39,803 nt of DNA from Sulfurovum sp. (GTDB lineage: Bacteria > Campylobacterota > Campylobacteria > Campylobacterales > Sulfurovaceae), in contig JAUZSQ010000034.1 of assembly GCA_030949325.1 (NCBI GenBank), positions 1 to 39,803 of the forward strand. The letters are read 5' to 3'. Position numbers and translations under genes: made by a program. Positions 1 through 39,803 of this stretch are shown here, one piece after another. Under the pieces are notes generated by a model. That model was not told where the DNA came from. It made no database searches and saw only the letters and a program-made list of their open reading frames with translations. How positions within the stretch are numbered: the stretch's first letter is position 1; the number at the start of each line of letters is the position of its first letter.

Positions 1-285
1 AAAACATGAGCAAGCAAAGTAAAAGCGTGTAGGATTCTGTTGATAGGCTTCTTGAAACTTTTGAGTGCCTGCACGCCAAACCTACTTTGTGCAGTGGCTA
101 CCGCCCACAATGTCAAGAAGGTTAGCTTGAGTTGGAGTTTGGGATTGATGCGTAATCCTAGCGAAGTCCAAGAGGCTACAGGGTCTTTGCGTAGCTGTCC
201 CATTGGGAAAGAGAATTAAAACTCATCGTCTGAGAGGCTTTTGCCAAAGGCAGTGCTTCATGGGGATAAAAAGCAGGGGTATAGC
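1..285 (-). pseudogene. nspC: nspC-like decarboxylase, 3' part (cut by IS, runs off left edge)
   Basis: This is the downstream part of a PLP-dependent carboxynorspermidine/carboxyspermidine decarboxylase-like gene (fold type III). Read leftward from the insertion at 285 it continues the 5' part: SYTPAFYPHEAL, then SFNSLSQWDSYAKTL, then a stop at 178-176. An overlapping frame continues with SLGLRINPKLQL and QSRFGV. The family has the order HTYxPA, FNSxxQ, SLGLRxNP, SRLGV at these places, so one protein has been broken by the IS and at least one frameshift. The rest lies outside the window. An ATG at 203 could start the second frame, but an in-frame stop lies just upstream and I see no ribosome binding site, so I do not treat it as a separate gene. 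Confidence 0.6.
278..285. repeat. Target-site duplication of IS4-type element, left copy
   Basis: GGTATAGC lies directly outside the left inverted repeat and is repeated directly outside the right one at 1682-1689. A ninth base (G) also matches if the outermost IS base is counted as target. Confidence 0.8.
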
Positions 286-1681
286 CATACCTTTCTACAC
301 AACTAACTCAAAAGAAAAAGTGCTATTATACAAGTAAAAGAAAAGACATGAATCAAAGACTAAAAAAAGATATCAGAAGTTAGTAAGAGGTGAGATGAAT
401 ACAAAACATAAAAGCCAAAGTGGAATGAACCTAGTATTGGAGACAGATGGATGGAGTCAAGTCCAAGCGTCATGGCGATTTTATAATAATGAAGAAGTAA
501 CAATTCCCTCACTCAATGACCCCATCATAGAAGAAGTGGTAGAGCAAAGTAACAAAAGAGTAGGTAACTATACCTTGGTAGCCTATGATTGGTCACATTT
601 GGACTATAAAAAGCATACAAAGAAACAGGAACTTGTGACTAAGAATAAGAAAGGGAATGCGAAACAGATAGGGTATGATTTGCAAGGTTCATTGGCAATG
701 GATGAGAAAGGAAATCCTTTGGGTGCCTTAGCCCAAAACTTAGCAACAAGTGAGAAGATATACTCAACTTATGATAGCAATATTGATACAAACTTAACGC
801 ATTTAGAGGAGTTGGTTCAAAGAACTAAATACATACGAGAAAATTATAAGTTTGAAAAAGAGTTGGTTGATATTATTGACAGAGAAGGAGATAGTGTAGC
901 CTTAATGAGAGAGTATGAAGCTAATGGTTGGTGCTATCTGATTCGAGCTAAATCAAATCACAAAGTTTACCTGCCTGACGAGGATAGAGAGGTAAAACAA
1001 GGAGATTTGGCAAAAGAATTAACGCTAGGAAGCTACCTTAAAACCATTAAATATAAAGTGGATAAAAAGATGCAAAAGGTGAAGATATTTGTCAATGAAA
1101 TAGAGGTAAATATACAAAGAGATGCCACCAAATCAGTACTTGACGAGGACGGTAAGCGAAAAACTATCTTCACAGCAGGAGAAAGTATTAAGGCAAGGTT
1201 TGTGGTGGAGAGATTGGTTGATGAAGACAATAATATTGTTGCCCAATGGATGCTTTTTGAGCAATGTTCCCAAAGAGGTCACAGCCACAACTATTGGTAC
1301 TTGGTATTATCATAGATGGAAAATAGAAAGCTATTTCAAACTTTTAAAATCTTCTGGATTTAATCTTGAAAGTTGGCAACAAGAAACTCCAATGGCTCTG
1401 TTTAGAAGACTTCTCGTGGTCTCCTATGCTACATTGTTTGTTTGGAAGATTGAGCGTTCGGAAGAGAAAATGCTCCTGCTGTTAGAAAGTTTTTAGTGCA
1501 ACTCTCAGGACGACTTATTGAAAAGAACAAAGAATTTACAACACCTGCTTTACTATCAGGTCTTTGGGTTTTTATGAAGATGATGAATGTTTTAAAGATC
1601 TACGATGTTGAGGCTCTTTTGCTTTTAAAGAGCAAATCGGATATGATGGGCATGGAACTTTGAGTTGTGTAGAAAGGTATG
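286..1681 (+). mobile_element. IS4-family (IS50/Tn5-like) insertion sequence, ~1.4 kb
   Basis: The element is bounded by perfect 19-bp terminal inverted repeats (CATACCTTTCTACACAACT at 286-304 and its reverse complement at 1663-1681) and flanked by an 8-9 bp direct target duplication. It carries one transposase gene on the plus strand. A 19-bp terminal repeat and 8-9 bp duplication fit the IS50 subgroup of IS4, and the catalytic motifs agree. It sits inside the nspC-like gene: joining the flanks and dropping one duplication copy restores the reading frame (KHSYT then PAFYP). The left end of a second copy begins at 39763. The boundaries are read directly from the sequence; the subgroup is inferred. 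Confidence 0.88.
347..1663 (+). pseudogene. IS4-family DDE transposase, frameshifted
   Basis: The product is a cut-and-paste transposase of about 438 aa when reconstructed. The DDE residues are visible: D in VAYDWSHLDY, D in IIDREGDS (compare DREADI of Tn5), and E in the YREK-type signature YYHRWKIESYFK. The frame breaks in at least three places: near 380-385 (between DIRS and LVRGEMN, if the ATG at 347 is the start), in the T-run at 1254-1258 (one T too many), and in the A-run at 1467-1470 (one A missing before NAPAVRKFLVQLSGR). The tail reads on to TGA 1661-1663, inside the right inverted repeat. The breaks need +1 as well as -1 shifts, so they do not look like programmed -1 frameshifting. 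As sequenced it would be inactive. Confidence 0.85.
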
Positions 1682-1689
1682 GGTATAGC
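1682..1689. repeat. Target-site duplication of IS4-type element, right copy
   Basis: GGTATAGC is identical to 278-285 and lies directly outside the right inverted repeat. Confidence 0.8.
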
Positions 1690-1941
1690 TATGCTTATGT
1701 GCATTTTTTAGGGTCTTATCTAGGGCTAGGGTATGAGAGAGTTCTTCTACATTGCCTACACTCCATCCTGAGAAAACCGATGCTATGAGTGCTAAACCTT
1801 GTGGCTCATGAAAACATTTGAGAGTATAAAGCCATACGATATGATGCTGTTTTCCCAAGGCTTCAAAAATACGTAAATTGGCTTTAAGACGTGCTTCTTG
1901 GAGTACAAAACATGGAGAAGGCAAAAGCTATGCTTAGTCAT
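1682..1941 (-). pseudogene. nspC: nspC-like decarboxylase, 5' part (interrupted by IS)
   Basis: This is the N-terminal part of a fold-type III PLP decarboxylase resembling carboxynorspermidine/carboxyspermidine decarboxylase. That enzyme removes the carboxyl group from carboxy(nor)spermidine in the last step of the alternative spermidine pathway. PSPCFVLQEARLKANL matches the family's start, and the Lys in YTLKCF is the expected PLP-binding position. The natural start is probably ATG at 1941-1939, which would overlap the end of the speE-like gene (ATGACTAA), but one base too many puts it out of frame. The in-frame alternative is TTG at 1924. The reading frame runs into the IS after KHSYT. The position directly after the aminopropyltransferase-like gene supports a polyamine role. 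The family call is fairly secure, but the exact substrate (spermidine or norspermidine) cannot be told. Confidence 0.68.
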
Positions 1942-3450
1942 ACCAGCGATTCCACCCTCTTTGGGAATAATAATAAATTAGTCCATGATTACTAAGCTTA
2001 TTGCTTTTGGACTTCTCTTTTGGCTGTCTTTGTCAAATATTTTCATCGTATTCATCGTTTGGGTATCAATGTATCTGAAACTAGCTTTGGCTGTGATAGT
2101 CTCTAGGGGTAGCTTAAGATGTGATGCCAAGATAAATCCCCATTCTCCAAAACTAGGCACATAGCTATGATAAGGCAATACTTTGAAGTTTGATTCTTCT
2201 AAGGTTTTGGCAATACACCAAAAGGCATCAGGAGAAAAGATAGGAGAAGTCGCTTGTGTGACTATGGCACCCGAACGAGAGAGGTGAGAAGAGAGCAGGT
2301 GATAAAAGGCTTTAGAATAGAGCCTACTGAGCGAAATAGTATTGGGGTCAGGCAGGTCAATAATGATGACATCATAGAGTCTATGAGAATCTTCTATAAA
2401 TTTCCATGCATCTTGATTGAATACGCTAACTTTGGGGCTATCGTAGGCATGGTTATTGAGGGTACTTAGGCGTGGGTGGGTTTTGAAAAGTGTGGTAACT
2501 GCCTCGTCCAAATCTACAAGGGTGATGTGTTTGACCTTGTCATATTTGAGTACTTCGCGTAATGCCAATCCATCACCACCACCAATAATGAGTACTTCTT
2601 CATGGGATTTACTCATATTCATTACAGGATGTACCAAGGACTCATGGTAACGGTGTTCATCAATACTGTCAAACTGTAAAGCACCATTGATATAAAATTG
2701 GATACGTCCTTTGTTGGCTGTGATAATGAGCTTTTGGTAGGGGCTTTGTTTGCTATAAATGATGTTGTTTTGATAGAGTTTTTTTTCTATCATGGAGGTG
2801 AGTGTAGTGGACTTGATAAAACCAAGGATGAGTATGAGAGCAATGATGACAATAGGCAAAAGGTAGCGTTTGCCTAAAATATCTCTAAAGATAAACCATG
2901 CTAGAGTCCCCACCATAAGATTGAGTCCACCAAACAAAAAGGCTGTTTGCATGAGACCTAGCTGAGGTACAAGTACCAAAGGAAAGAGTAACGAAGCGAA
3001 CAATGCCCCAATATAATCTACCGTAAAGACATTGGAAATATTACTCTCCAATGAAAAGCTGTCTTTGAGGATACGGATAATCAAAGGGATTTCTACGCCT
3101 AGCATACTTCCCAAAAGAATCGTAATCAGATACAAAAAGGCATCATAGTTTTCTAAGTACGCAAAGGCATAAAAGAGGATAAAAGCAGAGAATCCACCAA
3201 GTAAAGCAATGGTAAATTGTATGATGATAAAGGTATGTTCAAGTTTGTCTGAGACAAAACGAGAAATCCATGCACCCACACCCATAGAAGACATAAAAAG
3301 CCCAATGACCAAAGAGAAATGGTAAATCGAATCTCCCAAGAGATAAGAAGAGAGCGTTCCTGCGAGGAGTTCATAGACCAAGCCACAAATGGCAATGACA
3401 AATGTCCCAAAAAGGAGTGCTATTTCTTTGTGTTGCATGGTACTTTTCAT
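1934..3450 (-). CDS. Membrane-anchored spermidine synthase-like protein
   Basis: This is a polyamine aminopropyltransferase-family protein with a polytopic N-terminal half (about 6-8 hydrophobic segments, residues 1-220) fused to a SpeE-like catalytic half. Visible motifs are DEHRYHESLVH (polyamine-site region), IIGGGDGLALREVLKY (nucleotide-binding loop), LVDLDEAV, and YDVIIIDLPDPN near the catalytic Asp. Soluble SpeE has an Asp-Ser/Cys-Thr-Asp-Pro stretch here; DLPDP is what I expect of the membrane-anchored branch. The C-terminus is frameshifted near 2000: the shifted frame gives the family-typical ending NKLSNHGLIYYYSQRGWNRW and stops at 1934-1936. The start was chosen at ATG 3450, two bases after the DUF350 stop. 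Known SpeE enzymes use decarboxylated SAM; no AdoMet decarboxylase gene lies in this window. The substrate is unknown. Confidence 0.85.
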
Positions 3451-3451
3451 T

Positions 3452-3649
3452 TTAGCCAATCGCTGAAGAGATAATCATACCCAGTGAGGCGATGATGGAA
3501 GCTAAGACAATAGCAAGGGCGATATTACCCTCTTCTATAATTTGCCTATTGATAGAGAATTTGCTAATGACTTCCATAATAAAAAGGGCTATCAAAAAGA
3601 TACCCAAGCCTAGAAATGTATAGATGAGTGTAGATATAAATGCGTCCAT
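3452..3649 (-). CDS. DUF350 family small membrane protein
   Basis: This 65-aa protein has two hydrophobic helices, about residues 6-27 and 43-64. The stretch IIEEGNIALAIVLASIIASLGM matches the DUF350 core (an Asn followed by a small-residue helix). Many DUF350 proteins have two such repeats; this has one. The gene ends at the start of the speE-like gene and sits in the same transcription unit as DUF4178 genes. DUF350, DUF4178 and SpeE-like genes are known to co-occur in bacterial gene clusters tied to membrane stress or polyamines, but the molecular role is not known. Confidence 0.75.
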   Translation of the reverse strand: MDAFISTLIYTFLGLGIFLIALFIMEVISKFSINRQIIEEGNIALAIVLASIIASLGMIISSAIG

Positions 3650-3665
3650 GTATTGCTCCTAAATG

Positions 3666-3833
3666 TTATTTACCAAAGCTCCACCCACCACTAGAACTGC
3701 GAGAACTAGAATGATGTGTACGGATGCTTTTTTGATTTTCTGAGACTACTTCTTGTAGCCCCACACCTCTATAGGTACTGTATATCGCCCCAATACTTAG
3801 CAAAGAAAAGATAAGAAGTACGACTTTACTCAT
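3666..3833 (-). CDS. Small membrane/secreted protein, Ser/Gly-rich tail
   Basis: This 55-aa product starts at ATG 3833, overlapping the preceding stop (ATGA). It has one N-terminal hydrophobic helix (VVLLIFSLLSIGAIY) followed by a Ser/Gly/Trp tail ending SSSGGWSFGK. It could be a signal-anchored peptide or an exported protein. I recognise no named family; small Gly/Ser-tailed proteins fit the DUF350-DUF4178 neighbourhood. The overlaps on both sides favour a real gene. Confidence 0.6.
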   Translation of the reverse strand: MSKVVLLIFSLLSIGAIYSTYRGVGLQEVVSENQKSIRTHHSSSRSSSGGWSFGK

Positions 3834-4311
3834 GCATCCTCCTTCTTTTTGAAATAATAATAGATTCCAAATGTCCCAAAGATAAGCAGAGCCGATAAGC
3901 CAAATAGCATATAAAATATCACCGCAGGAATGACAAGAAAGACCACTTTCATAATCTTTCCATTTCCTGCTACATACGGTAACCATAATACCAAGAGCAA
4001 GACGATAATAAGAGGGATGAGGTAATTGTTACGAATGACTTGCTGTTGTATTTTTATGCTAGAGGCTATCTGATTGGCTTGTTTATCGGCTATAAGTTTG
4101 TATGTTCCTTTGTCCAAATTGAGATAGATAGTAAGTGAGACTGCGTAAGGTATCCATGTCTTTTTGATATGACTTTGGGTAAAAAATACTGGTTTCCATG
4201 CATCCTCCCAAACAACTACACACTTCCCGATAAATGCACTAAAAATTAGCATAAATGAAAGAAAAGAAGTAATAAGAGACTCACTCAACAAAAGCAATGT
4301 ATTGAGTGAAA
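3830..4311 (-). pseudogene. C-terminal part of interrupted DUF4178 protein (membrane)
   Basis: I read this as the distal part of the DUF4178 gene that begins at 5431, separated from it by an inserted element (4312-4559). It has the stretch LTIYLNLDKGTYKLIADK, which resembles the G-Y-x-L extracytoplasmic domain at the end of large DUF4178 proteins. Two membrane helices follow (IPLIIVLLLVLWLPYVAG and VVFLVIPAVIFYMLFGL) and then a Lys-rich tail. The proximal part also ends in a membrane helix. The assignment to one original gene is inferred from topology and context. An alternative is a separate small membrane protein starting at ATG 4297, though its first 15 residues look like random extension. 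Confidence 0.55.
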
Positions 4312-4559
4312 TAAATACCGTAAGAGGTAAAAGACGATACTAAAAAAACTTTATAGAACTCTTAAACTACTACGCAATCAAGTATGCAAGAAGAGCTGAT
4401 TTAACGCCAGAAATAAGATTAGATATTTCCATCAAGCATATGAAGCACAAAAGCAAAAGAGTATGGAGCTACCACAGAATTAGCTGTAGAGTACAACGTT
4501 TCTAGAGATTGTCTATATGCTCATAGAGAGATTACAACGTTTACTCCCTTTGGTATTTA
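4312..4559 (+). mobile_element. 248-bp inverted-repeat element with transposase-like remnant
   Basis: The ends form an imperfect inverted repeat: TAAATACC at 4312-4319 pairs with GGTATTTA at 4552-4559, and the similarity extends inward (taaataccgtaagaggtaaa against the reverse complement taaataccaaagggagtaaa). Inside, the plus strand encodes scraps such as KEYGATTELAVEYNVSRDCLY, which look like the helix-turn-helix start of a transposase, broken by frameshifts. It separates the two halves of a DUF4178 gene. I see no clear target duplication. It is best read as an internally deleted IS or MITE-like derivative. Confidence 0.5.
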
Positions 4560-5431
4560 CTGCATATCAAAAATGCAGAAGAATTCACAGTAAAGGAGGC
4601 TTCATGATGGCTGTTATACGTCGCTTCGTAGATAGTCGTATGATAAAACAAAGAAGCAAGAGAAAGAATAGTAAGTATGAGTGGCAATAGCATAAAATAC
4701 TTTTGCAAGAGTGTGACTTTGTGATTTTCTTCTTCTATATCGTCTGTGACCCTTGCATTTTTATGTGTTTGACTCGCCTTAGTATAATCAAGATTAAAGG
4801 CATGATAAATATCTTCTTTTCTCACCTTTTGTGTATGAAAGACTTCTATTTCATTGATAGTCTTTTCTATGCTTAGGCTTTGGTGGCGTACACCCTTGTA
4901 GTCCCAACAGGTAAATTTGTCTCCAAACTTGGCTACCCAATTGAGTTCCCCTTCGACATAATCAATATATGCCATATACGAGCTGTCATTAAGCATATAA
5001 TGACCTTTTTGGTAAAAGACCATCTTGGGTTGCTTGGTTTGCCATGAAAATAGGTCAAAATTACGTACCTTGATAGAAAACGAAATCTCACCCTCGTCAT
5101 AGACCAACCACGCATAGCCATGTGTAGGAGAATAGAGGAAAAACTCATTCCATTCTTCGGAAGGAAACTCAGCCGTACGGTAGGTCACCCAACCAATAAT
5201 CGTCCACTCTACCCCTTTGATATTGCCCCTCATCCCAATAGTAAATGGGGCTAAGGGACGTTTGACTTTATTGAACGTAGAGAGGACTTTGTAGGCATCG
5301 TTGAGGTCAAGTACACAGTGACAATATTCACAAGTAATGGTACTAACTCTACCACCACCGAGTATATCAAGAGGAGCAGCACATTGGGTACACTTAATAG
5401 CCGAGGTTGTAGTACTAGGAGTGTCAGACAT
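4541..5431 (-). pseudogene. DUF4178 protein, N-terminal part with zinc ribbon (interrupted)
   Basis: The protein begins with a zinc ribbon (CTQCAAPLD ... CEYCHCVLD; two CxxC pairs), followed by a DUF4178 domain of about 150 residues with the usual Trp/Tyr-rich strands (VEWTIIGWVTYR, EWNEFFLYSPTHGYAWLVYDEGE). After a charged stretch comes a membrane helix (YFMLLPLILTILSLASLFY). The start at ATG 5431 (MSDTPS) lies one base after the preceding stop. The last dozen or so residues come from the inserted element. DUF4178 has no established biochemical function; in clusters with DUF350 and SpeE-like genes it is thought to act at the membrane. Confidence 0.75.
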
Positions 5432-5432
5432 C

Positions 5433-6053
5433 TTAGCCCATTTCTTTAATATCAAAAAGGCTAATCCACTTACCTTGATAGGCTTCTAAGCCATCATTTG
5501 CATTTTCTAGGGTCATGAGCTGTGCATCTTTGCCAGAGAGATGTGCATAAGCATACGCAGAACCTTTGGATACATATTTGGGTAAGCTTCCTTCAAATCC
5601 TTCACAAGTAGCCGTGCCTAGTTCTGTGACCAACCATGCATCCCAAAGGATTTGACCCACGACTAGGCTACTCCATTCTATAGGCTTAGAGTCTAGTGTT
5701 ATAGATTGCTCCAATACCACATCACCTTCATCTATACTCATCCAATATTCTTTATTGGCACTGTCTTTGAGCCACCATTCTTCCCAAAATCCTCGTCCAT
5801 AAGAGTAACGTATCTTACCCAAAGGAAGATACTGCTTTTGGGCATACATAAAAGGAATATTGAGATGTATGATAGAAATCTCAGGAGACAAAACAGAACT
5901 GTCTCCTGCCAATCGTGTCGCATCATTTTCCAAAAAAATTGTCGATTTACAAGAATCACAGAGCACAAGCTTCACATGTGTAAAATGAAGAGCCAAAGAA
6001 TCACCACATTGAGGACAGTTAAAATGTTTTTCTACAGTAAACGTATTTGACAT
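5433..6053 (-). CDS. DUF4178 protein with zinc ribbon
   Basis: This 206-aa, apparently soluble protein opens with a zinc ribbon (FNCPQCGDS ... LVLCDSCKSTIF), followed by a DUF4178 domain (LPLGKIRYSYGRGFWEEWWL, EYWMSIDEGDVVLEQS). It is the first gene of the minus-strand cluster and is followed by a second, membrane-attached DUF4178 protein one base away, suggesting translational coupling and perhaps a heteromeric pair. The ATG at 6053 follows a roughly 120-bp gap to the next gene, so a promoter is expected at about 6054-6120, though I cannot identify one firmly. Function unknown. Confidence 0.75.
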   Translation of the reverse strand: MSNTFTVEKHFNCPQCGDSLALHFTHVKLVLCDSCKSTIFLENDATRLAGDSSVLSPEISIIHLNIPFMYAQKQYLPLGKIRYSYGRGFWEEWWLKDSANKEYWMSIDEGDVVLEQSITLDSKPIEWSSLVVGQILWDAWLVTELGTATCEGFEGSLPKYVSKGSAYAYAHLSGKDAQLMTLENANDGLEAYQGKWISLFDIKEMG

Positions 6054-6171
6054 GATAAAAGTTCCTTTGTGTGAGTGATGATGAATTTTATTATAACCTA
6101 TTAAATTATACTTTAGTTTCTATAAGATGAAATATAGAGAGTATCCTATCACTCCTAGGCTGTTTTACACT

Positions 6172-7080
6172 TCAAAATTTCAATCCCTCAATCTCCAAAT
6201 CCTTAAGATGGTAAAGACTCACCATCGCTTGGGTATTGATGGTGATTAAGGAAATATTGAGGTTTTGGCTGATTTCTTCTAGTGTGCTAGGGGCTTGGTT
6301 GAATAGGGCTGTGGCGTAGGCATCTAGGTAGTCTATCTTCCAACCATTTTGTAGCAGTGTCATAGAGCTGTAGTAGCTAGGGGATGTGCCTTTTGAGCTG
6401 TCTAATATATGATGATTTTGCTCATCTATAAAACGTGCGTAATTTCCACTTGTGGAGATGGACATATCTTGTGTTGAGGTTTTGAGATAGGCGATGTTTC
6501 CTTTGCTAAAAGGGTCTTGGATAGAGATAGTATAGCTTTTGCCTCGTGTGATGATTTCGCCACCTAGATCTACAAGTATCTTGGTCGCACCTTTTTGTGC
6601 TAAAAATAGGGAAATTTGTTTGGCAACGTAGCCTTTGCCTATGCCTCCGACATCAATTCTCATGCCTTTGTGTTTGAGGAATATGGAGTCATTGACTAAG
6701 AGAATATCCTTAGCATTGACAAGTCTTTTTTGTGAGCAGAGCATTGAGGCAGAAGGTAGGGATTGGTTACTAAAACCAAAATGATAGACCCCATGGCTCA
6801 AGGCTCCTATACTGATGTCAAAAAGCCCCTTGGTATGCTTGGAAGCATTGAGACATATCTCAAAAAAGGCAGTATCTTCAGCCGTACAAGGGATAGGTTT
6901 TATCCCTGCATTTTGGTTAATTTGGTTCAAGAATGAGTGTTCTTGATAGGCAGTATAGCGACTTTCAAAATCGGTGGCTATCTTATGTGCTTGGTAAAGA
7001 ATGGTTTTAGAAACATTGGCACGGATGAGAAGATGCGTACTCATGACCTTGGCTTCTAGTGCCTTCTCAAAGAGTGCCAT
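6172..7080 (-). CDS. apbE: ApbE-family FAD:protein FMN transferase
   Basis: ApbE proteins attach FMN from FAD to a Ser/Thr of extracytoplasmic redox proteins. The family order is present: the FESRYTAYQEHSFLNQIN region, GLFDISIGAL (about residues 84-93), MRIDVGGIGKGYVAKQ (about 139-154, FAD/Mg site) and LDAYATALFN (metal-binding end). The Met at residue 13 (MSTHLLIRA) fits the family's MGT start strand, so the first 12 residues may be an extension or a start mis-call. No signal peptide or lipobox is seen, unlike many periplasmic ApbE proteins. It is the last gene of the unit that includes DUF3570 and DUF4266. I found no classical flavinylation motif (DGxSGAT type) in the neighbouring products. 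Confidence 0.9.
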   Translation of the reverse strand: MALFEKALEAKVMSTHLLIRANVSKTILYQAHKIATDFESRYTAYQEHSFLNQINQNAGIKPIPCTAEDTAFFEICLNASKHTKGLFDISIGALSHGVYHFGFSNQSLPSASMLCSQKRLVNAKDILLVNDSIFLKHKGMRIDVGGIGKGYVAKQISLFLAQKGATKILVDLGGEIITRGKSYTISIQDPFSKGNIAYLKTSTQDMSISTSGNYARFIDEQNHHILDSSKGTSPSYYSSMTLLQNGWKIDYLDAYATALFNQAPSTLEEISQNLNISLITINTQAMVSLYHLKDLEIEGLKF

Positions 7081-7089
7081 GAGTACGCT

Positions 7090-8208
7090 TTAGAATGTAT
7101 AATCTACACGAAAGGTAGTATAGACTGCCTGAATATTGCTTTCTCCAAACCATTGTTGGATATAGTTATTGTCACTCGTTTGATAATAATCTACACTCAG
7201 CGAAAAGCTATAGGGACTATCGCTTGGCGTATAAGTGAGAGGAATACCAAAGTTATAAGAATCAAAAGCACTCATACGATAATCCACAACTACATAAGGG
7301 TCATTGGTTGTATAAGTCCCTATATCTTTGGCGAAGTTTGAGCCTGTTTGTGAGTAATATCGTATTCTAGCACCTACCATCCACTGCTCATTGACATCAT
7401 GAAGCCACTCAGCAGAGAGGGTATGTGAATTTATATCCCAATCATCTTTATAGTAACGGTAAGAGAAATTGAGACTGTTGTCTTCATCTATATATTTGAG
7501 ACCTTTAAGTGCAAAGGCATGACCCTCTCGTTGCTTAGGATACTTTTCAAATCCTATGAAGGTATCGTCTTGGACGAGATACGGATACGGTGAAGAGAGT
7601 AATCCTTCGGAGTGCATATACGAATAGACCAATTGTACAGAGGCTGTAGGGGAGAGCAGTTGATTGAATGAAAAGTCAATCTTTTGCTCATCTCTATTTG
7701 CTACTTCTAGCTGACGATTATTACTAGGTGACCATGTATCCCCTGATTGTGAAAACCCAATGCCTAGTACGGTATTGCCTTGATTGAGTTCTCTCGTATA
7801 ACTTGCAAAGAATGCTTGACCAATATAATCTACTTCATTAGAATAGTAAATCCCTGCACTTGCACTATGTTCACCTTTTTCATAGGCGACTAAGAAAGTC
7901 GGAGAAGCACGTACATCATCAAATCCAGATTGCTTCGATGCTGTAGCTTGTGCATCTACTTGGGCAGGAGACCCACCAATACGAATACTCGCAGCAGCAA
8001 TAGCATCTACACGAAGTTTAACTCCGACGAGCCAATTCTTGGATAGGGTCTTCATGAGAGAAAAAGTAGGAGAATAGACCTGTACATCATTGTTATCAGT
8101 ATAGGTATCAAATCCAAAAGAAGCCGAGTCTTGAAGCTCCGAAGCATAAGCTTTGAGAAAAGGTATCATCAACATAATACCTAGTAAAAATGATTTAATT
8201 ATCTGCAT
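7090..8208 (-). CDS. DUF3570 family outer-membrane beta-barrel
   Basis: This protein of about 372 aa has an N-terminal signal peptide (IIKSFLLGIMLMIPFLKAYA), many alternating aromatic/polar strands and a C-terminal Phe (TFRVDYTF), as expected for an outer-membrane barrel. The early stretch ASFGFDTYTDNNDVQVYSP, the KLRVDAI region and the DDVRASP region match DUF3570. The start is placed at ATG 8208 (MQIIK), which overlaps the end of the DUF4266 gene; a TTG two codons upstream is less likely. DUF3570 is typically found next to DUF4266, thioredoxin and ApbE genes, as here. Its cargo or function is not established. Confidence 0.82.
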   Translation of the reverse strand: MQIIKSFLLGIMLMIPFLKAYASELQDSASFGFDTYTDNNDVQVYSPTFSLMKTLSKNWLVGVKLRVDAIAAASIRIGGSPAQVDAQATASKQSGFDDVRASPTFLVAYEKGEHSASAGIYYSNEVDYIGQAFFASYTRELNQGNTVLGIGFSQSGDTWSPSNNRQLEVANRDEQKIDFSFNQLLSPTASVQLVYSYMHSEGLLSSPYPYLVQDDTFIGFEKYPKQREGHAFALKGLKYIDEDNSLNFSYRYYKDDWDINSHTLSAEWLHDVNEQWMVGARIRYYSQTGSNFAKDIGTYTTNDPYVVVDYRMSAFDSYNFGIPLTYTPSDSPYSFSLSVDYYQTSDNNYIQQWFGESNIQAVYTTFRVDYTF

Positions 8209-8416
8209 CCACAACCTCCTTGGTAGGCACTGTCTCCACCTGCTGAGGCTTCACGTATGAGAAAAATATGCCCTTCATACTCTGCACGTTGGCTTAGTGG
8301 GCTAAGTGACATTTTGGGGTCTGCGAAATGTGCTTATCATAAGGCATCACTCGTACAAGTTTTTCTGAACAGCCAGTCATAAAAAGAATGAGAGTAGCTA
8401 AAAGGGTTATTTTCAT
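8199..8416 (-). CDS. DUF4266 family small lipoprotein (frameshifted)
   Basis: This is a small gene hidden by a frameshift. The first frame gives a lipoprotein signal with lipobox (LILFMTGC) and MPYDK; after a one-base slip near 8330-8340 the second frame gives HFADPKMSLSPLSQRAEY and then FLIREASAGGDS followed by GGCGCR. The ending, Arg-Glu-Ala-Ser then a Gly-rich run and Gly-Cys-Gly-Cys, is the hallmark of DUF4266. The reconstructed length is about 72 aa. It overlaps the DUF3570 start and follows the thioredoxin-like gene. The Gly-Cys tail may bind metal or make disulfides with the thioredoxin; that is inference. Confidence 0.75.
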
Positions 8417-8422
8417 AGTATC

Positions 8423-8918
8423 CTACTGTAGTGAGTTAATATCAAGTTTGAGTTTCTCAATATCATGGGCATCGAGGCTACCTACCATAATATTTTGAAT
8501 CTTACCATATTTATCTATAAGATAAGACGAAGGCATAGCCGAACAAGCATAGGCTTTTGCCAATGATTTACTAGGGTCATAGAGTGAGATAAATGGGTTT
8601 TTCATGCCTGTTTTTTTCTCTACACTTTTGAGAAACTTAATTGCCTTCTTTGGGTCATCATCAAGATTTACCGTGACTAGTTTAAAGCCTTTTGTATAGC
8701 TATTTTGTAAGGCTACAAATTCAGGCATCTCTTTTTTGCATCCTTTACACCATGAAGCCCAGAGGTTCAGAAGTACAACCTCACCCTTAAAACTTTGCAT
8801 AGTATAGCTTTTTTTGTTATCGAGTGTTTTGAGCTTAAAGTCAAAGGCTTTGTCACCTTGGGATACTTCGGCATAGAGACTTAACCCTAGTGCCAAAAAT
8901 AGTAATATCTTTTTTCAT
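8423..8918 (-). CDS. TlpA-like periplasmic thioredoxin
   Basis: This is a thiol:disulfide oxidoreductase of the TlpA/ResA type, about 165 aa reconstructed. The active site is WASWCKGCKKEMPE (CxxC), followed by the cis-Pro loop SAMPSSYLIDKYG. The N-terminus is a signal peptide (MKK then ILLFLALGLSLYA) interrupted by one extra base directly after the A-run near 8905-8910. The intended ATG is at 8918, overlapping the previous stop (TAATG). It probably reduces or oxidises cysteines of exported partners; the neighbouring heme lipoproteins and the Cys-tailed DUF4266 protein are obvious candidates. Confidence 0.85.
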
Positions 8919-9376
8919 TAGTTGTCTAATGCTCCTGCACTTACCCATGCTTGAATCGTTTGATACTCAGCCGATGTTGTACTAAAAATCATACCACCAC
9001 CATGCCCTGTAGAGTTACTTCCTTTGTCCAATAGGTATTGTCCACCAGCTGTTGCTGAACCTTTCATCGCTGAAATATTGGCATGTGTCAAGTTTGGTGT
9101 AGTCACGGTAAAGTCACCATTAGAACCATGACAACTTTGACATTGTCCTACAAGAATAGGCATTATATCTGCCCCAAATGTTTTTTCAGAAGAAGAAGTA
9201 GTAGTACTAGTAGTAGTAGTAGTAGTAGTATTATAATTATCATCGTTATCGTTATAATTATCATCGTTTATTTCTAGACGATTATCATCATTATCATTAT
9301 TTCCTGAACTACCACACCCGACGAGTAAACTCGCTGTAATACACCCGATAAGGTATATATATTTTGATTGTATCAT
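8918..9376 (-). CDS. Monoheme c-type lipoprotein with Asp/Asn and Thr-rich linker
   Basis: Starting at ATG 9376 (MIQSKYIYL), the product has a lipoprotein signal with lipobox LLVGC, an Asp/Asn-rich tract of about 25 residues, a run of Thr (about 12) and Ser, and then a cytochrome-like domain with one CQSCHG heme site. The downstream ISAMKGSATAGGQYLLDKG and HGGG segments match the C-terminal domain of the triheme lipoprotein at 12349-13260, so the two are paralogous. The Thr linker is encoded by a near-pure trinucleotide repeat and may vary in length. It probably sits on the membrane surface and carries electrons within this module. Confidence 0.8.
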   Translation of the reverse strand: MIQSKYIYLIGCITASLLVGCGSSGNNDNDDNRLEINDDNYNDNDDNYNTTTTTTTSTTTSSSEKTFGADIMPILVGQCQSCHGSNGDFTVTTPNLTHANISAMKGSATAGGQYLLDKGSNSTGHGGGMIFSTTSAEYQTIQAWVSAGALDN

Positions 9377-9453
9377 TTTGAACTCCTTTTGTTTAAATGT
9401 AGTCAAATTATAATGCAATATGTGTTAGCAGAGTGTTTCTTCCTAGTCGTATA

Positions 9454-10322
9454 TTACCAAATATGATACCCCACAGTAAGATGAAGATTATCATGTAAGT
9501 CTTCATCTAGGACTTCTCTTTTATAGTACAAAGTCGTAAACCATTTATCATTTATCTTATAATAGAGTGAGCTACTAATAGTTCTGATATTATGTTCGGA
9601 GACAAATTTACTATTTTCATCGCTATAGAGTATATTGAGATAGAGATTGTGGGTAATAAAGTATCCTGCCCCTATATAAAAGTTATGTTTATTTTGTAAC
9701 CCTTCATAGGTATCATTTTTATTGTCATCATCATCACCCTCTCTTGTCTCAGAGAAGAGGGTATCTATCTCCTCATCACCGATATAAGTATAGTTATATC
9801 CTGCAACAATAGAAAAAGAAGCACTAGGGTAATAATGAAAAGAAGTAGAGAGTATCGTATCCATCTCATTCCCCTCAAAATCATAGCTAGGTACTCTTAG
9901 TCCCATACCTAGACTCATGACAAATCTTGAATCTACTTTAATACGTTTTTTGACTCTTACTAGTGTATCTATCATACCTTCATGGTCACTATGTGCATAA
10001 TATCCTGTTTGGAGAGTATAAGCCCAATTATCCAAATAATATCCTATTTTTAGCTTAGTATTTTGTTGAATTTCTTTATCTATGAGGTCTTCATTGGTAC
10101 TGTATCCATAGCCCAATGACATAATCAGACTCTCACTAGCTGTCTCAAATGGCAGGGTAAGAATACTCGTAGTACATCTTGTTTATCTACTTCATGCAAG
10201 AAGGGTGTATCTTGGCATTTGTCCATACTATCTGGTACACCATCAAAATCTTGGTCTTCTACTATATTTGCTTGTGTATAGATAAAGCATAAGCCCCCTA
10301 GCAACAATATTTTATTAATCAT
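9454..10322 (-). CDS. Outer-membrane beta-barrel with TSP3-type calcium repeat (frameshifted)
   Basis: Two frames form one protein of about 289 aa. The first gives a signal peptide (MINKILLLGGLCFIYTQA) and a thrombospondin type 3-like motif (EDQDFDGVPDSMDKCQDTP). After a missing G near 10175 the second frame continues TTSILTLPFETASESLIM and about 210 residues of amphipathic strands ending GYHIW, a barrel-like C-terminus. TSP3 repeats bind calcium. A GDDDDNKND loop adds a further acidic patch. The start was chosen at ATG 10322 because the upstream gene overlaps the first few codons of the longer frame. Its closest role would be a porin or surface scaffold; I do not recognise a named family. 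Confidence 0.7.
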
Positions 10323-10671
10323 CATCGTCATCTTCTCCTTCATATTCTTCTGTTTGAATCACTATTTGACCTATAGTTAGCTGTTGATACTCTAAATGTT
10401 GTCGTATCTTTTCTCTCTTGATATTTTCTTCTAAACGGGCTAAAGCTTTTTGGGCATGTGTATGGTTTGATTTGCGTGTAAGTTTACGCAGGGCATTGAT
10501 GCGTTCTTTTTCTTTCATTTTAATAAGGTTTTTTTTGAAGGCATTCATGAGTTTAAATCGTTCTTCTATTGAAGCTTTTTGAATGGCTTCTATATCGATA
10601 TCAATATCAGCATAGACAAAAGGTAAAGAAAAATGTAACAATAGTAAAAATCTTAAAATAATACCTAGCAC
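10315..10671 (-). CDS. Small periplasmic helical protein with acidic tail
   Basis: This 118-aa product has a signal peptide (LRFLLLLHFSLPFVYA), a highly charged helical body (EERFKLMNAFKKNLIKMKEK and on) and an acidic end (EEYEGEDDDDD). The gene lies between the histidine kinase and the barrel gene, overlapping the latter. A small helical periplasmic protein beside a two-component system recalls CpxP/ZraP-type accessory sensors, but I see no LTxxQ signature, so this is only an analogy. Confidence 0.6.
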   Translation of the reverse strand: MLGIILRFLLLLHFSLPFVYADIDIDIEAIQKASIEERFKLMNAFKKNLIKMKEKERINALRKLTRKSNHTHAQKALARLEENIKREKIRQHLEYQQLTIGQIVIQTEEYEGEDDDDD

Positions 10672-10672
10672 T

Positions 10673-11722
10673 TTAGCCTTTCTTGATATGTTTAAAATCC
10701 AAAGTAAAGGTTGTTCCTCTACCGATTTTAGATTCTATATGTATGATAATATTGAGTTCATCAATAAGTTTTTGGACAATATGTAATCCTAGACCCAATC
10801 CTCTTTCTTGTTCTTTATAATAGCGTTGCATTACTTTATTTACGTTTTGTATCCCTTTTCCTGTATCAATTATAGAAACAAGGGAACCTTTGATATAAAC
10901 TTTGACTTCTCCATTGGGCTTATTGTATTTACAAGCATTACTAAGAATATTATCAAAAATACGTACGAGTATCTCTGCATTGCTAAAGACACTCAGAGTA
11001 TTTATCTCTTCATGTATAAATCGTAGTTTAGGATAGGTGTTTTGCATCATTTCCAAAGATTTCTTGGATATATCTCCTATATTTAGCTGAGTATTTTGCG
11101 TAGGAGAGTGCTGTAGAAAACATTTAAGATTGTTTTGCAATTGCATCATACTGTTGAGTCCCTGAGAGATACGTTTGATAAAAGGGTCTTCCCCTTTGTC
11201 TTCTTGAATCATCTTGATATTGAGTACCATAGAGGTAATAGGCGTGTTGAAATCATGTAATATATCTGTGATAAATTCATCATTGAGTTGCAAGGATTTT
11301 CGTATAGGACGCAAACTATAAAAGGTAAAGAAGAGGGCTATCATAAAGAGTAAAATCATAGAAAATATAAATTTTATCCCAAGGTTATGTTTGATGTCTT
11401 CTATATCTTCTTCATAGGCATCTTGGCTATAAGAAATCTTCATATAATACTTCTCTGATTTGGGGATAGTATAGTAGCTATAGAGTCCATTGCCTTCATA
11501 CAATTCATTGAGCTTAGTTTGGTCTTGTGCTACAAAATCATAAGAAAATTCAGAACAAACCATGGTATAGTTACAGATATGCATAGTCTTAAAAAGGTTT
11601 TGTTTGTATTCTCTTGTTTTGCTACTATAAAGTTCTATAAAAAGTAAGATGAGTAAGAGTGCAAGGAGGGGGAAAAAGACTAAAAAATTCTTAAGCAGTG
11701 ACTCCTTTTCATACCTTTTCAA
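10673..11722 (-). CDS. Sensor histidine kinase
   Basis: This 349-aa membrane kinase has two transmembrane helices (about residues 13-32 and 117-136) around a periplasmic sensor of about 85 residues with two Cys (C50, C56). The phosphoacceptor region is DILHDFNTPITSM (His156), then the N box (DNILSNACKYNKPNG, Asn262), the DTGKG loop (D286) and the GLGLGLHIVQKL lid. There is no HAMP domain of normal length. The H-box has Asp-Phe-Asn where Glu-Leu/Ile-Arg is usual, a mild variant. The ATG overlaps the end of the response regulator gene by 14 bases, so the two are coupled. It probably senses an envelope or metal/redox cue and controls its own gene set. Confidence 0.92.
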   Translation of the reverse strand: MKRYEKESLLKNFLVFFPLLALLLILLFIELYSSKTREYKQNLFKTMHICNYTMVCSEFSYDFVAQDQTKLNELYEGNGLYSYYTIPKSEKYYMKISYSQDAYEEDIEDIKHNLGIKFIFSMILLFMIALFFTFYSLRPIRKSLQLNDEFITDILHDFNTPITSMVLNIKMIQEDKGEDPFIKRISQGLNSMMQLQNNLKCFLQHSPTQNTQLNIGDISKKSLEMMQNTYPKLRFIHEEINTLSVFSNAEILVRIFDNILSNACKYNKPNGEVKVYIKGSLVSIIDTGKGIQNVNKVMQRYYKEQERGLGLGLHIVQKLIDELNIIIHIESKIGRGTTFTLDFKHIKKG

Positions 11723-12335
11723 TCAGATACCCTTTGCCTCGAATGTTTTTAATCTCTATATCTAAACGTTGTTTAATTTTGGTAATGGCTACACGCAATG
11801 CTGTATCTGAGATATGATCCAAGCACTCATAGAGTAGCTCTTTTGTAACCATCTTACCTTGCGATTTGAGTAAGGTAGTAAAAATTTTAAATTGTACATT
11901 TCCTATATCAATTACTTCTCCCTTTTTGCGTAAGAGATTGGATCCTGGGTCATAGGCTACATCTCCACAATAGAGTATATCATTTTTAAATTTAGCTTGA
12001 AGACGAATGAGTAACTCCTGTGGGTCAAAAGGCTTTTTGATATAATCAATTGCACCCAAGTCAAAGCCCTTTGCCATCGAAGACATATCGGCTAGGGCTG
12101 TGATGAAGATAGTAGGAGTAGTATCTTCTGCATGACGCAGAGAGACCAATAGTTCTAGTCCTGAGCCTTGTGGTAGATTTATATCTAGGAGATACAAATC
12201 ATACTTATTTTCAAAAGTAATATCTTCAGCCTCTTCCATCGTATAAACCACATCTACCTCATATCCATGACGAGACAAGAAAAGAGCCAAAGTCTCAGAG
12301 AGTAAAGCATCATCTTCAAGTAGTAATAGTTTCAT
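11709..12335 (-). CDS. OmpR/PhoB-type response regulator
   Basis: This 208-aa regulator has a receiver domain with acidic pocket ED at 7-8, phospho-acceptor Asp51 (YLLDINLPQGSG), switch Thr79 and Lys101 (YIKKPFDP). A winged-helix DNA-binding domain follows, ending with the typical IKNIRGKGYLIEKV. It lies between the triheme lipoprotein and the kinase in the same direction, implying autoregulation of the ten-gene unit. Confidence 0.93.
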   Translation of the reverse strand: MKLLLLEDDALLSETLALFLSRHGYEVDVVYTMEEAEDITFENKYDLYLLDINLPQGSGLELLVSLRHAEDTTPTIFITALADMSSMAKGFDLGAIDYIKKPFDPQELLIRLQAKFKNDILYCGDVAYDPGSNLLRKKGEVIDIGNVQFKIFTTLLKSQGKMVTKELLYECLDHISDTALRVAITKIKQRLDIEIKNIRGKGYLIEKV

Positions 12336-12348
12336 CTTTCTTCATTCC

Positions 12349-13260
12349 TTAATTATTCGATGCACCTGCATCCATCCATGCCTTAATCGTACTATATTCA
12401 GCCGAAGAAGTGGCAATGACATTTCCACCACCATGCCCAGAGGTATTACTTCCTTTGTCTAGTACATATTGTGTACCAGCTACAGCAGACCCTTTGAGTG
12501 CTGATATATTAGCATAGGTTTCATTAGTCCCTGTGATAGTAAAGTTTCCATTGGAACCATGACAGCTTTTACATTTGGCATTGAGTACAGGCATAACATT
12601 ACTATTGAAAGAAACTACTGTACTTGTCGTACCTGTTGGAGTACTCGGTGTACATACATCAGTGGCTGTTGGTAGTGCCGTAGAAGTTGTTGTAGATGAG
12701 GTACTTAACCTTTTGCTTGTAATTCTACCAGGTGCACCACTATTTCCCCCTGCTGTATGACATCTGTTACAGTCCAACCTTGACGCATCATGAGATAGTG
12801 ATGCTGAACTATTGACTATATTGCCATTGGGGTCAATGACATTGGCAGTAAAGTTTCCACCAGCAAAACGGCTAAGGTTTGCATTGCCATCACCTCTACC
12901 TTTGCTATAGACTGATCCCGCTATCTCTATAGTAAACCCTACTGCACCTAGGGTGTTGTCTCCTGCGTTAAGACTATGAAAGACTGTCCCCCCAGAAGCA
13001 AAGCTATGGCAACTTAAACAAGATTTACCTTGATTATGGCTAGGTCCATCATCGTCATCATCATCATAACCTTCATTATCATCGTCATCATCGTCGTCAT
13101 CATATCCATCTTTAAAAGAAAGAACTTGACTACATTGTGCTGTTCCTGCTAAAGTAGTATCTTGGAGAATAGAAGTAGTACTACTACTTCCCCCCCCACA
13201 TCCTACGAGTAAACTAACCATTATCACAGAGATAAGATAGAGTATGTGTATTCTTTTCAT
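12349..13260 (-). CDS. Triheme c-type lipoprotein with poly-Asp tracts
   Basis: This 303-aa lipoprotein has a signal and lipobox (VSLLVGC), two acidic tracts (eight Asp, then six Asp, about residues 54-72) and three heme-binding sites: CLSCH, CNRCH and CKSCH. The third lies in a C-terminal domain nearly identical in layout to the monoheme lipoprotein at 8918-9376. It is the first gene of the unit. It probably accepts or passes electrons outside the cytoplasmic membrane; the acidic tracts could bind Ca2+ or a metal. The fused CcsBA protein encoded at 29517-32609 would provide heme attachment. Confidence 0.85.
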   Translation of the reverse strand: MKRIHILYLISVIMVSLLVGCGGGSSSTTSILQDTTLAGTAQCSQVLSFKDGYDDDDDDDDNEGYDDDDDDGPSHNQGKSCLSCHSFASGGTVFHSLNAGDNTLGAVGFTIEIAGSVYSKGRGDGNANLSRFAGGNFTANVIDPNGNIVNSSASLSHDASRLDCNRCHTAGGNSGAPGRITSKRLSTSSTTTSTALPTATDVCTPSTPTGTTSTVVSFNSNVMPVLNAKCKSCHGSNGNFTITGTNETYANISALKGSAVAGTQYVLDKGSNTSGHGGGNVIATSSAEYSTIKAWMDAGASNN

Positions 13261-13350
13261 TTTATATCCTTTATTGTATTTGTGTAAAGAAGTATAAACG
13301 ATGAGGTGTTAGGGGAGTGTTAGTTGTTAAGTCAGTTTAGGGCATAAGGT

Positions 13351-13629
13351 TTAAAACCTAAACCACATTTTATATTTAATATCACTTCGATTTACCGTGC
13401 CAAAATCACGGCTGTCTATGCTGAAGGGGTCTGTGCCTTGTAGGAAGTATTCTTGCTTTTCTATGGATTTTATTTGTTTTATCATGAGTCCGTGAGGGGC
13501 CTTGTCAAAGATGACGATGTTGGAGATACTAAGTTTGCTAAAGGGGAAAACTTTGAGACAAAAGACTCTCTGTCCGTCTCGTAAAAGAGGAAAGAGAGAA
13601 TGACCAGAAACCTTGAAGAATCTAATCAT
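13351..13629 (-). CDS. sodX: Nickel SOD maturation protease (S26-like)
   Basis: This 92-aa member of the signal-peptidase S26/S24 fold has the Ser motif SGHSLFPLLRDGQ, the general-base Lys region LMIKQIKSI and the closing SIDSRDFGTV box. The short size and location 11 bases after the Ni-SOD gene identify it as the protease that removes the SodN propeptide to free the N-terminal His-Cys nickel hook. Confidence 0.87.
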   Translation of the reverse strand: MIRFFKVSGHSLFPLLRDGQRVFCLKVFPFSKLSISNIVIFDKAPHGLMIKQIKSIEKQEYFLQGTDPFSIDSRDFGTVNRSDIKYKMWFRF

Positions 13630-13640
13630 ACGCGTAGTGA

Positions 13641-14102
13641 TTAAAGTACTGGAGAAACGATAGATTCACTAGGAGCATAAGGAGCTGTAACAGTTTGTGT
13701 TTTTACGCCTTTGATTTCCCAGAAGATTTCTGCAAATTCGTTGACTGCTGCAAGAAGTTCCATTCCTTTTTCTCTTGAACAATGTTGCTTCGCAGCACCA
13801 CCGAGCATCATAATTTTATGTGCTAGAGTATGTAGGTTAGGGTATTTAATCATATGTGGAGGTTTGATAAAATCACCCCAGATAATAACGATTTCATCTT
13901 TACATTTAATCGCTTCTGTTTCTTTGACGGCAATGTATCTAGCCATATCGTTTAAGTATGCTGCTTCATCTGCACCTTTTTCTGCTTTGTTCATCAAGTC
14001 AATCATTCTGATAACTGATAATGCTGCAATTTGAGCTGTTGACGGGTCATAGATTCCACATGGTACATCACAATGTGCTTTTACTTCTTTTAGGTTAAAC
14101 AT
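13641..14102 (-). CDS. sodN: Nickel superoxide dismutase
   Basis: SodN converts superoxide to hydrogen peroxide and oxygen using nickel. The nickel hook HCDVPCGIYDP is present after a short propeptide (MFNLKEVKA); His1, Cys2 and Cys6 of the mature chain are the expected ligands. The start was chosen at ATG 14102 (MFNL); a longer in-frame start five codons upstream is possible. The remainder is the usual four-helix bundle of about 120 residues, with a slightly extended tail. It is followed by its protease and preceded by a nickel transporter-like gene, giving a complete module. Confidence 0.95.
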   Translation of the reverse strand: MFNLKEVKAHCDVPCGIYDPSTAQIAALSVIRMIDLMNKAEKGADEAAYLNDMARYIAVKETEAIKCKDEIVIIWGDFIKPPHMIKYPNLHTLAHKIMMLGGAAKQHCSREKGMELLAAVNEFAEIFWEIKGVKTQTVTAPYAPSESIVSPVL

Positions 14103-14186
14103 AGTTAATTCCTTCAATTTTTGATATTTTATGGCATGAATATAGCCAACTTAAACTATAAAACTATAGTCTAAATTGGATACACC

Positions 14187-14822
14187 TTAGGCATAGACTC
14201 CTGTGAGGTTATAGCTTCCTATAGCAATAGAAAATAGACCTACAGAGAAAAGTGCATAACGCAAACTATTGATAGACAGAGCAAGGCGTTCATTAATGAG
14301 GTAAATGAGGTAGCCAAATGACAAGAATACAATACTCACACCGATGATAAATGCCAAAATCATTTCGACCCCAACCATCTGATGAGAGACAGCCGACAAG
14401 GTAATCAACATGCCACGAATCCCTCCAATACCCATGAGTAAGCCAAGGGAAAGTAAGATACTTTTGTCATGTAAATGGGCATTTTTGTAGTAGATATGTG
14501 TATGTTTTTCATCTTGATGCTTATGCTTATCAATCTTGATATTGTTAGTAAGGGCAAGATAGACCAAGTATAGTCCCATGAGCAAAATGACTACAGCCGA
14601 TATTACATCACCATACGCCAAAAGTTCATCATTGGCAAAATGGCTAATGACAAGTGCCATAAGGTAGAGCATAAGCCCATGTCCAAAGGCAAAGAGGACA
14701 CTGAGTATGAGTGTCTCTTTTTTGTTTTTTCCGATAGAAAAGAGTGCAATAGCCGATAAGTGGTCAGGCCCTAATGCATGTAAAATACCATAATAAAGTA
14801 TGATAAGTAAACTATATTCCAT
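14187..14822 (-). CDS. NicO/UreH-like nickel transporter
   Basis: This 211-aa integral membrane protein has about six helices. Helix 1 carries HALGPDHLSAIA (NicO-type metal motif HxxxPDH), helix 2 carries FAFGHGLMLYL, and a His-rich cytoplasmic loop spans about residues 97-119 (KHKHQDEKHTH and onward). The location next to sodN points to nickel supply for Ni-SOD. The family also includes UreH-like and RcnA-like members, so direction of transport is inferred from context. Confidence 0.82.
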   Translation of the reverse strand: MEYSLLIILYYGILHALGPDHLSAIALFSIGKNKKETLILSVLFAFGHGLMLYLMALVISHFANDELLAYGDVISAVVILLMGLYLVYLALTNNIKIDKHKHQDEKHTHIYYKNAHLHDKSILLSLGLLMGIGGIRGMLITLSAVSHQMVGVEMILAFIIGVSIVFLSFGYLIYLINERLALSINSLRYALFSVGLFSIAIGSYNLTGVYA

Positions 14823-14883
14823 AACTATTTCCTTAGTAATTCTTCTTTAGCAGACTATAGCTAAAATATTATTAATCTAAGGA

Positions 14884-15678
14884 TTATTTCCAATAAGTAT
14901 CCAAGCGAATATTCCATCCTTTTCTCCAGCGTTCTTCGCCTCGTGCTTTGGGAGAGTTGGCGATACGGCGACTGAGCATTTGACTAGCAGAGAGGGCAAA
15001 GGCTTTTTGGGTGTTGGCTTCGAGGTCATTCATATTCCACAAGACTTGCATCAGTCCCCAGCCTTGACCTTTGTAGCGTTCACTTGTGAGTGTACCTTCG
15101 CCTTTGAAGTTGGTATAGTCCAAGAGTATATAGAGTCCTCTTTCATTGACAGACCCATTTTTGTGGTACATGACGGCATTGAAACGTCTTTGGATGATAG
15201 TAGCTTTGGCTGTATTGTCAATAGCCCCAAGCATTTGTGGCAAGGCTTGGTTGAGGCGTTGTACCATAAAGGAGGCTTGGTAAGAGAATGTGCTTTTGAG
15301 AAAACGAAAAAGTGATTGGTATTGCTTGGTATTGGCTTTTTTGGCTTTGACAAAGTCTGCTTTACTTTGCCAAGGAAAATCACTATGTTCATTGAGCCAT
15401 GAGGGTATATTTGCTCCTCTTTTTTGCATAAAGGCAATGAGCATAGGGAAGACTTCTCTAAAGCGTTCGGTATGGTCTTTGGGGAACCATATAAAGTGTC
15501 CAATCCCCAAAGAAGCGAAGTCTTCGCCTTTGTTCCACCATATCAGGTATTTGTCTAGTCCTGCTCCTTCATTTTGCCATACTTTTTGGGCAATAAAATG
15601 GGCTTGTTTGTCTGTTAAGTGAATGTCTTTTGCCAAGAGTGAAACACTGAGTAAGAAGATAAAGGTCAAGGTTCTCAT
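14884..15678 (-). CDS. Secreted protein of unknown function, lysozyme-like signature
   Basis: This 264-aa product has a signal peptide (MRTLTFIFLLSVSLLA). Its most conserved-looking region is IAQKVWQNEGAGLDKYLIWW followed by GEDFASLGIGHFIWFP, reminiscent of the Glu ... Gly-x-Gly-His arrangement in phage-type lysozymes, although I cannot place it in a family with confidence. A second Gly/Trp-rich block is GQGWGLMQVLWNM. The start overlaps the stop of the PqiA-like gene (ATGA), so the two are co-translated. Confidence 0.6.
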   Translation of the reverse strand: MRTLTFIFLLSVSLLAKDIHLTDKQAHFIAQKVWQNEGAGLDKYLIWWNKGEDFASLGIGHFIWFPKDHTERFREVFPMLIAFMQKRGANIPSWLNEHSDFPWQSKADFVKAKKANTKQYQSLFRFLKSTFSYQASFMVQRLNQALPQMLGAIDNTAKATIIQRRFNAVMYHKNGSVNERGLYILLDYTNFKGEGTLTSERYKGQGWGLMQVLWNMNDLEANTQKAFALSASQMLSRRIANSPKARGEERWRKGWNIRLDTYWK

Positions 15679-16973
15679 TTTGTTTCTTTCTTATGACGGC
15701 TTTCTAGCATAAAAGAGAGGACAAAACTCATAGCAACAAAGCCCAAGAAGAGGAAAAATCCTACTTCCAAATGAGTTTGATTGGTCGTGATAATATTGAC
15801 AGGGTCAGGCGTACCTTCTAGTGACTTTAGCTCACTACTTACGACACCATCTAGTCCTAAATAGGCCATAAAGATAGAGACAACCATCACATCTGCCATA
15901 GACCACTTGGTAGAACGTAAGACAAAGAATCTTGTGATAGGATTGTTGCCTAAGATACCCTTACTATAAAAATATAGATAGCTAGAGATGATTTTGAGTG
16001 AGGGGAATATGACACTAAACATCACAAGCAGTACACCCACTAATATCATTTTGGATTCACCTGAATCTAACAAGAGTTGTACCAAGTCGGAAATACTTTT
16101 ACTCTGAAAGAAAAGGATTTGATTTTCAAATATAACTGCTTTATCCAAGATACTAAAAGACAGGGTATCTATTTTGGCTTCTATATCTAGCATAGGTAAC
16201 ATTACGCCAGATATCAGCAAGGTAATACTCGTTGCTGAGAGTATCAGCAAGGTAAAGCTATTGAGAGTCCCTTGTAAAACTACCAATATGACCAGTATAA
16301 ACGCAAGAAGTAGCAGGGTATTCATTTGGGTATTCATAGAAGTAGCAAGTTTTTGTATATGTGTGTCCAAGACAAGAGTACAGCTTTGTAAATCACTGCT
16401 ATTATACTTTTGGAGTAGGGCGTTAAAGGGAGCCATATCAGTGGTAAAGGTAAACTTTTCTTGGGTAAATTCTTTGAACTTCTCTCGGATAACTTTTTTG
16501 GCTCGTGCTTGATTTTTGGGTTTTTCTACTTCAAGCATGACGGCATTGGTAAATTCGGGTACGCGTGTGCGTAACTTTTTGATATCAATCAATGAGTCTG
16601 TAATCATTTGTTTGGTTGAACCTATAATACTATCAAAAAATCCTCGTTGTCCTTGATTGTGTTCACGCACAACCCTATCAGCTTCCAAAATAAGCGTGTC
16701 TAATATTTGCTCTATATAGCGTTTGATTTCTGCTCTATTTTTGGAATTAAAATCAAAGGTTTCAATCTTATGGTCTATGATTTTGATAACCTTTGCTGTC
16801 CAAATATCGGAGTTAAACATACCGTATTGTACAGAATGCAATTGGGCATAATCAGCTTTATAGAGTTTGGCTTGTGTATTAGCTTCTATGAGTTGTATAG
16901 AGGTGTAGATTAATGTAATGAGTACTATGCTACTACTACTAATAATTAAGAACTTTTTAATATATCCTATCAT
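15675..16973 (-). CDS. PqiA-related membrane protein
   Basis: This 432-aa protein has an N-terminal membrane helix, a periplasmic helical domain of about 190 residues and then six or so membrane helices. The last part (SDLVQLLLDSGE, IFPSLKIISSYLYFYSKG, STKWSMADVMVVSIFMAYLG) matches the paraquat-inducible protein A domain, where the K/R-W-S-M-x-D segment is conserved. PqiA proteins work in lipid transport with MCE proteins, but no MCE gene is nearby. The large N-terminal domain is not typical of PqiA. It is coupled to the secreted unknown gene that follows. Confidence 0.72.
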   Translation of the reverse strand: MIGYIKKFLIISSSSIVLITLIYTSIQLIEANTQAKLYKADYAQLHSVQYGMFNSDIWTAKVIKIIDHKIETFDFNSKNRAEIKRYIEQILDTLILEADRVVREHNQGQRGFFDSIIGSTKQMITDSLIDIKKLRTRVPEFTNAVMLEVEKPKNQARAKKVIREKFKEFTQEKFTFTTDMAPFNALLQKYNSSDLQSCTLVLDTHIQKLATSMNTQMNTLLLLAFILVILVVLQGTLNSFTLLILSATSITLLISGVMLPMLDIEAKIDTLSFSILDKAVIFENQILFFQSKSISDLVQLLLDSGESKMILVGVLLVMFSVIFPSLKIISSYLYFYSKGILGNNPITRFFVLRSTKWSMADVMVVSIFMAYLGLDGVVSSELKSLEGTPDPVNIITTNQTHLEVGFFLFLGFVAMSFVLSFMLESRHKKETK

Positions 16974-17080
16974 GCTATGGAATCTCCCTAAGAGTGAGCT
17001 ATAAGAATCAAGTATATCAAAAATATCATTATACTATGAAGTATAAGTCTTATTTTACACAAGATTTGCTAAACTATTAA

Positions 17081-17202
17081 CAATACCTTCGCCAAAATGA
17101 AAAAGAGCATATTTTTAAAAGTTCAAACCCCGTAAATAGGAGGGTTAGAGAAGAAGAAAATAGCTATTTTTTAGTAAAAATACAAATTGGCTAAGGTATT
17201 GG
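17081..17202. mobile_element. MITE copy 1 (122 bp, inverted repeats, TATTAA duplication)
   Basis: The ends are inverted: CAATACCTTCGCCAA at 17081-17095 against TTGGCTAAGGTATTGG at 17187-17202. TATTAA flanks both sides (17075-17080 and 17203-17208). The body is about 85 percent like the copy at 33124-33243, in the same orientation, and encodes no protein. It ends about 40 bases before the porin start, so it now forms the upstream region of that gene. Confidence 0.82.
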
Positions 17203-17243
17203 TATTAAAAGACTATTTAAATTTATTTTAGGAGAAGATTGAT

Positions 17244-18641
17244 ATGATAATGAAAAGTATAGTAGGGTTAGTAAGTATGGCATTGGCATCACAAGTAGTG
17301 ATAGCAGGAGGGAATGTAGATTCCAAAGTTCCAGAAACTGAGGTAGTAGTAGCACCAGTCATTCAGGAAGCACCGTATAAATATGTGAAGAAATCTATCA
17401 CCGTAGATGATGGAAGTTTCCATGGGTATGTAAGAGCACAGCATATTTTTAATGATACGGATAATGGATTTGGTAAAGTCACAGGAAGTACACTGGGGCT
17501 AGGCTTAGGATATGGTTTGGAAGTGGTATCAGGATTGACTATTGGAGCAGAGTTTTACGGGGTGATGGATTCTGGTCTGACTGATACCGATGAAAAACTT
17601 ATCGCCTATGGTCAATTTATGAATACCGTCAAAAGTCCTAATGAACTCGATGCTGGGTATGCGTGGGGTGCACATATTAGATATAAGGGTGAGGGCTACA
17701 AAATACAACTTGCAAGAAGTCAATTTAGCTCTCCTCTGACCAAAACGCAAATTACCCATGTACCAAACCTCTATGAATATGCAAGAGTCGATGCCGATAT
17801 ATGGGGAGGAAATGCTTCTGTTTCTTATATTACCAAAATGTCGTATGGTTCACGTTCAGCAGCTGACTGGGGATTGATTGGTGAATTTACAGGTACAGCA
17901 GGTATGTATGCCGTACCTTTTGATGTGGGTGGCGGTAAGCCTTTCTTGGAACGTGGTACTTACTATGGGATAGATGAAACGCTCAAAGCAGGGACAACTG
18001 ACTCCAATGGTATTTTCGTTTTTGGATATGAGAAGAAAATCAAAAAACTCAATATCAAAGTATGGGATTTCCTTGTTGATGATGTCTTAAATAACATTTT
18101 TGTCGAAGCCGATTATAAGTTTCCACTAGGCAAAGGTAAAGGGTTGAAGATTTCAGCACATATATGGAACCAAGATATTTCCAATGCGTCTTATGAAGAT
18201 TTGTATGGAGGTACGCTTATAGGAGCAGAAGCTGTACTCAAATGGGGTTCAGTGATAGGGAAACTAGCGTATGAGAGCAAAGATGATGGTGGGTTACTTA
18301 ACGCTTGGGGTGCAAATCCTGGCTATACCTCTTCTATCTTTTCTCGTAATGAATACCGTTCAAATGTAGATGCGTATAAGGCAACTTTGGTCTATAAACC
18401 AATGAAAGGACTCAAGCTAATGGCTTCTTATGCTAATTATGGACAATCAGATACCTTTAATAAAAAGTATAACTCTGCACCAACAGATGATGCAAGTGAG
18501 ATGGATTTGGCTATCATCTATAAACCTAGAGCTGATGTAACGATTAAACTCTTTAATGCTAACCGTACTTCGGAGTATAATTCAGCAAGTAAAGACCGTA
18601 CACAAAATCATACACGGTTGATTATGAACTTTGCATTTTAA
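17244..18641 (+). CDS. OprD-family outer-membrane porin
   Basis: This 465-aa protein has a signal peptide (SIVGLVSMALASQVVIA) and a barrel of the OprD type as found in Campylobacterota. Supporting features are the early GSFHGYVRAQHIF strand, the GLGLGYGLEVVSGLTIGAEFYGV strand pair and a C-terminal aromatic end (HTRLIMNFAF). The strong Shine-Dalgarno AGGAGAA (17230-17236) favours ATG 17244. It lies 12 bases before a TauE/SafE gene, so a shared role in uptake or export of a small anion is possible. Its substrate cannot be told. Confidence 0.85.
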   Translation: MIMKSIVGLVSMALASQVVIAGGNVDSKVPETEVVVAPVIQEAPYKYVKKSITVDDGSFHGYVRAQHIFNDTDNGFGKVTGSTLGLGLGYGLEVVSGLTIGAEFYGVMDSGLTDTDEKLIAYGQFMNTVKSPNELDAGYAWGAHIRYKGEGYKIQLARSQFSSPLTKTQITHVPNLYEYARVDADIWGGNASVSYITKMSYGSRSAADWGLIGEFTGTAGMYAVPFDVGGGKPFLERGTYYGIDETLKAGTTDSNGIFVFGYEKKIKKLNIKVWDFLVDDVLNNIFVEADYKFPLGKGKGLKISAHIWNQDISNASYEDLYGGTLIGAEAVLKWGSVIGKLAYESKDDGGLLNAWGANPGYTSSIFSRNEYRSNVDAYKATLVYKPMKGLKLMASYANYGQSDTFNKKYNSAPTDDASEMDLAIIYKPRADVTIKLFNANRTSEYNSASKDRTQNHTRLIMNFAF

Positions 18642-18653
18642 GCGTCAAATATA

Positions 18654-19394
18654 ATGACACTAATATTAATAGCTGTAGGTATCTTTATCGGGATGCTTTC
18701 TGGCTTGTTTGGTATTGGTGGAGGGATGATACTGATACCTATACTTTTGGTATTGGGCTTTGATATTAAAGTAGCGATTGGTATTTCTGTGATTCAGATG
18801 GTTTTTTCTTCGGTGTATGGTTCTTATCTAAACTATAGAAAAGGCTTACTCATGCTAGGAGAAGGTCTGTTTGTGGGTTTTGGAGGCTTTTTAGGAGGCT
18901 TTATCGGAGGATATATTACCCCTTATATTGCAGATACTATTTTGCAAGGTCTGCTCATCTTTGTTTTGATTTTTGCCTTACTCAGATTGATTTTTAGTCA
19001 AAAATATACAGAAGAGCTAGAGACCAAGAGACTCAATAAAATGCTTTTGTTTATGATGGGTGTTATGATTGGTATCTTCTCTATTACCTTAGGCATCGGT
19101 GGTTCTATTATATTACTTCCTTTATTGGTAGGGATTTTACACTATCCTCTGAAAAAAGCTGTCAGTATAGGATTATTCTTTGTCGTATTTTCTTCTATCT
19201 CAGGATTCATTACGAGACTAAGTATCGGTACGATAGATTTTGAAAATGGACTTATCGTAGCACTAGCATCGCTATTGGGTGTGACCTTAGGTATCTATAT
19301 CACTACATATTTGAGTGAAAAAATGCATAAAAGATTGTTGATGTTATTGTATAGTCTAGGATTGTTTCTTATGGTGACGAATATTTTTTTTTAA
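18654..19394 (+). CDS. TauE/SafE (TSUP) family membrane transporter
   Basis: This 246-aa integral membrane protein is built from two homologous halves, each opened by the family motif: GLFGIGGGMILIPILL and ITLGIGGSIILLPLLVG. TSUP proteins move sulfur-containing organic or inorganic anions across the inner membrane. It directly follows the porin gene on the same strand. Confidence 0.88.
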   Translation: MTLILIAVGIFIGMLSGLFGIGGGMILIPILLVLGFDIKVAIGISVIQMVFSSVYGSYLNYRKGLLMLGEGLFVGFGGFLGGFIGGYITPYIADTILQGLLIFVLIFALLRLIFSQKYTEELETKRLNKMLLFMMGVMIGIFSITLGIGGSIILLPLLVGILHYPLKKAVSIGLFFVVFSSISGFITRLSIGTIDFENGLIVALASLLGVTLGIYITTYLSEKMHKRLLMLLYSLGLFLMVTNIFF

Positions 19395-19516
19395 ATGGTA
19401 GTAGATAGATGTACTTGATTATAAATATATTATATGTTATGCTTTACTTGTAGTAACAATAGTTTGTGCCAATATAGGTTAATCTTTACACAGAATATTC
19501 ATAGAGGAGTTATGAA

Positions 19517-20035
19517 ATGGGAATCACGCCAACAGATATAGAACATGAAGTAAGAACGATAGATATTATTGTTTCAAAGGGAGATGCAAAAGGTGATATT
19601 ACCTATGCCAATCCCATTTTTTTTAAGATAGCAGGATATACTCAATCTGAACTAACAGACAAGCCTCATTCGATTTTGAGACATCCTGATATGCCTAAGA
19701 TTATTTTTAAATATTTTTGGAGTAATTTGAAATCAAATAAAGATGTCAAAGCTTTTGTCAAAAATCTCACCAAAGATGGTGGGTTTTATTGGGTTCTTGC
19801 TCATGTCAGAGTAGCTATGAATCCCGATAAAACATTTAGAAATTATGTATCGACGAGAAAAGGGATGTCCACATCTGCAAGGGCTATCATTGAACCTCTG
19901 TATGCTTCATTGCTCAATGCCGAAGTGAGTGGAGGTATGCAAGCTTCTTTACCTCTATTGGAAGACTTTTTAAGAGACAATGGTGCCTCATTAGCTACAT
20001 TTAATGAAACCATGCAAAAAATTCAAGATAACTAA
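19517..20035 (+). CDS. PAS-domain sensory protein (Aer-like)
   Basis: This 172-aa soluble protein has one PAS domain of the aerotaxis type (DITYANPIFFKIAGYTQSEL, the HSILRHPDMP turn, GGFYWVLAHVRVAMNPD), which in Aer binds FAD. A helical extension follows, but no methyl-accepting or kinase domain, so it must signal through a partner. The next gene is a roadblock-like protein 11 bases away, then SixA. Confidence 0.85.
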   Translation: MGITPTDIEHEVRTIDIIVSKGDAKGDITYANPIFFKIAGYTQSELTDKPHSILRHPDMPKIIFKYFWSNLKSNKDVKAFVKNLTKDGGFYWVLAHVRVAMNPDKTFRNYVSTRKGMSTSARAIIEPLYASLLNAEVSGGMQASLPLLEDFLRDNGASLATFNETMQKIQDN

Positions 20036-20046
20036 AAGGATAGACA

Positions 20047-20433
20047 ATGATAGCGTTTGAACAATCAATGAAGAAATTACGTAGTGTCAGTGGGTACTTA
20101 GGTTCTGCCGTATTAAATTTCTCGGGAGAGACTTTGTATATGGATGATGAAAATATATCAGTAGATATTGCATATTCTGCGAGTATTTTTAATGATGCTT
20201 TTAGAATGATTTCTGAATCCTCGCTGGATGTAGGCTTTGCTGAAGCCACTTTAGTGGAATCAAGAACAGAAGACGGTCATGTCTTTTGGATTAACACCTC
20301 AGGTGGAGGAGAAGATAGCTTCTCTAAGCTCACAACATTTTCTATTTTTAGAGATGATGGTAATGTAGCCCTAGGTAAAATGATTATGGAAAAGACTGCA
20401 CAAAGTATGTCCAAAGAAATGACTAATCTATAG
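20047..20433 (+). CDS. Roadblock/LC7-like small protein
   Basis: This 128-aa protein has an alpha/beta layout fitting a roadblock/LC7 fold: an opening helix (FEQSMKKLRSVSGYLGSAV), the strand pair VLNFSGETLYMDD, a central helix (SIFNDAFRMISESSL) and a closing helix with GNVALGKMIMEKTAQ. Roadblock proteins often partner small GTPases or sensory proteins. The fold call is by pattern only. Confidence 0.5.
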   Translation: MIAFEQSMKKLRSVSGYLGSAVLNFSGETLYMDDENISVDIAYSASIFNDAFRMISESSLDVGFAEATLVESRTEDGHVFWINTSGGGEDSFSKLTTFSIFRDDGNVALGKMIMEKTAQSMSKEMTNL

Positions 20434-20475
20434 GATTATCTGTAGGTAATATACACTATTTTAGAGGAGGATACT

Positions 20476-21018
20476 ATCAAAACTTTATATTTGATACGAC
20501 ATGCAAAGTCTGATTGGAAAAATGGTTCTTTACATGACTTTGAAAGAGGATTGAGTAGCAAAGGATATAAGGCACTCAATACGATGAGTGCTTACCTCTC
20601 TATACAAAAATTAAAACCAGACTTGATACTAACAAGTCTGGCACTTCGCGCTCAGATAACAGCAGATAAATTGGCAGAAGAGATAGGATATAAAGGGAAG
20701 ATTCATTATATGGACGAACTGTATAATTCTCGTCCTGAAACATTTATTAATGTCTTAAGCCTACAAGATGAAAGTTACGAAAGTATTTTTCTCGTAGGGC
20801 ATAATCCTGAATTGACAGAGTTCTCCAATTTTTTACTGAGGGATAACTTTTATAAATTTCCTGCTTTAGGCGTGTTGGCATTGGAATTAACTATTGAGTC
20901 TTGGTCTGAAATTGTAGAAAACTGTGGAGAAATCACATTTTTTATACAACCCAAACAATTTAAATATTATGTACCCAAACAAATACGGACCATATTATCA
21001 GAAAGAGCAGAAGATTAA
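20476..21018 (+). CDS. sixA: SixA-like phosphohistidine phosphatase (odd ATC start)
   Basis: This member of the histidine phosphatase superfamily starts TLYLIRHAKSDW (the RHA/RHG catalytic motif) and has the second His in FLVGHNPELTEF. SixA removes phosphate from His-phosphotransfer domains or NPr. The expected start codon, six bases after the strong Shine-Dalgarno GAGGAGG (20464-20470), reads ATC at 20476-20478 instead of ATG. The nearest standard in-frame start, TTG 20491, would remove the beginning of the first beta strand and has no good ribosome site. Either ATC is used or the base is wrong. Confidence 0.88.
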   Translation: MKTLYLIRHAKSDWKNGSLHDFERGLSSKGYKALNTMSAYLSIQKLKPDLILTSLALRAQITADKLAEEIGYKGKIHYMDELYNSRPETFINVLSLQDESYESIFLVGHNPELTEFSNFLLRDNFYKFPALGVLALELTIESWSEIVENCGEITFFIQPKQFKYYVPKQIRTILSERAED

Positions 21019-21029
21019 AGGACAAGTGC

Positions 21030-22727
21030 ATGAACAAAAAAGAGCAAGACATATTCAAAGAGATGACTATAAACCTTAATACATATGTTAAATCTAAAGA
21101 ATATGAGTATATTTCAAAAATAGAAACCTCTCTTAAATCATTTTTTAATGCTACTGATATAAAGATTTGGTATTGCGATAGGGATACTGGAGCTATTAGA
21201 TATTTTACTAAAGAAAAATCTGAAACATTAGCTATGGATGTAAGTTTAACACAAAAGGTGATTGAAAGTCGTAGAGGTTTAATAGAAAATCATATTACGA
21301 GTAACAAATATTACAATCCTTCTATAGACAACCCCTTTGCTTTAAAAGTGAGATCTTTATTAATTTTTCCTCTTGTAAGACATAAGAAAGTCATTGCTAT
21401 AGTCAAACTATGGCGAGGAATGAAGCAACGAAAAAAATTTTTCGCGTAAAGATGAAGAATTATTAGACTTGTTTAGACCACTTTTTTTGGGAATGATTGA
21501 CTCTGAAATGATAGATAAAGAGACGTTACTCTCTCTATTGTTGGAGATTCTTCTGTTGAGGTCATCAAAAGTGAACCCAAAGTCTCCTCTGAAGTACTCC
21601 ACGCTAAGGTATTACCTTCATTGGAACAAGAAACGATAGACGTACTCAAGGAAGAACTCGTCCAAAAGACAGCACAAGCTAAAGAAGACTTCAAAGTATT
21701 CTCTGCACTTAAAAAAGAGATAAAAAGTTATCAAGTACAATTACTTTCTAAAGATAAGGTTATTGAGGTGCGAGAAGAAGAAGTGATGAATAGCAACTCA
21801 ATACTCTTGACCAAAGATACTCTGTTAGGAGAACTCAAAAGTAAGCTCACTCTAGAGCAAAATAAATATAAACTCTTAGAAGCCTCTTCTTTGGAACTTT
21901 ATACTGATAATAAAGCCTATAAAATACAGGTAGAATCCTTAGAAAATGATGTGATTATTTTTAAAGGTGAGAATAAAACACTGAGAGAAAAAGTGAAAAA
22001 GGCTCAAGATTCTACACTAAGTATTAGAGCACTGAAGTCACAGCAACTAGAAGAGAATATGAGAAGAAATACGATATTTGAAGGAAATATCGAAGTACTG
22101 TTATCGCAATTCATCAATGATTTTAAAGATAATACTTGTAGCTATACTTGTTTTGAATTAATTCTCTATGCGCTTTCTTCAAAAAAAGGTATGTCCGAAA
22201 TAGAAGAGGTACTCCAAAAGAGTAAAGTCTTAGAAGATATTATTGATAGATACTATTTTAAAGGGGACTTAGTAGTGTTCAATGAAAAAAATAGTATTGC
22301 TGTCTTGATAAAACGTATTGTATCGTATGAAAAGAATGCTTTTTCTGATATGATACAATTAAAAGTTCATTTGGATAGTAATATGCCTACTTCATTGGTT
22401 TTTGATAGTATGAAAATACAGAATATTATTTTACATTTAGTTCGTGATTTACATCAATTTATTCAAGTGAAAGAAAGTATAAATATTGATATTCGTATGA
22501 ATGAAAAATATTTAGAAATTGAACTGGGTGGTACAGTATATGAAAAGAATAGTCTGTTAAAAACAATGTTTCAGCATTCACGACTTGAACTTGATAATAA
22601 AGAGAGAACAGGATTACAATTAAGTAGAAAAGTGATAGAGCGTCTTAGAGGTAATATCACTTATGTTTATACTAATAATTATTATAAATTTATATTGACT
22701 GTTCCTACCCAAGTGATTAAACTATAG
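21030..22727 (+). CDS. GAF / coiled-coil / degenerate histidine-kinase ATPase protein (two compensating frameshifts)
   Basis: Two frames unite into about 565 aa. Residues 1-140 form a GAF-like domain (IWYCDRDTGAIRYF, VRSLLIFPLVRHKKVIAIVKLW). After a slip in the A/T run near 21430, the middle (KDEELLDLFRPLFLGMIDSE) is in another frame. The frame returns near 21530 (SVEVIKSEPKVSSEVL). A long coiled coil follows (about 200-330), then a C-terminal part resembling a histidine-kinase ATPase domain (MKIQNIILHLVRDLHQF, GLQLSRKVIERLRGNI) but lacking a clear Asn box and DxGxG loop. It therefore looks like a non-catalytic signalling or scaffold protein. It directly follows sixA. Confidence 0.65.
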
Positions 22728-22735
22728 GTAAAATA

Positions 22736-25556
22736 ATGAAAAAAGATATGATACATGTGTATGGAGCCAAAGAAAATAATTTAAAAAATATTAATATCAG
22801 TATCCCCAAGAATAAGTTGGTAGATGATTAACGCCAGATTTGAATCTGTGTAAATCGACTTTGGCTTTTTCTACTTTGTATGCTGAGGGACAAAGACGAT
22901 ATATAGAATCGCTTTCTTCTTATGCTAGGCAATTTTTGGGTCGTGTAGGAAAGCCTAATGTAGATAAAATAGAAGGCTTAACCCCTGCGATTGCGATAGA
23001 CCAAAAGACTACCTCCAAAAACCCCCGTTCGACTGTGGGTACGATTACGGAGATTTATGATTATCTCAGACTCTTGTTTGCTCGTGTGGGGGAACAGCAC
23101 TGTCATGAATGTGGAAAGCCTATCTCTTCTATGTCTGCTTCAGATATTATCGAAGAAGTGTTACGTTTGCCCAATGGTGCGAAGCTTGTGATTATGGCAC
23201 CCTTGGTCAAAGAGAAGAAAGGGACGTTTGCTGATATGCTAGAGTCTTTGCGACACAAAGGCTATGTTCGTGCGATGATAGATGGGGTGATGGTACGTCT
23301 TGATGATGAAATAGCACTCTCCAAAACCAAGAAACATACGATAAAAGTAGTCATAGACCGTGTCGTAGTCAAGCAAGAGAGCCGTGACCGTATAGGACAA
23401 GATGTAGAAAAAGCCCTCAAAGAGTCTTATGGTGAACTCGAAATTGAAGTCCTTAACCATGAAGAGATTGACTTTGAATGGCAATATATGCATTATTCTG
23501 AGCTTTTGGCATGTTTTGATTGTAAATTGAGCTTTGAAGTACTAGAACCTGTAAGTTTCTCGTTCAATTCTCCCAAAGGTGCTTGTCCTAGCTGTGATGG
23601 CTTGGGTATTCGTTATGCGATTGACCTCAAAAAAGTCATATCCCAAGAGCTTTGTATCGAAAAAGGTGCAGTGAAGATTATGTATGGCTTTAACAAAAGC
23701 TACTATACCAAATTTCTCTCTGCTTTTTGCCTACAAAATGATATTGCCATAGATATACCCTATGGAGAGCTTCAAACCCATGAGCAAAAAGCAATTTTGT
23801 ATGGCAATGGAGGAACGGTAGATTTTACATGGAAGCGTCATAAACTCACACGTGAATGGCCAGGAGTCATTAAGTTTGCCCATGATATGTTTAAAGAAGA
23901 GAAAGACCTTTCTGAATATATGACCGAAAAAGTATGTGATAGCTGTGAAGGACATCGCTTACGTCCACGTTCTTTGTCTGTGAAGATAGAGGGGCTTAAT
24001 ATCGCAGATATTATAGATATGCCTATAGAAGAATCGTATGCATTGTTTGCCAATGAAGAAAGTTTTGCGCATTTTAATACACAACAAAAGATTATCGCTG
24101 ATTCTATTTTGAAAGAACTTTATGAGAGATTGTATTTCTTGTATGATGTGGGTTTGGGCTATATTACTTTGAACCGTGATGCACGAAGTATCTCAGGAGG
24201 AGAAGCTCAACGTATTCGTATCGCATCGCAAATAGGTTCAGGGCTTACTGGTGTGATGTATGTCTTGGATGAACCTAGTATTGGATTACATGAACGTGAT
24301 ACGATGAAATTGATTCGTACGCTCAATTCTCTTAGAGATAAAGGCAATTCGGTGATTGTAGTCGAGCATGACAAAGAGACTATTTTAGCTGCTGATTATA
24401 TTATTGATATAGGTCCTGGGGCAGGGGCGTATGGTGGAGAGGTGGTTTTTGCAGGAGATAGCAAGAAGTTGGCCAAAGCCAAAACGCTTACTGCTTCGTA
24501 TCTCTATGGGCATAAATCTATCGAATACTCTCATAACAATCCACAAGAAGATTGGATAGAAATTAATAATGTGACACTCAATAATATCAAAGCCTTAGAT
24601 GCCAAGATTCCTTTACGCAATTTTGTCTGTGTCACAGGGGTGAGTGGTTCGGGTAAATCTTCACTTATTTTACAAATCCTTTTGCCCGTAGCACGAGAAT
24701 TACTTAACCGAGCTAAAAAAGTCAATAAAATAGATGGTGTAGAGATTAAGGGATTAGACAAACTTGATAAAGTCATTTCTTTAGACCAAAGTCCTATAGG
24801 ACGTACACCTCGTTCCAATCCTGCGACCTATACGGGGATGATGGATGAGATTCGTAAGCTGTTTTCTCAAACCAAAGAAGCAGAACTTCGAGGCTATAAA
24901 ATAGGAAGATTTTCTTTTAATGTCAAAGGGGGGCGTTGTGAGAAATGTCAAGGAGATGGGCAAATTAAGATAGAGATGCACTTCTTGCCTGATGTGTTGG
25001 TACGCTGTGATACCTGCGAAGGGACACGTTACAATGCACAAACGAGAGAAGTGTATTATAAAGGTAAGTCTATCTCTGATGTCTTGGCATTGTCTGTATC
25101 TGAAGCTTTAGAATTTTTCAAAGCTATTCCTGCTTTGGCAATTAAGCTTAAAACCCTTAGCGATGTAGGTCTAGATTATATTACTTTAGGACAAAATGCC
25201 ACCACGCTCTCTGGAGGAGAAGCCCAAAGGATAAAGCTCAGTCGTGAGCTTAGCCGTAAAGACACAGGTAAAACACTCTATATTTTAGATGAGCCCACCA
25301 CAGGATTACACTTTGCTGATGTAGATAGACTTACAGGGGTATTACATCACCTCGTAGAATTAGGAAACTCGGTTGTCGTGATTGAGCATAATCTTGATAT
25401 GGTAAAGAATGCTGATTATATTATAGATATGGACCCGATGGTGGCAATAAAGGAGGGATGATTATTGCAACTGGAAGTCCAGAAGATTTGGCTACACAGC
25501 ACAAAGACACAGGCTCTTATACAGGAGCGTATCTAGCCAAAGAACTCAAACTCTAA
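22736..25556 (+). CDS. uvrA: Excinuclease ABC subunit A (damaged first Walker A, frameshifts at both ends)
   Basis: UvrA finds DNA lesions for nucleotide excision repair. The reconstructed length, about 940 aa, is normal. Visible features are the start [17 protein letters not shown], zinc modules ([16 protein letters not shown] ... [24 protein letters not shown] ... [10 protein letters not shown]), both ABC signatures ([26 protein letters not shown]), both Walker B sites, and an intact second Walker A ([12 protein letters not shown]). The first Walker A, expected as ITGLSGSGKST, reads [11 protein letters not shown] even after removing two extra bases near 22813-22822, and a stop interrupts it. 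A missing G near 25432 shifts the last part, which should continue [20 protein letters not shown] to KELKL. These may be sequence errors. Confidence 0.93.
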
Positions 25557-25934
25557 GGTCTACTAAAGCTTTGGGCATTACTCTTTTGTCTGCTAAAAGA
25601 GATAGCCATTTTCATGATATATGTCAAAAGTAGTACAGCCAATATTTCATAGCCAATCGCCCATGCAAACAAGAATGAAGATTCTTTACTCAGAGAAAGG
25701 TAGAGATCCACCTTGCCATCGGCAATATAAAAAAATTGAAAAATCAAACCTGTAATATAGGGAAGTGAAATAAAATAGATAGCCATAAAAACTTTTTCAA
25801 ATCCAGCAGGAAAAAAGAGAGGGGTTTTAGCAAGGTCTATATCTTTTTTGTGTGAAGCTAGAATTGGTATTTCTGATAGGTTTTTCTTTGGCTTTATATT
25901 TGGAAGTATTGTTTAGAATTTTATTTTCATTCAT
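25553..25934 (-). CDS. Small two-helix membrane protein (frameshifted)
   Basis: The reconstructed protein is about 127 aa. It starts at ATG 25934 ([19 protein letters not shown]), changes frame near 25860, and continues [20 protein letters not shown] and two membrane helices ([19 protein letters not shown] and [19 protein letters not shown]). It converges on uvrA, the two stop codons overlapping by three bases. I do not recognise the family. It may be a housekeeping envelope protein. Confidence 0.55.
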
Positions 25935-26021
25935 AATGTCCCTTATTCTTCTTTATCGAATATATTTTAATGAATATTATCACTATATAGGTTAAAATAC
26001 CATAAAAATAAGGTGATTATT

Positions 26022-28728
26022 GTGAAAACGATTACTATTATAGATACCTTTGGTTTCTTCTTCCGTTCCTATTTTGCTTTGCCTCCTTTACGCAATTCTG
26101 AGGGATTTCCTACAGGGTTGTTGACAGGATTTGCCAATCTTGTAGATTCTTTGCACCGTGAGCATCGTACAGATTATCTCGTTTTTGCCTTAGATACCAA
26201 AGGTAAGACCTTTCGTAATGATATTTATCCAGAGTACAAAGCCAACCGTGACCCTGCCCCAGAGGATTTGGTCAAGCAACTGCCCATTGCGATTGAATGG
26301 ATAGAGCAGATGGGATTTGCCAATCTCTCACGAGAAGGCTATGAAGCTGATGATGTGATTACGACGGTCACGAAGTTTGCCAAAGCCCAAGGACTCAAAG
26401 TCCGTATCATTTCTCATGATAAAGATTTGTATCAAATGATAGAAGATGGCAAAGTAGAAATGTATGATTGGGTCAAAGGAGGGATAGTCAATGAACAAAG
26501 TTGTATTGATAAATTTGCTGTACATCCTAGAGACTTTATCAATTTTCAAGCCATATTAGGAGACAGTTCAGACAATGTCCCTGGGGTCAAAGGTATAGGT
26601 AAAGTAGGGGCTTCTAAGCTCATCAATATTTATCATACCCTTGAAGCGATTTATGAAGATATAGAAAACTGTGGTACGCCACGCATACAAAAGCTTCTAC
26701 TCGAAAGCAAAGAACTGGCCTTTATGTCTCGTGATTTGGTGACTATGCGTACGGATGTATTTGCCGATATGGATGTAGAGAGTTTCGTGTTTGAAGACAA
26801 AAATTATCTCTCTTGTTTGCTAGATGAATTTGAACAATATGAAATGAAACAAGCCTTACGCAGAGCCAAAGTAGGGATGGAAGGGCTAGATTGTGAGCGT
26901 GAATATGTCCCTTCTGTAAAAGCTATTTCCAAAAGCACCCTTTCTTTTGAAGCCATCACATTAGACAGTAAAGAGAAATTAGCATCCATCATCTCAACGC
27001 TTCATAAGGATACGCTTGTAGCCTTTGACACAGAGACTACTGGACTCGATACCAAAGTAGCCCAAATGGTAGGTTTTTCTTTTTGCCTAGACAAGACCAA
27101 AGCCTATTATGTCCCTATTGGGCATCATTACTTAGGTGTAGAAGCACAAGTGAGCTTAGAAGATGCACTCAAAGCCATCAAAGTGTTAATGCACTGTCAA
27201 GTCATAGGACAAAACTTGAAGTTTGACTTTTCATTATTGGTGAACCAATATGGATTGACTCCTCCTTTGCCTTATGGAGATACGATGATACTCGCATGGC
27301 TTAGTAATCCTAGTAGGAAGGTAGGATTGGATACCTTGGCACAGCAGTACTTTAAGTATAAAATGAAACCCTTTAAAGAAATGGTCAAAAAAGGAGATGA
27401 TTTTTCAACTGTTGCTATTACTGATGCTACCTTTTATGCAGGAGAAGACGCATGGATGACCTTTATGCTCTATGGTGCTATCAAAAAGCACATGGATCTG
27501 TCTTCACTTAGCCATTTACTCAAAGAAGCCAAAGAAGTAGAATATCCTTTTATGCAAGTACTTTTGCGTATGGAGCGTTTGGGTATCAAGATTGACCCTA
27601 GTAAACTTATCACATTGCAAAAGACTTTGAGTGAAGATTTACTTGTGTTAACCCAAGAGATTTATACCCTCTCAGGTAGGGAATTTAATATCAAATCACC
27701 CAAGCAACTAGGAGAAGTCCTCTTTGGACACTTAGGACTCAAAGGTGGCAAGAAAACCAAAACGGGATACAGTACCAATGAGAGCGTCTTACAGACCCTC
27801 ACAGATGCCCATGAGGTTATTCCCAAGATATTGGAGTACCGTAGCTTTCAAAAGATACTCTCCACCTATGTGGAGCCTCTACTCAAATTGTCAAAAGTAG
27901 ACAAGGATTCTAGGATTTATACGCATTTTGGACAAACAGGCACGGCTACAGGACGCTTGTCTTCGCGTGACCCCAATTTACAAAATATCCCTGTGCGTTC
28001 TGCCTTGGGACGTTCGGTAAGAGAAGCGTTTATTGCCAAAGAGGGATATGTATTGGTGAGTATTGATTATTCTCAAATAGAGTTACGTTTATTGGCACAT
28101 TTTTCACAAGATGAAGCACTTTTGGATGCGTTTAATCAGCATATTGATATTCACTTGGCGACTTCGACTATTTTATTTGGAGAAGAAGATGCCCAAGCCA
28201 AAAGAAGTTTTGCCAAGTCGATTAACTTTGGCTTACTCTATGGGATGGGAGCAAAAAAAGCTCTCTGAGGAATTGGGTATTTCTTCTAAGGAAGCCAAAG
28301 CAATTATTATCAATTATTTTGCTTCTTTTCCTACGGTCAAGTCCTTCTTAGAGGGTATTCAAGAGCGTGTCAAGATAGATGGCTATGTGGAGACGATACT
28401 CAAAAGAAGACGTATCTTTGATTATGAATCTGCCAATGGAATGCAAAAGGCAGGATTTTTGCGTGAATCGGTCAATACCGTGTTCCAAGGCTCGGCTGCT
28501 GACCTTATTAAACTCTCTATGAATGAGATTGATAGGGTAATACACAAAGAAAAGTTAGAGGCATTTATGTTATTACAAATCCATGATGAGTTGATTTTTG
28601 AAATCAAAGAAGCCGATGCAGAGGCTTTGAGTCGACGTTTTGCTTCTATCATGGAAAAGGTTTTGGTTTTGGATGTTCCTTTGGAATGTTCGGTAAGTAT
28701 AGGCAAAAGTTGGGGAGAATTAAAATGA
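26022..28728 (+). CDS. polA: DNA polymerase I (one frameshift)
   Basis: This is a complete three-domain Pol I of about 901 aa. The 5' nuclease domain has YKANRDPAP, GYEADDVI and GVKGIGKVGASKLI. The 3'-5' exonuclease domain retains catalytic Asp/Glu (VAFDTETTGLD), so proofreading is expected. The polymerase domain has motif A VSIDYSQIELRLLAHFS, motif B RSFAKSINFGLLYGMG and motif C LLQIHDELIFE. One extra A in the A7 run near 28253-28259 breaks the frame just after motif B. GTG at 26022 is preferred because AAGGTG lies just upstream; a GTG three codons earlier overlaps that site. The stop overlaps the next start (ATGA). Confidence 0.95.
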
Positions 28729-29470
28729 TTGAGACGACAGACACAGTAGAAACACTAGAAATACTAAAAAATACACACTTTGTGAGACTTCCAAGAGGAA
28801 GCTTTTGGATGGGTACAGACGATGACAAGGCAAGAGACAGAGAAAAACCACGCCATGAAGTCACGATTGATTATGACATATAGCTATAGCGAAGTATCAA
28901 GTTACCGTAGAGGATTATATGTTGTATGCTCAGGCTACAGGTGTAGAAGTGCCTGTAGAGCGTCATGAACATTTGGGCTTTGATGTGCCTTTGCGTCGTG
29001 TGCGTTGGACAGAAGCCAAAGCCTATTGTACATGGAAAAGTATGCGTGAGGGGAAAACCTTTCGTTTGCCTACCGAAGCCGAATGGGAATATGCTTGTCG
29101 TGCAGGGACGCAAACACTTTATAGCTTTGGTGATGAGGTAGCAGACTTAGCAGACCATGCATGGTATAAGCACAATTCCCAAGCTGTCACGCATGATATA
29201 GGGAACAAATTACCCAACGCATGGGGTTTATATGATATGCATGGTAATATTTGGGAATGGTGTGTCGATAGGTATGCTGATGATTATACCCAAACACCTA
29301 TAGACGGCTCAGCCTATAAGGTAGCCAGTGAAAAGGGCAGGGTATTGCGAGGAGGGTCTTATAGCAATACAGCAGATAAATGTACCTCTACCTCACGGAT
29401 TAACTTGGGTTCTGGGGGCAAAAATTATTTCATTGGATTTCGTTTGGTGATGGAATTAACACTTGATTAG
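28725..29470 (+). CDS. SUMF1/FGE-sulfatase-domain protein (frameshifted)
   Basis: This protein of about 248 aa has the formylglycine-generating-enzyme fold: FVRLPRGSFWMGT at the start, YQVTVEDY, WTEAKAYCTW, FRLPTEAEWEYACRAGT, NAWGLYDMHGNIWEWC, VLRGGSY and FIGFRLVMEL. The two-Cys active site of true FGE is not intact: the segment after RGGSY has only one Cys (SNTADKCTSTSR). It is therefore probably not a sulfatase activator. Two extra bases near 28878-28882 (ATAT) break the frame between TIDYD and IAIAKYQ. It is translationally coupled to polA. Confidence 0.85.
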
Positions 29471-29516
29471 CAAACATAGGTTATACTTCGTGCAATTATT
29501 GATGAAGGATGATTAG

Positions 29517-32500
29517 ATGAAGTATATTTTTTCTATGAAAATGGCTGTTTTAATGTTGTTTCTCTTTGCTGTGATAGCAGGTGGTGCAACATTTATAGAA
29601 AATGACTATGGTACACAGACGGCAAGAGCTTTGGTTTATAAAGCACTATGGTTTGAGTTTTTCTTGGCATATTTGGTGGCTATTTTGGTCTATAATATGA
29701 CGAAGTATAAATCTTATAAGAGTAAACTCCCCGTATTTCTATTTCATTCTTCTTTTTTGATTATTGCTATAGGTGCATTGATTACCCGTTATGTGGGATA
29801 TGAAGGTATTATGAGTATTCGAGAAGGTAAAAGTAGTCATGTGATGGTCTCTGATGTCAAGATATTACAAGTCCATGCGACCAAAGGAGAGCAAAATGCC
29901 ACACTAGAGAAAGAACTCTTTTTCTCTACGATGACGAGCAATAGCTTGAATCAAAGTTTGAGCATTGCTGATAAAGAAGTCGAGATTGAGTTGTTGACCT
30001 ATTTACCTACAGCCTATGAGAAAGTCACTGCTTCACCTGAAGGCACGGAGCTTCTTGAATTCAAAATATCCACAGGCAAAACAAGGTGAGATTTATTATT
30101 TTGCCAAAGGAGACAAAAAGGACTTTGGTAGCTTTTATATAGGCTATGAAACCCCTCCTACGACAGACAAGCCCACCTTTTTGATTACTAAAGAGGATGA
30201 TGGAGTATCATGTGACTTTTCCTTTTATTCTCAAAACCCTCAATATGAATGACCAAAGCTCAGGAGAATTGACCAAAGGAAAGAGTATATTCCAAAATAG
30301 AATGCTGTACCAATTTGGCTCCAATGCTATTGTCTGGAAAGACACCCATGCCAAATCACTTTTATCTATAGCCACCAAAGACATCAAAACCCAAAGAGGA
30401 CAAGCCGAATACCTACAATGGAAAGTCTCTGTAGGAGAACACAGCCAAATCGTCACGACAAGGGCTTACAAAGGCAGAGTGGGTAAAGTCCAACATCTTG
30501 ATTTAAATGGTGTGCATGTAGACTTTTCTGTGGGTGCGAAACGTATCAATATTCCTTTTAGTATCAAGCTAGTAGATTTTGAGCTTGAACGTTACCCTGG
30601 TTCGATGACTCCTGCGTCTTATGCTTCTGATGTGATACTCATAGACAAAGAAGCGAATCTTACTCTGCCGTATAGGATTTATATGAACAATATTTTAGAC
30701 CATAAAAATTATCGCTTCTTCCAATCTTCGTATGACCCCGATGAAAAAGGTACGGTATTGTCAGTCAACCATGACCCAGGGACACTGCCTACATATTTGG
30801 GATATTTACTCCTAACTATTGGTATGCTTTGGTCACTAATGATACCCAATGGACGGTTTAGGAAAGCACTCAAAAATGCACGACAGTTACAAGGAGTCAC
30901 TCTAGGTATTGCTCTAGCTTTCTTCTTGGCTCTTACTCCTCAAAACAGCCATGCAGCGTCTCCTGTATTGGAGGAAAAGGTACTTATTTCGCTTCATCTT
31001 TATGATTTGGAACATACCTTAAATTTCGGTAAACTAGCAGTACAAGACCACCAAGGGCGTATGAAGCCTATGGATACCGTAGCACATGATGTCATTGCCA
31101 AAATTACAGGACGTTCAGCCTTGTATAATCTTGAACCTTCACAGATATTCTTAGGTATGATTATGCAACCTGAACTCTATCAAAGCATACCCATGATAAA
31201 AATTGGGCATAAGAAGATAGCTGTAGATATTGGGCTTGATGCCGATGTCAAGTATGCAAAGTTTTCTGACTTTTTCTTGATGAAAGATGGCACATACAAA
31301 ATCTTCGATGCTGTGACGGCTTCAAGCCAAAAGAAACCCTTGGAAAAATCCCAATATGACAAAGAACTCCTCAAAATAGATGAGAGAGTCAATGTAGCAT
31401 TTATGGCATATCAAGGCTCATTGTTGCGTATCTATCCTAGACCCAATGATGCCAATAACCAATGGATGGCACCTATGAATGCTATCAAAGAATACAGTAA
31501 AGCACATGGGGATACGGTCAAACTTAGTATTTCTGCATACTTCCAAATGGTCGCAGAAGGTTTACAAACAGGAAACTGGGGCAATGCTGATTTGGCACTC
31601 AAAGGTATCCGTATGTATCAAGAGAAATACGGTTCTGCCGTTATGCCTTCTCAAACCCATATTGATATGGAGATTAAGTACAACCAATTTGGACTCTTTG
31701 GAAAGCTTGTGCCTATTTATCTGATTTTGGGACTTTTGTTACTTGTCTTTGCCTTTATTCATGTTCTGAAACCAGCATTCCCTATGAAGTGGATTATGCG
31801 TGGGGCTTGGACAGTGCTTATTGTTTGGCTTTGCTATGCACATTATAGGCTTGGCAATACGTTGGTATATCTCAGGACATGCCCCTTGGTCAAATGCCTA
31901 TGAATCCATTGTCTTTATCGCAGCTTCGACGGTATTAGCAGGGGTACTTTTGGCACATAGGTCACCCTTTGCTTTAGCAGGTACGGCACTACTAGCAGGA
32001 ATCACCATGGGTGTAGCCCACATGAGCTTTATTAACCCCGAGATTACCAATCTCGTACCTGTACTCAAATCGTATTGGCTTATGATTCATGTAGCTACGA
32101 TTATCTCTGGTGATGGCTTCTTCGGATTGGGTTCTATTCTTTCATTACTTGTACTCATCCTCTATGTCATTAGAGGCAAAGACGGACATGCTAATATCGA
32201 CCGTTCTATCAAAGAGTTGACCAATCTTTCTGAGATGAGCCTCATTATAGGTATTTTCTTACTCACCATTGGAAACTTCCTAGGAGGCATTTGGGCAAAT
32301 GAATCTTGGGGACGTTACTGGGGTTGGGACAGCAAAGAAACATGGGCGGCTGTGACGATATTGACCTACGCAGTAGTCTTACACTTACGTTTCCTTCCTG
32401 CTTTGAAGTCCAACTTCATGTTTAACGTAGCTTCTACATGGGCATACTTCTCCGTACTTATGACCTATTTTGGAGTCAACTATTACCTCTCAGGATTGCA

Positions 32501-32609
32501 CTCCTACGCAGCAGGTGACCCAGTACCTATTCCTATGTGGGTCTATTATGGCGTAGCAGGACTCTTTGTTTTGACCCTCGTATCAGCTAGAAACCGACAT
32601 ATGAAGTAA
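29517..32609 (+). CDS. ccsBA: Fused cytochrome c biogenesis protein CcsBA (ResB-CcsA; frameshifted)
   Basis: This system II heme-handling and ligation protein carries heme across the membrane and attaches it to CxxCH motifs. The N-terminal ResB half has ATFIENDYGTQTARALVY, the VDFELERYPGSM strand and the membrane-proximal VNHDPGTLPTYLGY. The C-terminal CcsA half has GHAPWSNAYES, the WWD heme motif (ESWGRYWGWDSKETWA) and a following P-His segment. The reconstructed length is about 1030 aa, as in other Campylobacterota. The frame breaks near 30075 (A-run), 30205-30225 and 31850-31865. The c-type lipoproteins at 8918-9376 and 12349-13260 are natural substrates. Confidence 0.93.
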
Positions 32610-32888
32610 CGATTTTATCTCTTGGGAAGTGAGGTTTTAACCTCGCGAAATAACCTGCCGAAGCTAAAGCATCGGTTCCGAAAGTATTATGAGTTTGGAG
32701 TATTTAAATATTCAACTTTTAGGGTAGGCACAATCCCTTGTGGTTGCGCTAAAACCTAGAAGATTAAGTAAGTCTTGATTGCAAAGAGAACATCATCATG
32801 AATATTTTATGGGTATTTTATGGGTATTTTATTTGGGGTTGTTTTTGAAATATTTGGTGTTTAATCATAAATCTATCATTTCTCTCAT
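32610..32888. other. Intergenic region with hairpin and short tandem repeat
   Basis: I see no gene here. A perfect stem GAGGTT-TT-AACCTC (32631-32646-ish) follows the ccsBA stop but lacks a T-run, so it is at best a weak terminator. A second imperfect hairpin (CCGAAGC-TAAA-GCATCGG) follows. At 32803-32832 an 11-bp unit, TATTTTATGGG, is repeated about 2.7 times. Confidence 0.5.
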
Positions 32889-33638
32889 CTAAAAAAGCTT
32901 ACCTTGTACAAGCACTTTAGGATAAACTATCTCTATAAAATTTTCTTTTGAACTTAGTGCTTTTTCTATCTTATCTTGTTTGATGAGTGATACCAAAATA
33001 GCACAAGTTCGAGCTTGACAGTTGATAGATTTGGCAGGATTGAACTCTATATCTGAAAAGGCTTCATAGGTGCAAAGTTCTTCTATGGTTTGAGCATTGT
33101 TTTGGTAGAGTGCTTTGATATACCAATACCTTAGCCAAAATGAAAAGAGCATATTTTGAAAATTTCAAACCCCGTAAATACGAGGGGTATGGAAGAATAA
33201 AATAGCTACTTTTTAATAAAAATACAAATTGGCTAAGGTATTGATATACATCCAATCATAAAAAGCTGTTTTGGGTTCATTGTCCCAAGATTCACCCTCA
33301 AACTCAAAGCCAATAATATTTCCTGATATTTTGAGTCGTTTATCTTTTTTGGATTCTAGGCTTGATTTGAGATAGATGTCTTTGTATTGTTTATCTCCCT
33401 CAAATATCTTGCTCCCTTGAAAGGCACACTCTAGGCTTATTTGCTTATCTCCATCAAAATCTATCATGAGGTTAAAGGCACTCAATGCCCAACCAATAGG
33501 CAAACTTGATTTAGTAGAGACTTCCAATATATTATTTATGCCTTGAAGTTTTGCACTTTGATGTAAAGAGACAATAGATTTTGCTTTTTGTGTCAGAGAA
33601 AATCCATTAAAAAATTTAAATTCTATCTCTTTTTTTCA
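32889..33638 (-). pseudogene. NADAR-type antitoxin-like protein (DarT1-associated family), interrupted by MITE
   Basis: Two pieces join precisely when the MITE at 33124-33243 and one duplication copy are removed: KTAFYDWMYI runs into KALYQNNAQTIEELCTYEAF. The fused protein has LPIGWALSAFNLMI, SLECAFQGSKIFEG, SKKDKRLKISGNIIGFEF and FSDIEFNPAKSINCQARTCA. I associate these with the NADAR antitoxin that reverses guanosine ADP-ribosylation by DarT1 toxins. The open frame reaches up to about 33638 (EIEFKFFNGFSLTQKAKSIV) without an obvious start codon, so the 5' end is also uncertain. No DarT-like toxin is visible next to it. The family call is from memory of the motif order and should be searched. 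Confidence 0.6.
33124..33243. mobile_element. MITE copy 2 (120 bp) inside NADAR-like gene
   Basis: Terminal inverted repeats CAATACCTTAGCCAA (33124-33138) and TTGGCTAAGGTATTG (33229-33243) match perfectly over 15 bases. ATATAC flanks both sides (33118-33123 and 33244-33249). Removing the element and one flank restores the host gene's frame, which proves the ends. It is about 85 percent like copy 1 at 17081-17202. Confidence 0.92.
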
Positions 33639-33648
33639 AAAAGATAGT

Positions 33649-33677
33649 TTGGAATAGTAATATAGTTTTGCTATAAT
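33649..33677 (+). promoter_or_regulatory. Sigma70-type promoter for methyltransferase operon
   Basis: TTGGAA (33649-33654) and a perfect TATAAT (33672-33677) are separated by 17 bases. A Shine-Dalgarno-like AGGATA follows at 33691-33696 before the ATG at 33703. The spacing and sequence are close to consensus. Confidence 0.65.
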
Positions 33678-33702
33678 CTAAAAAAATAAAAGGATAGATA
33701 GT

Positions 33703-34638
33703 ATGACTGTATTAAGCCTCTTTGATGGCGTATCCTGTGCAAGAATAGCACTAGAAAAACTCAATATCCCTATTATCAACTATTATGCTTCTGAAATTGA
33801 TAAATTTGCGATACAAGTCTCTAAAGAAAACTATCCTGATATTATACATTTAGGAGATATTAGAGATATAGAAGCCAAAGATTTACCTAAGATTGATTTA
33901 CTTATCGGTGGTAGTCCTTGCCAAGATTTAAGTAATGCTCAAAATGGTTTAGGTCTCAAAGGTGAGAAATCAAGACTTTTTTATGAATACATAAGACTTT
34001 ATAAAGAACTTAATCCCAAATACTTTTTACTAGAAAATGTAAAAAATAAATGGGGTGATTTGATGAGTGATATTGTGGGAGTTGATTTTGTAGAGATAAA
34101 TTCTTCTCTATTTTCCGCACAATCAAGACCACGGTATTATTGGACAAACCTTGATTTTCCTAAAATTCCCAATAGGCATAATAGTGAGACACTAAAAACA
34201 GTTATAGATAAAAATGTAGATGAAAAATACTTTTTTAACAAAAATGGACTTGATGATTTTGTCAAAGAAAATTTAGTAAATAATAAATTGGCTTCAAAAG
34301 ATGGAATAGTTAAACTTTTTGATGTGCCAAAAACAATTATCAATGACCATGAAAGACAAAGAAGGGTCTATTCTTTGAAGAGTAAATCACCTACTATTTT
34401 GGCTCGTGCCGATACTACAAAAATATTTGATGGTAAGCGAATACGCAAAGTAACCCCTTTAGAGTGTGAACGATTACAAAAAATACCTGATAATCACACT
34501 TCTAGTTGTAGTGATGCCCAACGCTACAAAATGATTGGTAATGCTTTTAATGTTGATACGATTGTGCATCTATTAAAAGGATTAGAAAATCCACCACTAG
34601 TTAAAAATAAAATAACCCAACCGAAACTATTTGCATGA
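33703..34638 (+). CDS. C5-cytosine DNA methyltransferase 1
   Basis: This 311-aa methyltransferase has motif I LSLFDGVSCARIAL, motif IV GGSPCQDLS with catalytic Cys, motif VI FLLENVKNK, motif VIII SAQSRPRYYW, motif IX RKVTPLECERLQKIP and motif X YKMIGNAFNVDTIVHLL. The short target-recognition region and SPCQDLS motif place it near the Dnmt3-like/phage-type branch. The start is supported by promoter and ribosome site. The stop overlaps the start of a second C5 methyltransferase, suggesting that the two modify the two strands of an asymmetric site. Confidence 0.93.
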   Translation: MTVLSLFDGVSCARIALEKLNIPIINYYASEIDKFAIQVSKENYPDIIHLGDIRDIEAKDLPKIDLLIGGSPCQDLSNAQNGLGLKGEKSRLFYEYIRLYKELNPKYFLLENVKNKWGDLMSDIVGVDFVEINSSLFSAQSRPRYYWTNLDFPKIPNRHNSETLKTVIDKNVDEKYFFNKNGLDDFVKENLVNNKLASKDGIVKLFDVPKTIINDHERQRRVYSLKSKSPTILARADTTKIFDGKRIRKVTPLECERLQKIPDNHTSSCSDAQRYKMIGNAFNVDTIVHLLKGLENPPLVKNKITQPKLFA

Positions 34639-35577
34639 TAAAATTTATTGACCTCTTTGCAGGTATTGGTGGTTTTAGATTAGCCTTTGAGTCTGTGGGT
34701 GCTAAGTGTGTATTTTCTGCTGAAATAGACAAACACGCTTGTAAAACCTATCAAGATAATTTTGGAGATAACCCCTTTTGTGATGTCTCCACACTAGACC
34801 CAAAAGAGATACCTAATTTTGATATTTTATGTGCAGGATTTCCTTGTCAGCCCTTTAGTATCGCAGGGAAACGAAAAGGATTTACAGAGACAAGAGGCAC
34901 ACTATTTTTTGATATAGAAAGAATTATAAAAGCCAAACAACCAAAAGCTTTTATCCTTGAAAATGTCAAAGGATTAGTAAGCCACTGACAAAGGCAATAC
35001 CTTAAAAGTAATCATTGATACATTGAGAGATAAACTAGACTATAAAGTTTTTTATCAAGTGCTAAACTCCAATGATTATGCCATACCTCAAAACAGAGAA
35101 CGCATCTATATCATAGGCTTCAAAGATAAAAGTATCAATTTTGAATTTCCACAAAAACTAGATACAAAATCAGATTTAAATGATATATTAGATAGCGATT
35201 TAAGTGGTTCGCAGATAAGCGATATAGCAAAATATAATGTAATTAATAATCTAAAAAATCATAAAAAATATAATGAAATAAAAGATAATCCTCTACTATT
35301 GGCTTATGAAATTAGAAAATCAAGATGTACTTTTAGATATGATAGTCTATCCCCCACACTCACAGCCAAAATGGGAACGGGTGGCAATAATGTACCCGTA
35401 TTAGTCAATCAAATGAGAAAGCTAACTACGCGTGAATGTTTGAGGATTCAAGGATTTCCCGATAGTTATAAAATAGAGCCAAATAAGGCTCAGAGTTATA
35501 AACAGATTGGGAATAGTGTTAGTGTGCCTGTGGTTGAGGGATTGGCAATCAAGTTATTAACCTTGATTTCCGATTAA
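34635..35577 (+). CDS. C5-cytosine DNA methyltransferase 2 (one frameshift)
   Basis: The reconstructed protein is about 314 aa. Motif I is FIDLFAGIGGFRLAFE, IV is AGFPCQPFSIAGKRKGF, VI is ILENVKGL, VIII is IPQNRERIYIIGF, IX is KLTTRECLRIQGFPD and X is SYKQIGNSVSVPVVEGLA. One extra T at about 34987 (agccacTgac) creates a stop after motif VI; without it the frame reads on HDKGNTLKVII. It is a classical Dcm/HhaI-type enzyme, unlike its upstream partner. Its 3' end overlaps the convergent gene at 35557. Confidence 0.92.
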
Positions 35578-35802
35578 GATTGGTTCTTCTGTATTGGAAG
35601 TTTGATTAGCTTTATATATTTCTGTATCATTTTTATCATATTCTTTTCTAATATCTGCGTCACTTTTTAACCATTGTATATCTATTTGAGCTTTTTTATC
35701 CATTAAATTTCGATAGCTTAACAATAACTCTTTAGTAAGTTCTATGTTTTCGGTATTCTCTTCTATCATATTTTCAAGAAAATTTTGAGTTTGCCAAAGA
35801 TT
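35557..35802 (-). CDS. Small charged helical protein, unknown
   Basis: This is a product of about 81 aa from ATG 35802 (MNLWQTQNFLENMIEE), mostly acidic helix (NIELTKELLLSYRNLMDKKA). It is the last gene of the minus-strand side of the restriction-modification locus and overlaps the convergent methyltransferase gene by 21 bases. I do not recognise a family. A longer start at 35844 is possible but adds an unlikely leader. Confidence 0.5.
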   Translation of the reverse strand, partial: NLWQTQNFLENMIEENTENIELTKELLLSYRNLMDKKAQIDIQWLKSDADIRKEYDKNDTEIYKANQTSNTEEPILIGNQG

Positions 35803-35857
35803 CATAATTCTATATCCTTTTTTTAATTCTAAACATAATAACATAAAGATTTATTTT

Positions 35858-36640
35858 TTAACCCTTCGGCTTCAAAACCAAAGTATAAACCCCTTTACTC
35901 CGACCAGAGCCAGTAGTAATAGTAAAAGGGATTATATCATTTTTTCTAAACTCTCCATGCTCAAATAACCAATAAGCAGTAAAAGGCTCTTCAAAATTAC
36001 CTATGCCAAAAAAGATAAAATCTGAAATACTTTTATCACTATTGATAATTTCAGCTATTTTCTCATTTGAAAACTTTTTAATTAGCTTTATGTTCTCTTT
36101 GCTTGTGGCATCTGTTACCGAGATGAGGTTTATATTTAACTCTTGATTAAAATAGTTTATAAACTCATCTTCATTTATTCCCCAAGCTTCTAAAAGTTTG
36201 CTGTTTTTGATAAATTCTATCTCTTTATTACAGTAGATTGACGAGCCTGATGCTAAGATATTTGAGCCAAATAGTTTTTTAAAAGTAGAGGGACTCATTT
36301 TTATAATTTGATACTGTTTGGAGTCGGCTCTTTTTATAGAGATGCCACTAGTATTAATGGGTTTTAGATTAAATTGTTCTATATCATTCTCATCTAAAAA
36401 ATAATCTTTTGATTGTAGACACTCTAAAGGTACTTCACCATAAGCGATAAAAGCATCTGCCTTTGGTAAGATTTTGGCTTCATTTAGAGAACCATATTTT
36501 TTAGAGATGACTCTAATAGAATAATGACTATTTGGGTCTAGGTTTAAAGTGTTCCAATAGCTTAAATTTTCTTTTTTATTGAGTTCTTTTACAAAAGATA
36601 CCTCTTGTTCTGTTCCCTCTTTTGTGCCTTTATTTCTCAT
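35858..36640 (-). CDS. Putative restriction endonuclease subunit
   Basis: This 260-aa soluble protein has ILPKADAFIAYGEV and, about 50 residues later, SGISIKRADSKQYQIIKM. The Asp ... Ser-Ile-Lys spacing looks like a PD-(D/E)xK core with the first acidic residue of the (D/E)xK part replaced by Ser. Its start overlaps the end of the other putative nuclease gene by 11 bases. The position opposite two methyltransferases supports a restriction role. The family is not recognised with certainty. Confidence 0.55.
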   Translation of the reverse strand: MRNKGTKEGTEQEVSFVKELNKKENLSYWNTLNLDPNSHYSIRVISKKYGSLNEAKILPKADAFIAYGEVPLECLQSKDYFLDENDIEQFNLKPINTSGISIKRADSKQYQIIKMSPSTFKKLFGSNILASGSSIYCNKEIEFIKNSKLLEAWGINEDEFINYFNQELNINLISVTDATSKENIKLIKKFSNEKIAEIINSDKSISDFIFFGIGNFEEPFTAYWLFEHGEFRKNDIIPFTITTGSGRSKGVYTLVLKPKG

Positions 36641-37361
36641 TGGCTATCACCTCTATATCATCTTTTATAGAACCCCATTTGAGTTGAATAACACCTCTTT
36701 TTTTCTCTGATTTATCACCACCCTTGATATTTCTATTCCATGCTTGAAAAGTAAGTTTCCCAATAGAGATAGCACCTTTTGAGTTGTTATTTGCAATCCA
36801 CTCAACTATTTTATCACTTTTAACAACAAACACCATCTTCTTTCTATTCCATAATAGACATATTCAGCAGAAGAGTTTGGATTGTACACCCTCTATCAAA
36901 AAGCGTTTGATAAGAGGTGTCTTAATAGTGTTGAAAAATGATTGAATAGCATCAATAATTTGAGGATAGTTCTTTTTAAATTGAGGTGCAGATAGTCTAT
37001 CTGATACATTGCCTTTTCCATCTAAGGTATTATCACCCCAAATAAAAAGCCTAAGATTATCTTTCATCTCTTCATCAATGCCATAGTTTTGAGCTAAAAA
37101 CTCTAAAAATGCTTCAATGGGTTCTTGATGTATGCTATTTCCTGTGCCTTTTTTGATAGAGTAGGTATGAAACTCATTACCGATAGTAATTTTCAAATCA
37201 CTCTTATTTTGACCTGCTTGTTTGATAGCTTCTATATTTCCTTGATAATTGGTAAAACTATCTTTGATTAACTGTTGCAAATTACTATTTAGCTCATCAA
37301 CTCTTTTACCATTAAGTGCTAAAATAATCCTGTCTTCATTTTCAAAACCTGAATAACTCAT
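36630..37361 (-). CDS. Putative restriction endonuclease (one frameshift)
   Basis: Two frames unite into about 244 aa. The N-terminal part has GFENEDRIILALNGKRVDEL, then SDLKITIGNEFHTYSIKKGT followed by HQEPIEAFLEFL; Asp ... Ser-Ile-Lys-Lys is again a PD-(D/E)xK-like core with Ser. After a one-base slip near 36866 the second part reads AEYVYYGIEKK, then KLTFQAWNRNIKGGDKSEKK and VIQLKWGSIKDDI. It overlaps the end of the controller gene by 20 bases. Paired with the next gene it could form a heterodimeric enzyme. Confidence 0.6.
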
Positions 37362-37560
37362 CTATATTTACCTCCAATCCATTTGCTAGTTTTTCTATGT
37401 TAGATAAAGTAATATTTCTTTCTGCTCTTTCTATCATGCCTATATGCGTTCTGTGTAGGTCTGATTTTTGGGCTAAGGATTCTTGGGATAGATTTCTAGC
37501 TTTTCTTAACTTGGAGATGTTCTTGCCAAAGGGAATGAGGATATTACTTTTATTTTTCAT
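37342..37560 (-). CDS. XRE-family regulator, controller (C) protein type
   Basis: This 72-aa single helix-turn-helix protein has ISKLRKARNLSQESLAQKSD, then LHRTHIGMIERAERNITLSN and IEKLANGLEVNIDELFRF. Both size and position, directly before and overlapping a nuclease gene, match C proteins of type II restriction-modification systems, which delay nuclease expression until methylation is in place. Confidence 0.87.
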   Translation of the reverse strand: MKNKSNILIPFGKNISKLRKARNLSQESLAQKSDLHRTHIGMIERAERNITLSNIEKLANGLEVNIDELFRF

Positions 37561-37606
37561 AGGGTTACTTTTTGACTAATGATACTTATTGTATGCAAAT
37601 AAATCA

Positions 37607-37619
37607 ACATACTATATGT
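37607..37619. promoter_or_regulatory. Palindrome upstream of controller gene (possible C-box)
   Basis: ACATA-CTA-TATGT is a perfect inverted repeat with a three-base spacer, 47 bases upstream of the regulator's start. Controller proteins bind such short palindromes in their own promoter. Only one copy is seen here, and binding is inferred. Confidence 0.35.
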
Positions 37620-37678
37620 GGCATTTACTATTAAACTTCTTTTGAGATAATTTGATTATCAAACATAAAGGATTTAAA

Positions 37679-37918
37679 ATGATTATTACAAAACATGGAT
37701 ACAAGAGAGTTAAAGAAAGATTGGGACTTCCTAAAAGAGCTCAAGAGAGACATATACACTCAGTTTTGAAAAAAGGTTTACTCAAATCAAGAATCGGACT
37801 TGAAAAGTTTGAAATGGTCTATCATGGTTTTTTATATATCTTTGTTTTGACTTCTAATCTTGAACCTATCCTTGTGATAGCATTTCCAAATACCCAAAGT
37901 ATTATTCTTGAATCTTAA
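37679..37918 (+). CDS. Small basic protein, phage/plasmid type
   Basis: This is a 79-aa product from ATG 37679, with AAGGA (37668-37672) as ribosome site. It begins ITKHGYKRVKERLGLPKRA, then a helix and a two-strand end (MVYHGFLYIFVLTSNLEPIL). I have seen this arrangement (HG-x-R-x-KER-x-G) in short accessory proteins of unknown role. It runs opposite to the controller gene. A toxin of RelE-like fold is possible but unproven. Confidence 0.55.
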   Translation: MIITKHGYKRVKERLGLPKRAQERHIHSVLKKGLLKSRIGLEKFEMVYHGFLYIFVLTSNLEPILVIAFPNTQSIILES

Positions 37919-37953
37919 GGGAGATAAGGATTCTATTTGGTTAAAATTATTGT

Positions 37954-38423
37954 ATGGAATATAATGAAATTATAAAATACTAAATCAATATGAGATAAAT
38001 ACTTTAGATGATTTGGAATATTGTTTAAGTGAATTTGAAAGTAACAATGAATGTATAGATGATGAGATACAAGAGGCAAAAGATTGTCTCAATGCCAAAT
38101 GTTATGATGCATATTTTGTGCCTGATTGTCGTAAGATGATAGAGATATATCAAAAGTATTTTCAAAAAGATATTGCATCTAAAAAGTCTTTTATTACCTA
38201 CCTCAATGCATGTACCTCCAAAAGTAAAAGCAGTATAGAAAATTATCTTTCTTGCAAAAGTTGTAATCAGCAGATACGTAAAGGGATACAAAGCAGTTTA
38301 AAAATTTCTGATTCTGAATTTAAAAAAGATTTTTGTAATAATCTCTCCATTAAATTTAACTATGATAAAGTTTTTCAGACCGATTACCGTTCTGTGCATC
38401 AATTTTTAAATAGAGAACTGTGA
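37954..38423 (+). CDS. Hypothetical protein (frameshifted), helical, Cys-containing
   Basis: The reconstructed protein is about 156 aa. It starts at ATG 37954 (MEYNEIIKY), loses one T near 37981, then continues NQYEINTLDDLEYCLSEFES and an acidic helical body with several Cys (CKSCNQQIRKG). No family is recognised. It precedes the decayed TPR-like region and may be its first part. Confidence 0.45.
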
Positions 38424-38439
38424 AGTGAACAGTGAGACG

Positions 38440-39290
38440 TTTATCCCAGAGTATAGAGAAGATAAAAGTAAGATGAGCAAAGAAGAAGAGCATAAACTTT
38501 TTACTCTTACACATACTTCTAAAGAAGATATTTGCTAAAAATCTAAAGAATAAAGACAATGTAAGTGGGAGTTCTCTCTATCTCCTTTAACCTCGCTTTA
38601 AAGGCTTTTGCTAGAACCTTGATTGAGTGAGAGTCAAAAGATAATGGATAGTATTATTGCTAAAGAGAATAAGGCATTTTCTTTGAGAAAAGTATCTATG
38701 CAACTTCAAGCCAAAGATATTTTATGCTCAAAAAAAAGATGCCGAAGCGATAATATTATTAAGAACATTAATCGAAGAAAATCAAACCCAATATAGACAG
38801 TGAAACCTATAATCTCTACCTATCAAGATAGCGAGCGTTAGATGAGACGAGAGAGTAGAAGCAAAACTCAAAGAGGCTGAACGGATTTATTATAATGTGT
38901 ATCAATTAACCCATGATTATTATCCAGCACTCAATTATCTTTATCTTCATAAAATACGTGCTTATATCAATGCCCAACCTAAAGAAGATATTATCAAAGA
39001 AGCCAAAGAGATATGGCAAAGTTTAGAGCATAAAATTGTGGATTGGTGGAGCTTTATTGCACGAAATAGAATATCTTGATAATCGTTGAAGAGTATGACG
39101 CAGTAATTAGTGAGTTTGAGAAATTATATGAAAATATAGAAGAGAGTGAAGTCAGTGATTTTAATGTTCTTCTACGATTAGACAGCTTGAACTGTATGCA
39201 AACTTTTGTGATGATGGAGAGATTTTACAATTGATTGGATATTTGGAAAAAAGGTAGAAGTATGCATTACGATGGAGACTATCTTAATGA
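38440..39290 (+). pseudogene. Decayed TPR/DUF4071-like gene remnants
   Basis: No long frame survives, but consecutive pieces read sensibly across frame changes: a helix near 38740-38800 (KDAEAIILL, RTLIEENQTQYRQ), then 38880-39079 (EAERIYYNVYQLTHDYYPAL, KEIWQSLEHKIVDWWSF) and 39082-39290 (IVEEYDAVISEFEKLYENIE). The YYPAxN and WWSFIA steps resemble the tetratricopeptide-type DUF4071/TRAFs-binding region found in effector and signalling proteins. At least five frame changes are needed, more than elsewhere in the window, so real decay is likely. Confidence 0.4.
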
Positions 39291-39391
39291 GAAGAAAGTA
39301 ACGAATGAGGAAGTACTGAAGTAGCATGAATATAGAAATTAAATCTGAATATGTTATACTAGAAGATAAAATGAAAAAATGAGGACTTCAA

Positions 39392-39478
39392 ATGAAAACA
39401 GAACAGCTATCATATTTTAATGGAAATATAACTATAGATGCAGACTTATGTAATGGTAAGGCTACCCCAATAAAATAA
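39392..39478 (+). pseudogene. DUF433-like antitoxin start, cut off by IS
   Basis: This is a 28-codon frame: MKTEQLSYFNGNITIDADLC then NGKATPIK and stop. ITIDADLCNGKAT resembles the opening of DUF433 antitoxins (IxIDPxxCxGKPxIxGTRI). The similarity stops at the codons just before the ISAzo13-like sequence, so the gene appears truncated by that insertion. GAGG at 39381-39384 is a plausible ribosome site. The evidence is short and the call tentative. Confidence 0.35.
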
Positions 39479-39491
39479 ACCACAATATAAA

Positions 39492-39762
39492 TCATCCTCT
39501 ATAAGGCACAGAAACTGCCCATTTTTCTAAACCATGAAGTCGAACTATTTTATCCTCGACTTTATCCATTTCTATCTTACTAAGCTTCACACCCGTAGCA
39601 TAAACTTTATCCACAAGCTTGACAATGGGTGAAACGCCATTGTAGGTCATACTCTTCGCAAACCCCATTACTTTTGAAATACTATCAAGTAAAGTACCAT
39701 TCCAATGTTTCTCCAATACACCCCAAACTCTCTCTACAGGATTGTATTTACTGTGATAGGGA
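39492..39762 (-). pseudogene. ISAzo13-like transposase, C-terminal part (split by IS)
   Basis: The minus-strand reading has PYHSKYNPVERVWGVLEKHW, containing the last catalytic Glu of the DDE core, then NGTLLDSISKVMGFAKSMTY and a basic end, LHGLEKWAVSVPYRG. This matches the C-terminal part of ISAzo13-family transposases. Upstream (to the right) it is cut at 39763 by the left end of an IS4-type element, so the element is nested and inactive. Confidence 0.72.
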
Positions 39763-39803
39763 CATACCTTTCTACACAACCAACCTAAAAGAAAAAGTGC
39801 TAT
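39763..39803 (+). mobile_element. Left end of second IS4-type element copy (runs off window)
   Basis: Starting at 39763 the sequence repeats the left end of the IS at 286 (same 18 bases, then 38 of 41 positions identical up to the window edge). It is in the same orientation as the first copy and inserted into the ISAzo13-like transposase gene. Confidence 0.78.

What the first reader, a model, noticed from the sequence alone, without database searches (positions are those of the whole stretch)
1682..6053. DUF4178-DUF350-membrane SpeE-NspC gene set: candidate membrane polyamine system
Two zinc-ribbon DUF4178 proteins, a 55-aa membrane peptide, a one-repeat DUF350 protein, a membrane-anchored aminopropyltransferase-like enzyme and an NspC-like decarboxylase are packed with overlaps or gaps of a few bases. 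DUF350, DUF4178 and SpeE-like genes are known to cluster in other bacteria, usually with an AdoMet decarboxylase. Here the decarboxylase is of the NspC type instead. This combination may modify polyamines at the membrane, for example in response to envelope stress.
Basis: partly seen in the sequence, partly recalled or inferred. Interest (0 to 1): 0.72.

Follow-up and report, generated by a model that had tools for sequence, protein, structure and literature searches.

The report
Polyamine enzyme pair lacking usual decarboxylase
In Sulfurovum-like bacteria that lack the usual enzyme for making the aminopropyl donor, a membrane aminopropyl-transferring enzyme sits beside an unusual vitamin-B6-type decarboxylase that may stand in for the missing step.

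Summary
The gene set is real, but this copy is damaged: the second DUF4178 gene is split by an insertion and the NspC-like gene is cut by an IS4-like element. Intact copies exist in relatives. Across 175 genomes of the family, membrane SpeE occurs in 30. A distinct NspC-like clade ("NspC2", below the NspC cut-off) occurs in 22. In 21 of these 22 it lies downstream of SpeE on the same contig (19 directly, two with other genes between); the 22nd begins at a contig end. The tight unit is SpeE-NspC2; DUF350 and DUF4178 are frequent but optional. AdoMet decarboxylase (SpeD, PF02675) was found in 0 of 175, although SpeE keeps the donor-site residues I could match. Gammaproteobacterial relatives with this SpeE have SpeD in 8 of 9 and no NspC nearby. 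Best reading: a SpeD-bypass aminopropylation module in which NspC2 does the decarboxylation, on AdoMet or on the transferred aminocarboxypropyl product, as in microcin C maturation. Shown: linkage, SpeD absence, conserved residues, one NspC2 clade. Inferred: chemistry, substrates, membrane role. Weak point: 8 SpeE genomes have neither SpeD nor NspC2. New variant of a known operon type.

The parts
5433..6053 (-). DUF4178-A, 206 aa, zinc-ribbon (CPQC...CDSC) protein, first gene of the set
   Evidence: Pfam PF13785 44 bits, cut-off 25; 62% identical to the L015 copy
4541..5455 (-). N-terminal piece of DUF4178-B (zinc ribbon plus DUF4178), cut off by an insertion
   Evidence: PF13785 69.6 bits; matches residues 2-289 of the 442-aa relative in L015
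4298..4540 (.). Stretch between the two DUF4178-B pieces: an insertion, bounded by imperfect inverted repeats 4307-4331/4540-4564
   Evidence: inverted repeat 25 nt, 72%; no second copy in the window or in four fetched stretches of the own genome
3830..4297 (-). C-terminal piece of DUF4178-B with hydrophobic segments
   Evidence: 43% identical to residues 319-431 of the L015 protein; hydropathy of the L015 copy
3666..3833 (-). 55-aa peptide: one N-terminal hydrophobic segment and a Gly/Ser-rich tail ending GK
   Evidence: no Pfam family; aligned with copies in L015, L018, L017, L016, 10 invariant columns of five sequences; hydropathy of the L015 copy
3452..3649 (-). DUF350, one repeat, 65 aa, hydrophobic
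   Evidence: PF03994 41.5 bits, cut-off 26; hydropathy of the L015 copy
1978..3459 (-). Membrane SpeE: hydrophobic N-terminal half plus aminopropyltransferase domain, 493 aa
   Evidence: NF002956 622 bits, cut-off 472; PF01564 140 bits; catalytic and donor residues invariant in 35 of 35 aligned proteins
1688..1924 (-). N-terminal piece of the NspC2 (NspC-like decarboxylase) gene, cut by the IS element
   Evidence: TIGR01047 29.6-32 bits; 52% identical to residues 13-91 of L015 NspC2
22..288 (-). Further pieces of the same NspC2 gene beyond the IS element, towards the contig end
   Evidence: DNA match, 91.8%, to C95 1364-1620; tblastn pieces of L015 NspC2 residues 85-119 and 125-137
271..1696 (+). 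IS4-like element inside NspC2, transposase itself split over two frames (395-1315, 1122-1496)
   Evidence: 34-base inverted ends, 88%; NF033590 46.8 bits, below its cut-off of 160; ORFs

Best explanation
The set is a membrane-bound aminopropylation module that works without SpeD. SpeE, embedded in the membrane by its hydrophobic N-terminal half, transfers an aminopropyl group to an acceptor amine at or near the membrane. NspC2, a PLP decarboxylase encoded by an overlapping gene, does the decarboxylation that SpeD does elsewhere. Preferred order by a narrow margin (route b): NspC2 decarboxylates AdoMet to dcAdoMet, which SpeE uses; the sulfonium of AdoMet sits where the secondary amine of carboxyspermidine sits, so an NspC-type enzyme mainly has to make room for the adenosyl group. 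Alternative order within the same module (route a): SpeE transfers the aminocarboxypropyl group of AdoMet and NspC2 then removes the carboxylate. DUF350, DUF4178 and the small peptide are optional partners. Shown: linkage, gene order, SpeD absence by PF02675, residue conservation, one NspC2 clade. Inferred: both activities, their order, the acceptor, and membrane placement beyond hydropathy.
For: Linkage: NspC2-class hits (482 bits or more; every other listed NspC hit 364 or less) in 21 of 175 family genomes plus a contig-cut copy in G427 (91% identical to the G425 NspC2) = 22. SpeE lies upstream on the same contig in 21 of 22; taking the first possible start codon, the genes overlap by 8-56 bases in 18 of 20 loci measured, and in the other two foreign genes lie between. 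Public proteins: of the best 120 NspC2 relatives (of 1103) 25 share an exact longest-contig length with one of the best 120 SpeE relatives (of 7966), against a mean of 0.9 for shifted lengths. SpeE and NspC2 distances correlate, r 0.87, 0 of 2000 permutations, 17 loci (shared vertical descent would also do this). SpeD in 0 of 175, and in 0 of the 90 best-quality genomes; in 8 of 9 SpeE-bearing gammaproteobacterial genomes, whose fetched SpeE loci hold no NspC. SpeE keeps His269, Asp293 and Asp365 in 35 of 35, which I match to the residues that hold dcAdoMet's amine in spermidine synthases, Asp293 being the one assumed to repel SAM's carboxyl (PMC3725402, PMC4356361, passages). NspC2 keeps the PLP Lys in 136 of 137 (one gap) and His170, Glu237, Asp276, Cys306, Tyr335 in 137 of 137 rows, 134 distinct (roles from PMC11866407, passages). 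Precedent: MccD/MccE (PMC10491745, passages).
Against: Eight of 30 SpeE genomes have no NspC2-class hit and no SpeD, among them three on the early branch rated 99-100% complete (G005, G055, G333); in one more (G336) the contig end hides the slot. For route b: NspC2 keeps Asp276, which in CASDC contacts the distal amine that AdoMet lacks, and two of its fixed differences near that Asp (positions 270, 275) are shared with the S. meliloti putative carboxynorspermidine decarboxylase 3mt1, so they do not show a new substrate. For route a: SpeE keeps the Asp assumed to repel AdoMet's carboxylate. Two CASDC pocket residues, Cys173 and Glu240, vary in NspC2, against both a plain CASDC and any firm claim. 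No activity has been measured. Only PF02675 was searched, so another type of AdoMet decarboxylase could be missed.
Confidence: 0.5

Rival explanations
1. Route a alone: SpeE is an AdoMet-dependent 3-amino-3-carboxypropyl transferase and NspC2 (or canonical NspC where NspC2 is missing) trims the product, as first proposed for MccD/MccE.
For: NspC2 keeps the PLP and catalytic residues of carboxyspermidine decarboxylase including distal-amine Asp276, 137 of 137. NspC2 was found without SpeE in 0 of the 21 NspC2 genomes where the upstream side can be seen, while SpeE occurs without NspC2 in 8 of 30 SpeE genomes, as expected if NspC2 processes SpeE's product and canonical NspC can do so too; with putrescine as acceptor the product would be carboxyspermidine, its normal substrate. 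In vitro precedent MccD then MccE, reverse order not excluded (PMC10491745, passages).
Against: SpeE keeps the dcAdoMet-type donor residues in 35 of 35, the same in SpeD-bearing gammas; the plant enzyme that evolved from spermidine synthase to use SAM changed this Asp (PMC3725402, passages).
Confidence: 0.24
2. NspC2 is simply a second carboxyspermidine-type decarboxylase that makes a polyamine (for example a longer one) from a CASDH product; it sits beside SpeE because both belong to polyamine metabolism, and SpeE's donor is unexplained.
For: Catalytic residues match CASDC. The closest solved structures are 3n29 and 9eaf. A CASDH-like gene (PF03435, 91 bits or more) is present in 24 of 31 SpeE/NspC2 genomes; the one such protein compared with the PDB matches 8deb, carboxyspermidine dehydrogenase, at 541 bits, below three chains deposited as saccharopine dehydrogenase (551-665 bits). 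Ten positions separate NspC2 from seven canonical NspC of the family; two lie next to the amine-binding Asp and could tune chain length.
Against: Does not explain why NspC2 goes with SpeE and not with CASDH, nor how SpeE works without dcAdoMet.
Confidence: 0.26
3. Membrane SpeE is not a working aminopropyltransferase here but a polyamine- or AdoMet-binding sensor for the DUF350/DUF4178 membrane proteins.
For: Kept in 8 genomes without any dcAdoMet route found here; in G341/G342 a histidine kinase (Pfam, G342 only) and a response-regulator-like gene (by eye) take the NspC2 slot.
Against: Catalytic signature invariant in 35 of 35, more than a binding role needs.
Confidence: 0.15
4. Assembly or binning artefact of the window's MAG.
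For: Two near-copies of the locus end (C34, C95) with many frame breaks in C95; contamination estimate 4.36%.
Against: SpeE and NspC2 lie together in 20 other genomes, one of them a named public MAG.
Confidence: 0.02

Closest known systems
CesT/Tir-PspA / 7TM-spermine-synthase / DUF350 / DUF4178 operon (PMC11237479, passages)
   Same: Membrane SpeE with DUF350 and DUF4178 neighbours
   Different: Here a PLP decarboxylase (NspC2) follows SpeE; DUF350 has one repeat (8TM there); a small peptide here, a lipoprotein there, relation not tested; PspA and CesT were not searched for with profiles
SpeD/SpeE canonical spermidine pathway
   Same: SpeE domain with intact donor and acceptor residues
   Different: No SpeD found in 175 genomes; SpeE carries a membrane half; spermidine itself is probably made by CASDH plus canonical NspC
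Carboxy(nor)spermidine decarboxylase NspC (TIGR01047; 3n29, 9eaf)
   Same: Fold and PLP/catalytic residues; 31-34% identity to those two solved enzymes
   Different: Below the equivalog cut-off (252-310 against 409 bits), own clade, Cys173 and Glu240 variable, linked to SpeE
Microcin C aminopropylation, MccD + MccE N-terminal domain (PMC10491745, PMC8503589, passages)
   Same: Logic: SAM-using transferase plus an alanine-racemase-fold PLP decarboxylase; order of steps not settled there either
   Different: Peptide-nucleotide substrate; MccD was not compared with SpeE here; no membrane part described in the passages read

Membership tests
NspC equivalog (TIGR01047) | Score over the curated cut-off 409.05 | tested here: not met
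   4 of 4 NspC2 proteins tested score 252-310; canonical NspC scores 528-558 in 7 of 7 family genomes tested
NspC equivalog (TIGR01047) | PLP Lys, His170, Glu237, Cys306, Tyr335, distal-amine Asp276 (9eaf numbering) | tested here: met
   136-137 of 137 rows at each, the Lys column with one gap (residue roles from PMC11866407, passages)
NspC equivalog (TIGR01047) | Cys173 and Glu240 of the PLP phosphate site | tested here: not met
   Cys173 in 96 of 137 (Phe 36, Tyr 5); Glu240 in 67 of 137 (Ser 60, Thr 6); both invariant in 7 of 7 canonical NspC
NspC equivalog (TIGR01047) | Decarboxylates carboxy(nor)spermidine | not testable with these tools
   needs purified enzyme
Membrane polyamine aminopropyltransferase PRK03612 (NF002956) | Score over cut-off 472 | tested here: met
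   622, 646 and 629.5 bits, 3 of 3 proteins tested
Membrane polyamine aminopropyltransferase PRK03612 (NF002956) | Donor and acceptor catalytic residues | tested here: met
   YHE, GGGDG, D-x-P-D-P, Gln399, Tyr427 invariant in 35 of 35
SpeD-dependent aminopropylation | AdoMet decarboxylase in the genome | tested here: not met
   PF02675 in 0 of 175 family genomes; the same search rings in 8 of 14 control genomes. PF01536 not searched
PSP-linked SpeE/DUF350/DUF4178 operon (PMC11237479) | Membrane SpeE with DUF350 and DUF4178 | tested here: met
   Window and L015; DUF350 adjacent in 22 of 30, DUF4178 in the fetched cluster in 16 of 30 SpeE genomes
PSP-linked SpeE/DUF350/DUF4178 operon (PMC11237479) | CesT/Tir-PspA pair in the operon | not tested
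   No PspA or CesT profile was run on these loci; of 9 neighbour proteins scanned, band-7 was found in two gamma loci and TelA in one
MccD/MccE-type aminopropylation | Alanine-racemase-fold PLP decarboxylase encoded beside a SAM-fold transferase | tested here: met
   Fold match of the NspC2 model and adjacency to SpeE; this is likeness of logic
MccD/MccE-type aminopropylation | Homology to MccD and MccE; peptide-nucleotide substrate | not tested
   No Mcc sequence was fetched or compared

The most novel reading that the evidence does not exclude
NspC2 is a PLP-dependent AdoMet decarboxylase that arose from the carboxyspermidine decarboxylase family and took over SpeD's role when a membrane aminopropyltransferase entered a lineage without SpeD.
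Probability: 0.25. Interest if true: 0.85.

Novelty: new variant of a known kind. Interest (0 to 1): 0.62.

Why it matters
Aminopropyltransferases in bacteria without AdoMet decarboxylase are a puzzle: the enzyme seems to lack its donor. This linkage gives a concrete, cheap test of where the aminopropyl group comes from. If NspC2 decarboxylates AdoMet or a SpeE product, it is a second, unrelated solution to the SpeD step, parallel to microcin C maturation but in what looks like a general membrane system, and it would give the DUF350/DUF4178/SpeE operons a first defined chemistry.

Tried and rejected
In the order-wide SpeE search (12 of 298 genomes) 7 hits outside the family are short SpeE-like proteins (281-314 aa frames, 30-34% identity); they were left out, and SpeD was not sought in those genomes. 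A first comparison of NspC1 and NspC2 residues took wrong NspC1 frames from some loci; it was redone. The C98 and C112 hits of TIGR01047 in the own genome showed no similarity to the window and were not followed. Considered and rejected: artefact; chance adjacency; a canonical NspC operon (NspC2 fails the cut-off). I could not separate route a from route b.

One search shows 3mt1 shares the states at 270 and 275, 9eaf shares 332, and at 45 it is canonical NspC that differs from the solved enzymes; that argument is withdrawn, and the odds of route b were lowered slightly (novel case 0.27 to 0.25; two rivals raised by 0.01-0.02).

Literature: none of the titles and abstract openings listed shows an SpeE-NspC pair; several were capped lists (20 of 73, 20 of 71 in 41, 20 of 613 in 78, 15 of 111 in 87, 12 of 28 in 90). 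PMC2628731 (passages) notes speE and nspC in Nautilia profundicola under distant gene numbers. PMC11107197 (one passage), PMC10407285 (passages) and PMC11999265 (passages) gave no such pair in what I saw. The library is open-licence PMC only; Li et al. 2019 (Biochem J 476:2579), a likely place, is not held.

Rows dropped: G336 (contig ends inside SpeE) cannot be scored for NspC2 and is named as such in the 30. 26 of 30 family SpeE proteins entered the alignment and tree (19 linked, 7 unlinked); G339, G405, G431 and G336 are fragments and were left out. 17 of 22 NspC2 proteins entered the distance test and the tree; G000, G427, G339, G405 and G426 did not. Of the public relatives only the best 120 lists were used.


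Full report
WHAT IS THERE. The window is a whole contig (C34, 39803 bases) of a 2.53 Mb, 115-contig genome assembly, 93.4% complete and 4.4% contaminated. On the minus strand, 6053 down to 22, stand DUF4178-A, DUF4178-B, a 55-aa peptide, a one-repeat DUF350, a membrane SpeE and an NspC-like decarboxylase. Two genes are broken. DUF4178-B is split by an insertion; 243 bases lie between its two ORFs, bounded by imperfect inverted repeats. The NspC-like gene is cut by an IS4-like element with 34-base inverted ends, whose transposase is itself split over two frames. Contig C95 holds a near-copy of the SpeE-NspC end without the element, 92.9% alike and with many frame breaks. I treat the window's copy as damaged and draw conclusions from relatives.

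INTACT RELATIVES. L015 (uncultured Sulfurovum sp. HLG_WM_MAG_01) carries all six genes in the same order, uninterrupted: DUF4178-A 206 aa, DUF4178-B 442 aa, 52-aa peptide, DUF350, SpeE 505 aa, NspC-like 363 aa.

FAMILY SURVEY. SpeE was sought in 175 genomes of the family: 30 have it at E 1e-60 or better. An NspC2 profile (A1) was run on the same 175: 21 genomes have a hit of 482 bits or more, and the next hit scores 364. G427 has a contig-cut copy that is closest to NspC2 proteins, 91% to G425, and 26-33% to canonical ones, giving 22. In 21 of 22 SpeE lies upstream on the same contig and strand: directly adjacent in 19, counting the window's own damaged pair; with a Schlafen/AlbA-type gene between in G425, and with a DNA methylase-like gene and a partner (by eye) between in G445. 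In G426, the 22nd, NspC2 begins at base 176 of its contig and no SpeE was found. Taking the first possible start codon, the two frames overlap by 8-56 bases in 18 of 20 loci measured. Conversely, of 30 SpeE genomes 21 have NspC2, 8 do not (G005, G055, G333, G341, G342, G418, G431, G439) and 1 cannot be told (G336). DUF350 is adjacent to SpeE in 22 of 30; DUF4178 is in the fetched cluster in 16 of 30; G223 and G162 have the SpeE-NspC2 pair with neither. So the pair is the tight unit. Public proteins agree: 25 of the best 120 NspC2 relatives have exactly the same longest-contig length as one of the best 120 SpeE relatives, against a mean of 0.9 (maximum 4) for shifted lengths.

NO SPED FOUND. 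PF02675 was found in 0 of 175 family genomes, 0 of 90 among those at least 90% complete and at most 5% contaminated, while the same search rang in 8 of 14 control genomes. In 369 genomes drawn from the class of the Thiotrichaceae MAG G299, membrane SpeE occurs in 8 at E 1e-80 or better; with G300 added, SpeD is present in 8 of 9 and missing in G589. No NspC homologue was labelled anywhere in the ten fetched gamma SpeE loci, one of them a second SpeE; two of these loci are short contigs (4.7 and 3.7 kb). In G299 that second SpeE stands two genes from SpeD. The canonical route is present in the family: canonical NspC scores 528-558 bits in 7 of 7 family genomes tested, and a CASDH-like gene of 91 bits or more is present in 24 of 31 SpeE/NspC2 genomes. 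One such protein matches carboxyspermidine dehydrogenase 8deb at 541 bits, below three chains deposited as saccharopine dehydrogenase. SpeE-NspC2 is therefore most likely an additional system.

THE ENZYMES. SpeE: in 35 aligned proteins (19 linked, 7 unlinked, 9 gamma) the YHE motif, GGGDG, D-x-P-D-P, Gln399 and Tyr427 never vary. [quoted passage not shown] NspC2, 137 rows (134 distinct): PLP Lys 136 (one gap); His170, Glu237, Asp276, Cys306 and Tyr335 137; but Cys173 only 96 and Glu240 only 67 (roles from PMC11866407, passages). Ten positions separate NspC2 from seven canonical NspC of the family. Two (270, 275) lie on the specificity helix that carries Asp276, but 3mt1 (S. meliloti) has the NspC2 states there; at 332 9eaf has the NspC2 state, and at 45 it is canonical NspC that differs from the solved enzymes. 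These sites therefore do not prove a new substrate. NspC2 fails the NspC cut-off (252-310 against 409; 4 of 4). The AlphaFold2 model (mean pLDDT 85.4, with a stretch under 50 at 345-353) is closest to 3n29 and 9eaf, TM 0.81-0.85.

EVOLUTION. In the SpeE tree (midpoint root) the gamma sequences lie outside; three early-branching family members (G333, G005, G055) are unlinked; all 19 linked sequences and 4 unlinked ones form one clade, support 100/99. One gain of NspC2 and three losses fit the four changes counted. NspC2 is one clade, 100/99, on a long stem (1.23), apart from canonical NspC; only three outside sequences were used and the tool warns of long branches. SpeE and NspC2 distances correlate, r 0.87, 0 of 2000 permutations, 17 loci, which ordinary shared descent would also give.

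MECHANISM. Established chemistry: dcAdoMet, made by SpeD, is the donor of aminopropyltransferases (PMC10407285, passages). Microcin C shows a second way: MccD and the PLP domain of MccE add an aminopropyl group, with either order of steps not excluded (PMC10491745, passages; also PMC8503589, passages). SpeE-NspC2 has the same logic. I lean slightly to NspC2 acting on AdoMet (route b), because SpeE's donor residues are the same as in SpeD-bearing gammas, including the Asp thought to exclude AdoMet. Against that stand Asp276, kept in every NspC2 row, and the 8 SpeE genomes without NspC2 and SpeD, which fit route a with canonical NspC more easily. Given the module, I put route b at about 0.52 and route a at 0.48; the separate route-a rival overlaps the module. 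The acceptor is unknown.

NOVELTY. The DUF350/DUF4178/membrane-SpeE operon is in print (PMC11237479, passages). The SpeE-NspC2 pair and its tie to a family without SpeD did not show in the listings named under Tried and rejected. New variant of a known kind, with a testable and possibly new enzyme activity.

Noticed in passing
window 39763-39803 (compare 286-326): The right end of the contig stops inside 41 bases of a second copy of the IS4-like element (92.7%), which may explain the contig break there.
   Followed up: partly
L011 (C95) 1-1620 against window 3031-22: A second contig repeats the SpeE tail and NspC2 at 92.9% identity without the IS but with many frame breaks, then runs on to a thioredoxin-like gene and purH (by eye): strain variants or an error-rich contig end.
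   Followed up: partly
L087 9461-10866 and L097 2014-3422 (G342, G341): A histidine kinase and response-regulator pair overlaps SpeE where NspC2 sits in relatives (kinase by Pfam in L087, the rest by eye).
   Followed up: partly
L092 10593-12793 (G434): DUF4178-A, DUF4178-B and the small peptide stand downstream of NspC2 instead of upstream of DUF350.
   Followed up: no
L089 (G445), between SpeE and NspC2: A DNA cytosine methylase-like gene and a likely restriction partner (named by eye) lie between SpeE and NspC2.
   Followed up: no
L119 and L120 (gammaproteobacteria): Long DUF4178-B-like proteins (658 and 508 aa) and a flavin amine-oxidase-like gene (Pfam in L119, by eye in L120) next to membrane SpeE.
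   Followed up: partly
L117 and L118 (gammaproteobacteria): Band-7 genes close to the DUF4178-DUF350-SpeE set; in L118 also TelA and a Halogen_Hydrol (PF10112) gene.
   Followed up: partly
L116 (G299): A second membrane SpeE lies with SpeD, a GNAT-like gene and a lipoprotein-like gene with a Ser/Gly tail (by eye); similar genes precede SpeE in L122 and L123.
   Followed up: partly
window 3666-3833 and alignment A4: The small peptide family has no Pfam match, one N-terminal hydrophobic segment and an invariant GK end in five sequences, and is shared between Sulfurovum MAGs and gammaproteobacterial MAGs.
   Followed up: partly
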